64,000 nucleotides of DNA. It comes from Isoetes taiwanensis (taxonomy: Eukaryota; Streptophyta; Lycopodiopsida; Isoetales; Isoetaceae). Of the stretch, positions 1 through 64,000 are shown piece by piece (the stretch's first letter is position 1; every line of letters starts with the position of its first letter). The notes under the pieces are model-generated. The model ran no database searches and was not told where the DNA came from. It saw only the letters and a list, made by a program, of their open reading frames with translations. Position numbers and translations under genes: made by a program. Where the stretch lies: contig JAJEKV010000237.1 in the NCBI GenBank assembly GCA_021234155.1, positions 248,001 to 312,000 of the forward strand, in the 5' to 3' direction.

Positions 1-484
1 TGTTTCATTGTGTATAAGAAATAACAATGGGACAGGGAGTTGGAGGCATGGACTATCACCTTAATATCTATTATATGGATCTTCGGCTTTGCCACTTATA
101 TTTGGCAAATGCTTACATGTGCCACAGAAATGCTCAGACAGAGTAGGATAAACCTCTCATATTCTTCCATAATAAATATCTTCTTTACGATTGGTTTGAA
201 ACTATCCATAATCCTGTAACATTGGGATGGCCGTAGACGTGACCTTTCGTGTTGAAGAATTAAAGGTACGTATGATTTGCATTTTGTTCTGAGATTGTAT
301 TTTTTGTGCCTGCTGGTTGATTTAGTGCTTCATATATTGCTGTGGTCTGGATTTTGCTGACACCCGAGTGTGTATCTGCTTGGAGCGTTTTATTAACTAA
401 CTTTGTTTACCAATTACATGTTTGATTCAAAGTGTTCTTTATAGAACTTAATTTTGTCTCCATCATTTTGTGCATGAATCTACA
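1..484. other. No recognisable gene
   Basis: AT-rich sequence with no reading frame I can assign. The last 60 bases read like the end of an intron (pyrimidine-rich, ending in ctacag) that leads into the ABCG/PDR exon fragment that follows. Confidence 0.5.
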
Positions 485-650
485 GGAGAAATGGTAGTGG
501 GGCCAGCAAGAACCCTATTCATGGATAATATATCAACTGGTCTAGATAGCTCTACAACCCATCAGATTATGAAGTGCTTCCAGCAATTGGTGCATGCATT
601 GAAAACTACAACAATGATATCACTGCTTCAGCCCTCACCAGAGACATACA
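485..650 (+). pseudogene. ABCG/PDR transporter exon fragment (nucleotide-binding domain)
   Basis: The translation has the stretch between the ABC signature and the Walker B/D-loop region of plant full-size ABCG (PDR) transporters: [20 protein letters not shown], then LDSSTTHQI, then a segment ending [14 protein letters not shown]. In the family this part hydrolyses ATP to drive export across the plasma membrane. A plausible 3' splice site (ctacag) lies at the left edge, close to a position where I recall PDR genes having an intron. Similarity stops abruptly after ETYNLF, where a functional gene would continue with DDIILLSEG. No other PDR exon is visible on either side, so this is an isolated exon fragment. 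The Walker B acidic pair reads DN instead of DE, a loss that by itself would damage catalysis. It lies in the same orientation as the EF-1alpha pseudogene downstream and upstream of a Helitron 3' end, so capture by that element is possible. Confidence 0.8.
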
Positions 651-841
651 ATCTTTTTCGCTTGTCAAAGTAAACACAGTTTGGACAGCCAACTTGATCG
701 TGTTGCAGTTTTGTGACAATAAGGAGCCAAAACTTAAGACCATTGTCGACTTTTAATACATTTTTTACTGCAAACAGGGCATCTGATTTACCAAGATATA
801 ATGTACTTGCATATGCTATTTTTTTTGGCCTGTGTTTCTGA
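651..841. other. Spacer between PDR and EF-1alpha fragments
   Basis: Short AT-rich spacer. I see no coding similarity. The EF-1alpha similarity starts abruptly at its right edge. Confidence 0.4.
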
Positions 842-1930
842 TTGACCATTGATATTGCCTTGTGGAAGTTTGAGACCACGAAGTACAACTGCACTGTTAT
901 TGATGCTCCTGGGCATCGTGATTTCATTAAGAACATGATTACTGGAACCTCACAGGTAAAGTTCACTGATTTGACACTCTTTGTTTCCAACTTCTGATCG
1001 CAGTTCTCTTGCATTTACAGGCTGATTGTGCTATTTTGATTATTGATTCTACAACTGGAGGTTTTGAGGCTGATATTTCTAAGGATGGTCAGACCCGTGA
1101 GCATGCACTCCTTGCATTCACATTGGGAGTGAGGCTGTCAAGGAAGTGTCTTCATATTTGAAGAAAGTTGGGTACAACCCATACAAGATCCCATTTGTTC
1201 CTATTGCAGGGTTTGAGGGAGACAACATGATTGAACGTTCTGCTAACCTTGATTGGTACAAGGGGCCGACGCATTTGGACAGAACCCAAGAGACCTTCTG
1301 ACAAGCCTCAAGCGCCTCCCACTTCAGGACGTTTACAAAATTGGTGGTATTGGAACTGTGCCAGTGGGAAGAGTTGAGACAGGTATTCTGAAGCCTGGTA
1401 TGGTTGTGACTTTTGCGCCTACGGGACTTACCACAGAGGTCAAGTCCGTGGAAATGCATCATGAGTCCCTCCTGGAGGCTCTGCCAGGTGACAATGTTGG
1501 ATTCAATCTGAAGAATGTTGCTGTCAAGGATTTGAAACGTGGTTTTGTTGCATCTGATTCCAAGAATGACCCGGCAAAGGAAGCCGCAAACTTCACTGCT
1601 CAGGTTATTATTATGAATCACCCAGGTCAGATTGGCAGTGGTTATGCGCCAGTCTTGCATTGCCACACTTCTCACATTGCAGTCAAGTTTTCTGAGATTC
1701 TGACCAAGGTAGACAGGCGGTCAGGAAAGGAGATTGAGAAGGAACCCAAGTTTTTGAAGAATGGTGATGCAGGTTTTGTTAAGATGATTCCAACCAAGCC
1801 CATGACTGTGGAAACTTTTGCTGAATATCCTCCATTGGCTAGGTTTGCTGTTCGTGACATGAGGCAGACTGTGGCTGTTGGTGTTATCAAAGCTGTGGAA
1901 AAGAAAGACCCTACTGGAAAGAAGAAGTGA
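842..1930 (+). pseudogene. EF-1alpha (eEF1A) pseudogene, 5'-truncated, intron retained
   Basis: Translation elongation factor 1-alpha delivers aminoacyl-tRNA to the ribosome as a GTPase. Similarity begins within the switch region ([14 protein letters not shown]), then covers the G3 motif DAPGH and continues to the C terminus ([17 protein letters not shown], stop at 1928-1930). The N-terminal part with the P-loop is absent. A 65-base GT-AG intron (956-1020) sits after MITGTSQ, the place I recall for the coding intron of plant EF1A genes, so this arose from genomic DNA and not from a processed mRNA. After TLGVR about 24 residues are missing, including the NKMD nucleotide-specificity motif. A second lesion removes part of the segment after DWYKGPT and shifts the frame; the 3' part from about 1315 is open. 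The C terminus also lacks the usual AKVTKAA stretch. The deletions and missing G domain parts make it non-functional. Confidence 0.93.
956..1020 (+). other. Retained intron of the EF-1alpha pseudogene
   Basis: The sequence starts gtaaag and ends tttacag, and splits the codons for TSQ and ADC exactly. At 65 bases it is short, like the 63-base intron at 36272-36334. Confidence 0.85.
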
Positions 1931-4255
1931 CTAGAGATGGATGGTTTACTTGTGCTGTTCCTTTTAAGTGGCAGGATGCTCATTTCTAGGTGGTTGCAAA
2001 CATGGGTCTTGGACAGGTTTGAGATTACTACACGCGTATGTTTGAGATATAGGTCGCTTTGTTTACAGGTTGCTTTATTTATAAGATTATTACCGGCTTG
2101 GAATTAATCAGTACTTTATGTTTTTCTTATTATTCCTTTTGGTTTGGTGAAGATAGTGATGTTTTTTTTGGTTAAACACGGTTTTAATACTCCTGTATTG
2201 TTATCTATCAGCTTACGTCCAGCTATCCACGTGTTAAGCATGTTTTCTGCGCAATCCCTTGGTATGGCTAATGGGGAAGTAGATTTGCATAGAAGAATTC
2301 TTGAAATAATGGATTGTATTACTAAGGCTTCAATCTTTAATTTAGAAAACCGACCTGTTGTCGACTTCTTTAGCATTATCCTTATCCTTATACTTTTTTA
2401 TTGTTATTTCCAGACCCTCAGATCATGGGAGATTTATAGAATCTCCCAGATCTAAAGGCCAGCATTTTTATAGCCTGAAAACTCTTGCACGGATCAATGG
2501 TCCCACGATTCAAAACAATGGTAGCATTGGTAGAACAGAAAATTGTCCGAGCACGAACAGCTGGTTCTTAAATGGTGAAAATTGCTGGTAGGAACCAAAG
2601 CCTAAGCTTTCGGGATCGCCACTGCTCCGATCTGCGGTGGAATTCGGGCCCAAATCTGCCCTTCTGCATAGGCCCGAGCATTTATCTATCTTAGAAAAAA
2701 AATTGGGTTGGTTGTTTATTACCCAGCGCCTATGTGAATCATGCAAAACTGGTATGCCCAGGATGTAGCAATCTGAGGTAAGCATGCGTTGGGTTATGCT
2801 TTGAATGTCCAAGTTTTACTCTTTGATAAAGCATTCCTTGGTCGTTTCTTCCATGGATTTGCATTCTTTAGCGCCCAAATGTATTTGCATTGATTTTTAC
2901 GTGATTACAAAATTGCTATAAGTTACCAGCATATAAGATTGAAATGTGTGCTAATAACCATGTGATTCTCTTGCAGCTATTGTCTTCTAAATTCTTATTT
3001 GTTTTACATTTGCATTCTATGGCAAGAAATAGGCTCAAAGGCTGGGATTCCGGTGCTTTGGAAATGCCGGTTATAGGGACTGGTATACTAGCTTCTAGGT
3101 TTCTAGCATCCACCAGCTCTAGGCAGCTTGGAGGTTTCTCCATGTGATAAGTAAAATATATTTGAGGGAAAATGCATATGTAAGGTTGGGTTTGGCGTGG
3201 TTTTGTCTCTCTACAAGAGAAAAGGTGAAGCTTCCAATTTTTTTGTGCCATACACATCATTAGTCTGCGAATATGAAATGCCCTTTGTGGATTGAAACTG
3301 GAGAGCTTTAAAAAATTTGTTCGTATAATCATCTCCAATGGGAATATAGTTGTCAGGCATGGATTCAATAGATTCAACGATGAAAGCCGATTGGAACCGC
3401 AAAGGGTTGGATTTGTCAAGTTGGGGTTTGTAAAACTGTTTGTGCTATCAACTTACTAACTTGTCTTTTAGGAATAAGTATAGTCTTAAAACGAAAGCAA
3501 TTGAAGTCGTAGATGTTAGTTGATCGATTATGCGTAAGGAAAGTATGTGCGTGTTAACCTTTTGAGCGGTGATATGATGGTGGATGCTTCCATTCCATAA
3601 TCTTATTTGGGCGTGTGGATTTCCTCCGACAACCCCCTCGTGATTTTAAATATTTGTGTTTATATTGTCGGCATGGCCATAGTGAAAACAATGGCCTTGA
3701 GGAAGTGATCATCAAAATGGCAAGTCACATGTGTGCTATGCTAGAGGAAAGACTGTATTGGTAGAAAATTAGATATGCATTGGCAAAAACTTAGGTAGTT
3801 TCTTATTTGCCTCATATTTCTCATCTTTATTTGCAGATGCTATCTACAAGGTCGTGAACAAGTCCAAAGGTCGTGCAAAATGAGCTCCCCTAAATTAACA
3901 ATGTTATAATTTTTTTTGCACACATATATAATAGTACTTTGACTCCATTAATCTATTAAGAAAATTCTATTCAATCAAACCCACAAATTGTAGGAATATT
4001 TGACCGACTAGCTCGGGCTTAATATCATGTTTTATGTTCTAAGATGCAAGTCTAGGATCAAAGAATGTAGAAAATCTTTGTGATTTTGTAAACTAGATGT
4101 TGCAAAGAACATTGTAGAAGGCATGAAGTTTTCCAAGGTCTGGCCTAAATAATCTTTCTTATATATTTATATTTATTTAGATTCTCAAGTTCAATTGGCC
4201 TTTTCAATAAATTTAATTTTTGGCATGTCTTTTTTCTAATATTGCATGCATTATA
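1931..4255. other. No recognisable gene; likely body of the Helitron that ends at 4283
   Basis: About 2.3 kb without a codable product I recognise. Small open frames at 2144-2455 and 2944-3147 have no family signature. A sequence at 3206-3230 (TCTCTCTAC followed by AGAGAAAAGG) faintly resembles a plant Helitron 5' end, but the base before it is G where A is expected, so I do not call the left boundary. Confidence 0.4.
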
Positions 4256-4283
4256 GCCCAGCAACGCTGGGCACTTTTTCTAG
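4256..4283 (+). mobile_element. Helitron 3' terminus (hairpin + CTAG)
   Basis: A perfect 7-bp stem (GCCCAGC / GCTGGGC, loop AAC, 4256-4272) is followed by seven bases and then CTAG at 4280-4283 with T next. Plant Helitrons end with a short GC-rich hairpin a few bases before CTRR and insert between A and T, and this fits on every count. The element body would lie to the left, which is where the PDR and EF-1alpha fragments sit in the same orientation. No Rep/helicase coding sequence is visible, so it would be non-autonomous. Confidence 0.7.
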
Positions 4284-4292
4284 TAGCGTCAT

Positions 4293-4311
4293 AAAAAAAA
4301 AAAAAAAAAAA
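4293..4311 (+). repeat. Poly(A) tract
   Basis: A run of about 18 A immediately right of the Helitron end and left of the copia remnant. It may be the tail of an inserted retrotranscript or a simple repeat. Confidence 0.6.
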
Positions 4312-4354
4312 CCTTCTCCGTCCACGCACATGTTATTCTACGGAATACATGTGT

Positions 4355-5260
4355 GAACCCCCCTTGGTTATTGGCAGCAAGTGGATTTACAAGTTAAAAA
4401 TAGGTTTGAATGATGAAGAGAAATTCAAGGCATGTTTAATGGCACAAGAATCCACATAAAGGAAGGGAATGGACTATGAAGAGACATTCGCGTTAATAGT
4501 TAAGCTAACTAGCATAAGAATCCTACCAGCATTTACAAATGCTAATAATTTGGAAGTGCATCACATGGATGTAAGCACAGCATTTTTAAATGCTGAGCTT
4601 GATGAGGAAGTCTACATGAAACAAGCATCTGGTCTTGAAGTAGATCAAGAAGGCATGGTATGGAAACTCAAGCGCGTAGTCTATGGATTAAAACAATCCC
4701 TAAGAATGTGGTACAAAAGTATTGATCAATATCTGCAAGAACAAGGATTCAATAAATTTTTAAATGATGGGAACATTTACATATTGAACAGGGGCAGATC
4801 AAGGTTCCAAGTGATCCAGAAGTACTAGAACATTGCAAGCAAATCTTGAAAAACAAGTTCCAAATGACTGATTTAAGACAATCAAGAAAATTTCTGGGAA
4901 TGGAAATGAACAGGGATATGCAAAGCAAAAGGCTGACCATTACTCAGAAAGGGAACATCGAAGGTATGCTTAAAAGATTTCATATGGTAGATTGTGATGT
5001 GTCCAGGACACTTATTGTACAAGGGCTTAAATTATCTTCCAGCATGAGTTCGAAAACAGTGAAAGAGGAGCAACAAATGGAAAAGGTGCCTTATAGGGAG
5101 CTGATAGGATATTTGCTTTTTGTGTCAAATAGCACCATACTTGACATTTCATTTACTGTTAGTCTTCTAAGCAGATTTACAAATAATCCAGGTCACTAAC
5201 ATTGGGCAGCAGCTAAAAGAGTACTCAGAAATCTGCAAAGATGTTTGAATATGGTAACTC
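4355..5260 (+). mobile_element. Ty1/copia retrotransposon remnant (reverse transcriptase region), broken
   Basis: The coding part matches the reverse transcriptase of Ty1/copia: IGSKWIYKLK at the left, then YEETFALIVKLTSIR, then the copia hallmark VSTAFLNAELDEEVYMKQ, then KLKRVVYGLKQSLRMWY. The following part (MTDLRQSRKFLGMEM, then PYRELIGYLLFVSNSTILDISF) is the connection towards the RNase H domain. No gag, protease, integrase or convincing LTR pair is present, so this is an internal fragment. The reading frame is broken several times. It is an old copy. Confidence 0.9.
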
Positions 5261-6470
5261 AGAGAAGCTCGGCTAGGCGGCCGATTGTAGCTGCTAAGCG
5301 GCCGAATCTGAACCTACACGGTCGGATTTGGCTGTATAAAAACACAAGAAGAAGTTTGACATAAATTAAAGTGTTGTTCTGAAGCTCCTATGTGCAGGAG
5401 GCTTGGGCTCTCGAAGTAATCGAAATGTGATACAAGATATTGGTTAATATCTTGTGAACAATATATCTTCAATAGTCATATGAATTTCAATGATTATTTG
5501 AAGTTGCCTGATATTTTATTTGAAGTCCATTATCATTGTCTAGTTAGTCTATGATTCTCTAAATCAAGATCTTGTTTAAACATACTATTATTCTTTCAAT
5601 CTTCTCACTTTCCAAGACGTAATTCAGTTCCTCAACTACAATTTAAGCATCAAGATGGTGAAACAAATGCAGTCTAGTTTAACAATGACGACATACTTAC
5701 ATTCATCCAAGCAAATCCAGTCTGCGGTATCAATGACATATACCTACACATACATGTCATACATATTTGATAAAGAGACACAGATACCAAGACAAAGCTT
5801 GCAAATTAAATGGGTATATCAAAGCATCAATTTGCACAAAATAATTTGTCCAGTAAGGTCGCATTGCCTTTTGCTTTGTGTAAGCAAATTCAAATGCTAA
5901 GAAAAACAACTTTCAGTTTGCATAGATTCTAAATTTTACCAAATGCCAAACGTTAAACAAAGAGAAACTATCTACCAAAGAGAGATCCTATCAAAGGAAT
6001 AGACATGCCGCTTTAGAAGAATGTGCTTGACAATAGTGTAGACCAAACAAATGGTCGTCCCACAAGTTCATAATGTGCCTCTGCCCCTCTGATTCTAAAA
6101 CTTCAACTCAACACATATGTCAACTGTGAAACTATCCAGGAAACCACTATGCTATGGTACAGACTTGAACAACTCAACAAACTGTGGCATGCTAAAATGC
6201 AGAAGTAGTACATGCTTCAAGGGCAAGTTCTTTCTCAACAAATTGTGGCATGCTCGAGCAATTTATGATTGAAGGGCAAGCTTGTACTCCTTGGTTAGTT
6301 TTACACGTGCTCACAACTACTATCCAAGATTCTTTGGCCATCAACTGCGGCCAAACGGATAGGCTAGAATTACAGAGATTGTTGTACGGGGGGTTAGGCA
6401 AGCTTGCTAAAAAAAACTTCTTTTTTAACTTAACCTTTGAAGATTATAATAAATTATACAAGAAATTTAT
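5261..6470. other. No gene; possible copia LTR debris at the left
   Basis: At 5268-5330 a GC-rich motif (GGCGGCCGATTGTAGCTGCT, then GCGGCCGAATCTGAAC) occurs twice and is followed by a TATA-like GTATAAAAAC, which could be leftover LTR of the adjacent copia piece. From about 5560 to 6470 I see only AT-rich sequence without recognisable coding. Confidence 0.35.
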
Positions 6471-6492
6471 CGCGGCGGCCTTGGCCGCCGCG
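6471..6492. repeat. Perfect GC-only hairpin
   Basis: Two perfectly complementary 10-base arms (CGCGGCGGCC and its complement) separated by TT, inside AT-rich DNA. No CTRR follows, so it is not a standard Helitron end. It could be the terminal hairpin of another element. Confidence 0.7.
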
Positions 6493-6769
6493 AACATTTC
6501 TCTTTTCCAAAATCATCATAAGGAATTTTTGTGTTAATTCGAAAATTGTGTAAAGAAGTAAAAATAATTTCCCCAAAATTCCCTCATGTTCTAGGTAACA
6601 GGACAATCATTGCTTCCTTTCCATATCCATCTGTTCATATATTCTTGTCGTAAACTAGTTCTATCTTAACTAAATTTATCTTGGAACATTCATTCCCATA
6701 TCAATCCGCATATCTATGTTGAAAAGCGGCCTTCATTTTCCTCTATGACTTATTTTCAGTCTTCTGTAC

Positions 6770-7585
6770 CTATGAAAGGATTTTTTGCATTCCTTTGGAG
6801 CAAGTCATGTGCAGCAATTTGCATGCATCGTAGGAACTCTATCAAAGTTCTTGCTTGCTTGACAGAATCCACCAAATATTTCTGTGGTAAGGAATCTTAT
6901 TTTCACACCAATGTGAAACTAGGCATGCCTTTTATCTTATTCAAGACATCTTGGTCATGTTTCCCAGGAAACCAATCCCCTGCCTTGTACCAGAACTTAT
7001 AAAGTTGAATGGTATTACTCCTAGAGTTGACATGAACATAGCCTCTATTAGGATAATTATACAAAGCATAAGGGTCTCCATAATATCTGTCACATGCAAT
7101 TTCAATATCTGCATCATTTGACAGATATGAAAATGGAAGAAACCATAACACGTCTGCATCCTGCGCAAAACATCATTGGCTAAATTAATGTTAGATCCAC
7201 CCCCTTCGGCATGTAATAAAATAAAAGCTACTCCTTTCCTGGCATGATATCAACTAAATAACATTATTGACCCTATTCAAGATAAGACCATAGGAACATA
7301 CTGGATCAGTATAACATAGTCTAAACTTGGTTTAACTTAAATTAAGGTTCAAGATTGACTAATAGTTAGGACATCATCTTAAGATAATCCTCAGACATGA
7401 GGAATTTATCCCCTGAAAAATCAACGCCATTTGTCCTTAATGTGAAGCAATACACATCAAGAATAGTGGCACAACGTTCTGCGAAAACTTGATCTAAGCA
7501 AATAATCACCAAATGGTTCAAAGTTCTACCATAGATAGAGCCCTTACCCAGCCACTGAACTAACATGATACCTTGGAGTGCTTTA
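6770..7585 (-). pseudogene. GT77-type nucleotide-diphospho-sugar transferase pseudogene
   Basis: Two exon blocks match the plant nucleotide-diphospho-sugar transferase family (GT77 type: Golgi type II membrane proteins that add sugars to cell-wall glycans or glycoproteins). The block at about 7368-7560 encodes LNHLVIICLDQ and then TNGVDFSGDKFLMSEDYLKMM. The block from 7160 leftward begins right after an AG acceptor with the catalytic DXD motif DADVLWF, then SNDADIEIACDRYYGD, then YKFWYKAGDWFPGKHDQDVL. In a second frame near 6780-6900 it continues with KIRFLTTEIFGGFCQ and MHANCCT, typical of the family's C-terminal half, so there is one frameshift there. The segment that should join the two blocks (after YLKMM, before DADV) is not encoded. 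The N-terminal membrane anchor is also not visible. It is a decayed partial copy. Confidence 0.85.
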
Positions 7586-8180
7586 ATATTTGCATACTCA
7601 GTTTAAGAGTTACGCAGTTAAGTGAAGAACTGACATCAAAAAACAAATTTATCAAATCTTTAAGAACCTTGTCCCATCACAACAATGGCAACGCAACAAA
7701 ACTCCCATGGTTTACATGCTAATCCTTTCCCATGGATCGGGCTTAGGACGAACAATTATCTTAGTTATCTTTTTCACCAGACAAAAGTACATCTTTGCAC
7801 TCTATTCTTCACCTCCTTGAGATCTCAATAAAGAATATACATGTCAAAAAAGAGAGACAAAAGAAAGTTTCCTCTTAATTAATGACCTTTCACTTGACAG
7901 TAATGCAACAATAAGCCATACAACTTCTGTTGCCGTATTGCTTCTTGTTGGTAACATAACCATGATAATATCCACAAAAGCTTGATAGCAATGAAGACAC
8001 TCAATGAAGAACAACAGAAGTCTCCAACCTAGTGATCTTCCAACATGCCACAAGATGATAATATGCTTTCTGAAATCAATAAATGTTTATCAAAATGTGT
8101 GATTCACAATAAGTAGCACATAACTTAGCTTAAAACAGAGTTCTACAACGATACGGTATTAAATTTTAATTTCTGAGTTC

Positions 8181-8285
8181 ATACCTTCTGCATACATATT
8201 TGATAATGAAACTAATGCACCAGCATTCAATGGGTCCAACCGCAAGATTTCCGCTATTGACTCTTCTGCAAGCTGTATGTCAGTA
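8181..8285 (-). pseudogene. PPR protein E-motif fragment
   Basis: Minus-strand translation reads QLAEESIAEILRLDP then LNAGALVSLSNMYAE, the signature of the E motif that follows the repeat array in plant PLS-class pentatricopeptide repeat proteins (organelle RNA binding and editing). It is flanked on the right side of the coding strand by a GT-like donor (gtatgaac). No PPR repeat array or DYW domain is present nearby, so it is an isolated fragment. It has the same orientation as the GT77 pseudogene to its left. Confidence 0.65.
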
Positions 8286-8448
8286 TGGATCTTACATGCT
8301 CCTAAAAATGGTATCCGGACATGACACCTGGCTGAAATGGCATTGTGTCAATAAGGTCTGCAAATCCAAATGCATGCTCTAAATCCTCTTTTATATGCAG
8401 CTCCCCTGTTCAGGAATGGATCAAATAGCAGTAAGAGAATATGCTTAC

Positions 8449-8512
8449 CATAGTTTAGGAACTGAAAACGATTATCAAAACCCGCAGGTTTCTTCAGAAG
8501 ATCCACCGCCAT
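8449..8512 (-). other. Candidate first coding exon of an unknown gene
   Basis: An ATG at 8512-8510 opens MAVDLLKKPAGFDNRFQFLNY and ends at a good donor (gtaagc). A further exon-like stretch, DLIDTMPFQP, sits at about 8340-8370 behind a tttgcag acceptor. I do not recognise the protein. It may belong with the neighbouring minus-strand fragments. Confidence 0.3.
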
Positions 8513-8559
8513 AACCGAGATCTCAAAACAAAAAAATGATGCGATCTGCATGTATTCAT

Positions 8560-9240
8560 TTAAGCAACGGGATACTTCTCTTTTGTGTCCTCCTTATCCT
8601 CTTCCGGCAGCCCCATGATTCTGAGATTTAAAGCCATGTTTCTCTGTTCTTGTAACTCCATGAAACTCGCAAGCTGCTGTTTGATTGCAAAATTTCAGAA
8701 ATTGATTTTTCAACATGAACACGTAGTATCTGTTTGTTCAAGCTTAGCCCAGACCGTCGCTTTATGTTGCTCATATTTTGTCCTAATGCTTTCCAGTTCT
8801 TTCTTGACCTCCATTTCTATGATGCTCTTCATCTCCGATTGTTTGTATACTGATTCTTTAATAATAGCTCTCATGAAGGAGGCAAAATCTCCCCTCATCT
8901 ATGGCTACAAAATCCCCTCTGAATTCATTGCAGTTTCTAGAACATAGAAAATCGATGCCTGTGGGAAAACCAGTGCTTGTTGGAGCAGAATAGCGGGCTT
9001 GGGTTGCCTCCTGGAGCCCCATTTTGGATCCCGATCACTGCAGCCATCATTTCCATAGCAGCTATATTAGATTGATTTTTTAAAGCATGTTTTTTGGCCC
9101 TTTCTGGTTCTTGTATTTCACCAACAGAGCCCTCGCTGCTTGCTGTATTTGATTCCTCAGACGAGTTGGAACCTAAATACTGTTGTTACTGCTCATGGCC
9201 CACTATTATGCTATCTGTAGCAAGCCATGACGCTGTTGGA
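8560..9240 (-). mobile_element. LINE (L1-like) ORF1 fragment
   Basis: Minus-strand reading gives a charged coiled coil (SIIEMEVKKELESIRTKYEQ, then KATVWAKLEQ) followed, after a frame change, by QQLASFMELQEQRN and LNLRIMGLPEEDKEDTKEKY. A coiled coil leading into an LNLRIxGLPE motif is what L1-type ORF1 RNA-binding proteins show at the start of their RRM-like domain. The same motif (LNLRIVGL) appears in the LINE remnant at 53.6 kb. No endonuclease or reverse transcriptase follows. The copy is truncated and frame-broken. Confidence 0.5.
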
Positions 9241-10633
9241 GGACTTAAAGGAACCAAGTCGGCGCCCAAAAATACGGCCATAGCCCTGCTTCGATACCCT
9301 AAGAATGTAAAAATCCATTTTGCCAACCTTCTCTGCCCTTGCAACCAAGAAGAATATATTAACAAATCCCTGGCCAGAAGCTATGGCGGCGACCTATGGC
9401 TGACCTATGGCGGAGCACAACCTAGCTACCGCCTACCATCCACGGCCTCCATCAGAGCATTGCCAACATATTCTAAGGAGGAGCTGTGGGCTCTTCCTCA
9501 AGTCCGGCGAGAACAGGCCTTCTGCCCCTTTTTTTCCCCTATTTTCTTTTTAATTTTTTTGCCCTATTTTTTCCTCAGAACGGTACGTGGCGGCTTTAGA
9601 AATAAGTATCTTAAAAGAATATGCCAAAGGAATTTTCATAGGAGAGTTATATATGTTAGATAACCTTACTAAGGAGATCAATTTATAAAGTTAAGATTAC
9701 ATCAACAAATGATATTGGCAGACTATGTCATCTTAACCTAAATTAATTAGTGCCTCCACAGAAAGAAAATGCCAAAATGACACGAATTCACTAGTGAACA
9801 AACATTGCATTGCCGGATAGTGGATGCTAATAATGGGGTTCAACCCCACAAGTCTAGAATTAGAATATAATAGAATAGAATAGTAGAGTTCAGAGAAGCA
9901 CTCGCTATGATTCTTATATAGTATAAACTTGATGCTCGAGTGGAATGTTTCAAAATTATATATGACTTGCATAGAAATGTTCTGAAACCTGTAAAAACCA
10001 GTTATGTTACATTCTGCCCCTGGGATCCAATCGCACTCTGCCAAGTCTCATGGTTTCAAACCCTGAATGTAAACTATTTTTACTTCGTTGCAGGGTTTTG
10101 GTCTATGGCCTTCTCCGCGGCTCTTCATGCGGTTCCAGCCATGATTTCGAGCCATTTCACCGATTCTACTGATTCTAGCCATTTTCTACCGATTTTACAC
10201 AGCTTTTGAAGATCTAGCAGCATTTGGAAGATTTTTTTCGTCGTAGAATGTAACATAACCAGTTTCCATGTTACAAAAATGTTTGTTTACCAGACATTCT
10301 GGCGTGTCCCCAACGCCTCCGTGCTGACGCGCGTCGGCATTGCTTCCACACCAGAATGTCGGGTAAATAGACATTCTTGTATACAAAACATGTTTAGACA
10401 TGCCTTCAAGGCCACTCAATGCCTATTTACTAATTGATCATTTGCCAATAAAGAACTAAGATCCTAGGAAGGAAAGTTTATAGCGCATTTTTTATAAAGG
10501 AATAACGATTTCATTTTCGGCAGAGGTTGACATGCGTAAGTTGGCAAAATATTAGTGGAAAACTCGTCATGTCACGGCTATTAAAAAATTCTTTATCGGG
10601 ACAAGTGTAGAATATCTAAATTCTTAAGTCGTG
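9241..10633. other. No recognisable gene
   Basis: The open frame at 9094-9663 overlaps the LINE remnant antisense and has no signature. From 9660 to 10630 I find only unassigned sequence. Confidence 0.45.
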
Positions 10634-11572
10634 CTAGGCACGATCTATGTTGCTGTTCAATTCTCGTTCTTGCGGTACAGCTCCCAAATCTCGATTTTGT
10701 TGTGGATGATCCGTTCGAAGCGCCAATTCAAGCTGCGGATCCTGTCGGGCTGTTTGAAATGGAGGAAAAACAATCAAAACACGTGAATCTGAGCTGGGTA
10801 CTGTAGAAACAGCCCCTGTTTCTGACAATCCAATCCCCTCTGGAGTATCCGACCGATTGGCAGCTATGGCGGAAGAATCTGCGGCCGGGGCTGCCGGATT
10901 GGAGGAGTTCAACAAGCTCTGCCTGCAAAGGGGGCAAGAAATTTTGGACAGCAGCCACAAATCGATGCATTCGGAATGGAAACAGTGGCCGCATTTGGGA
11001 AGAACTCTGATTTTAAATTCATTTTCTTCAAATTCGGCCAAGCAAACGGCGCAGCTGTCTGAATCCGCCAATTTTTTACCCTTAATCTTAACCAAATCTG
11101 CATAATCGAGCTCTGGGATGCCTTCAATCACACCCCTCATACTGCCCAGATGATCCTCTTTTGAGCAAACAGAGCCCAATCGTCTGGAACTGCCGCTTGT
11201 GCTGGCAAAATCGCTCCCAAATCGGGCGGAATCCCCCGGTGCAGCTGCTGATACGGCGATTCTCGAGTTGGGTTCTTCTGATCCGGAGCTCTGCCGTGCA
11301 GATTCAATCAGAATATCTAGTTTTCTGAAACAGAACACGATTAAACCCAGAATACAAAAAATCACTACTAATCCGCCTCCGATTATTGCAACAAGAACCA
11401 AATCTGAAGTGGTGTGATGGCGGTGGCTTTCCGCTACCGCCATAGCCCCGTGAAGAAGGGTTGGGCGGATTTTTATTCGAGCGCCATATCCAAGGATGTC
11501 CCCAGCTTGCCGATTCTTCATTCCACCGCCATGGCCAAGTTTGTGCGTCTGCCATTGGCTCTCTGGCCTCAA
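10634..11572 (-). CDS. ATL-family RING-H2 E3 ubiquitin ligase
   Basis: Intronless open frame of 312 codons. In order: a hydrophobic segment at residues 58-82 (LVLVAIIGGGLVVIFCILGL) that would anchor the protein in a membrane; a basic/serine-rich stretch; the GLD-like motif GIPELDY at 151-157; a RING-H2 domain with ligands C174, C177, C194, H196, H199, C202, C213 and C216 and the family residues P before the third Cys and W206 three residues after the sixth ligand (ECIDLWLLSKISCPLC); then a low-complexity Ser/Ala tail. This order (membrane segment, GLD, RING-H2, disordered tail, no introns) defines plant ATL E3 ligases, which bind E2 enzymes and ubiquitinate membrane or defence-related targets. 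Upstream in-frame Met codons give alternatives: Met18 at 11521 and Met44 at 11443. Met44 (MAVAESHRHH) places the membrane segment near residue 15, the usual ATL layout, and is my preferred start. All zinc ligands are intact, so the gene may be functional. Confidence 0.92.
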   Translation of the reverse strand: MRPESQWQTHKLGHGGGMKNRQAGDILGYGARIKIRPTLLHGAMAVAESHRHHTTSDLVLVAIIGGGLVVIFCILGLIVFCFRKLDILIESARQSSGSEEPNSRIAVSAAAPGDSARFGSDFASTSGSSRRLGSVCSKEDHLGSMRGVIEGIPELDYADLVKIKGKKLADSDSCAVCLAEFEENEFKIRVLPKCGHCFHSECIDLWLLSKISCPLCRQSLLNSSNPAAPAADSSAIAANRSDTPEGIGLSETGAVSTVPSSDSRVLIVFPPFQTARQDPQLELALRTDHPQQNRDLGAVPQERELNSNIDRA

Positions 11573-11702
11573 GATGATATATGCTAAACACTGTTTCCTA
11601 GGTCTTCAATTAGCCTGCTGAAAAGGAATGCTCAACTTGGTTATTGTATTTCCAATTTGGTACTTGCGAGGGCAAAGTCCCGATCTATTTGGGTTGGGCT
11701 CC
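11573..11702. other. Likely 5' flank of the ATL gene
   Basis: Short interval between the ATL start and the fold-back repeats. The promoter must lie here and into the repeats, but I see no unambiguous TATA box. Confidence 0.3.
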
Positions 11703-12108
11703 CATGGAAACCCTTCCAAATTTCCATAGAAAATAGGAAGAAACCCTTCCGGCTTTCATTAAAACCAGGAAGGTTCCCTTCCTATTTTCCATGGAAACCC
11801 TTCCTATTTTCCAAACATGGAAAATAGGAAGGGTTTCCATGGAAACCCTTCCTGGTTTTAATGGAAAATTGGAAGGGTTTCCAATTTGAAAATCGGAAGG
11901 GTTTCCTCGGAAAATGGGAAGGGTTTCCATTTTTTTTTTTCGAGGCGCACGCCGCCCAACACGCACATTAATGGTGCACGCTCATAAATATGCACGACAC
12001 TCAAGAATTTAAATTTTAATTCAAATGGAAACCCTTCCTATTTTCCAAACCCATGGGAAAATAGGAAGGGTTTCCACAAATGGGGGAAAATATAGGAAGG
12101 GTTTCCAC
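11703..12108. repeat. Fold-back cluster of GGAAACCCTTCC motifs
   Basis: At least five copies of GGAAACCCTTCC or close variants and six of its complement GGAAGGGTTTCC, mostly extended by TATTTTCC or AAAATA, interleaved so that many pairs can fold into short hairpins. It starts immediately upstream of the ATL gene. A smaller cluster of the same motif recurs at 14646-14713. Confidence 0.8.
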
Positions 12109-14645
12109 GTTTCATCAAAAAAAAATTTAAGGGCGCTCCTTGCACAGCTTCCATGAACTCCATATAGCATATATTAACAAATGTTACTTGGTCATGTGTT
12201 ATCAAATGTACTTGACAAATATAGACAAATCATAAAGTGTTAGCATATGTTGGGCAATGTTGGACTGAGAGAATTGTTAATTACTTCATAATGTTGAACA
12301 AGGTTAGGATAAAGGTTGGGCATACATATGTTGTAAACAATGGGCAAATATTGATCGTATTTAGATAGTTGGGCGTATATTAAACACATGTTCAGGAAAA
12401 TGTTGAAAATATGTTGGAGACAAATGTAACACAAAATTGTTTTACTCTATGCAAGCATGGAATATAAGACATATGTTATGCAACCTTGGAACATATATTA
12501 GACATATATTTATAGCAAAAATATTAGCAAATGTTACTTTGGTGACGAAAGAGTCCAATATCAACTGCATCTATTCTTCAGTACAAATCATAGAATCATG
12601 ACAAACAAATGGATTGGATTGGCATGTTGAGGCATGCTCAAATTCATAGCCAATATTGTTTTATTGGATTTTCAGGCAACTTTATGCTTTAGAGTGTCCT
12701 AAATAAGGAGCTTATAGCTCTATTTTTGGTGATATAATGCCTAGCAAAGGTATGCTTTACACTCTGACAAAGATGCTTTACACTGGACAGTTTGCAAATC
12801 CTCCAAAGTTCTGAGCTTCTTCTAAAATCATCTATAATCATTATATATATAAGCTCTCAAAGGTATAAAATTTGACACTTAGAGATGCCCCAGAACCTGC
12901 AAGACATCATAAGACCCAGCATTAGCACGTAGTAGTAATGGAAAGTCTGCTTGAAGGCACTTATTGGTTAATCAAGCCCACAATTGCAAAAATCTGATAT
13001 GCACCTTGAAGTAGTAATTCAAGATATCGATTTTATACACAACAAAAGCAAGAAATATTATTATGCCCTAAATGAAAATTGCATGCAACTGCAAATAGAA
13101 AAATTGGAACAGATATGGCAAAATGGAGGGAAATATCAATGTTTATGTGGACCAGAATGCATATAATTGTAAACAATATAGATTTATTTAAAGCTCTACA
13201 CGATTGTAAGTAAATCGTCGCATCCCAAACAGGAGACCAAATGCAACATCCAAGGCAACAAGACTCCAAGTTCTATGCACTAATGGATATCTTGTTTGTC
13301 CATACATGATTTCATGGTGCTAATATCCTCCTGTATTTTTTGAAGAATAGCACTCAACTTCTCTATTTGTTCCCCTCGATGTATGACTACAATTATGCAA
13401 TGCATTAAGCTCGTTCAAAATGCTTTCCACAAATGTCAAATCAATCCTTACTTTTCCATTTGCCTTTCCTTCTAATATAGCAACCGGTCAAGCAGAGCAA
13501 CTGCGATCAAGAGATGGTTCATCATAGTGCTCCTCCGGAGCATCAAAATATTGCTCTTCATTGCAACATGTTTTTCTTGATCACAACATGTTTTGTTAGC
13601 ATACACATTGTACATAACAAGGCCTTACGCCACTTGGTTATCAACGGATGCCCAAAATACTCCCTATAGTTTAACCTACAACCCAGCCAAATCTTTTTAT
13701 CAAGCAAATGAAGTACAAGCACAAACGGATCTAAATAAGCGGTCCCAAATGAAGATGGTTAGGGGCAGAAAAGGCACTTCAAAATTAGGTAAATGACCTC
13801 TGCGGCCATGGTGTTCTGAGGTTCTTTCCGATGAATGACCCCAGCTCGCATTAGCCCTCAAGAGCAAAAATCAAATAAATTATATTTGTCTGCTTACATA
13901 GGCTTCTTCAAGGAATGCTGGTACAACAAGAATCACACTGTAAAAAGTAAACAAACTACAAAAAAGCTCGGAGGTCTACAAAGAACCTGCAAACTCTGTG
14001 TCCAGCTTGCATTCAGCTATGTGCCTCCTTTGAAAGAAAGGATCTAAAGCCCTAAGAAAATATTTACCAAAAGCTGTGCCACTGTGTATTCCATTCCCCT
14101 GGCGGTCTATTGCCACCTATTTACCGATTTGCTTCAATGCTCTAAATCCAACAAAGTCGTATTTCTTAAGCCTCGAGACTACTGCTAGAGCCTCGAGCCT
14201 AGTTCTAGAGTCCTGTTCAAAAATCAAGATCTAAAAGATATAAAAGATTTACCCTCAGATTGCGCTGGATTGCCAAGGTCCCGTGAAATTTTTGGAGCTT
14301 AACGAAGGTGCACTGCTCTATTAAGAAAAACTACCTTCATTCAAGCATGGCTTCGTAAAGATTCAACAAATATTTCCCAAGAATCGATGGCAAAAGGGCC
14401 AGTTTTTTGCCCTGCAAAAACCAAATAAATCATTTCCTGAACCGTGGAAACCAGGAATCGATGACACAAAGCATTTTTTTACCGGATTGTATGCTCTGGA
14501 TCGCTAATCGCCAGAATTGCTGCATGCAAACAATAAAACTAAAGAAAAGAATTTTTTTTCCTTCCGAAATGATTCATCAGATCCGCAGCATTCATTCAAT
14601 TACTAGTATTTATGAATGGTGGATGTCTCGGATTTTTTTTTTTTA
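12109..14645. other. No gene; degenerate ATGTTGG-rich sequence at the left
   Basis: 12170-12550 has many loose repeats of ATGTTGG/AATATTG type without a fixed period. The rest (12550-14645) holds short unassignable frames only. The whole block is bracketed by the GGAAACCCTTCC clusters. Confidence 0.45.
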
Positions 14646-14713
14646 CGAAAACCCTTCCGAGATTCATTTTTGGAAACCCTTCTGGGTTTATAGGAAATTA
14701 GGAAGGGTTTCCA
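14646..14713. repeat. Second GGAAACCCTTCC fold-back cluster
   Basis: Two forward copies (AAAACCCTTCC and GGAAACCCTTCT) and one reverse copy (GGAAGGGTTTCC) can pair across about 20-50 bases. Same motif as 11703-12108. Confidence 0.7.
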
Positions 14714-14770
14714 TAAAAAAACAAATTATAACCCTTATCGGGCGGAGATAGTGTGAGCGGCAAAGTCCTG

Positions 14771-14894
14771 GGAACACTATAAACCAACATGTTGAAATTG
14801 CAAACTTTCTGGTTAAGTTAATGTACCACACCGGAACACTATAAACCAACATGTTGAAATTGCACACTTTCTGGTTAAGTTAATGTACCATAGG
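14771..14894. repeat. 62-bp tandem duplication
   Basis: Two adjacent copies starting GGAACACTATAAACC (14771-14832 and 14833-14894), differing at only a few positions, so the duplication is recent. Confidence 0.9.
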
Positions 14895-14964
14895 AATTTT
14901 TCTGGCAAGTTTTCTTATGGTTTACAGTTAAGATAATGAAAAGTTTTGACTTTAAACATCACAC

Positions 14965-15035
14965 ATCCGACCGTCAAAATAATCATAGGAAATTTTTCGA
15001 CTGGACCTAAAAAATTTGCTCAACACTGTACTTGT
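14965..15035 (+). repeat. Dispersed repeat, copy 1
   Basis: The segment running from ATCCGACCGTC through GGAAATTTTTCGA to TTGCTCAACACTG recurs, diverged by roughly a quarter, at 56226-56310. It marks an unnamed dispersed family. Confidence 0.5.
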
Positions 15036-15475
15036 CTTCCCTAGGTACATTGCTTTGGGAAATGTTTAGACGTCCCATGTATATCCCATGATGACTCGAA
15101 TCTCAGATTCCTATTGAACTCGAGATCCAAGTCATCACTCCGCTTCTTGGATCGTCCTTTGTTGGGTTTTACCTCGACAAGACTCTATGTGAGAGAGAGA
15201 CAGAAAATTAGATCCTATGCTTCACTCCGGTGATCCCCCAGCTTTGGGCAACAACTAATGTTGCCATAGTAGAGGTCCCAACTACCCATTGGGACGTTCA
15301 AGGGTGTAAAGTTTTTTCTGAAAAATATCATAGGCGTCAGATGGCGGCTTCTTTTTTGGGTTGCCCATAAGGGCAAACTGCCGTTCATGCGGGTAAAAGG
15401 TATATACCCAAATATGTACCTGTATATGCTTGATGACTGGCTTAAAATGGCTGTTCGAGATAATCTCCCCGCACG
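15036..15475. other. No recognisable gene
   Basis: Unassigned sequence. Nothing codable seen. Confidence 0.4.
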
Positions 15476-16082
15476 TTGCTTGTTCTTCTCGCTATGGTAG
15501 AGCCTGTCTTGCGCTCTTTGGTAGTCTATAAAGATTTTCGATTTAGGGTTTATGTTTCAAGAGTTTGGGCCCATATGAGCGATTTAGCAAAGATATATGA
15601 GATGGTTCGTCTCCTACTGCTCTGGTTCTCCAGTATTGCCGAACTTATTCAGCATGAGCGTTGTAGCAGAGGGGCAAGTTCTGGTGTTTTTTATCAGAAC
15701 TTGGCAGTAATTTCCCCGTCATCAGTGTTGCTAGACGACGACATGGAGATATCCAAGCGAAACCAAGCATCGAATCAGCTCGGATATGGTCTTAACTCCA
15801 AATTTCCAGCTTCATCATTGCAAAACTGGTGTGCCATTCGAATTCATTGACCAAAACCATTATAACCAAGTAGCAAATGCAGTTGTAGACTTTGTAGAGG
15901 AGGAAATGATAGAAAACGCTGGCATGAACAGAGTAAATTTTTCCATTTTGAGAGATCTAACAGCTTGGAAGAATGAGAATGAGAATGAGCAAGATAGAAC
16001 ATCAATTGCAATGCCCTATTTTTGTCTCTTCAACTGTTCATACATCCAAGGCAGTACTTATTCTTTATATGGAATAGGGTGA
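15476..16082 (+). pseudogene. Possible Arb2/FAM172-like exon fragment
   Basis: An overlapping pair of open frames. The second, starting after a ttccag acceptor-like site near 15809, reads KTGVPFEFIDQNHYNQVANA then VVDFVEEEMIENAGMNRV. A PFEF motif followed by an xHYxxVxxAVxxYV helix is reminiscent of the start of the Arb2 domain found in FAM172-type proteins (linked to RNA silencing/heterochromatin in yeast). I assign this from memory of the family pattern only, and no further domain parts follow. The first frame (15476-15850) is unrecognised. Confidence 0.25.
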
Positions 16083-16740
16083 GCTGCAACAAGGCAATGG
16101 GCTAGAAAACTCTTTATTAATGATTCTTTATATTCTGGAAGTGTGTTGCTCTTTTAACCAGGGCTACTTAAAATGAGATTGATGTGGTGGTGCTGAACTC
16201 TAATTTGAACAAAACGTTTGATGTTCCCTTCAACAGCTCTTTAGGTATGGATGTCATATATGCATGGGTTATAATTATAAATATTTTGCCTGCAGAGTAG
16301 TTTTTGCTGGTAGCACATTCTTATGGTGGAATTAATGCCTGCACTATGCTCCAAAAAAGAGAGGATGAGGGTCTTGTATAATTGAGCTGCAACGCCTTCT
16401 GGCCAGAAGGTATTTCCCACATTCTGTTTCCCTGATGTACCAGAATCTTGCCCAGTTCCAGCAAATTTGAAGTTTTTAATCTCGGCAAACAAGGTTTTTT
16501 TTCCCATGGATTCGGTCTTGGTGGGGATGATCGGCATGCTCGTTAAGGCCTTCCTTCTTGGATTCGCTTTACAGAAATTCTGTTTTGACCTCATTCAAGC
16601 CAATGAAGATAACATGATTTTTTTTATGCAGCCTCAACAATGTTAATGTGGACTGCTTCCTGACTCAGGAGGCCACTAAGAAGGTTTTAGACCAAACAAT
16701 GGAATGACATAGATAATCATGCATAATCATGCATGGAATT
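16083..16740. other. No recognisable gene
   Basis: AT-rich sequence before the Harbinger transposase. The antisense frame at 16241-16594 has no signature. Confidence 0.4.
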
Positions 16741-17844
16741 GCTTATCTTCTTACGAGGACGATATATGGCACCAATTCTACAGCATGAAGAGGGTGAGCT
16801 TCGAGAAATTGGTAGGTCTTATTGTTCCTTAGCTCCATAGGCCGTGTCAGAAGGTTAGAGCCCCTGTTGATCCTAGGAAAGCAGTAGCAACAGTTCTTTA
16901 TAGTCTATCTCATGGAGAAAAACTATTGCATGTAGGACAAAGATTTTATGTAGGGAAGTCCATAGTCTAGAATTATACTAAAAAAATAAGTCTGGCTTTA
17001 GCATCTAAGACCATGTTATACTCCAGATTTATTGCAATGCCAAGAGGCCAAATGCTGCTAGAAATTCTTGCAGATTTTAAACATTTTGTCTATACCTATG
17101 ACAGGTATAGACAATATTTTTGGGGCTGTAGATGGTTCTCATATTTTTTTGTCAGGAAACCTTGGAAAAAATATCATGGAGAAGATTATTACAGTAGGCG
17201 CAAAAGTCATTCTTGTCTTATGCAAGGAGTGGTCACACATGATAGGCTCTTCTTCATCAATGTTTGTGTGTCAAGAACAAGTTCTATCCATGATGAAAAA
17301 CCGTTCAAGAAGAGCAGCTTGTACAATCAACTGGCTGCAAAACAGATCATGGAGGAACTAATTGTCATCTTGAATGGTAAGAATATTAGTAAAGGGCATC
17401 TTACCAATCATAACATGCAGGTTATGATTCCTCCAATGTTACTTAGAGATTCTGCATACTCGAGCAAAAATTTTCTTTTGAAAGTATTTCCTTCTTTTGT
17501 AGGGCCTTTTGCAAGGTTCAACAAAAGGATTTGGCATCGTCAAGGAAGAGTTCAGAATTTCGAAATCTTTGAACATTCATGTTGGCAGAGCATCAAAAAT
17601 AATTTATGTCACTTGTGTATCATGGAATTTCTGCATAATGGAGGACCTTGGCATGGAAATGTTACCTATTGAACAGGATTTGCCTCAAGTTAATTACTAT
17701 GAGATAGAACAGATAAGCAACAGGATGAAGAAAGAAGGGGATCAGGTGAGGCACATAAATATTCCAGCAATTAGAGGGCTAAAACATGGTCAAGATTTTG
17801 GGAAGAACTTAGCATGTATAGATGTCAAAACATTTGCGTTGTAA
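16741..17844 (+). mobile_element. PIF/Harbinger DNA transposon, decayed transposase
   Basis: Cut-and-paste transposase of the PIF/Harbinger superfamily. N-terminal helix region: FYSMKRVSFEKLVGLIV, then AVATVLYSLSHGEKLLHVGQ and RFYVGKSIV, as in the family's helix-turn-helix part. The DDE domain begins with DNIFGAVDGSHI (first Asp at 17131-17133), continues with VVTHDRLFFINVCVS and SIHDEKPFKKSSLYNQL, and has the second Asp in LLRDSAY (17448-17450). The last block is GFGIVKEEFRISKSLNIHV followed by ASKIIYVTCVSWNFCI; the third acidic residue, expected just before GFG, seems to be replaced by Thr. In-frame stops near 16836 and 16970 and at least three frame changes make it inactive. I could not identify terminal inverted repeats. 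Its usual partner, a Myb-like ORF, may survive in part at 22863-23498. Confidence 0.88.
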
Positions 17845-18430
17845 TCTTCTTAAATCAATGAAATTCCTACTTCCTTGCTATTTCTAGTATATGTTTTGGA
17901 TTTTCAAGGTTTTCTTTTCTGATAACTGTTTTCACTGTTGACTTGCATTGATCAATTTTTGACTTGTGTTTGTGGTCAACTATCTCCCAGATTTCACATC
18001 TAACTTACATCATCATATCACCGTGATTTTCTAACAACTTTTAACTGCTAGTATGTACAAAAAAATTCAAAACCGCAAAATTTTTGGAAGACACAGCTTT
18101 TTGCAAGCTTATACCATTTTGCAGATATGGAAAGTACATGAACAAAACAGATTACAAGAGAAACCAAACACTTTTTTGGCAAGGGAAGTGTAACCCTTTT
18201 ACACAAACTTAGAAAAAAGCACTCATTGGAAACTTATGAGATAGAAACCTGATATAAGCATGGCACACACTAGACTTAAACAATACCCCATGCAATATTA
18301 ATGTAGTTGCAACACCAACATCTAGAGATCAATGCCAGATTAACCTGTTTTTTGCATCAATGGCATTACAAAGGAGGCCTCGCTTAGCATCAGAAGCCAT
18401 CTTGCATGCATATACATACAAGAAATTTAA
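17845..18430. other. No recognisable gene
   Basis: Unassigned AT-rich sequence after the transposase. It may include the 3' part of that element. Confidence 0.4.
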
Positions 18431-18439
18431 TGCGTCCTA

Positions 18440-19150
18440 CGGTGCATGTTCGAGTTTTAGCATGTTCCTACGTGCAAGTTCTTGTAAAAGAATCTCTTGA
18501 GAATGCTCTAAATTCATAGATTCTCTAAGATTCTACCAAGGTTCTCTTAGAGGGTTCGTGAGCATTTCTCTAACTTTTATTAGATTCCCTCTAGATTCCA
18601 TTAAATTTCCCTAGATTCTCCAAGATTCTATGAAGATCCCATTAGATTCTCTTAGATTAATTTAGATTTTATCAGATTGCCCTTAGATTCAAAGAGATTC
18701 TATAAAGATTCCCTTAGATACTCTAAGATTTCATCAACATTTTCTTAGATTCCCTTAGATTTTATCTAGATTCCTGAAGATTCCTTTAGATCCCCCAGAT
18801 TTTAAGAGATTACCTTAGGCTTGTAAATATTTTCCTAGATTCTCTTACATTTTATAAGATTTTCTTACATTCTATTAGATTCTTCTGGATTCCTTTACAT
18901 TCTAGAACTTTTTAGGACATTTTAAGACTTTCAATATATTCTAGAACTTTCAAGTATTTCCCTAGATTTTCTTACATTCCCATAGATTCCCCTACATTCT
19001 AGAACATTCTAAAACTTATTAGAACAATTTGGAACTTTCTGGAAGAATTTTCTTAGATCCCCCTAGATTCTCTTATGTTCTAGAACTTTCTAGAAGATTC
19101 TAGAACTTTCTAGAGCCTTCCAAAACATTCTAGAACTTTCTTGAACTAGT
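18440..19150. repeat. Degenerate TTAGATTC-rich tract
   Basis: About 700 bases made almost only of variants of TTAGATTCYC and, towards the right, TCTAGAAC. There is no fixed period and no coding. It looks like a decayed micro/minisatellite. Confidence 0.8.
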
Positions 19151-19216
19151 TAGAATGTTATAGTCTATTTTATCTTAATGGGAAGATTACCCTTAAGTAT
19201 ATGTGAAATATAAATT

Positions 19217-19303
19217 ATTCATGGAATTAATGCTTGGTCTAGTGGTTAGAATTGGGGGCTGAGGGGTCAATGGCCAGGGTTCGAATCCCCCACACAACAT
19301 AAA
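19217..19303 (+). repeat. tRNA-derived SINE-like head (A and B boxes)
   Basis: TGGTCTAGTGG at 19235-19245 fits an RNA polymerase III A box and GGTTCGAATCC at 19278-19288 is a perfect B box, about 33 bases apart as in tRNA genes. The region cannot fold into a proper acceptor stem and is followed by an A-rich stretch, so a tRNA-related SINE or tRNA pseudogene fits better than a functional tRNA. Confidence 0.65.
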
Positions 19304-19325
19304 AATTTTAAAAGCCTTTCCTAAG

Positions 19326-19855
19326 GGATGAGCATTCAACTTGGGCCGTAGGATCTTGGACCCGATCAAGGGTCGAGATCTCACGCAACATGAGCCATAG
19401 GATCTATTACATATAATTCCCAAAGTCATGTGCACCGTAGAATATGTGCCAAGCCACGTGAGCCGTAAGATCCTGGATCGACGATCAGGATCGGATCAAC
19501 CTGAACCGTAGGATCGATTACATATAATTCCCAAAGCCATGTGCACCGTAGGATGTGTCCCAAAGCAACGTGAGCCGTAGGATCTCGGACCGACGATCAG
19601 GATCAAATCAACCTGGACCGTAGGACCGCTTACATATAAGCTACAAACAAACTCCCAAGCCATCTGGGCCGTACGATATGCCCCAAAGCCACGCGGAGTC
19701 AGAGGATCTCGGCCGCGGCGGGGATCGATCAACCTGGATCGTAGGATCGTGTCTATACAGATTATATATAAACTCCCAAGCCATCTGGGCCGTAGGATAC
19801 GTCCCAAAGCCATGTGAACCGTCGGATCTCGAACGGACGGTCGGATAAGCGCGAC
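19326..19855. repeat. Satellite of about 111 bp with CCGTAGGATC core
   Basis: Four or more diverged tandem units. Each contains ACATATAATTCCCAAAGCCA, two or three CCGTAGGATC cores and a GATCAGGATC segment. The spacing of the first anchors is about 111 bases, then it grows through insertions. The array begins directly after the SINE-like head. Confidence 0.8.
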
Positions 19856-20257
19856 AAACATAAGAGTAGATATATAGAGTAGATATACAATCAGCAACAT
19901 TCTTTTCCTTATGTAGACCTCCAAAGACAAAAAACCGTTTTTTGGCTGATCTGTCATTTATTTGCCTCCATCCCACAGTTTTGTTCAAGACATGAAGATG
20001 CCTTGCCTTTTTTGTGAAAGTATATTTACCCAGCACAGAAAACTCATAAACCTTCCCATCGGCCTCACTCTAATGCATTCCAGCTGGTGGCAGTTGCTGG
20101 CAATTTTTACAAGCACAATCATGTGCATCATAAGGGTTGAAAAAACCATTAACCTCTTTGATATTGCATCCTCGGGTACTTAATAGTTACTAGTTCCGCT
20201 CTTGTGTCAATATCTTTGAGTTCAGTACGAGCCTCTATGCTCCCCTAACACACAAGT
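19856..20257. other. No recognisable gene
   Basis: Unassigned sequence between the satellite and the LTR that starts at 20258. Confidence 0.4.
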
Positions 20258-22860
20258 TGTGACGTTCCTCGGAAATATACGCCATAAATACGTATATTTC
20301 CAGGTCCGTCACTATATAAGTCTATCTCTATAGCCTTGTATACCATAGATTAGTGGCAATTGGGTGCATGACTAAGTTATTCATATAACTTAGCCAACCT
20401 TAGGTTAAGTCCATTTTCCACATGGCCTTAACCTATTGGGCACCCGCCACATGGGGGAAGTTAGGATTCCAGATGAGTTAGCATTTTGTGTCTCTAGTAG
20501 AGCCTTCATAGACACCTCAGTATAGATCTTGAGCTCTAATCAATGAACCCTAACTGTAAGTTAGATGTTTAGATGTTGATCATGTTATATAGATACATGA
20601 TGTTGGTTGATCATGTTTTCTCCTCTTGTATTGGGAAGGGGGGTAGAGACCTAGAAGCCATTACTTAGTAATGCTCTTAGTTAGACCCTTTAGTTCCTAT
20701 TATTATGCGGCCTGTGCATAGGAACCCACCGGGCTACGGGGGCTATGATACGACTCAGCACTACATAACAGGGCTAGAGGCGAGACGGAGGGAGGGTTCC
20801 TGCTGAGCGCGGCTACTGGGGACCCCATAGCGGGCTAGGCTTATGGCCGGTCACTTCAAGTGGACCGGGTATGGGTCCGACACCTGTTGGGGCAATGGTG
20901 TCGCCCTGCATCTCAAGAGCTACAGGTGACGGCCTGGCTCTTGTTTTGGGGGGTTAAGTCGGGGAAGAATCGTCTGTCCCCATGATTCTCTAGCCACCCA
21001 TGGAACCTCTAGACCCCGGGAAGGGGAGATGGAACCCTTCCTGCCTCGACGGACCAGGGAGATGCAACCTGGAGCAGTCTCGATGGGTGATACCACGAGA
21101 TTGCATAGCCATTGTCTCGAGCCAACCCCACCATTGTTATGACTCGGTCTGCTCTATCTTGTGGCCTAGCCGTCAGTCTACCTCCCCATGAGTCCGAGCC
21201 TTGGATAGGAACTCTTATGTTTTACGGCATATGTTTATCTCTATTGTATCTGTGGATGTATGGATGTGCTACCCTTCGCGGTATCTTGATGTATTGTTGT
21301 TGCTAGTTCTGACGTTGTTCATGCTTCCGCTGTTATAGGAGCCCATAGGGGAAGGGCGCGCAAGACACCTTCGTGTCCCCTTCCTGCACTAGGGATAGCC
21401 TGGAGTGGGGGATAGACGGAGGGCCCGTGCGGATTTCCTACGGAGTGTACGACCGGATGGGGGATTTCCTATGGAGTGTACGACCGGGCGCCGTATATTT
21501 TATAGAGAGCATCACAATGGTATCAGAGCCATGTTCTTGGTTGGCCAAGAACTAGCACTGACCATATCCCTAGCTAAGTAGTCTAACCGGCCTAATAGGG
21601 TGTGGAATGAAAATTCCACCATTGAACCTCGAAAATAGGGGAAACTTTTTTCTCCTAGGTAGTGGGGTCGTAAAGTTAGGGCAAGTTGTTAGATGTAGGA
21701 AAAAGTCAAAATAACATTCTAGTAAAATTGGAGTGGAAATTATGCATGAGCATCAAATTTCATCCAAAATAGGTCGAAGAATCATCCCAATCCGAGATCT
21801 GGGTGAAAAATGATGCAAATCCATAATTGACACTTCAAACCATCATTGACAGTTAAATTCGAATTTTAAAATATAATACAGTGTTAACCATACATTAATA
21901 AGTATGTATATTGGGGGAATTAATAGGGAGGGGCTAATTAATAGGGCTACTAATAGTAGGAGAATATTCCTTAGAGCATCTTTCCTTTTTAAATACCATT
22001 TTACCACCCACTTCTCCCTATCTCACCCTAAACCTCTCCTTCTTGATCTTCAGCTTAACTTAATCTGTTTTCTTAACTGTAAGACATGGCACGCATCAAA
22101 TGTATAGCAAGAAAGTTCAGTCCCAGGCGCATCCCTTCCATGGCAGAGGCAGAAGCAAGTGGTGGGAAGAAGATCCCAGACTATCTCAGACCCGGGAGGC
22201 AGCAGGAGGAGCGTGAAGAATCGTGTAGTTCGACAGACGACACCTTCCACGCCTCCCAGGAGCGGGAACAGAGCAGCTCCTCAGTGGAGACCCAAAGGAC
22301 GGATGAAACTGTCAATCTTAGCTGGCCGTCGGAGGAGGAGGAGCAGTAGCAGGGCGGCAACCAAGAGCAGCAGGAGCAACGTCAGCAGCAGCAGGAGGAG
22401 GAGCAGCCAAGGGAGGAAGTCGGCACCTCCAGAAAAAAGAAAGACAAGGAGAAAATAGCAGAGTGACTGGAGGAGCGGGCACAAAGGAGGAAGAGGGAGA
22501 GAGAGAAGGAGGCATAGAGGAGAGAAAAGAGGTCTAGGAGGGACCACAATCGACCAAAGGGCACCGCCCACATAAAAGAACCTCGTCGGGAGGCAACCGA
22601 CGAGGAGGAGCAGGACTCCAGGGAATCATCCAACCCCGATGTCTGCCCACCTTACCCTAAGTGGCCCAAGCCACCAAAGGTAATCAAGAAGCAGAAGGTG
22701 GGTGAGCGGGAATTCATGCTCAAGCAGGACCGTGAATTCCAACGACGCAAGAAGGCATACCAAGAGTACCTCCGTAGATTGTGCAAATGTTGTTCCTTAT
22801 GACCCAAACACAGGGCGTGCAATAAAGTGGAGAAAGGCCAGCGTGGCCATGGTTTGAAAT
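20258..22860 (+). mobile_element. Truncated Ty3/gypsy element (5' LTR, primer site, gag region)
   Basis: The left LTR spans 20258-21516 and begins TGTGACGTTCC, ending ATCACA. A primer-binding site TGGTATCAGAGC, complementary to initiator-Met tRNA, lies at 21518-21529. A gag region from about 22086 opens MARIKCIARK and is rich in Glu, Arg and Lys. Protease, reverse transcriptase, integrase and the right LTR are absent, so the right part of the element has been lost. Its LTR is shorter than the related minus-strand LTR at 40907-42519, from which it lacks a few hundred bases in the middle. It belongs to the same superfamily as the complete element at 23763-32996 but to a different family. It is an old, broken copy. 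Confidence 0.85.
21518..21529 (+). promoter_or_regulatory. Primer-binding site (initiator-Met tRNA)
   Basis: TGGTATCAGAGC, the standard plant retrotransposon primer site complementary to the 3' end of initiator-Met tRNA, one base after the LTR end. Confidence 0.9.
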
Positions 22861-22862
22861 AA

Positions 22863-23498
22863 TTGGTCAAACATGGTCAAACCAAAGACAATGACAAGGA
22901 AATACATAGAGCAAGTGACGATAGAGATTTTGGAATAGAAGCTTTTGAGGAAGCAGATATGTTTACAAATACTTACATATATGATGTATTCTATGACATA
23001 ATTGGGATTGATGCTTCATTTCAGGAAGAAGAGTTCATTGATGTTAAGAATTTTGTTCCACCATCAAGTCCAATTCCTATTGAGAGAAGTAGCAGGGAGG
23101 AGAATTCTAGTGGCCATGAAAAGAATTCAATCAAAGAAACAGCTATTGCATGTCCAAATTTTAATACTAGTCCAAGGTCAGTAGCTTGCAGCCAACTAGG
23201 AGTATCAGAGAAACCAAGTGCAAAGAGAAGATCTAGGATTCACATTGATGAGGAGATTGCAAGTGGCATTTCGAAGATGGCCACTTGTTTTGGAGAAAAT
23301 GAAGTGAGAAAGCTTGAATTTATGAGGGAGGAATCCATAAAGAAGACTGACTTGGTCAAAGAGCTTGAGATCATGAGGTCAGCCAATGCTCTCAAAATTG
23401 TAGAATCAATGGCAAGTATGACACAAAGTATGTGTCAGATGACAAAGAACACACTTTTGGAGATTGCAAAAATAGCTGCCTCGAAACAAGACCCATAA
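22863..23498 (+). CDS. Unrecognised 211-residue acidic/helical protein, maybe Harbinger accessory ORF remnant
   Basis: An intact open frame with an acidic first half (EAFEEADMF, FQEEEFIDVKNF), a basic patch at about residues 118-122 (AKRRSR) that could be a nuclear signal, and a helical C terminus (EVRKLEFMREESIKKTDLVK, then ELEIMRSANALKIVESMASM). I do not recognise a domain. The helical tail after a low-complexity linker resembles the C-terminal part of the Myb/SANT-like accessory proteins encoded by plant PIF/Harbinger elements, and a Harbinger transposase lies 5 kb upstream on the same strand with the truncated gypsy element between them. The expected N-terminal Myb domain is missing, as if lost at the junction with the gypsy element at about 22860. 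Functional status is unknown. Confidence 0.4.
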   Translation: MVKHGQTKDNDKEIHRASDDRDFGIEAFEEADMFTNTYIYDVFYDIIGIDASFQEEEFIDVKNFVPPSSPIPIERSSREENSSGHEKNSIKETAIACPNFNTSPRSVACSQLGVSEKPSAKRRSRIHIDEEIASGISKMATCFGENEVRKLEFMREESIKKTDLVKELEIMRSANALKIVESMASMTQSMCQMTKNTLLEIAKIAASKQDP

Positions 23499-23762
23499 AA
23501 TAAGGCACTAATTTCATTAAGGATGCTTGTCTTTATCACAGAATTCTTCTTAATATATCATTAGATTGTTGTGTCAGTACTTGTTCTTTCTAAAACTTTT
23601 AGGCAACCCCTTTCTTGAAATTTATAGCAATCGAGGAACATTATACCCCCTTACATTTGTAAGGGGAAGCGTACGATTAGCAAATATTAAGTACTCAGAC
23701 TTTGCATAAGCACACACCCTATGAAGGCTTAGTTTAATGCTGAACAGGATCGCGAAGGCGAT

Positions 23763-25328
23763 TGTGACGTTCCAGGATAATATACGGTATGAATACGTAT
23801 ATTATACTGACACGTCACTAGTACATGTCCACTTAGACGACATGTACGCATCGACCATAAAGGGGTAGTACCCTAGGGTACAACCTTGTGACCCATTATA
23901 TTGCACATGTTAAGGCCACATGTGAATATAATATCCTTTTGCCATGTAGCAATAGCTTATTGACCAAAAAGGGCCCAGCCCTAAATTCGTGGGGATAAAG
24001 GGGCATAAACCCTAAAAGGGAAACCCTTTCAGTTCCCAGCCCCATAAGTCAGATTGGAGCAGCATTGGACGTCTTCTCGCGTGAACAGTAGCAGAGGAAC
24101 CGGAATTCCTTAGTGGCAGCTCGATCCAAGCCAGCAATCTCGAGATTCAGCAGCATGGACGCCTTCAGAGGAGTGGGAGCCAGCCAAGAAGCGGGTTAGT
24201 GGTTGATCCGATAGTTAGATCCGAGTTTTCAGCCCTCATTCCATAGGATTAGTATTCATTCTTAGCTATAGGCGACCCCTATAGCCTAAGAATGATAGAC
24301 ACTAACAAAGGAACCTAACCATGTATGATTAGGTAGGTTAGAATAGATGTATTCTATTATTTCAGTTCTGTTGTGATGATACTGTGACATTCTATGCGCC
24401 ACTCTTGTGTATTGGGAAGGGGGGTAGAGACCCAGAGCCCAAGTAGTTGGATGATCCTAGTTTTAGCCCATTAATTCCCAATTAATGCGGCCTGTGCATA
24501 AGAGCCCGCCTGGCTGTGGGTGGCGGAGCTAGACCGGCTGATAAGGGGGGTCTTGTCTAACCATGGTTGATCCCTCTCAGTGCGTGGCGGCGGCCCGGGG
24601 AGCGTTAGAGCCAGGCCTAATACCAACGCACCGCGTGAGGGCGGGGGTATGGGCTCGACACCTCTTGGGCGATGCGTCGTCTCCTAGGGGTTCAAGTCGT
24701 ATACGAGCAGTGGCTCTCTGGCTCGCCTGTGATTGGCATGAACCTTCTGGAGGGGAGTGATCCCCTCCTGCCTCATCGGGGCTGGGGAGATGCAACCCAG
24801 TAGCAGTAGCCCCTCTGGCTATTCACCCAAGCTACTTGGTCGGGAGCTTCAATACTTTTTAGGTCTATCCGCAAAGTATGCGAGGGGCGGATGGAGTGGA
24901 CTACCCAACGGCCATGTTCCTATGCCGCCCGGATCCATTTGCCATGAATTGCTGCGCATTGCTATCTGGAGACCCCAAGCCGTCAGTCGATCCCCATCAG
25001 TCCGAACTTGGGTAGGATCTTCCCTATGTTATGTTGATGTACTGATGTGTGATGCAGCTACTGTGATATGGTGGACCACCCTTCGAGGTGGGTATGTTTA
25101 TTATCGATTGATGTCATGTGCTCATGTTTTGTTTACGCTTCCGTTGCTAGGTCGATCCCGAGGGAGACGGGATGAATGACACGTCCATTCTTCCCCGTCG
25201 GGTTCTTGGCCACCATCGAGAGCCCGATGTTAGGTGGGCGGCCTCACATCACGCGAGATCTTTGGTTTGAGGGATGATCTCCGGTTTGTATAACATCGGA
25301 GCATTATGATATGATGGGGCCGGCCACA
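23763..25328 (+). repeat. 5' LTR of the chromovirus
   Basis: 1566 bp, TGTGACG...CACA. The first 55 bases form nested inverted repeats: outer GTGACG/CGTCAC, inner ATAATATACG/CGTATATTAT. The TGACG/CGTCA half-sites match the core bound by plant TGA-type bZIP factors, which is a plausible but unproven enhancer. Confidence 0.93.
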
Positions 25329-25329
25329 A

Positions 25330-25340
25330 TGGTATCGAGC
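25330..25340 (+). promoter_or_regulatory. Primer-binding site, degenerate initiator-Met type
   Basis: TGGTATCGAGC directly after the LTR. It resembles the initiator-Met primer site TGGTATCAGAGC with one base missing. Confidence 0.75.
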
Positions 25341-25587
25341 TCGTTCTTGGCAGACCAGGATCGAGCACTGAACCAAACCCTATAGGAACTAACTCATCTA
25401 GACATTCAGTCTTGGAGGTAAAAGCCAAAGCACAAACCTCGAGTAGCGGGGAAAATTTTTTTCTCCGGTGTAGAGTTAGTAATTATCTAGGATTAGGATA
25501 ATTAGAGAACATAGGTAAGATAGAACAAACAAATGAAAAAAGTACTTAAGAGAGCCTACTAAATTTCAGGCACTTTCGGGCCGATAC

Positions 25588-26072
25588 CTCCAAGAGTGCG
25601 CCAGAGCATGTTAGGTCCAGACCTAATGGGTCTCAAGACTCTTAGAGTAATCACCCCATACGAACCCTAGAACGTGGCCTTAGGAACTCCAAATGATAAA
25701 ATAAAAGATGAAATCCCAATCAAAAAGCTCGAAATAGCTAGAACTATATGTTAAAACATCGAAGAACGTTAAGTACAAGTCACTTTTGGAACAATGTCTC
25801 CAAGAGTGCGCCAGAGTATAGTTAGGTCCCGACCTAACCCCCTCCTCGCGCACTCTTAGAGACGTCCCTAAAAGTGACCTCAAAAATTGATCATAACTTA
25901 CTCAAAGGGTAAAGGTAATAATAGAATCTTGCTTAAAATGCTTGAATAAGTGGGAAACGACATGTAAATTGTGTAAATTGGATGTGTTGGAGCAGAGAAG
26001 GCCAACGCCTCCAAGAGTGCGCCAGAGCATAGTTAGGTCCCGACCTAACCCCCTCCTCGCGCACTCTTAGAG
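25588..26072 (+). repeat. Three hairpin units in the retrotransposon leader
   Basis: Units at 25588-25647, 25798-25861 and 26009-26072, spaced 210 and 211 bases. Units 2 and 3 have an outer stem (CTCCAAGAGTGCGC against GCGCACTCTTAGAG, 13 of 14 paired) and an inner perfect stem GTTAGGTC/GACCTAAC with a 2-base loop. Unit 1 is partly decayed on its right arm. Position between primer site and gag is where packaging and dimerisation signals sit in retroelements. Confidence 0.85.
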
Positions 26073-26294
26073 GTGTTCGAAGGAACAGGACCAAACAAGA
26101 CCCTAATTTCATCCAAGATGGGGAGACTTTCGCCAGCAAACCAACCAGACGACTAATTCGACCAAACCCTAAAAATTAGACCCTATAAATTACAGGTCAT
26201 AGGCTCATTTTTTAGGGTTTCTAACGTGATTCCGCGAGCTCCTTCTGTTAGCCGATCTTTTGGCGCCCTGCTCCAAATCGAACGCTGTCATACA

Positions 26295-27190
26295 ATGGCT
26301 AGGACAAAACAGACCGCCCGCAAGCCAAAGAAGGATGATAAGCCTAGCGCCCAAGTACTCGCCGCCGAACAGAAGCTCAAAGATGCTGATGATAAACTGA
26401 AGGCTGACATGGAGAGGCGGCCTAAGTACTATAGAAACTTGGAAAAGAGGCGCAGGAAAGAGGAAAAAGCCAGGAAGAAAGAAGAAAAGGCAAGAAGAAG
26501 AGAAGAAAGGGCCAAGAGAAAGGAGGAGAAGGCGAGAAGGAAAGCGGATGAAGAAGTTGCAGAGGCAGAGGATGATCAATGGCGGGAGCTGAGGACTAAG
26601 AATAGGGAGGAACCCGACCCGAAAGGGAAAAGGGTAATGACTGAAGAACCCCGGCCTAAGAAGAGGAAGACCTCGACCGGCGTAGTCAACCGAGGGCGAA
26701 CAACCTCCATCCTCGTCAGAAGATACTGGTGATGTGGCAGACTTCTTGGAGTCCGTACTTTTCGGAACCGGAGAATCATCACAGAAGCAGGCTAACCCTC
26801 ATCCGGATACAGAAGAACCCCAGGAAGAAGACTCACTTCCAGCTCAGGACCAGGCTGAGACACAGGTTGACCTACCCCCGCCATTGCCCCCACCATTTTC
26901 AGAATGGCAAGAGGCAAAGAAACTAGGTGAGGAGAAAGCAACCACAAAGAAGGCAACCAAGACAGCCAGGGACTCTTACACTCTAGGGCCCGAGAGGAGG
27001 TACAAGAAGGAATTAGCCGACTATACGATATACAAGAAGATGTACGACGAATACGCAGCTTATTACGAAGCACACAGGGTCAAGTTTGCCGAAAGAAAAG
27101 CGGCAGGAATGTATAGAAAAACAGTTGTGCTTCCGGTGCTTCCAGCCGGGGCATAGAACACACAACTGCCCGTTCGTGATGAATGCAGCA
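26295..27190 (+). mobile_element. Gag region of the chromovirus, with histone H3-like amino terminus and zinc knuckle
   Basis: The first ATG after the leader hairpins is at 26295 and opens MARTKQTARK, identical to the first residues of histone H3. It is followed by a Lys/Arg/Glu-rich helical stretch (many KEEKARR-type repeats, probably a coiled coil) with basic patches such as PKKRK that fit nuclear import. A Pro-rich segment and a Tyr-rich helical part follow. The region ends in a CCHC zinc knuckle, [14 protein letters not shown], the RNA-binding motif of retrotransposon Gag. An upstream in-frame Met (26226) exists but lacks the conservation seen at 26295, where the related truncated element also starts. 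The Gag region of this copy is not fully open. Confidence 0.85.
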
Positions 27191-27339
27191 CTTGCGGAAA
27201 TGGGAGGTTGGGAGACCCCGACAGAAGAAGAGGAGGACGAAGGACGCGACTATATCCATGGTGAGTGTCACATCTTTGCCGCCATAGATACAGAAAGCGC
27301 AGAGAGCCAGTATCAAGTAATATCCACGATTGGTAAAAT

Positions 27340-30300
27340 AGCCGCCAAATCTTTTATAGTCCTCATAGACTGTGGCAGTTCCCACAACTTCGCATCACCA
27401 AGGATGGCCGAAATGCTAAAGTTGAAAACAGTGAAGTCTAAGCCCAGGCCAGTGGTGTTAGCTAGCGGAGCCATAAGGCACACGGCCGGCAAGAGGGTGA
27501 ATTTCAATATAGACTTACCTGGTATCAATATTGAAATGGGGGCAGAGATCATGAGCATAGGAAAGTATGACCTCATCATAGGTATGGAATACCTCCACCC
27601 AGCAAAAGCACAAATAGATTGTGGGGAGCGGAAGGTGAAGCTCACGGCGCCAAACGGGAAAATCATAGAAATCTCAGGTAAGCAAGTGACACCTATAATG
27701 CAATGCATGTCAAGTAAGAAATTACTTAGATGCATCAAAAGGGAGCAAGTTGCATATATCTTCAAATTAGAACTTGCCGAGGAAGAGGCACCACAAGATA
27801 AAGAAGATAAACCAGTAAGCAAACTACCCAAGCAGGTAGCCAAGCTAATAGAGGAGTTCCATGACTTGTTCCCCGATGAAATCAAGGAACTTCCGCCATA
27901 TAGGGGAGTGGAGTGCGAAATTGCACTCGAACCAGGCACTAAGCCCACGAGTAAGGCACCATACAGAATGACGGCTCACGAACTATCAGAGTTGAAGAAG
28001 CAATTGCAAGAGCTATTAGACCTAGGGTTCATAAGGCCTAGTGTCTCTCCGTTCGGAGCCCCCATCTTATTCGTCAAAAAGAAAGATGGAAGCTTGAGGA
28101 TGTGTATTGACTATCGTCAATTAAACAAACACACAATCAAGAACAAGTATGCCTTACCCAGAGCAGATGACCTGATGGATCAGTTACAAGGTGCCAAGGT
28201 CTTCTCCAAAATAGACTTAAGGTCTGGATATCATCAAAACAGAATCAAGGAGGAAGATATTCAGAAAACGGCCTTCCGAACAAGATACGGCCACTATGAA
28301 TTCACAGTGATGCCATTTGGCCTATCAAATGCCCCAGCAACGTTCATGAGACTCATGAACGATATCTTTCGGGAATTCTTTGACACATTTGTTATCGTGT
28401 TCTTCGATGACATTTTAGTGTATAGCAAGTCCCTAGAGGAGCATATCCAGCAGTTGAGAAGGGTACTTGAGAAGCTGAGAAGACACCAGCTTTATGCGAA
28501 GTTGTCGAAATGTCATTTCGCCACCGAAAGAGTGGAATACTTGGGGCATGTCATATCAGCAGACGGCATCTCCACCGATCCGGCAAAGATCCAGACAGTG
28601 ATTGAATGGCCAGCACCAAAGAATATACACGAGGTGAGAAGCTTTTTGGGCTTAGCAGGATATTATAGAAAGTTCGTCAAGAACTTTGCTAAGATAGCAG
28701 CACCTTTAACGGACCTCACCAAGGCGGAAAAGATAAAAGACTGGGTGGCACATTGGCAAAAGAAGGCTCAAGCAGGATTCGAGAAGTTGAATGAAGCCTT
28801 AACGACCGCCCCCGTCTTAACATTGCCAGATCCAGAGAAGGACAAACTGGTTGCAACTGATGCTAGCAAGATCGCGACAGGAGCAGTCTGAATGCAAGAG
28901 GAAAGAGTCATAGCATACGATTCACGGAAGATGAACGACGCAGAAACTCGCTACCCGACACATGATCAGGAGCTATTGGCAGTGGTAAGAGCTTTAAAGA
29001 TCTGGAGACACTATCTATTGGGAAGGAAGTTCCAATTAGATACCGACCACCAGAGTCTACAGTACATCTTCACGCAACCATTGTTGAATTTGAGGCAAAG
29101 AAGATGGATGGAGTTCCTGGAAGAGTACGACTTCGAGATTGTGTACAAGCCAGGGAAACTCAATCTGGTTGCAGATGCTCTGTCAAGGCACCCCTTAACA
29201 ACAAGAGTGCATTGCAACGCCATATCAACACTCACCAGTGAGTTTAGCAAGAAAATAGAAGAAACGTTGCCAACGGACAAGGACTTCCAGGAAGTATGGG
29301 CAAGCCTTTCTAAAGAGGCAAGAACGGACAAAGAGAGAGAAGCCTTCAAACATTTTAAGAAGGAAGGAAATCTCTTGTACCATAAAAATAAGTTGTGTGT
29401 GCCAGAATCATCCGGAGTCAGAAGGTTGATTCTCCACAACACCCACAACAGCCCAATAGCCGGCCACGCAGGTTTTACGAAAACCTACTTCAAAATAAGA
29501 AGTAGTTACTATTGGCCAGGCATGAAGAAGCAGATAGCAAGGTACATACGCGAGTGTCAGCTATGTCAGCAAACCAAGGCGGAACAACTACGAATTCCAG
29601 GAGCATTAGAGCCATTGCCAGTACCAAACTCCAAGTGGGAGATAATAAGCATGGACTTCATTATAGGGCTCCCTAGAACCATAAGGGGCAAAGACGCCTT
29701 AATGGTCGTAGTCGACAAGTTGTCGAAAATGGCGCACTTTGTGCCTTGTAGGAGCACAGACACGACTTTAGACACGGCTGTGTTATTCACAAGGGAGATT
29801 TTTAGACTCCATGGGATGCCAAGAGAAATAATCTCTGATAGGGATTCGAAGTTCATGAGTGCTTTCTGGCAGGATCTCTTCAAAAACATCGGAACGAAAT
29901 TATCAATGAGCTCGGCTTATCACCCTCAAACAGATGGCCAACCGGAGCGCACCAATCGGATACTTGAAGATATGTTGCGGAATTATGTCTGGAACAAGCA
30001 ATCAAAGTGGGATGACTTTATCTACTTGGTTGAGTTTGCATACAATAGCACCAAGCAAGAGTCATCCCAAATGTCGCCGTTTATGATCAACTACGGCTAT
30101 CAGTGCTTGACACCAGACACTTGGCACAACCCTGTGTCCAAGGTAGAAGTATCCCAGCAGATGTTAGCCGAGATGCAACAATTGGTTGAGGAGGTACGGG
30201 GATACCTCTTAGCAGCAAGAAGCGGCAAAGAGCATAGCTGATCTAAGACCAACAAGAAGGGAGTTCCAAGTAGGGGACAATGTTTGGCTGAAGATAAAAG

Positions 30301-30690
30301 TCAAACAAGCAAAGCTCCGCATCGGCAATTGCAAGAAGCTTGCTCCAAGGTGGGATGGTCCATTCAAAATTGTCGAAAGAGTGGGCAACCAAGCCTACAA
30401 ATTGGACTTACCAGCACACCTCAAGATCCATAGAGTCTTTCACGAAGTCTCCTAAAGAAACACACTCCTAATCCGGAGGAAGTATTGGAGACACCGAGTT
30501 TCTTCGGAATTAACTGGACGATCAGCTTGAGATTGTCCCGAGTTTCTTCTCGACCGATCCTATAAGAAGACGAGAAGATCTCAATTTCTCCATTACCTTG
30601 TGAAATGGACGACTTACCGGTGGAGGGACGCCACGTGGGTACTACAATCAGATCTTGAGAAGCGGTACCCACAATTCATGGAGCAATGCA
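27340..30690 (+). mobile_element. Pol region: protease, reverse transcriptase, RNase H, integrase, chromodomain-like tail
   Basis: Protease around 27345-27420 with the active-site-like [10 protein letters not shown] (Cys where Ser or Thr is usual). Reverse transcriptase about 27950-28460 with [42 protein letters not shown] and the catalytic FFDDILVYS. RNase H about 28830-29200, with [12 protein letters not shown] and the LVADALSRHP end. Integrase about 29400-30410 with the zinc-binding HHCC module (HNTHNSPIAGHAGF, CQLCQQTK), the DDE core (MDFIIGLP, ISDRDSKF, AYHPQTDGQPERTN) and the GPFKIVERVGNQAYKLDLP module. A chromodomain-like segment near 30575-30680 reads HYLVKWTTYRWRDATWV. Order and motifs place it among plant chromoviruses. 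As a whole this copy is broken. Confidence 0.93.
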
Positions 30691-31420
30691 AGGGTCAGCT
30701 CGTCGGAAGTGGTCTAACTCGAACCGATGGGCGAGTGAGGTAATATAGGAGTCTACTTCCGATGCCACGGAAGTAGTCAGCTTGAGAGAAAAGAGGTCAT
30801 TCAGGAATGCATTTGATAGGAAAAGCACCTCTAGCCCCATATATGTTTTGATAGGAGGAATCTGTCCTTCACGCCCCTTATACGGGAAGGACCCCATCCT
30901 CCACGCTGGGCAACTAAAGGTGTAGGCATGAACGGCATATAGGCATGATAGGGTACTGTCTCCGCGACCACGATAAAAGAATCAGCCTCTTCCTACGCCG
31001 AGAGATTAGCCATGCATTCATGTAGATAGGTGGGGTGGTCACCATATAACCAAAACTTTTATTAATAATTAAATGATACTAATGTAGTGTTGAACCTGCA
31101 GGCCAATAGAACCACAAACAGGCGAGAGGTTGCACTACAAGACCTTGTAGCATATGTAGTGAATAAATGCTACAAGGGGGCGAGAACCTTAAGAACACTT
31201 TTTGTTATGTTCAATCTTGATATTTTAATCTTGATATTTTAACTAATGTTGAATTAAGGCATAAATTAAATGCCTTACCATGTGGTGATTATAAACATTG
31301 CAATTAGAATTTTAAGTATTATCTTATAATAATTCTGTTAATTACATGAACCATCCAAGATTCCTTGTGCAGGTATTTTTCCAAGGTCGGGAGACTCGTG
31401 ATGCTGCGGACAGCATCAAT

Positions 31421-31435
31421 CCAAGGTGGGGAGAA
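31421..31435 (+). promoter_or_regulatory. Polypurine tract
   Basis: AAGGTGGGGAGAA directly before the right LTR; the plus-strand primer of LTR retrotransposons. The minus-strand LTR at 40907-42519 shows the equivalent AGGGAGAA. Confidence 0.85.
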
Positions 31436-32996
31436 TGTGACGTTCCAGGATAATATACGGTATGAATACGTATATTATACTGACACGTCACTAGTACATG
31501 TCCACTTAGACGACATGTACGCATCGACCATAAAGGGGTAGTACCCTAGGGTACAACCTTGTGACCCATTATATTGCACATGTTTAAGGCCACATGTGAA
31601 TATAATATCCTTTTGCCATGTGGCAATAGCTTATTGACCAAAAAGGGCCCAGCCCTAAATTCGTGGGGATAAAGGGGCATAAACCCTAAAAGGGAAACCC
31701 TTTCAGTTCCCAGCCCCATAAGTCGGATTGGAGCAGCATTGGATGTCTTCTCGCGTGAACAGTAGCAGAGGAACCGGAATTCCTTAGTGGCAGCTCGATC
31801 CAAGCCAGCAATCTCGAGATTCAAAGACATGGGCCGCAGGAGGAGTGGGAGCCAGCCAAGAAGCGGGTTAGTGGTTGATCCGATAGTTAGATTCGAGTTT
31901 TTAGCCCTCATTCCATAGGATTAGTATTCATTCTTAGCCATAGGCGACCCCTACAGCCTAAGAATGATAGACACTAACAAAGGAACCTAACCATGTATGA
32001 TTAGGTAGGTTAGAATAGATGTATTCTATTATTTCAGTTCTGTTGTGATGATACTGTGACATTCTATGCGCCACTCTTGTGTATTGGGAAGGGGGGTAGA
32101 GACCCAGAGCCCAAGTAGTTGGATGATCCTAGTTTTAGCCCATTAATTCCCAATTAATGCGGCACGTGCATAAGAGCACACTCGGGCCGTGGGTGTGGAG
32201 CTAGACCTACGGGCTGATAAGGGGGTCTTGTCTAATCACCGGTTGATCCCTCAGTGCGTAGCGTGACCGGGGAACGTTGTGAGCCAGGCCTAATACTGCA
32301 TGAGGGCAGGGTATGGGCTCGACACCTCTTGGGCGATGCGTCGTCTCCTAGGGGTTCAAGTCGTATACGAGCAGTGGCTCTCTGGCTCACCCGTGATTGG
32401 CATGAACCTTCTGGAGGAGAGTGATCCCCCCCGCCTCATCGGGCTGGGGAGATGCAACCAAGATAAAGTAGCCCCTTTGGCTATTCACCCGGCAAGAGCT
32501 ACGGTGGGGCTCCAATACTTTTCAGCCTATCTGCAAAGTATGCACAGGAGGGGCGGATGGAGTGGACTACCCAACGGCCATGTTCCTATGCCAGCCAAAT
32601 CCATTTGCCATGAATTCTGTCTGCATTGCTATCTGGAGACCCCAAGCCGTCAGTCGATCCCCATCAGTCCGAACTTGGGTAGGATCTTCCCTATGTTATG
32701 TTGATGTACTGATGTGTGATGCAGCTACTGTGATATGGTGGACCACCCTTCGAGGTGGGTATGTTTATTATCGATTGATGTCATGTGCTCATGTTTTGTT
32801 TACGCTTCCGTTGCTAGGTCAATCCCGAGGGAGACGGGATGAATGACACGTCCATTCTTCCCCGTCGGGTTCTTGGCCACCATCGAGAGCCCGATGTTAG
32901 GTGGACGGCCTCACATCAGCGGGCAGATGCTGGTTTGAGGGATGATCTCCAGTTTGTATACGATCGGGGCATCGTATATGAGCTGGGGCCGTCACA
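31436..32996 (+). repeat. 3' LTR of the chromovirus
   Basis: 1561 bp, matching the 5' LTR nearly throughout. Its right end contains a hairpin with stem TATACGAT/ATCGTATA, which is decayed in the 5' copy. Confidence 0.93.
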
Positions 32997-33001
32997 GCGA
33001 T

Positions 33002-34045
33002 GTTTGTTAGTATTATACTGCAACCAAAAAATGTGCGATCTATAGTAACCCTAGTCATCAAATGTATACCTACGCTGAAAAAATTGCACTTACTGAATAA
33101 AAGCAAAATGATGAAAAGGATCACTGCAACGTTCCCTTCGAGCTCGCAGTCTGGACCCTCTGAAAAACGGGTGGAGCAGGAACTGAAAACATGCAATGAA
33201 GCCATCAAACATTACAATAACCATGCTTTTCCTTAAATAAATTTTTTCCTTAAATAGCGTGCTGCACACATCAACTAAATGGTGCTTGAAGTGTTACAGT
33301 AATTGAAGTACAGGTCTGCTGATATGAATGGAAATTATATTCTTGATAAGAAGGCATGAGAAATAGAACATCAGGAGTATTAAGGTGTTACATCAGTTAC
33401 TAATAGCAACTACAGGGTTAGAAATCGAGCCTATCTAGCAATGGGTGCATGTATGTGTTAAGAAACATGTTATAGATATTCTAGCCTGTAAATTAAAGCA
33501 TCGCATATTGATATCTGAGACAACAATTACCAAGCGCTTTGTATTAGTGTATCGACGACTTAAATTTGGAGGTGCAATTTCAAGTCATCTTGTTTAGATG
33601 TGCGGGCGCCTTCAATTTCGAAGGGATCTGCCATTGTGAGCAATTCTCATTCAAACCCTTGCGCTTGGCCAATGCCTTTAGAGATAGAACATTCCCGAAC
33701 CAACCAAATGTTGAATGTTCATCAACTAAACGCAACGTGAAAAGTAGTTTCAAATTTTGAATTAAGCTGTCCCATTCCATCCGTAATTTTAGTGTCAGTT
33801 CGTGGCATAAAGGACTATACATAATTCCGTGGTGCGAGTGGCCATTAATGGAGGTTGTTAGATGTCATTCTTTTGGATTCAAATTTCGCACTCAGACGTC
33901 CACGTCGTGCTGGACCTCCTGCCCGAAAAAGTAAACTTTTTGGGTCGATAGTACAGCCGCCCACATTAATGACGTCGTCGGTCATTATGGCTACTATTTC
34001 ACTGCCATCATTACAATGCAATTAATAATGCTGACGCGGTTCACC
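33002..34045. other. No recognisable gene
   Basis: Short frames only (33000-33236, 33566-33760), no family signature. The right part contains the presumed promoter of the next gene. Confidence 0.4.
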
Positions 34046-34052
34046 TATAAAA
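34046..34052 (+). promoter_or_regulatory. TATA box of the 34-38 kb gene
   Basis: TATAAAA about 125 bases upstream of the ATG at 34175, with a CA-rich leader in between. Confidence 0.5.
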
Positions 34053-34336
34053 TTCTTATTCTCACAAAAGTTTGGAGGAAAATCAAAACGCCTTAGACTG
34101 CCCTCTTGTGCCTTCAGCCTTCATCGCCTACGATTTTTTTCTACATTTCCGAACATCCTGCGCGTCCGCGATCCATGCCAAGAAGAGAGTATGTTAAAGA
34201 AGGTTAGTACTATGCTTCTTGCGAGCTCTATTGTTAGCTTAGTTAATTTTATTGTTCTTAGAATGAATGTATGCTTGACAAGATTGCTTGTTGAGAAAAA
34301 TCATTGTATAGGTTAGCAACCTCTAACTTCGCTAGG

Positions 34337-34488
34337 ATCACGGCCGCGTTCCTGGCGAGCAGTGGTCGCACAGGTAAAACATTACACTAAAGAGAATGCT
34401 TCGCAACATCACGGCCGTGTTTCTGGCAAATATTGGTCAATCTCTTTACTCTAATGCTTTACCTGTCTGACCACTGCTCGCCAGGAAC
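34337..34488. repeat. Long hairpin inside intron 1
   Basis: Arms 34348-34395 and 34441-34488 pair at 43 of 48 positions around a 45-base loop. The loop begins a second, direct copy of the arm's start (ATCACGGCCGCGTTCCTGG at 34338 and ATCACGGCCGTGTTTCTGG at 34409). Confidence 0.85.
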
Positions 34489-36271
34489 TCGGCGGCAATT
34501 TTGCCTAGCTTCGCCTTAATCTATCTTAGTACCATTCATCTTCGGATGAATTGCAAACGCGATCCTTCCGAGCAGTAATTTGAATATGGTGGAGATATAT
34601 TCTACCACTCCCTCAGGTTTTTTTTTCCTAGTTCTTTTTTCTTGTTGTGCTCCAAAGAATCGCGACCGCGATCCTTTGGACATAGTCTCTCGTGAACTTC
34701 CTTTAACCTAATCTTAAATCTGGTTTTCAGCCTTGGAGCTTTTTAGCGGGCCTGATGTCGAGCCCATGTGGATCATCACACCATCAAATGCTCGGAAGTG
34801 GTGCGTTGAAATTGCACAGTAGGAGACCGTTGAAAAGATCTATGCTTGTTTTTGCGCAATGATACAAACCCGGATGACATTGAACATATAGGCATTGTTG
34901 TTGCGATATGGGAAGGCACCAAGAACAATGTTCAGGATGGTCTCATATGCAGTGTTGAGGACACCCAGCAACTCTAGTTCCTGGAGTTTGTTTTAAAGTG
35001 CAGAAACTATGACCCTTTGATGATATCTACTAGCAAGATGAACAAGCCGGCCACAGGAACGAATGTTCCTACAAGTGCAAAGTGCTTTGGCTAGATCATG
35101 TCGTCTTATGAGTCTTTGCCCCTATCAGGTATAAAAGGAAATATGGATAGTCTTATTCGTCTTTCTACGTGTAGGAAAGGGCTATCAAATGATAAGAAGC
35201 CTTCAAGCATAGCTTTAAAGGCTAAATGAGATGAAAAGATGCCTTTAAGGATGGACACCAATTGGCTAAGGGCAACTGCAAAAAAAAAAAAGGTGTGAAA
35301 CCCTTAGCTATACTTGGAGAACCGTTGACAGCAAGGACCCCAGATGTACAACCAGCTAGTAGAATTGAGCCATCTACCGTCGTTAACCCTGCCTAACCCC
35401 TAGCTATGAAGTTCCCTGATCTTTCTGAGAAGGCACTCGCTAGGAAATTAGCCACTTTTAATATTAAACTACGAGCATTGAATACTGATGACAGCGGCCA
35501 GCCGTCCAGTTCCCAAACTCCTCCTTCTGTCAATGCTCCTTCTATCTCCAATGCCCTCGCATGGCCCAATGCGCCTCGCAGCACTCCTGATTTGAGGTTC
35601 AATCTTGAGGAGAAAAGAAGATGGCTCAACAAACTGCTCTCAAACTTGAGCAGTTCAAACAGTTTTATTCCATAGGTGTGAATTGGTTTATGGAAGTATC
35701 CATATTTGATTGTGAACCAGCTCCGACAAATCTAATGCACAGAATGCGCTCCAATGACCATGTGCAAACATTGGTTAAGAGCTTCCATAGTTATCCCACA
35801 GAAGTGCTGACACCTACGGACGTGGTGCCGTTTGACCCCATTACTAGGCAGTTCTTTTGGAAGAGTCTCGTGATTGCAAACCGCTATAGAGTACTTAAAT
35901 GTTGAAGATTTTATTTTTTAGAAAGAAGGTCACCTGGAGCACGCCTGAGGATTTGTAGGGAAAAAAATTCCTTATCATATCTTGTAATCACAGCATTTGT
36001 GGTGCACAGTTGCTTTGTGGAATGGTTGGAGAATTGCAGCAGCAACTAGAATTTGCTAAAGCATATGCGAGAAGAAGAACAAGTGTGCTTAACGGGAACT
36101 TGACTGACAAGGAATACATCAAGTTAAGCATTCAATGTAACAAAGTGATAGCAAATACAATATCTAAAGAACCACTCATAGAAAAGCTCCAGCAATTACG
36201 GCATTAGCATAAGGCATTATGGTTGTCCTGCTCAAGGACCAATCGGCACTGCAACGACCTCAGCATGGAAG

Positions 36272-36334
36272 GTATGAGTTGATTTTAGTTCGTGAAGATC
36301 GCATTTGGCAATCCTAATAACCTCTTCTTTACAG
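36272..36334 (+). other. Intron of the 34-38 kb gene
   Basis: gtatga ... tttacag, 63 bases. It joins the codons for TSAWK to DFVEIATTTL. Confidence 0.65.
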
Positions 36335-38317
36335 GATTTTGTTGAGATAGCCACCACTACCCTGAAGGTCAAAGAATTGAAGGACAAAAAACAGTTCATT
36401 TTTTTGAAGGAGAGGGTTTAGAACAAAATTGATGGAAGTGGTTACAAGATGGGTTGACAAGAAGTTGTGTGATGATCACGGTCAGCCCCTTGAAAGACCA
36501 AACAAAGCTCTTTTCAGCAAGACGTGGTTTAGATACCTCTGAGGCATGCTTAATGCAGAACTCTCCCAACTGCTTGACGAAATTCTAGAAGGCAAGACCT
36601 TCATGAAAGTGCAGCCTAGATATTCCAGCAGGTTTTATTGCAAACAAAGGGCACTCAACATTAGAACTCTCACATTTAGGCAGAGAAAAATTTTGTCCTA
36701 TGCTAGTAGTGTGGTCGAAAAAAGAATATACATTCTTTGAAGATTTGCTTGTGGATTTTTCAGATTTCGCCGAGCAGAGAATATTAGATATTGTTAACAC
36801 GGACACAGAATACGTGAAGGACAATTGGAATAAAGATCATGTGCTGGGTAACTTGCCCATTTCTTTTTTAGAACCCATCAGAGCCATGCGGAAGCCAGAA
36901 AAAGGAAGGAGAAAAACAATATTGTTCATCTGGTCACAAAAGATGGCATTCCAGTATCTGCCTCCATTTCGGAGAATGCAACTCTGGTGTCTATTGATAT
37001 CCGTGATTTCACGCCAAACTGTTTGTACAGTCAGAACCAAATCTAGGGCGGTTCACATATTTCTTTGCGCACTTATGACGAACAAGTTTGGGCGAACAAG
37101 AGAAAAGTGAAAGAATATCAATATAACATTAGCCACACGTACATCAATGTAAGTGAGATATGTGTTCTGCCAGTACAACCGGAGTTGGAACTTCGTCTCA
37201 ACCACGTGAACAACACTCCGAAAAGCACTCCTCTGCTGCCAATGCCACTCACTGGAAAGGAGGATGAAGATGCAAAAATAAAAAAGAAATATCAGATGTT
37301 CTTCATAGGCAAGCCGAGATACAGTTGGGCCTCACTGGATGGCGACCATGTCTTTAAATGTCAGCTGAAGATATCACACGCATATCACATTATTGGTCAG
37401 CTGGTGCCTAAAGATGGTTTGCGTCCTAGATTTCTTCTCAGTCAGTACGGCTTCACGTATAGCGCTCATGCAAGAAAAGCAAAGTGTGGCATTCGGAAAG
37501 GATGACAAAATATGCTATCTTTTGAAATCTTTCTTGGAAACGCTAGACAAAATGGCAAACCAGTCAACTGGTGTCTCGGAGGAAGAGAAAGCAAAGGACG
37601 AGAATGTAGATCAGGGGGACACTTCTAGACTCAATCTCAGGATTACCCAAGGCACAGACTTGTCCAACCTGGATGAGATTTTAGACAAGTTGGACGAGAA
37701 GAGCTACGAGGAAATGATGCAGGAGACAAAGAGACTTGTGGAGTTCACGTAAAAAGGTATTGACGCCTTAGAACCTATATTCCAAAAGCTAGAGAGTATA
37801 AATCAATCTTTTGAGCGGGCTATGGTTGTTGTGGCAGGGCAAAATATATTTCAGTATCTGGGTTCTGACGACAAGGACTAAGACGAGATGGAGACGGCTA
37901 GAACACATGAGCACGCTATTTCATGTAAAAAATTAAAAATGTTTCATCCTATTGAGTTCTCAGGTGAGCTAGAACAGGAATTACTTGGAGACACTGAAGC
38001 GCTTCACGTAGCCAAAAATGTTAAGAGAATTTTCCAGGCCATAGAAGTGGATGTGCCTGATGTGACGAGCTATTTAGAGATGGATACTTCTCAGGCTATA
38101 AAGATTGGGAGAGAGCATATACACCGTAGAGCTAATGAACTCGGTGTGATACTTGAATCTATATTAGAAACTCGGTGATTTCATCGCTCAGGCGATGTCT
38201 TGTAAATTTTATGCCAAATGTTGAATAGAAATTATGTGTTTGCTTGACATTGTTTTTAAGTCTTTTATTAATTACATCCTTTACTGTTGTCGAGAAGATC
38301 GCCATGGTGATCTTCTC

Positions 38318-40126
38318 TGTGACGTCCCCTACTCGTATACGGTGCCCTCACCGTATACAAACAGGAGTTCATCCCCCATACCAGCTCCATGCTAATACAG
38401 GGCCCTCCACATGACACTGCAACCGTGACGGGTTCCAGTGGGAAGAGTGGAAGGGTCATTGCACCCCGTCTCCCTCAGGGCCTACCTAGCTGCGGAAGCG
38501 TAAACATACATGTCAGTAGCACATACATCAATATCATATGGCCATCACGAAGGATGGCCCTCCACATATCTGCATAGACAAAGATCAGCACATCACGTAG
38601 GGAATCCTACCCAAGGCTCAGACTCAAAGGGATGACTGACGGCTTGGGTCTCCAGAGTTCATTGCAGACAGAATTCATGGCAATGGATTTGGCTGGCACA
38701 TGAACATGGCTTAGGGTTGTCCACTCCATCCGCCCCTCCTGCGTACACTTTGCAGATAGGTTGAAGAACTTCGGGGTTGGACCGTAGCCTGCCGGGATCA
38801 TAGCCAAAGGGGCTATAGCCAGGTTACATCTCCCCAGACCCGATGAGGCAGGTAGGGAGGTTTCTCTCCCACCAGATGATCAATGCCATAGCAGGCAGAC
38901 TAGAGGACACCAACTGTCCGTACTCGACTTTAACCCACTTGAAGGGAACTACCACCACGACCAGGTCCCGACCCCTGTGCCAGCACAACCACTGCACACA
39001 GGACCTCGGCTGAAACCCCTGGTGGCACCGTCGCCAGGCACGGCTTCTTATCCCCAACGGGTGTCGAACTCATACTCAGGGTGCACGCAGTCCCTGAGTA
39101 TTAAGCGCTAGTCTGCAGTGCCCTCCGGGTAGACTTTACATCCCGAGAGAGCAACCGCTATGGACACAGCCACCCTTATCAACCGGTCTGACCCCTAAGA
39201 ACACAACACAGGCGGGCTATTGTACGCAGGCCGCAACTACAGTGTGCTAGAGAGGCTACTCTAGGAGCATCAACTACAAGGCTTTAGGTCTCTACCCCCC
39301 TTCCCAATACAAGGAGTTCACAGAGATACATCATCCATGTACATCACAGAAGAACTAAAGAACAAGATCTAATCTATATCATAGAGTTAGGTTCTTTAGT
39401 TAGAATCTGCTATCTAGAGTTCTAGAGGGCTGCTATGGGCAATCTAATAGGCTAAACCTACTGATTCAATGCCTAAAATAGGGTTTAGACTATCTAATTG
39501 GCCAAATACCTGATCCTTGAGGGGCTCCTCCTCGACTGAGCTTCGACCATCCTCACGAAACGCTTTCGAATCTCGAGGAACTAAGGATGTAATTCTCCCA
39601 ATCGAAGCGGGATGCGGTTTTGGCCGTTGAGGCACCAAAAGCAGAAGTTCTGAAAACCCTAAAATCGAAAATTAGGTTAGTTAGGGTTTCCAACCCTATA
39701 TAGACAAGGGGGTGGCTAGGGTTTCCAATTATCCCCTTTTGGCATGTGGGATAATTGGTAATGGGCCCACTTGCCTTTAAGGGCTAGGTGGCCAAATGTG
39801 CCCACATGGAAATGTGTGCACCCAAATGTGCTCACATGGAAATGTGTGCACATTAATGAATGTGTACATTGGAAAATGTGCACCTTAATTGCTCCTATGG
39901 GTATGGCCCACTTGGCATCAAGTGGCCACATGGAAATGTGTGCCCACATTAATGTGTACATTGGAAAATGTGCACATTAATGCTAATGCACATTCTTAGC
40001 AAGTTGCCCCCTAGGGGCTACCCACTTGGCTATACGTTGGCGTACACGTCAATCGGGGTGGCGTGTACGCGTGACGTGGCAGTACAATATACGTCCTGGG
40101 AGCGTATACTGTGCTGGAACGTCACA
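38318..40126 (-). mobile_element. Solo LTR, Ty3/gypsy, same superfamily
   Basis: Read on the minus strand it starts TGTGACGTTCCAGC and ends GACGTCACA, like the chromovirus LTRs. A perfect 5-bp target duplication TTCTC flanks it (38313-38317 and 40127-40131), so this is a complete LTR left by recombination between the two ends of an element. 1809 bp. The internal region is gone. Confidence 0.88.
39780..39995. repeat. Minisatellite within the solo LTR
   Basis: Repeats of CACATGGAAATGTGTGC and TGTACATTGGAAAATGTGCA, unit about 35-50 bases. They probably expanded after or within this LTR family, since the other LTRs here lack them. Confidence 0.7.
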
Positions 40127-40131
40127 TTCTC

Positions 40132-40906
40132 CAACATATTGTATTTCTAAATGATGCTACATCCTAGTGTTCCGAATGTTAATATTAAGCATTGTCATTT
40201 TCTAAATTCCATTTGCAATTCGCCAAATGACCAATCACGATCTTCACAACCATTTTTAATGTCTTTTTTTTATCAGCCTTTACTCAAAGAAGAGTTTGGA
40301 AAGACCTCCATGATGGCCCAATTCAAATAAGATATAACTTCCTTGGATCTTTTCTGCAATAAAATGCAAACTTTTGCTCCAGACCAACCATTCTTTGCAT
40401 CCTATGGGTAGCCTGCAATCTATTTCATACACAAATAGAATTTCAAATTTCTCAAAAAAATTAATGTTTGCTTAATCTGGATACCAAAAATATCTTCACC
40501 TGCTTTAACCCTGATGTGCCTGATTCGTCTAGTACTCCTTAAATAGCATGCAAGAATATCTTTCGTCGTCCTTCCTTTTTGCTTTAATCCAGAGTCCTTC
40601 CTTTTTCCTTTTATCTTTCGTCTGTCCACTGAAGAGAAATTGGGCAAGCAATTTTTGTGTTGCTTAGGGCTCGTGATCTAGTGTGGCTCTCTTTGAAGAC
40701 ATTTTGGAGACCTTGTGAACAGCATGAAGTATTCCATGACACATAGCAAGAATAGGTCACACGGACTATTTTTATTGTCTTTTGGAGGGCAACATTTTCT
40801 CCCACGGCTTTGATGAGTTGCTTGGAAAACTCCTGATCTAAGCCAACAATAATTAGGTGCTTTTCACTTCAGGGCTTCCTTCAAGTTGTATTTCTATTGG
40901 ACAGTA
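40132..40906. other. No recognisable gene
   Basis: Unassigned sequence between two LTRs. Minus-strand frames at 40420-40805 have no signature. Confidence 0.4.
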
Positions 40907-42519
40907 AGTGATGGTTGCACTTGGTTGCCGTATACTTTGTAGGAAATCCCCCATCCAGTCCTTCGATCGCACGGGCCCTCCGTCTATCCTGCACTCCAGG
41001 CTATCCCTAGTGCGGGAAGGGGACACGAAGATGTCTTGCGCGCCCTTCCCCTATGGGCTCCTATAACAGCGGAAGCATAAACAACGTCAAAACTAGCAAC
41101 AACAATACATCAAACTGCCGCAAAGGGTAGCACATCCATACATCCATATATACAATAGAGATAAATATATGCCGTAAAACATGAGAGCTCCTACCCAAGG
41201 CTCGCACTCATGGGGAGATAGACTGACGGCTAGGCCACAAGATAGAACAGACCGAGTCATAACAATGGCGGGGCTGGCTCGAGACAATGGCTAGGGTTGA
41301 CCACTCCATCCGCCCCTCCTGTGCATACTTTGCAGATGGGCTAGACAGGCTCTAGTACGACTCTAGCCTTCCGGATACGTAATCTCATGGTATCACCCAT
41401 CGAGACTGCTCCGGGTTGCATCTCCCTAGTCCGCCGAAGCAGGAAGGGTTCCATCTCCCCTTCCCGAGGTCTAGAGGTTTCACGGGCGGCTAGAGAATCG
41501 TGGCGACACACGATTCTTCCCTGACTTAACCCCTCCAAAACAAGAGCTAGGCCGCCACCTGTAGCTCTTAAGAGGCAGGGCGACACCGTTGCCCCAGGAT
41601 GTGTCGGACCTATGCCCGGCCCACTTGAAGTGACTGGCCATAAGCCTAGCCCGCTATGGGGTCCCCAGTAGCCGCGCTCAGTAGGGCCCTCCCTCCGTCT
41701 CGCCTCTAGCCCCGTTATGTAGTGCTAGCCCCCGTAGCCCGGTGGGTTCCTATGCACAGGCTGCATAATAATAGGAACTAAAGGGTCTAAACTAGGAGCA
41801 TTACTAAGTAATGGCTACTAGGTCTCTACCCCCTTCCCAATACAAGAGGAGCAAACATGATCAACCAACCAACATCACATATCTACATAACATGATCATA
41901 ATGAGAAGAACATCTAAACCTAATCATATACATCTAACTTACAGTTAGGGTTCATTGATTAGGGTTCAAGATCTATACTGAGGTGTCTAGGAAGGCTCTA
42001 CTAGAGACACGAAATGCTAACTCATCTAGAATCCTAACTTCCAGATGATCTACACAGAACTCTAATCCAAATACCTGCTCCTGAGGAACTCCCTCCTACT
42101 CCTGGCGTCTCTATGGTCTTCGAGGTGGTCGAAGTAGCTCCCACTCCTGTTGACGCGCACATGCTCTGGGGGCTGCTGTACTAGGCTATGCCACAGCAGA
42201 CGGTTCTCGAAACGAAGCTTCAAACGCGAAAAGAGTTCCCAGACTGTTGGAGCCAGAAAAATGGCCTAGGGTTAGGGTTTGGCCATTTATAGGTTAGGGT
42301 CGATGTCATCTGCCACATGGCTCCAATAGGGTGGTCCCATGTGGTGGGTGCCCAATAGGTTAAGGCCATGTGTAAAATGGTCTTAACCTAAAGTTGGCTA
42401 TCTATGAATAACTTCGTCATGTGCTAATCTATGATATACAAGGCTATGGAGATAGACTTGTATAGTGACGGACCTAGAAATATATGTATTTATGGCGTAT
42501 ATTTTCCTAGAACGTCACA
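40907..42519 (-). mobile_element. 3' LTR of a truncated Ty3/gypsy element, minus strand
   Basis: On the minus strand it begins TGTGACGTTCTAGG at 42519 and is preceded by a polypurine-like AGGGAGAA (42520-42530), so it is a 3' LTR with a few dozen bases of internal sequence on its right. It is the same family as the LTR at 20258-21516 but retains the middle part that copy lacks. The flanks do not match each other (CAGTA left, TTCTC right), so it is not a solo LTR. The element body is lost. Broken copy. Confidence 0.8.
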
Positions 42520-42569
42520 TTCTCCCTAAAGGATAATGATGTCCTCAGCATTACGCTAAGGTGACAAAC

Positions 42570-45100
42570 CTACACTAAGGGCGGATCCCCATTACAGAAA
42601 AACCCAGTTTCTGGGTTTTGTCACGTAAGCAAAGCGCAGGCCTCCAAATCAAAACCATTTTCATTGAAAATAGGTACTCCGAGATTTCGAAGTGGAGCAA
42701 GAACCAAAATCATGATGGCTAAACTAGCTACAAGACAGAAATCTATGGCGGAGACTGGCTACAAGACAAAAAGCTTCAGAAAAACACAAACTCCATGGCG
42801 ACTTCAGTTTTTCAGATGGAGTGAAGGAGCATCTGAAATTTTTGCCGGATTCTGTGCCATATCATCCTAATTCAGTTCCTGTAAAACTAATAGGAACGGG
42901 AAATCGTGCAGTCGGAATTGCCATGTGGCACAGGAACGCCCCAAAAAGAGCCTAATGGAGATGGGCCCTAACCCTGCAAAACAAACATGAACATACAAGT
43001 TTTGACTTGAATGAAATGATCAACTTCCTATTAAGCAATTATGAAATGATCAACTTCCTATTAAGCAATTAATATGTATCATAGGCTATATTTGTACCTA
43101 TACAAAATTATATAGCCTTCACAAGATTACTCATTATAGTAATTCAAAACATTATCAAAATAGTTATTACGGTTCATAATTTAAGCTCAAATTATGACTC
43201 CCATCACGTAATGCGCTCCCTCGTGCACAAGGATGACACGCATAAATCGAGAAATGGTCCAAATTTTTTTTCTCACACTCAAGATTCTATGCTCCTCTTT
43301 CACTGGCCTGCACAAGTAGACATTACGTTAGTTTAATTAATAAGTTTGTGATTTTAGAGGACCACCCCCCTAATTACCTCCTTGAGCCGAACTACTAGCT
43401 CAAGGTTACCCTACTACCTTGCACTCGATCCATGATCAGGTGCTACCTATTAACTGGTAGAGACTGGATATGAATCAAAAGCAAAATAACCAAAAGGAAA
43501 GATCATATGGACCGATTTTTCCAAAATCCTTTACTTGAGCGAGCCATCTAGAAATAGTGAGCTCCAAAACCGCCCATTTCCAGAAATCGCCACCGATGAT
43601 TTGTGCAACCAGTTAGATGCTGTATCAAATCGAAACAATGTGGCAGGGTTTGAAATGCAGGGGTCTGAATCAGATAAAGCATGAGAAGAGGGCAGGGAAG
43701 AGAGGCACTGGAACTAGCCGTAGACAAAAAAAAATAGCTCTCCTGGCGGTATGGCAAGGACAGGCATTCATCCATCCCTCCTATCCTGCTGAACAAACTC
43801 CTATGTTGACCAATGGTTCTCCGAATGTAGGCCACAAAACGTCCCAAAAACAATCTTTTATCTAAAAGAAACTTTGTGAGCGGCTTAGCTGTAACTTTTT
43901 CAAGATCATACGTTTTTCTTTTCAAATACAAGTTTAAGATGAGATACGATTAAGGATACGTGAGTTTTGCTCCTCAACGATGTTTCAACATGAAGCACAT
44001 GTTAGTTATTAAATATCTACCTTCTGTCTTAGTGTTACCACAATAGGCTGCAATTGGCCAAATCTCTGTTATGCCTAGTGTAGCACCTATTATTTGTATC
44101 GTCTCCAGCAATTGCTAGTGGAAAAGTTCCAATTCATGGTTTAGCTGACGATACAAACACCACTTACTTTGTCACACCATGTACTTTGCCTTATGCTACA
44201 AATTACCAAGCTAGACAACACCAAACAGCCCAAACGCATTAAATCATCATTGCAATCTTAAGTTGATATCCTTACTGCTGCACCAATTATGGTTTTTTTA
44301 TGGTGTCGGTCTGTGTCATCAGACGAAATTTTATCTTCTTTTGAAGGGCACCGATATTCTGTAACCTTTGCTGTGTAAAGTTTTCTGAAGATTTATCTGT
44401 GGCAAAATTAAACAGATCAAAACATTCTTACTCTTACAACAAATTAAGAAGTGTATACCCACCTTGTTCAGACAGCATAATGCAAGTCCCAATAGTGTCT
44501 TCATATTTCCCAATCTACACGAAATAGTAGCATTCAGTCTCGGCAAAAATAGAATAAGTTAAGGTTTGGATAGCAACACCCACCAACTTTAATCCGTTGC
44601 CAAGCACCAGGATAGGATTGGTTGTGTCCAAGCCCTGCGACATGATAGAAAGACTTAGATACTGCTTCTTCACGCTTTTCAGAAAATGTAAGACATTCCT
44701 TATTTCCAGAAAGATATAGTCCTCCATTTGCATGTGCATGCATACTTTTGTAACAAGGTCCCACTAACAGCCATTGGTGTTATATGACATGTCACAAACA
44801 AATTACGTGTTTAGGTTCCCTGGATTATGTCATTGTCATGAAACATCATTTTCCCACAACCTCTCTACCTGCGTTAATTTTCTGTGATACGTATAATATA
44901 GAAAGAGCAATACTTAAATAAACCCACAATCACATCATTGACAGTATTTTAAACTACCACATTCCTAAATACTATTCATTCACTGAACATGTTTTGAAGC
45001 ACATTGTTCTGTTAAGATTTAGCAGCCTGAATCCTGATGTTCCAGTGGTAGTAATAATTCAAATGCTCTTAAATCTTTAGTGTAATTTCAGCATGTCAGC
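42570..45100. other. No confident gene
   Basis: Apart from a 30-bp duplication, only weak minus-strand frames are seen. At 44515-44764 one frame reads MHAHANGGLYLSGNKECLTF then SEKREEAVSKSFYHVAGLGH, which looks like real protein but which I cannot assign. Candidate exons at 46.1-46.5 kb lie on the same strand. Confidence 0.35.
43011..43070. repeat. Perfect 30-bp tandem duplication
   Basis: Two identical adjacent copies of a unit starting ATGAAATGATCAACTTCC. A very recent duplication. Confidence 0.95.
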
Positions 45101-45106
45101 TCCTGT

Positions 45107-45410
45107 TTCAGGACGTGCCAGCTGTCGCTGCTGACTCTTTGGCATCCACTAACAGGTGCTTGTTTGCAATAGATGGATATCTAAAGCACACTAAGGTCTG
45201 CAGGTAATGTCCTTTGCAGGTTTGGAGGTCCCACTGGCAGGTATTGAGTTAATGTTTCAGTAGGATATGGAAGGTCCATGGCCTTCCAATGACGAACTTA
45301 CAGAGAGAGTGTATGAGCAGTTTGCAGGAAGCGCACCACCATGGAAGATATCTTCCAGATCCAAGAGCAAATATTCTTCTTCAATAACATCCTCCTGCAA
45401 CGGTAATATA
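45107..45410 (+). other. Candidate small exons of an unknown gene
   Basis: Three stretches bounded by splice-like signals: one reading DVPAVAADSLASTNR (acceptor tttcag, donor gtgctt), one of about 21 bases reading FGGPTG (acceptor tttgcag, donor gtattg), and one from the ATG at 45267 reading MEGPWPSNDELTERVYEQFA then GSAPPWKISSRSKSKYSSS. The protein is not recognised and the frames between the parts are not proven to be compatible. Confidence 0.25.
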
Positions 45411-46119
45411 CCAAAATGTAACTACTTAAATAGATAAAGAACGGGAAGAACTTAGACAATGTAGCGATTGTTTGATTAAAGATGGTCCTCTAAAACATCA
45501 CTGAAGCACAATGCAACCAAGCATCTTATTTCTCCCTTTGAGGATTATTTGTGGATAAATTTTTACAAGACCAAAGATGTCCTTTAATCCTTAAAACCAT
45601 CCCCTCCTAGTTTGTATGCTGGATCTCGATTATTAGACGGATGCATGGATGCCCCTCCACAAGCTAGACTTTCCCTTTTAAATTTATCGAATGTATTCCA
45701 GCATGTTATCTTTTGCATGCTAGCATTTTTTATGCTTTTTTCCCTGTCTATCCCTTAAAATTCTTTCATTGCACAATTGAAACAAATGCAGCAACCAATA
45801 CATATGTAAATTCAATGTCATATTAGTTTGAGGTTCCTAAAAGGTCTGCCATAAAACGGGCAGCTCTAACTAAAGTTGGCTGGAAGCGTTGGATATGCAG
45901 TTATAATGTCATTAAAACCTTACTTGCTAGTTCGAGTGCAACATCTTTAGCAAAGTCCGTATCACATTGATAATCTGATGCGTCCATCATATAAAAAAGG
46001 GTTCTATTCAAAATGACCCCCAGCATAACGTGTCTCTTGGCTCCTCTAATTTTGAAAGACTATGGCATTGCTGTCGATAAGCATAAATTGCCATCTCATG
46101 CAAGACTTCTAATACAACT

Positions 46120-46475
46120 ATGCACAAAATATGCTGCTTTTTGCATGCTTGATAAAGACGGCCGAAGGGAGAACTCACCATGCTGAGGTACAGGAGCAAG
46201 AAACAACAACAAGACCTTCCACCTCCTCAAGTGCAGATTATTGACTTAAATACCTGTATCAAGGACAAATCCAAAGGTAAGTGCAGCAATATTTTAGTTG
46301 ATTCTTGAAATAGTGTGGACCTAGTATTTGACCAAGATAATTACTGCAATCAATCAGAAGCTTCTTCATTCCTCCATCCCGACCAGACCAGAAACATAAA
46401 ACAACATTCGATTCAAAATACCTAGAGCTGAAGAAGGATCGGCAGGCAGACACGGAGTTGCATCGATTCATCCTC
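46120..46475 (-). other. Candidate minus-strand exons, unknown gene
   Basis: An ATG near 46475 opens MEEEDESMQLRVCLPILLQL and is followed by a GT donor-like site. A second stretch near 46180-46230 ends at a gtgagt donor. I cannot assign a product. Confidence 0.2.
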
Positions 46476-46539
46476 CTCTTCCATCTCTGGTCACGCAGAG
46501 AGCAGGTCGGGGAGGCGTTCTTCACGGAAGAGCTTCATG

Positions 46540-46563
46540 AAAAAAAAAAAAAAAAAAAAAAAA
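46540..46563 (+). repeat. Poly(A) tract
   Basis: A run of about 24 A interrupted by nothing else, flanked by unrelated sequence. It could be the tail of a retrotranscript. Confidence 0.6.
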
Positions 46564-46569
46564 GAACCC

Positions 46570-47080
46570 AATTTTTTTGTTATTAGCACTTTTGCACAGG
46601 ACACCCGTCCAGGATTTCGTGCATTCTGAGGCTATCCACGTTGCAACCAAATCAGTATTTTTAGTGGATAGCAGCCAAATCAGTATTTTTAGCACGGGGA
46701 TCATATTTTGACCTACGGATATAGAAATTAGAGAAAATTCTAAGTCTGTTATCGGAGGTGCCTAGTCCATTGTGCGAGCAGAAAGGGTCCATTTCTCGCA
46801 CAAAGGGTCCATTTAGTATTAGCAGCATTACATATCAAAAAAAACTATTCTATTCTATTCTATATCAAAAAGCTTCTTCTTATGCATCCTCACTGATGAG
46901 GCGCTTCTAATTCCTTACACATATGGCTCGCCTATTATTCCGTAGCTTCTGGCCTACGAGAACTAGCTTCTAGCCTACAAGAACGTTTGCGGTAGCTGCT
47001 AGCAAAGAATCAGCAAAGCCGTCTTCATCAGCTCTTTTCATCGATCAGGAGCATAAATATGGAGCTCACAGGTATGATGG
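46570..47080. other. NLR upstream region, possible first exon at 47059
   Basis: Unassigned sequence. At 47059 an ATG opens MELT and meets a gtatga donor at 47072, just before the first copy of the long direct repeat. It might be the start of the NLR transcript, but support is thin. Confidence 0.25.
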
Positions 47081-47801
47081 CATATTTAACAAAATTTAGA
47101 CTTATTCAAATTTAATAGATATATACTTCAAGGACGTCATAATAAGATCAACAGTATTTTTAACTCTTATTGATTTTAATCATTTCTTTATTTATTTTTA
47201 GATCAAAATTATGAATGTTATCAAAGTATAAAATTGCTTTCTAAATTAATTTTCACTTTGATTTATTTAGAATTATCTAAAATAAATGGGTAAAGAAAGT
47301 TTTAGATTTGAAATTAATTAAATGATTATGTTTATTTGTAAATACATTGAATAATTTATTATTGATTAAGTTTCAATACATTTTATTTCATTAATAATAA
47401 ATTATTCAATAGTTACTACTAAAATATTAACTTTATAATTTAATTGATTTCGACCTAAAAACTTTCTTAAACATGCTTTTGAAAGTATAAAAGTTTGCAT
47501 ATTGAGAAATTCTTATAATAGTTTTAAGTCAATCGCTTATCAAACTATCGGATTCCATTTGCAAATTATCAGGATTGCCAAAGTTTAATTTGTTAAATCA
47601 CTAAAAATTAAAATTTTATATTCATGAAATGTCTAATTCTAAATACGTTCAAGTGAAAATTAGTCTGAAAACTAATTTTGAGTTTTTATAACCATTAAGG
47701 TCTTAACTTAAAGATAAATTTATATAATTAAAACTCATAAAAATTATAACAATAAAGAAGAATTAAATATATAATATATATATTCTTATAATGGAGTCCT
47801 T
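47081..47801. repeat. Long direct repeat, copy 1 (intron-like)
   Basis: AT-rich, non-coding. It is about 97% identical by eye to 48479-49229, at an offset of 1396 bases. Copy 2 carries an extra segment of roughly 34 bases (around 48685-48720). Confidence 0.9.
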
Positions 47802-47861
47802 GAAGTGTTATCTATTAAATCTAAATAAGTCTAAGTTTTTTTAAATATGTCATAAAATCAG

Positions 47862-48490
47862 GAGGATGAAGCATTTGAATTATTGGGCTGGCTCATAGCA
47901 CGCTCCTTGGTCGAGTTGCATGTGGATAAGGGGGATAATTATCTTAAAAGAACCTTCTTGAAGTGCACAGTTCATGATGTTTTGCAAGATCTTGCTCGCT
48001 ACAACTTGCAACACAACAAAGAAGTTGCCCAGCGAGTTTGTCTGTATGACGCAAGCAGAGAATTGACAGACTTCCCTAAAGTATTGTTGACAACCAACAG
48101 CAACATCCTGGAGGTAAGAAGGCTCTCGTTGATGCACAATAGCTTAACGGAGCTCCCCTCTCAATTTAACGCTCCTCATCTTGAGATACTTCTTTTGAAT
48201 CGGAATGCTCCACTAGCAAAGCTGCCTAAGACTTTCCTGCAATGTCTCAGCAATCTCAAAGTTCTAGATATGAGCCGCACAAACATCCAAGAGCTGCCCA
48301 ACAACATTGGCAATCTGAAAAGTCTGGTCGTCTTCAATCTTTCATATTGTGAGCAACTGAGGAGGATCCCAAGTTCTATAGGCGAATTGGGAAGCTTACA
48401 AGAGCTACAAGTTGGCGGATGCGAACGTTTGTGCTTCATACTAAGCAGCCTCTTTAAGCTCACAAGACTACAAAAACTCATATTCAAAAA
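47862..48490 (+). pseudogene. NLR resistance-protein fragment (end of ARC2 and LRRs)
   Basis: An exon behind a clean acceptor (aaatcag, ending 47861) encodes EDEAFELLGWLIARSLVEL, then the MHD-equivalent VHDVLQDLARY, a short linker, and four to five leucine-rich repeats: VRRLSLMHNSLTELP, LEILLLNRNAPLAKLP, LKVLDMSRTNIQELP, LVVFNLSYCEQLRRIP and LQELQVGGCERL. NLRs sense pathogen effectors inside the cell, where the MHD motif holds the nucleotide-bound off state and the LRRs sense. The frame is open throughout, but the NB-ARC domain is not upstream; the sequence before the acceptor is the repeated intron. The right end runs straight into copy 2 of that repeat, so the LRR array is cut short. It could be one exon of a gene with lost 5' exons. 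Confidence 0.85.
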
Positions 48491-49229
48491 TTTAGACTTA
48501 TTCAAATCTAATAGATATATATACTTCAAGGATGTCATAATAAGATCAACAGTATTTTTAACTCTTATTGATTTTAATCATTTCTTTATTTATCTTTAGA
48601 TCAAAATTATGAATGTTATCAAAGTATAAAATTGCTTTCTAAATTAATTTTCATTTTGATTTATTTAGAATTATCTAAAATAAATGCTATATAATTGAAA
48701 TGTTATTTTTTCAAAATAGGTAAAGAAAGTTTTAGATTTGAAATTAATTAAATGATTATGTTTATTTGTAAATACATTGAATAATTTATTATTGATTAAG
48801 TTTCAATACATTTTGTTTCATTAATAATAAATTATTCAATAGTTACTACTAAAATATTAACTTTATAATTTAATTGATTTCGACCTAAAAACTTTCTTAA
48901 ACATGTTTTTGAAAGTATAAAAGTTTGCATATTGAGAAATTCTTATAATAGTTTTAAGTCAATCGCTTACCAAACTATCGGATTCCATTTGCAAATTATC
49001 AGGATTGCCAAAGTTTAATTTGTTAAATCACTAAAAATTAAAATATTATATTCATGAAATGTCTAATTCTAAATACGTTCAAGTGAAAATTAGTCTGAAA
49101 ACTAATTTTGAGTTTTTATAACCATTAAGGTCTTAACTTAAAGATAAATTTATATAATTAAAACTCATAAAAATTATAACAATAAAGAAGAATTAAATAT
49201 AATATATATATTCTTATAATGGAGTCCTT
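48479..49229. repeat. Long direct repeat, copy 2
   Basis: Second copy of 47081-47801, immediately after the NLR exon. Together with copy 1 it suggests a local duplication whose unit included an NLR exon and its intron. Confidence 0.9.
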
Positions 49230-50270
49230 ACGTTGCGTCTGTTACATCTCTATTATGTTCCATGTTTAATCCTATCCTATGCTCTTTGTTCTTTGAACAA
49301 GGCAGGTTAAGTTCATTTTCTGAACAATCAAGAGTGTAGAATTGAGCATCAATGTTGTGGAATGGGCTGCAAAGCATGAATCTAGGCAGGTAAAGCCTTT
49401 AACTTAAAGCGCCTTTACTTAGGGAAGCAATAAAACAATCCAAAAGTAAGAGCTAGCAGAAGCAGATCTGCCATAGATTGACAAGAGAAATTAAAGGACA
49501 AAGTAACCAGTATCTGGGTATTATGTATGAAAATGGCTGCTGCTCTATCTCTTCAAATCATTGGAGTTGAAATTAGGGAAATAGGACTAGACTTATTTTA
49601 CAAACCGAGAGAAAGAAGAAAGCGATTTTAGGTTTAGATGCGACCGAAGTCTAGTGCATAGAATCTATCTGAGAGGTAGAGGGTTTATATAAAACCTTTG
49701 AACCTCGGCCTTGTTCTTAAGCGTATAAAGAGACATCTACCAAAAAAAAGAAGAACAAGAAACCACCTACGAAGTGAATTTATGGACATGCCGCTCTGCT
49801 TTGGATGAAGAAAGAAGTGAAGGTTGGTTGATGAAAACAGGGTCGAGCAACATTCGGTTCTAATTTGCGACCTCCATGGCGCTCCACCTCGTTCGTTTTT
49901 AAGCGGTAGAGTAATGAGAGAAAATCATGAGAACAAAAGTGCTCTAAAAAAATTTGGGGGCAAATTTGAACTACCGACCGCGACCCTAGGTTGGAAGCGC
50001 TCTACGAAAAAGGGCCGACCTAGGTTGGCCCCAACCAACTATGATTCTAGTTATATTTCTTGGTTTTCCCTTGTCAAGCCAGTGATAAAACAAATAATGG
50101 GATTTGCGGTTTAAGCCAGCTGCGGAGAAAACGCCGAGGTAGTAGGCTTAAAGCTCCATGGGCGATAAATGAAAAAATAAGGCATTCGGAGATCTTTCTT
50201 AGAAGTTTAGAATTAGTTTTTGTAATAAATACAAGACCTTGGATTAGAGAGGCTGGGGGTGGAGAATGTT
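49230..50270. other. No recognisable gene
   Basis: Unassigned. The frame at 49824-50114 has no signature. It may contain the decayed 5' part of the NB-ARC relic that follows. Confidence 0.4.
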
Positions 50271-51345
50271 GATACCCGGCATCTACAAAGGGAGATTGAG
50301 AAAAGCTTTGGCATTGGAAAAACGGCTTTGGCAGATTATATGACAACTAATCCCCCATTGAGATTCTCTGATGGTGCTATACAGGTTGGAGTTTGTTGAG
50401 GTCTGCAGCATGGCAGCATGGCAGCATGTGGACATGTGAGGAAGGAGTATGAAAGAGTGCTTCTAAATTTTGTTCTCTGTTGCATGAACAAGTATATGAA
50501 GCGAATGAACCTTTAATACTCCAAGATGTCTGGATTGTTGTTACTGATGCCCTTAAAGGCACAAGCTTTTTAGTTGTGTCGGACGATGTATGGGAAAATG
50601 AAATTCTAGGCATGTTTGATCAGTTTGAACCAAATGGTTGCAGGTACCTTGTAACATTCAGAGCAGCCTAGGTGTCAAGTTCTACTAAAGTTCACAAGAT
50701 TAGAACTGGAACTAAGGTTATCAGAGGTGCTAGTAAAGCCATCTTCAAATATCATGTTGGCCTGCTAGTAGAGTTCATACCTCTTCCAATAAGAAACAAC
50801 ATCTGGCTTTAAAAATTGTGCATCTGATTTAAACTGTCGTTTCTTTTATATTATTTGGTAGGATTCTACTACACAGCTTTTGAAGCATTGCCACCATCAT
50901 TCTTTTGCAGTTACTGTGCTAGGCGAAGCACTCAGAAGAACAAAGTGGGCAGAGGATTGGAGACGGGCAAACAAGCACTTCATTGAGTACAATGAAGGTG
51001 CTAACCTAAAGTTGTGTCAGAAAGCAAGGGGAAATACAAAGTGGTTAAGGGCTGCATGCGGGGTATTTAAGTTTAGCGTAGCTAGATCAATACAAAACGT
51101 CCAATTCTTCTTTACAATACTTGCAGCAATCTCATGGCTTAAACCAGTTCCTGCAGCTTGTTTGAAGGCCCTTTGGGAAACGTTCAGGTGGGGTAGTCCT
51201 TTTCTTTTACAAGCAAGGGATTCGATTCAATGGCAGTGGTTCACAGCATCTGATGAAGGCTATGGGAGCACCGGCTCTTCATATTTAGAGTTCCTGAAGC
51301 ACGAGATGCAGAAGCTAAGTGTTTATATGCAATATTGGTTTTAGA
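50271..51345 (+). pseudogene. NLR NB-ARC domain pseudogene
   Basis: A degenerate nucleotide-binding domain of a plant NLR. The P-loop reads FGIGKTALADYM (GIGKT at 50311-50325). The Walker B/kinase-2 block reads TSFLVVSDDVWENE (about 50562-50605), followed by the RNBS-B-like GCRYLVTFRA. A GLPLA-equivalent block near 50885-50930 reads HHSFAVTVLGEALRRTKWAE, and the ARC part continues with RSIQNVQFFFTILAAISWLK and PVPAACLKALWETF, equivalent to the FL-x-LA and LW motifs. A stop follows RNBS-B, and at least one frame change separates the P-loop from kinase-2. No LRR part follows. With the LRR exon at 47.9 kb lying upstream, these are relics of two separate tandem NLR copies and not one gene. Confidence 0.8.
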
Positions 51346-52213
51346 AGATGGAAGTCTGCAATCAAAGGTGCTTCTAACAGCTGTGGATGTTGTGAGAGTT
51401 TGCGGTAAAGAGGAAAAAAGCAAACAAAGATTTTGTTTTTGTAAGGCTTCAAATTGTTGGTTTGCTTTCATGGAGCTCTATATCAACCAAGCATGCTACC
51501 ATTGCTAAGTTTATAGCCATGAATTCAATACTCATGCCATTGTGGTTTAACCGTACATTTTCCTGATAGCATGCTATATAGAGCTCAGTTGTTGCTAGAT
51601 GCTTTCCCAAGAGGGAGAAGTACCGCTTGAAGCAGAGTTGGAATTTGAAGGGGATGGTGCTCATATAAGATTCAGCAGAGAAAACTTTTAATAATGTTTC
51701 CTCTAGAACATGGAAAGGAAGAATTTCCCAATTTATTTTGTGCTCATCCATATATAGAACATCATGTTGAAGGAGGCACACCTTATCCTTGATCGACTAC
51801 TCGTTCAAGATGTTATTTAATGATTGCAGGGTATGCCCCGAATGGCATGGGGCATGCCAAAATGTGCAAAAAAAAGACCAAAACACAACGCCAAAGCATG
51901 TGCAAAAACAAGAAAGTATTCGGCCCTCCACAAACTTGCATAAGAAAAAGAACTGGTTGTGTCTGTCTTGCATCAAGAAAATGTTCATCCTTTCGGTCAT
52001 CTAGCTCGATTCTGTCACATCGTCACAGCTTCCAGCATCCTGCTCGCTTCGCTGCCCTGAAGCCTGAGCATTGCCCCTGCTACTTGCAACGTAACCCTAG
52101 CCTACATCAAAATTAAAACAACTCCAAAATAGAAAATTGCCATATTGTATTTTGTCCTCAACTACTTGCCTATTTAACAATAACCCTAAAAAAAGCAATG
52201 CCATGATGTGCTG
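51346..52213. other. No recognisable gene
   Basis: Unassigned sequence. Small frames on both strands at 51449-52116 show no family signature. Confidence 0.4.
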
Positions 52214-52221
52214 GATCAAAC

Positions 52222-55130
52222 CATAGTTACTTGACGGGAACGTGGACCTAAAATTTGGAATGGGAACGGGAACAAATTGGAACGGGAAAGGCCGACATTC
52301 GAATTTTTAAAATTTGAAAACAGTTTTGACGTTCCCTTTGCATAATGATCATTGCGGAACACTTAGATTTTAAAAATGATTCATAAAGACTGCTTTGTAG
52401 ATGGAAATATGTTAAACCACTCAAGACTTAAAACATAGTATTACATCTATAATTCTAACACAATAGAAATATAAAATAAACAAGACAGGGAAGTTAAGCA
52501 CATGCTCTTCTGAGCTCAGCGCCACTGCCTAAGCACCTTACCGCCCAGGCCCTCGCTCCTGTGAGCTTGTCCAGGTGGTAGCCCCAAGCATGAGCCCAGC
52601 CCAGCCATAGCACCACCAGAACACACCATAGCAGCAACGCAGCACATCAAGGCAGTGACAGCGGCAGATCAGCAGTAGATCCCTACAGCCTGTAAGCACT
52701 AGTAACCCAGGCTGAAGCATCGATCCAGTAGTCCAGGCATCGGCAGAAGCAAGGCTCCAGTCCAGGCATCGTCTCTCAGATCTGAAGTCCCAGATTTTTA
52801 GTTCCATGACGTCTCTCCTTTTTCCCTGCCAGGTTCGAAGGGGCATGGTCTGTTTCTTGATATTTATGGCTTCCATGAAGTTTGCTTTCTCACAGCGCCC
52901 ATGATAAATCCTGCCGCCTTGGTTCAGCAACCCGCACCCTGCTCTATAAATTGCCTTGATTGCTCTGTAAATCCCCTTGATTGCACAAATTCAGTCTACA
53001 TGCTGTGATATTTGCTCAATACCAGCCCTTGTTTACACCCAGCTATAACTAGACTTTAACTAGGATCCATTTAGACCCACCGAAGGGGGCGCCAGATTAG
53101 CAAGTAGCAGGCTTGCTTGCAAAGTCCTACGCCTTGCAAAGTCCCACGCCATGACCAGACGGACTCGATGTAAAAATTCTAGTGCATCCAGTGGGGACCT
53201 TCTAAAGCAGTTTCTCGAAATTAGAGACCAATTGAGCCCACAGCTCTCACTGTCAGAACATGATACGTTATCGCCTGCCTTGGAACAGATGATATTTGCT
53301 CCCACTGTCATGATGGAAGCTAAGCAATTCCTTCAAATACTGATTATAGTTACTTCGAAGACTCTGCCGAATTGCCCTACAGAGCCACCACCATCTCCCA
53401 GGCCGCGATTAATGCGGATGCCCGGTATGCGGTGACTTAGGCAGGGGACGGGCCACAATGCACAGATGCCAGTCTGCAGACTGATCTAGAGCCACACATG
53501 AGCGCAGATGCCATGACCCAGACAGGTCCAGCCTCATGCAAGGATACCATAATGATTGATGCCCAGATACCTCCACATTCAGCAGACACGAATTGTGACA
53601 GGCAAGGGGGGCAGGTTCCATCTTCCATGGATGGTCTCGAGCAAGATAGAGGCCTCAATCTGCGTATAGTAGGGCTACGAAGCGATTCTTGCCCGGACAC
53701 CTCACAAGCCGTGAACTTTTTCACGGATGTCATGCACATGGGCAGACCTAGTATCGCCATAGCTCGATAAGTTGGGACCCGAGATCGGATCGACCCCGTC
53801 ATATGGTTGTGCGCCCGGCACCTCTCGGGGCGGTACGTATGTCTTTTTTGCGACGGCAACCATTTAAAGAATACTAGTTTCTCCGTTCGGCGGATCTCTC
53901 CCGATACGATCGGCGGGAGTTGTGTAAAGTCCAGAGAGGCTCGGGCTGCGAGAAAAAGTGGGGCGTGTATAGGGCGGACACGGCTATCATCGCGACCGGT
54001 GGCACGAGAACCCACGGTTGGGATATTCATAGTGCTTTCAGCATACATTAGTTCTTTTCGCTATTTCTTCTTGCTATTTTATTGGTATTTTGTCACGCGG
54101 CTTAGTCCCTATGACGTGTTCTGTTTGGGCTTAGGCCTTTTGTTTTGTTGGGGGCTCATGCCCTCCTTCTTTGTTCTGGTCCCATAACCCGATTGGGTTC
54201 TCGTGGACAATAAAAAACTCTTATTTTATCTTATCTTATTGGGCCCTTTGACAAACTAAACTAAAAGAATGTCTATTGCAATATTTCCCTTCCCTTAAAG
54301 ATAACATTTCTCAAAATCAATAGTGCCATTTAATCCGTTACAATGCAACACAATAAATCTCCAACAAAAAGTTGAATATAACACTTTATAACATAGGCAG
54401 TTCGCAGGTCCTTTTGAGTCGAATAAGCATGTGAACTAGACCTCAGGGTAGCACTACCTTACACTATCAAGATGGATTTTATATATGTTTACCTAATAGG
54501 ATGTTGCTAGACCAAAATTGGGTTGCTCAATACAATCCAAGACTTCATGGCTCTCTATTTCTCATGGTTGTTCATGAGAATTTTACAGTTCTGCAGCAAG
54601 TTTTTTTACTCTTTAATGCTCTTAAACTTACTCCTCCTTTCCTGCCTAGAGTCTCCCACAAGTCGTTCTTCAAGAACACATGGCTTCCTCAATGCGGTCT
54701 ATCATTTGAGATGGAAAAATAAATCGTAATTCCCATCATCAAAATGTGAAATGGATAGATTACAAATGAGATTGCAAATCGAGAGAGATACAAAGAGAGG
54801 AGGAACATAAATTAAAAAACAAACAAGAGAGAGACAATCACGAAACATTTGCAGAGTCCGCTGTAGGGCATTTTATGTGTGTATTTATCAAAAACACTGA
54901 GCAGAGAGCCTCTGCCCGTTGCACCATTCCTTCCTACCAAAAAAAGAGACAAAGAAGGGAAAAAATGAACAATAAACCATTGATATTCTTACCTTTTTTT
55001 TGGGAACTTATCGGGAACACCGTTCCCAGGTAGCAAGCCGTCCGGAACTGGGACTTGGCGTTCCCAGAATGCAGAACCCTAGGGAACAGGTTCGAGGAAC
55101 GCATTCGGAACAACATTCCCCGTAACTATG
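52222..55130. mobile_element. Putative hAT-like non-autonomous DNA transposon
   Basis: The ends are inverted: CATAGTTAC at 52222-52230 and GTAACTATG at 55122-55130, each followed inwards by GGGAACG-type sequence repeated several times. They are flanked by an 8-base near-duplication, GATCAAAC (52214-52221) and CATCAAAC (55131-55138), matching at 7 of 8 positions. Eight-base target duplications and short imperfect ends are typical of hAT elements. No transposase is visible; a LINE remnant occupies the middle. The superfamily is inferred from duplication length only. Confidence 0.6.
53130..54240 (+). mobile_element. LINE (L1-like) remnant: ORF1 part and 3' tail
   Basis: Coding pieces show LEQDRGLNLRIVGL, then SQAVNFFTDVMHMGRPSIAI and, after a stop, IDPVIWL-like and GNHLKNTSFSVRRISPD, the pattern of plant L1-type ORF1 RNA-binding proteins (xLKGTxFSVRxDL). 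The 3' end has GGGGGCTCATGCCC, an AATAAAA signal at about 54210 and a tail of TTATC/TTATT repeats, typical of plant LINE ends. Endonuclease and reverse transcriptase are missing, so it is internally deleted or a non-autonomous derivative. It lies inside the hAT-like element and is therefore younger than it, unless the outer element carried it along. Confidence 0.55.
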
Positions 55131-56225
55131 CATCAAACTGGCCCATCCACCGTCATTTTTCTATCATTTTTTATACGGATACAACACTTTAATCATGAAC
55201 AATCTTATATTATCCAGTATCTTTTCCACAATTGCAGAACCTTATGCATTGCAACAAATCTTACATAACCTCTCCTTCATTTGCATGTTGCACTTCAAAC
55301 ACAACTACTATTATCTCGAAATACAAAATATCTCAAACACTAAACCATATAGTTTCTAGAAAAGCATACATATATTAGAACATGTGCGTCTTCTAAACGA
55401 CTAATAAAGGTTTATATAAGTGCAAGCTTGTATAAGTTTTGGACTTGTGACCATCCCCCATTCTTGGCTCTTATACATATGCCTTTGAAAATTCTAATGA
55501 TGTTATGTGACAAAAAAGATGGCAATTTAAAGAATAATGTGGATTGGTATAATTATCAAAAGCAAGTTCACATGTTTCATCACTTGTTGCACCATATTTA
55601 TTATTTTGAACCTAGTTTTGTGAAAAACAGAACCATTTCTATGCAAAGTAATCAAAAGTGCCTTTTATTAGTTTTTTTTTTTTTTTTTTTTTTTTTTAGC
55701 AGGCTTGCCTTACCTAACCTGATGTGCAAAGTTTTCTGAATTCTTAGCCTGGCCGCGTGTAAGGACATGTCATCTTACACGTCCAAACCTTTTCTCGCAT
55801 TTTTTTTCCCCTCTTTTTTTTTTAAAGCACAGGTGACATAGGTCTAAACTGTTAAATCTTGCTTTTTTTCAAATCGATGGCCACCAAAATCAGATAAGCC
55901 AAAAAGACACTAAGATGCTGTTGGACAAAGTCTACGGAATACAACTAGTTTTCTATTAAGTCAATGGAAAGTTCCACCTCTAAACCCCGGGGGTGGACCT
56001 ATCATATAAGGGGTACCTCATGTGCCTACAAGGGGCCGCCAAAAACCCCCTTGTATATGCCTTAAAAATCTTTCAAAAACCCCCATTTCAGCCACATAAT
56101 GAACCAGAGTCACCTAAAAAAAGCTCCCTAAGTAAGAGTATATGTATGGTTCAAGCCCAATATAAACACTTTTGGGCCACTCACCTAAATTGTACGGCTA
56201 TAACTATATGAATCTCCTTTGCTCT
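55131..56225. other. No recognisable gene; poly(T) tract
   Basis: Unassigned. It contains a poly(T) run at 55671-55698 followed by AGCAGGCTTGCC, whose complement resembles GGCAAGCTTGCTAAAAAAA at 6397-6416, so both may be ends of one repeat family. Confidence 0.4.
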
Positions 56226-56310
56226 AAACACAAGATATCCGACTGACCAAAGTAACCATAGAAAATTTTTCGATGAGACCCCAAAAGTTTGCCCAACATT
56301 GGTGCCGCGT
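56226..56310 (+). repeat. Dispersed repeat, copy 2
   Basis: Diverged copy of 14965-15035 (ATCCGACTGACC, GAAAATTTTTCGATGAGACC, TTTGCCCAACATTGG). Confidence 0.5.
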
Positions 56311-57840
56311 TAACTTAACTTGCATTTGTTTCTTACTCTCGACCCCAATCTCATAGACTATGCTTTAGAATTTCGATACAGACATTTCTATCATTTTCGT
56401 GGATTTTCAGACCTGGGATCTGGTTTCAAAATGATGCAAGCTTTCTTTTGTGAAAAATCACTGTGTAAGATGCCAGCACATTTTGTAATTCAAGTCGGGA
56501 AAATCACAGGTTAAAGAGTTTACACGATTCGTAAGCATACACAAGCGTCAGGTTTGGCGACTTCGAAAAAAAGGGCTTTAATATAGTAAGATGAGGGAGC
56601 AACACCACTAATCTTGTGACCACTAGAATTACTTCTTTTTCCACGCTTTTTTTTAACCCCAGAAGTGAAAATTCCATCCAAAATAATGAGCCATGGCTCC
56701 AACGCATGTCCATATGCATGCCAAAAATGGACTCTAGAAACCAAGTCCAATGAAGAAAATAAGTTGGGAGAGCTTTGGGCTATTTCATCCTGGCTTATTG
56801 ATGCGGTGCATGTTCTTCAATTTTCCAAAAGGAATTGCATTCCCTTTAGATGTTTGAGCTACCTGATAACCTTGGCTTTTTGCTTGAAGCACTCAAAAAA
56901 CACGATCCATGAACTAGCCTGAAGATCAAGAGATAAAGTTATTCTATGAGGAAGGAAATATTGAGGTGTAGTAGCTCTCTTTAACATTAAATTTTCATAA
57001 GGTAATTTTAATTGGGTTTCCATTTGCATTAAATGTTCGATTAGGGTCCAATCAACTAAGTAACTGTGTTTAACCCCTTACATCAGCAGAGACAAGTTGA
57101 AGCTTCTCTTTCATTGGGTCTTCCTAGTCAGAAATCTTGTTTTTGTTCTTCTTATAGTTTATAAACCATGAAAGCAGGCCTCACAATCTTGTGCCAACTA
57201 CTACCCCCAATGTTGCTTGAATACTCTCTCGGAATAGATATCTCTTTGCCATTGTGAGGGAATGGGGTTTAGAGTTCCTATAATAATGCTCTATTCTTCT
57301 ATCATGCCTCACCTTATTATATTCTAAACTCTAACCCAGCTTTTTTGATATTGGTCTTGGAAACCCATTTGGCTCTAGAAATAATCTGTCTTGTTATTTT
57401 TAACCAATATGTTTTATACAGCAGAGACAAGTTGGACACCAGACATGAGCAGTAAACCATGCAAGGATCTTTAATGGAAGAAATGAGTAGCCCATATAGT
57501 TTATAAACTATGGAGGTAGTGCCCCACAAACTTGTGCCAATCCTTTAGAGCCTTATTTTGAAGTGACAAACAAATTATCAGACAATAATTTCTGCCAATA
57601 TAAAAATGTGTATCAGCCATCTCATGAAATACTTGCCGAGCATTTTCAATTTGGAGTACATATTAAAAATTTCAAAGAGTGAAGAATTTAGGGATGCAAG
57701 GTTGATCAAATGTGCAAAGTAGGAGCTGAGCTCAGAACTGTTAAAGGTAGATGTTGAGCTTGGATGAATGTCTGGACTCTAAAACAAACAGCTGACAACC
57801 CTACATATGTTTTAGTTTGCATGAAGTGTAGATAAGGGGC
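56311..57840. other. No recognisable gene
   Basis: Unassigned sequence. Two segments (about 57090-57180 and 57420-57510) share phrases such as GCAGAGACAAGTTG and AGTTTATAAACYATG, so a diverged internal duplication is likely. Confidence 0.4.
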
Positions 57841-57847
57841 ACAGAAA

Positions 57848-57960
57848 GGGTTGGCAGCTCAGTGGTAGAGCACTTGGGTTCCAAGTAGGATTGATATCCA
57901 TTCATTTTGGCAAGTGCTCCGACACAAACGAGATTGAACAGACTTGAGTGATGTCCCAAT
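57848..57960 (+). repeat. SINE-like sequence with tRNA-type A box
   Basis: GGGTTGGCAGCTCAGTGGTA then GAGCACTTGGGTTCCAAGTA has the D-arm/A box of a tRNA. The B box is degraded (GGATTGATATCC for GGTTCGANTCC). This fits an old tRNA-derived SINE, not a working tRNA. Confidence 0.45.
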
Positions 57961-58062
57961 CATAGTCTATTTCAGGGATGCAATGTCGTGGGAATCTTAT
58001 TATTTGCAATAATACCACAAAATGGTAGAGTTAATAAGTATGTTTATCATTGGCAAAATATG

Positions 58063-58138
58063 TAATGTAATGTAATGTAATGTGGCAAAATATGTAATGT
58101 AATGTAATGTAATGTAATGTAATGTAATGTAATGTAAT
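58063..58138. repeat. (TAATG)n microsatellite
   Basis: About a dozen TAATG units, interrupted once by TGGCAAAATATG. Confidence 0.95.
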
Positions 58139-58566
58139 ATAATATTATCACATCCACTTTGGACATTGAAGGCCATGGAGCAGTAAATATACAATAATTT
58201 TCACATTTTCGGTACCAGTGAACGGTGTGATTCTATAGCTCTAAAATAGTGATCAAGCATCATAGGATCATGATCAAGTAGTGATATCAATCATTAGTTT
58301 GTATACAGAATGTTAGCCATGTGCTCAAAAACACAGGACTATTCCTACTGTTGTACATGGGCAAGACACATGGGAAGAACCCTAAGCCCCAAGGGAAAGG
58401 AAGAACATAAAGAAAGTCACGTCAAAGAAGATATAAAGGGATCCCAGGGCGTGAAGTTACCACGGAGCATGGAGCATGAGTCCTCCACGGCATGTTTGGG
58501 AGTAGGTAGTCGCTATCCCCAAACTACAGTTTTGCCATTATGGGCCTAAGGCCATTGTACTATATA

Positions 58567-58595
58567 CTAGTAACGTGTGCCCGGCGATGCCGGGC
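58567..58595 (-). mobile_element. Helitron 3' terminus, minus strand
   Basis: On the minus strand: a perfect 7-bp hairpin (GCCCGGC/GCCGGGC, 3-base loop, 58579-58595), eight bases, then CTAG (58570-58567) followed by T. Same architecture as 4256-4283, and the stems are related in sequence (GCCC-GC). The element body would extend to the right, over the unassigned minus-strand candidate exons at 61-62 kb. Confidence 0.72.
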
Positions 58596-61054
58596 ATTAG
58601 TCATAGGTGCTTGAAATGTGTAGAATAGTAGAATAGGTTGAGATAAAAATGGGATAGGATGGGATGCCTGCATAGGTGATGGAATGGATAGTGATTATCT
58701 TGGAGTGTAGATGGACTGAGGGCTATCTACTCAATAGACGTAGTGGAGTATAGCTGGACTGAGGGTTATCTACTCAATAGACTTCGACTTTATTGAATAT
58801 TTAACTGAATTGTAATTTGGAGAAATGTCTTTACAATGTGATTTCGAACTTATTTGTGTAACCAAGTGAAAGAGAAATCCGCTAGCCCTACATCTAGCTT
58901 TTAATTTGAAAGTAAAGGTGCTCAAACGACTTTTTGCAAAAATTGAGGCGATATTGCAATATTGTAATGTCCGCGTTTATTGCAAAATGAAGTCTTTTTT
59001 TTATGATCAAAGTAGAAATGAGGGGTGATTCAATTGTCAAGGATATGGAGCACCAAGAACAATGCAAGCAAGAATGCCTGACCCCTTCACATTCCACATG
59101 ATAAGGAATAAAATCGTATAGATTGTTCTTCATCTTTATTTGCAATGCAATTTTCTTTGTGCATCCCAAAAAAAAAAAAAAAAAAAAAAAAAAAAGACCC
59201 AAAAAAAAAAAAAAATCAAAACATTCTATACCACCCCCTTGACCTGCAGAATTCGGGTGCGCCTGGCGGTAAGTCGACTTCATTCTCCCGGTTTATTGCA
59301 TGCCACTTTTTATTTTGGATAAGAATGATCCTTGAATTTGCAAGAATCTATATTCACTTACCCTTGCGTAGAATATAATGTCTCTTAAGTGTTGTCTAAT
59401 ATTTGGATCTTTTTGTGTTCTAGGGGATGGGCGGTAATACAAAAGTGAATTGCAATAAGCTTACTACAATTTATTTCGTATTGCAAAAGGGTGTCCTTGC
59501 AATGGTTTGGACTATGATTTAGGTACGGTATTCTATTGAAATTTGTATTTTTTTAGTGAAAATGAGCATCTTCTTTGGTTTTTCCATGTTATTTCTATTT
59601 TGGATAATTTTTTGGCTTTTTGTGGGCCTTTTTTTCAATGGTTTGCAAATAGAATACCCTGTAGGTGGAGATAGGATTTCTCTGTGCTATAATTAGAGGG
59701 GGATTTATTAATTTTATGCTGCAGGATCTGGGAAAAACTGACTTCTTTTTTGTCCCTTCTACATCTGAGTTTGGGTTGATTCAAGAGTTTTTGTTGTTAA
59801 CTTCGTTGTACGGAGCAGGATTCATCCAAACATTTCTTTTTAAATCAAGCCCCACAATATGGGTTCTGGTGACAATATGGGTTTTGTTGAGGCTGCTATG
59901 GTCTGGAGGTTCTAATCCTCCGGCACTAATTTCTGGTGGCCAGGGGATGGTGGATTCAAGAAGCTTTGGTTGTATGAGCTTGTTTTCTGTGTCCTTAATT
60001 TCTTAATTTTTGAGCTCTAGCTTTTGTGGGTCGCTGTCAAAGAAAATTCCTTTGGGTGCAGTTATGTTAGACTCCTTCAAAGATTTTTAATTGTGCCTTT
60101 AATTTTGGAGCTCTAGTTTATATGGGTAGTGCTAAAGCAAATTCCTTTGGGCACAATCATGTTAGACTCCTTCAAAGATTTTCAAGTTATGTCTTCTTCC
60201 AAAAACTTTTTGCTGCACATCAACGTTGCTAGGAGTGCCTTGGCTTCTTTAACTGAGTTGCAGTTACAGCTTGGTTATATATTTTGTAGAATTGTGCAAG
60301 CTTCACAACAATTAAGCAGGCCCAACAAAGGGCTATTATTATAGAAATCATGACGACTATATTAACCATATTTTTCAAGCTTCATGTTCTTGTTTGCCCT
60401 CCTTATATTTATCTACGCCTCAAATTCTAAGGCATAAAAGGTATTTGATAATGCCAAGAAAGAGGGGAACAACATGCAGAATCATCTTACAGATAATATG
60501 TTCACCTTGGACACTGTGTTCACCATGCCAAGTTTTTTGTCTTGAAATACTATTGTGATTTGGCACGCACATCAATAAAACTGCACATCCCGGTTTTGCG
60601 AATCAACAATGTGATGCTCCATTGTCTGCTTATAATAAGCGCTGCCATTTGCACAAAAACTGCCAAACTACCACCAAACAATATAATTGAAAAAAGGAAA
60701 TAATGTCATTCAGTAATATTGACATAATGGGAACCCTTTTGTTATTATGATTTCTCAACTTTTTATGTACGATCCAGCTTATATTTTAGTACGATTAAAT
60801 GCTGCCTATGATAAAATTGTAAAGGTATACACGACATATATCTAGATCATATAAGCTATATACTGACTAAATCAATGTTTGTTAACATTAGATCCGTTGC
60901 ATGAGTACTTGAGACCACTACCAGCAAGCACTCAAACAGATATGGAGGAAAAAATGCAAAACTATTCTAGAGAGGAAAGTAAATCATAAATGAAGATCGC
61001 CAAGCAACAACATAAATCACCAGAAACTAAACAATGGCTTTAATATTCACTCAC
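58596..61054. other. No recognisable gene; likely Helitron body
   Basis: Contains A-rich runs at 59167-59214 and an imperfect duplication at 60007-60183. The frame at 59665-60006 is unassigned. Confidence 0.4.
60007..60183. repeat. Imperfect duplication of about 85 bp
   Basis: Units 60007-60090 and 60103-60183 share GAGCTCTAG, AAATTCCTTTGGG and TGTTAGACTCCTTCAAAGAT, roughly 80% alike. Confidence 0.75.
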
Positions 61055-62012
61055 CTCATAAATATGAAACTCACAAAAAGGATTAGCAGCCCCAAGCCAA
61101 ATCCAATGACAGAGCACCTTTTCAACCTGCAAATAGGGTGCCAATTACAATTAGCAATCGAAAGTAGCACTCTAGCATAAACTCAGGACTAACCATGCAT
61201 TATTATATGTGGTATGTGGATTTGTTCATTAAGGTACTGTCCAGCAAAGCATTTGTGGAGAAGAATTTTGTGGAATCAGGCACACATATTTATACCACTA
61301 TTAATCAAAACGAATCTCTAATATATAAGGGCTCAGATAGCATAGAGAGATCCCATTTCTAAAAAATAAATTCTAAATGCACATAGACTATGCATGCCTA
61401 CTTAACTTTTTGCCATGCCACGAACATGTTCCAGAATTGTGAATAGAATATATTTGGTCTGTGATACAGCTATGGCTGCATCTCTGTCTCTGCACAAATC
61501 AGAAAAAGGAATGAGCAGTGGACCTTAAAAATGTTTCAATCATCAAAACTCTCTACTTAACTAAATTGCAAAATCATTGAAGAATATATTAAACATTTAG
61601 AGAAATGGAGCAAGTACCTCCATTGCATACGGAAAAAGAAGCCCGAATATCTCTGTCTTGTTGTGCATTCTATGCAGAACCTGAAATTACCAAGTTAGCA
61701 TCCTCCACAATTAGCATTCTATTCCAAATGATAAACCTCAAAAATGGAAATAATACCACTTCAGCGAAACATAAAATGGATTGTTATAACAATTGCTCAA
61801 AAATCACGGTACAATCAAATCACAAAAAATTAGACTTACATCCAAGTGGAACCACCCAAAAGAATCACATTAACTAAAGCCTACACGATAGACATGATGC
61901 TTGATTCTCCAACATTCCCCTGAAATGTCCAAAGTTTCATCAGGAATATTGAAGTTCATAACCAGACCAGAAGCCATGAGCAAACTATTACTTTGGTGCG
62001 TCAAACCCAACC
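61055..62012 (-). other. Candidate exons of an unknown gene, minus strand
   Basis: Three stretches with good splice signals: 61618-61680 (acceptor tttcag, donor gtactt, 63 bases), 61055-61126 (acceptor tttgcag, donor gtgagt, 72 bases) and one beginning at 62012 (acceptor tttgcag) that reads LTHQSNSLLMASGLVMNFNI. Lengths are multiples of three, so the first two keep phase. In one frame the 72-base exon reads KRCSVIGFGLGLLILFVSFI, a convincing membrane span of the kind found before the kinase domain of receptor-like kinases; in the other it reads VEKVLCHWIWLGAANPFCEF. I cannot name the gene, and no kinase follows. Confidence 0.35.
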
Positions 62013-62448
62013 CTGCAAAACAAATGCAATACTGAATTCAGGAACAATAAAGGATTCTAATAATCCAAAATGGGAATGCGAATGTGAAGGACCTCCATCG
62101 TTGCCATTGGAAGGAATCAGAATCAGAGAAGAAATCAGGAAACTTGGCTAAATGTATTTGCTTTATGCCTTTCATGAAATGGCATAACATCCACAGGTAG
62201 ACCTTAACAAAGCTCTGACTATGGTGGTTTGTGCCTCCAGAACCTTGTATGTATTTTCGAAACTTCATGCAATTTTTCCCATTTCCCACGTCACATTTCT
62301 TGCAAAAGACGAATTATCCTGTAGCAGAGAAATTTACTCGACATAACCGACTTCCTTCTCACACTGCAGAACCTAAGAAGCTAAAAAATCCACTGCACCC
62401 GGCTAGGTATGGCAGAGCGGGGACGAAAAACGCACTGAGTTCTCATGC

Positions 62449-62649
62449 ACTGAGTTCTTATGCACATTCCGATCCACCTGCAGCTCTACTCACCTTAGAA
62501 ATCCGATTGTCCTGGCTTGTGTGCTCTTGAGCCGGCTGAGAAACCTGAAAAAAAAGATCATGAACTGAGTTTTTATGCACATTCCGATCCACCTGCAGCT
62601 CCACTCACCTTAGAAATCCGATTGTCTGGCTTGTGTGCTCTTGAGCGGG
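62449..62649. repeat. 115-bp-offset duplication
   Basis: Units 62449-62535 and 62564-62649, more than 95% alike (ACTGAGTT, CACATTCCGATCCACCTGCA, CCTTAGAAATCCGATTGTC). Each unit contains, on the minus strand, the same gtgagt donor-like site, so a small exon end was duplicated. Confidence 0.9.
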
Positions 62650-62821
62650 TCACAGATTTGCTTGAGGCGCAACGAAAATGAGGCGAGCATAGTTTCGTAG
62701 AAAACCAACCCACCGAAATGCAAATTTCGTCATTGAATGCTGGCGGGGCTATTCAAAACCCAGATTTAATTTCGTCAAGTGGCGGGGGAGTTGATGCCGG
62801 AGGGGGGGCTGCAAGTTGAAG

Positions 62822-62855
62822 GGAACGCCGCATGCGGCGTTACATGCGGCGTTCC
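62822..62855. repeat. Nested palindrome
   Basis: 13-base arms GGAACGCCGCATG / CATGCGGCGTTCC around 8 bases. The left arm plus spacer also contains an 18-base perfect palindrome (62824-62841), and CATGCGGCGTT occurs twice in tandem. Confidence 0.9.
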
Positions 62856-62859
62856 TGGC

Positions 62860-63300
62860 ACAGATACCAAGACCCTCCAAAAATAAGAAAGAAGATATAT
62901 ATCAGAACCTTAGACTTAAGAGGTTAGATGAGATCAGACAAGATTAGCCCTCTTCTTATTTCAGTATCTGCAATTCAGGCGAGACTCATTGTCAGTATCA
63001 TTTTATCAAGAGATGTTTTTTCTTGTGTTTCTCTCTCATTTAGCTCTTAGTTCTTGGTTTTTTTCAAAATCCCGTCTCACACTCTTTGTTCAGGATCTGC
63101 CTGTTTGATCTATGGGCCCTCATCGAGGGATGTCTCATAGATGATCCCGAACTTGACAAAAACACCAAACACTGTCATCGATGCCCAGTCTTGACTCAAC
63201 TTTTTCTCCTCCAATATGTCAATTTTTTTGCAATGCCAAAGGCAAACCCACTCACGATCAGAGTGTCGAAGACATATGGAAGAGTTTGGAGCTTTAACTA
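62860..63300. other. No recognisable gene
   Basis: Unassigned. The frame at 63086-63307 lacks a signature. Confidence 0.35.
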
Positions 63301-63306
63301 TTCTTA

Positions 63307-63504
63307 ATGAACACTCACAGCCTCAGATCAAATTCCACATTTTATTTTACCACGCTGCATGGAGCACCATATCAATGGCTCATGCCTAATAAGAGCCACT
63401 GGAAACAAAGTTGGCGAGAAATGATAGTAGTGTTTCTTGCCCATTATGGGTCCTTCGTGAATGATCAACATATTCTGAAGCAACCCAACGATACACAGCA
63501 ATAA
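63307..63504 (+). mobile_element. Possible retrotransposon gag fragment
   Basis: The segment FYFTTLHGAPYQWLMPNK then WKQSWREMIVVFLAHYG resembles the conserved Retrotrans_gag pattern (F-x-x-x-L-x-G-x-A-x-x-W ... SWxExxxxFLxxY). Nothing else of an element is visible around it. Weak and broken. Confidence 0.35.
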
Positions 63505-64000
63505 ACCTCTGAATCAGCACGGAGGAATACACATGCGCTCATCCCACACCTTTTCTACAGATAATGGTATTTCAAGTACAAACCACGCCCCAGCAATACC
63601 AACAAAATCCACAATAGCAAAAACCCAGAGGTCAATCTTCTCGAACTCTTTTATACACCACACACCAGAATAACAAAAACACTATTACATCACTTGTATT
63701 CGCACATTGAAGCTTCCTCTCTCTATCGCCTGCCTCTCTCTCTAAAAATACAAAAGAAAATTTTGCATACAGAGCTGGGGGTTAAGTTGCACAACGCCTT
63801 ATGAAATTATGCGAGCCGAATATGACATGATCCCACTAGAATGTGAACCTATGCGTAGCTCTTTGACATACTTGGTTAGAATGATGGGAACAGATGAAGA
63901 TAGTTACACTCAAATGGCTTTGAAAGAAACACTTGAAGTGGTTGGTATGCGGATGGCTTGATTTGATTGCATAAATGGGGGCTTTCTATTGAAGATCTGG
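63505..64000. other. No recognisable gene at the window edge
   Basis: Unassigned. The last 200 bases have coding-like texture (AEYDMIPLECEPM, SLTYLVRMMGTDEDSYTQMA, LKETLEVVGMRMA on the + strand) and may belong to a feature continuing past the edge. Confidence 0.3.

Follow-up and report, generated by a model that had tools for sequence, protein, structure and literature searches.

The 64,000-nucleotide stretch of Isoetes taiwanensis DNA analysed here (the window) contains an LTR element in which positions 26295–26324 (ATGGCTAGGACAAAACAGACCGCCCGCAAG) encode MARTKQTARK, a methionine followed by residues 1–9 of histone H3. The motif lies inside the element on the same strand as pol, and its ATG at 26295, which begins MARTKQTARKPKKDDK, is located 973 bases past the end of the 5' LTR. 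The sequence-only reading placed the motif at the first ATG after the leader; this holds for the motif's own frame, which is open from at least 26226, but the leader contains ATGs in other frames. The element is a Ty3/gypsy chromovirus, as indicated by its LTRs, the pol domains downstream on the strand of the motif, an SH3-like domain, and a chromodomain, the last of which bears out the class proposed earlier. The window copy retains the LTRs, the PR-RT-RH-IN order, and the chromodomain, and is broken by stops and frameshifts. Its features are listed below, where H3L denotes the histone-like protein described in the next section.

23757–25322, + strand: 5' LTR, direct repeat of 31430–32991
25588–26072, + strand: leader with three copies of a repeat beginning CTCCAAGAGTGCGCCAGAG, spaced by about 211 nt (exact matches)
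26295–26324, + strand: H3 tail tip, Met and H3 residues 1–9 (MARTKQTARK; direct reading and family conservation)
26295–26687, + strand: H3L ORF residues 1–131, comprising the tail and the start of the charged linker (tblastn with L049 H3L, 93% identity)
26689–27083, + strand: further part of the H3L linker in a different frame (tblastn, residues 136–270 at 26689–27093, 76% identity)
27084–27088, + strand: deletion junction, with the H3L fold, ORF2, and Gag capsid gone (blastn against other copies)
27089–28891, + strand: end of Gag, protease RVP_2, reverse transcriptase, and start of RNase H (Pfam RVT_1 5.5e-38, RVP_2 2.3e-10)
28892–30241, + strand: RNase H and integrase (H2C2, rve; Pfam RT_RNaseH 6.2e-27, Integrase_H2C2 1.3e-20, rve 2.4e-10)
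30213–30455, + strand: integrase C-terminal SH3-like domain (Pfam SH3_Tf2-1 3.6e-20)
30531–30743, + strand: chromodomain (Pfam Chromo PF00385, E=2.3e-9)
31430–32991, + strand: 3' LTR, direct repeat of 23757–25322

The two LTRs differ by 45 transitions and 21 transversions over 1539 compared sites (K2P 0.044). The leader repeats start at 25588, 25798, and 26009, giving three exact matches versus 0.01 expected. The similarity to H3L shifts frame at about position 26688 (tblastn), so that the histone-like ORF of this copy is broken. In blastn comparisons, window positions 26281–27083 correspond to positions 117–929 of the copy L049, and positions 27089–27350 to 4734–5001; the picture obtained with copies L040 and L043 is similar. 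The deletion spans 3.4–3.8 kb, depending on the copy compared, and the edge of its junction is uncertain by about 10 bases, as the first blastn piece with L043 extends to 27096. Because the deletion removed the histone fold, ORF2, and the capsid, and joined the front of H3L to the end of Gag, the window ORF resembles a Gag protein with an H3 tail. A CCHC-like knuckle at the end of Gag is weak (E=0.019, below the Pfam cut-off). The chromodomain shares a frame with the SH3-like domain, and two stops separate them in the window copy.

Elsewhere in the window, pieces resembling the LTR of this element at 38712–38760, 40086–40132, 41292–41340, and 42479–42525 suggest further LTR remains. The pair 38712/41292 is, as judged by eye, in reverse orientation; the other two pieces are 62% alike in forward orientation. 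Direct repeats that are 81–88% alike and 111–121 nt apart form a short minisatellite-like array at 19386–19812.

The H3-like protein, ORF2 and Gag in fuller copies

Relatives of the element were sought using its reverse transcriptase; 81 of 38,944 first-look candidates were scored, and 20 regions were sampled together with 5 kb of upstream sequence. The tail motif is complete (10/10 residues) in six of the 20 regions, where it is positioned 4.5–5 kb upstream of the protease region, as opposed to 1 kb in the window. Of the other 14 regions, eight contain part of H3L, and in six no H3L was found at E<=1e-5. The copies L040, L041, and L049 each possess an intact 393-residue ORF that starts with MARTKQTARK, contains an H3 fold at its end, and is closed by a stop. 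The order of genes in the fuller copies is H3L, ORF2, true Gag, protease, and reverse transcriptase.

The H3L protein has about 390 residues and can be divided into H3 residues 1–9, a long linker rich in Lys, Arg, and Glu, and an H3 histone fold. The L049 protein matches the Pfam Histone family (PF00125, E=4.4e-19), and a phmmer search against PDB sequences aligns H3L with residues 42–132 of H3 and H3.3 chains (E=5.1e-18; E=1.7e-27 for the fold of the L008 subfamily). The tail appears in the phmmer alignment as a second piece of 3.5 bits, which has no weight by itself. The complete N-terminal tail of H3 (ARTKQTARKS through the K14–K36 region) is not present in H3L, which keeps only residues 1–9 and has about 290 linker residues in place of H3 residues 10–40. 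Because of this replacement, H3L is an H3 variant or H3-like protein and not a canonical H3. The motif, which had been interpreted as a mimic peptide on Gag, is almost certainly the N terminus of this element-encoded histone H3 variant, to judge from the gene structure of the fuller copies. A search of the H3L fold region against a set of 5.8 billion proteins returned 157 candidates, none of which was a relative at E<=0.001. Ahead of the fold, at residues of about 230–300 (for example in L049), there is a conserved stretch, Y.KEL..Y..Y.KM..EY..YYE.....EGGRPT, recognisable in the subfamilies read. It matches no Pfam family and may form a partner-binding domain.

The tail ORF had also been assigned as Gag, which is wrong, since Pfam searches did not find the Retrotrans_gag capsid domain in the tail ORF of the window or of L049, and the L049 Gag is a separate ORF downstream containing this domain (PF03732, E=1.1e-16). 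In L008 and L004, which represent two more distant subfamilies, H3L is followed at the expected distance by Gag and protease and thus belongs to the same kind of element. Many copies contain ORF2 between H3L and Gag. In L041, ORF2 begins about 720 bases past the H3L stop and has 506 residues counted from the chosen ATG; it occupies positions of about 1901–3419 of the L041 reverse complement and 1931–3423 of L049. TATA-like stretches were noticed by eye upstream of both H3L and ORF2. The ORF2 piece searched has neither a Pfam match nor a relative in the PDB (best E=0.93), and none of the 3691 candidates from the set of 5.8 billion proteins is related to it. In other copies, such as L041, a 19-mer of the CTCCAAGAGTGCGCCAGAG leader repeat recurs in the stretch from H3L to ORF2. 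H3L and ORF2 may each have their own promoter, or the leader may have been duplicated when H3 was captured.

The genome searched comprises 1,658,258,908 bases in 1110 contigs. The back-translated pattern of MARTKQTA with CGN as the codon of Arg2 has 1201 exact matches, and the reversed pattern, used as a control, has none; the match is not due to chance, which the earlier reading had judged very unlikely. Allowing either type of Arg codon and requiring the codon of Lys9 results in 1051 matches (none for the reversed pattern), among them that of the window and a number of host H3 genes. A resemblance to host genes led us to read four of the matches with an AGN codon for Arg2: three contain host H3 (L101, L103, and L104; MARTKQTARKSTGGKAP), and L102 encodes MARTKQTARK followed by a stop. 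Eight of the 1201 matches were read with their flanks, of which seven match H3L past the tail (tblastn) and the eighth, L005, contains broken pieces of the fold. The same 30-mer as in L102 occurs three times on contig C217. A search for the H3L fold yielded 8038 loose first-look candidates, of which 150 were scored, all with E values of 1.3e-41 or better. Many H3L copies are broken, including that of the window. In a phylogenetic tree, a branch (98/95) separates 22 element folds from two H3 and two CENH3 rows. This grouping fits a single event, and the family probably arose from one capture of H3 by a chromovirus, followed by growth to a very high copy number.

The residues of the fold were compared with the corresponding positions of H3. 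Seven of the eight positions of the H3–H3' four-helix bundle are kept, with Leu126, Ile130, Cys110, His113, Asp123, Arg116, and Ala114 invariant in 22/22 folds and Arg129 replaced in 22/22. Five of nine DNA-contact positions are well kept: Arg83 in 23/23, Arg69 and Arg72 in 22/23, and Lys115 and Thr118 in 22/22. Arg49 is retained in 17/23 folds, position 53 is His in 23/23, Arg63 is replaced by Pro in 21/23, and Lys56 is conserved in one of 23 and replaced by Arg in 17. In addition, Lys79 is Asp in 20/23 folds. The fold thus looks usable in part, and the entry of H3L into nucleosomes is not certain because of the changes at positions 53, 56, 63, 79, and 129. The element folds align without gaps to H3 through loop 1, and the insertion typical of CENH3, in which loop 1 of the targeting domain is longer than that of H3, was not found there.

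Conservation of the tail and variation at residue 9

Twenty copies were picked by their fold and not by their tail; they contain open frames of 383–489 residues and range from 98% down to 71% identity. Eighteen of them have an in-frame tail, with all ten residues matching in ten copies, nine in six, and eight in two. One of the two remaining copies has its tail out of frame (7/10), and the other lacks the 5' end. The H3 tail tip is real and located at the very N terminus, as the sequence-only reading had proposed. It is also shared by most copies of the family, so that the refuting condition set there, other copies starting without the motif, does not apply. For measurements of selection, the 18 copies were combined with L040, L041, and L049, which had been found by their tails, into a set of 21 ORFs, from which L076, L077, and broken copies were left out. 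In tail codons 2–10 of this set, pN is 0.059, pS is 0.582, and w is 0.054, a value biased low by the choice of ORFs with in-frame tails. The corresponding w is 0.40 for codons 11–40, 0.24 for the linker, and 0.087 for the fold; all w values are pairwise counts made without a tree, and the synonymous sites are saturated. Nine subfamily representatives yield similar values of w, 0.041 for the tail, 0.38 for the next 30 codons, 0.25 for the linker, and 0.075 for the fold, and all nine-codon windows as conserved as the tail are situated in the fold. The PR-RT region has a w of 0.05, similar to those of the H3L tail and fold, in 19 of the 30 loci L009–L038, after removal of loci that differed in length, contained stops, or lacked the FFDD motif. 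Synonymous differences are about as frequent in the tail as elsewhere in the ORF, which argues that the peptide, rather than the RNA, is the target of selection. As judged from these substitution patterns, both the H3L tail and the histone core are under purifying selection.

Residue 9 was tallied in 100 of the 1201 tail matches with CGN at Arg2, on contigs up to C838. It is Lys in 73 places, which may include a few host H3 genes, Val in 13, Met in five, Ile in four, Leu in three, and Asn in one. The remaining place is L005, which has Ser-Glu after an apparent one-base insertion that shifts the frame. Thus 25 of the 27 non-Lys9 places listed have Val, Met, Ile, or Leu, and none has Arg, Gln, or Thr, the single-step neighbours of Lys; a hydrophobic residue 9 together with intact residues 1–8 occurs in 25 of the 100 places. 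L007 is a Val9 copy, and 20 further non-Lys9 places (12 Val, four Ile, three Leu, and one Asn) were read, none of which continues like a host H3. L096 reads MARTKQTARN, possibly owing to a one-base slip. Of the 18 fold-picked copies, 15 have Lys at residue 9, two have Met, and one has Val; further tail changes in this set affect T3, K4, Q5, and R8. Across the genome, 80 exact matches encode Met9, in several codon backgrounds.

The residues that follow position 9 pair Lys9 forms with aliphatic sister forms, namely K-VSND with M-VSND or VRND, K-VMPP with V-VMPE, and K-VVPD with I-VVPD. These sister contexts suggest that position 9 switched, in one direction or the other, separately in different lineages. 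The aliphatic copies are partly related to each other, and therefore the 25 of 27 places do not represent 25 independent events. The H3K9M mutant dominantly blocks H3K9 methylation and traps the methyltransferase Clr4, and norleucine likewise binds G9a (PMC5030085). In the aliphatic-9 copies of H3L, as in the H3K9M oncohistones, position 9 is hydrophobic and the tail tip is otherwise intact (PMC5030085, PMC6562757). However, the oncohistones are mutants of host genes that were engineered or arose in disease, whereas H3L sequences belong to a mobile element, and in H3L the tail past residue 9 is replaced. Among the residues that stand in place of Lys9 in H3L, Val is the most frequent, ahead of Met, whereas the traps described in the accessible parts of these papers concern Met and norleucine (PMC5030085, PMC6562757). 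The Met9 form alone resembles the published K9M methyltransferase trap.

Possible roles of H3L and their significance

We propose that H3L is incorporated into nucleosomes by pairing with the H4 of the host, possibly on the element or close to it. Of the H3 tail, chromatin enzymes would then encounter the K4/K9 tip but not the K14–K36 region, and H3L might thereby interfere with the silencing of the element by H3K9 methylation. Forms with Lys9 could provide a decoy substrate, or an address that the element makes for its own chromodomain, and forms with Met, Val, Ile, or Leu at this position could act as non-methylatable histones or as pseudosubstrates that hold H3K9 methyltransferases. H3K9 methylation is a main silencing system of plant elements, and interference with it is thus the likeliest gain for the element. 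We lean slightly towards the joint reading of an element-encoded H3 variant that interferes with H3K9 silencing, with a confidence somewhat reduced because DNA-contact positions are well kept in only five of nine cases. Interference taken as a claim of its own is put forward tentatively. It is somewhat unlikely that the stolen H3 is a weapon. In this reading, H3L would be deposited in chromatin, and several lineages would have replaced Lys9, each on its own, by Met, Val, Ile, or Leu with ARTKQTAR unchanged, creating natural oncohistone-type traps for the H3K9 methyltransferases by which the element is silenced.

Other explanations account for parts of the data. A short linear mimic of the H3 tail, with which the capsid protein would begin, would agree with the window copy, in which the sequence of H3L runs straight into that of the Gag nucleocapsid and protease; it was rejected since other copies show a separate histone ORF. 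The stop after the complete fold in L040, L041, and L049 and the separate Gag ORF have already refuted such mimicry for the fuller copies, which makes it extremely improbable as a general explanation. It is very improbable that a captured H3 gene is copied with the element as a functionless, drifting passenger: mobile elements do capture pieces of genes (PMC7264820), and possible drift was suggested by the authors of a study of a fungal hAT transposon with an H3-like gene (PMC3538342), but w is 0.04–0.09 in the tail and fold of H3L, against 0.24–0.40 elsewhere in the ORF and a similar 0.05 in PR-RT.

Self-addressing and the packaging of cDNA are serious rivals. In the former, H3L deposited on element-rich chromatin would be methylated at Lys9 and read by the chromodomain of the element, directing insertion into safe, marked sites. 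The tail and chromodomain are present in one element, 73 of the 100 listed places have Lys9, and H3K9me2/3 is the described target of a fungal LTR element (PMC3350952). We nevertheless consider self-addressing rather unlikely, because lineages with Val, Met, Ile, or Leu at residue 9 would not be readable by a chromodomain, and the chromodomain, with its putative binding, is known from the window copy only, where it lies behind two stops. In the case of packaging, H3L and its charged linker would coat the cDNA or enter the virus-like particle and aid nuclear import, consistent with the location of H3L 5' of Gag, the retention of some DNA-contact residues, and the abundance of Lys, Arg, and Glu in the linker. 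This role is improbable, as it leaves the retention of exactly H3 residues 1–8 unexplained, and no part of H3L is less constrained than the linker. It is less probable still that H3L derives from or resembles CENH3 and guides the element to centromeres. Plant CENH3 likewise begins with MARTK, and the H3L spellings EIRHFQ and LLIP resemble Arabidopsis CENH3, but the alignment of H3L with H3 runs ungapped through loop 1, its best PDB matches are H3.3 and H3, and the tree does not group the element folds with CENH3, albeit with two CENH3 rows only and long branches. A CENH3 origin is therefore disfavoured by these comparisons, although not closed.

The nearest precedent we found for this H3 variant is the H3-like protein of a hAT-type DNA transposon of the fungus Pyrenophora tritici-repentis (PMC3538342). 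Among the best-ranked matches in the open PMC literature, there was neither a core histone gene in an LTR retrotransposon nor a closer case of a retrotransposon histone or of H3 mimicry. As in I. taiwanensis, the H3-like gene of the fungus is carried and multiplied by a mobile element and adjoins an ORF without an assigned function, comparable to ORF2, and the protein has insertions in its tail and a fold that fully matches neither H3 nor CenH3 (PMC3538342). The fungal DNA transposon has 26 very similar H3-like genes, for which its authors consider drift, whereas the lycophyte LTR chromovirus has 1201 tail matches, several diverged subfamilies, and a tail and fold that appear to be under strong purifying selection (PMC3538342). 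The Ty3/gypsy chromoviruses of non-seed plants (Tcn1/Galahad and CHD_I) also combine gag-pol with a chromodomain and include lycophytes in their host group, but a histone ORF is not mentioned in the accessible part of their description (PMC3350952). Conserved additional ORFs occur in other Gypsy elements of plants (PMC7264820), including one for an AlkB-type demethylase in orchids (PMC9289625). According to the search listing, the word "histone" does not occur in the review of such ORFs (PMC7264820), and, in contrast to the elements covered in these two sources, the additional ORF described here encodes a core histone and is located 5' of gag (PMC7264820, PMC9289625).

If a histone is under selection in an element with more than 1000 tail matches, a genomic parasite would be altering not just the DNA around the nucleosome but the nucleosome itself. 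The presence of either Lys or an aliphatic residue at position 9 may offer a ready-made experiment on the natural evolution of K9M-type poisoning. Antibodies against the H3 N-terminus may detect the element protein in Isoetes taiwanensis, and care is needed in repeat masking and histone annotation of lycophyte genomes.
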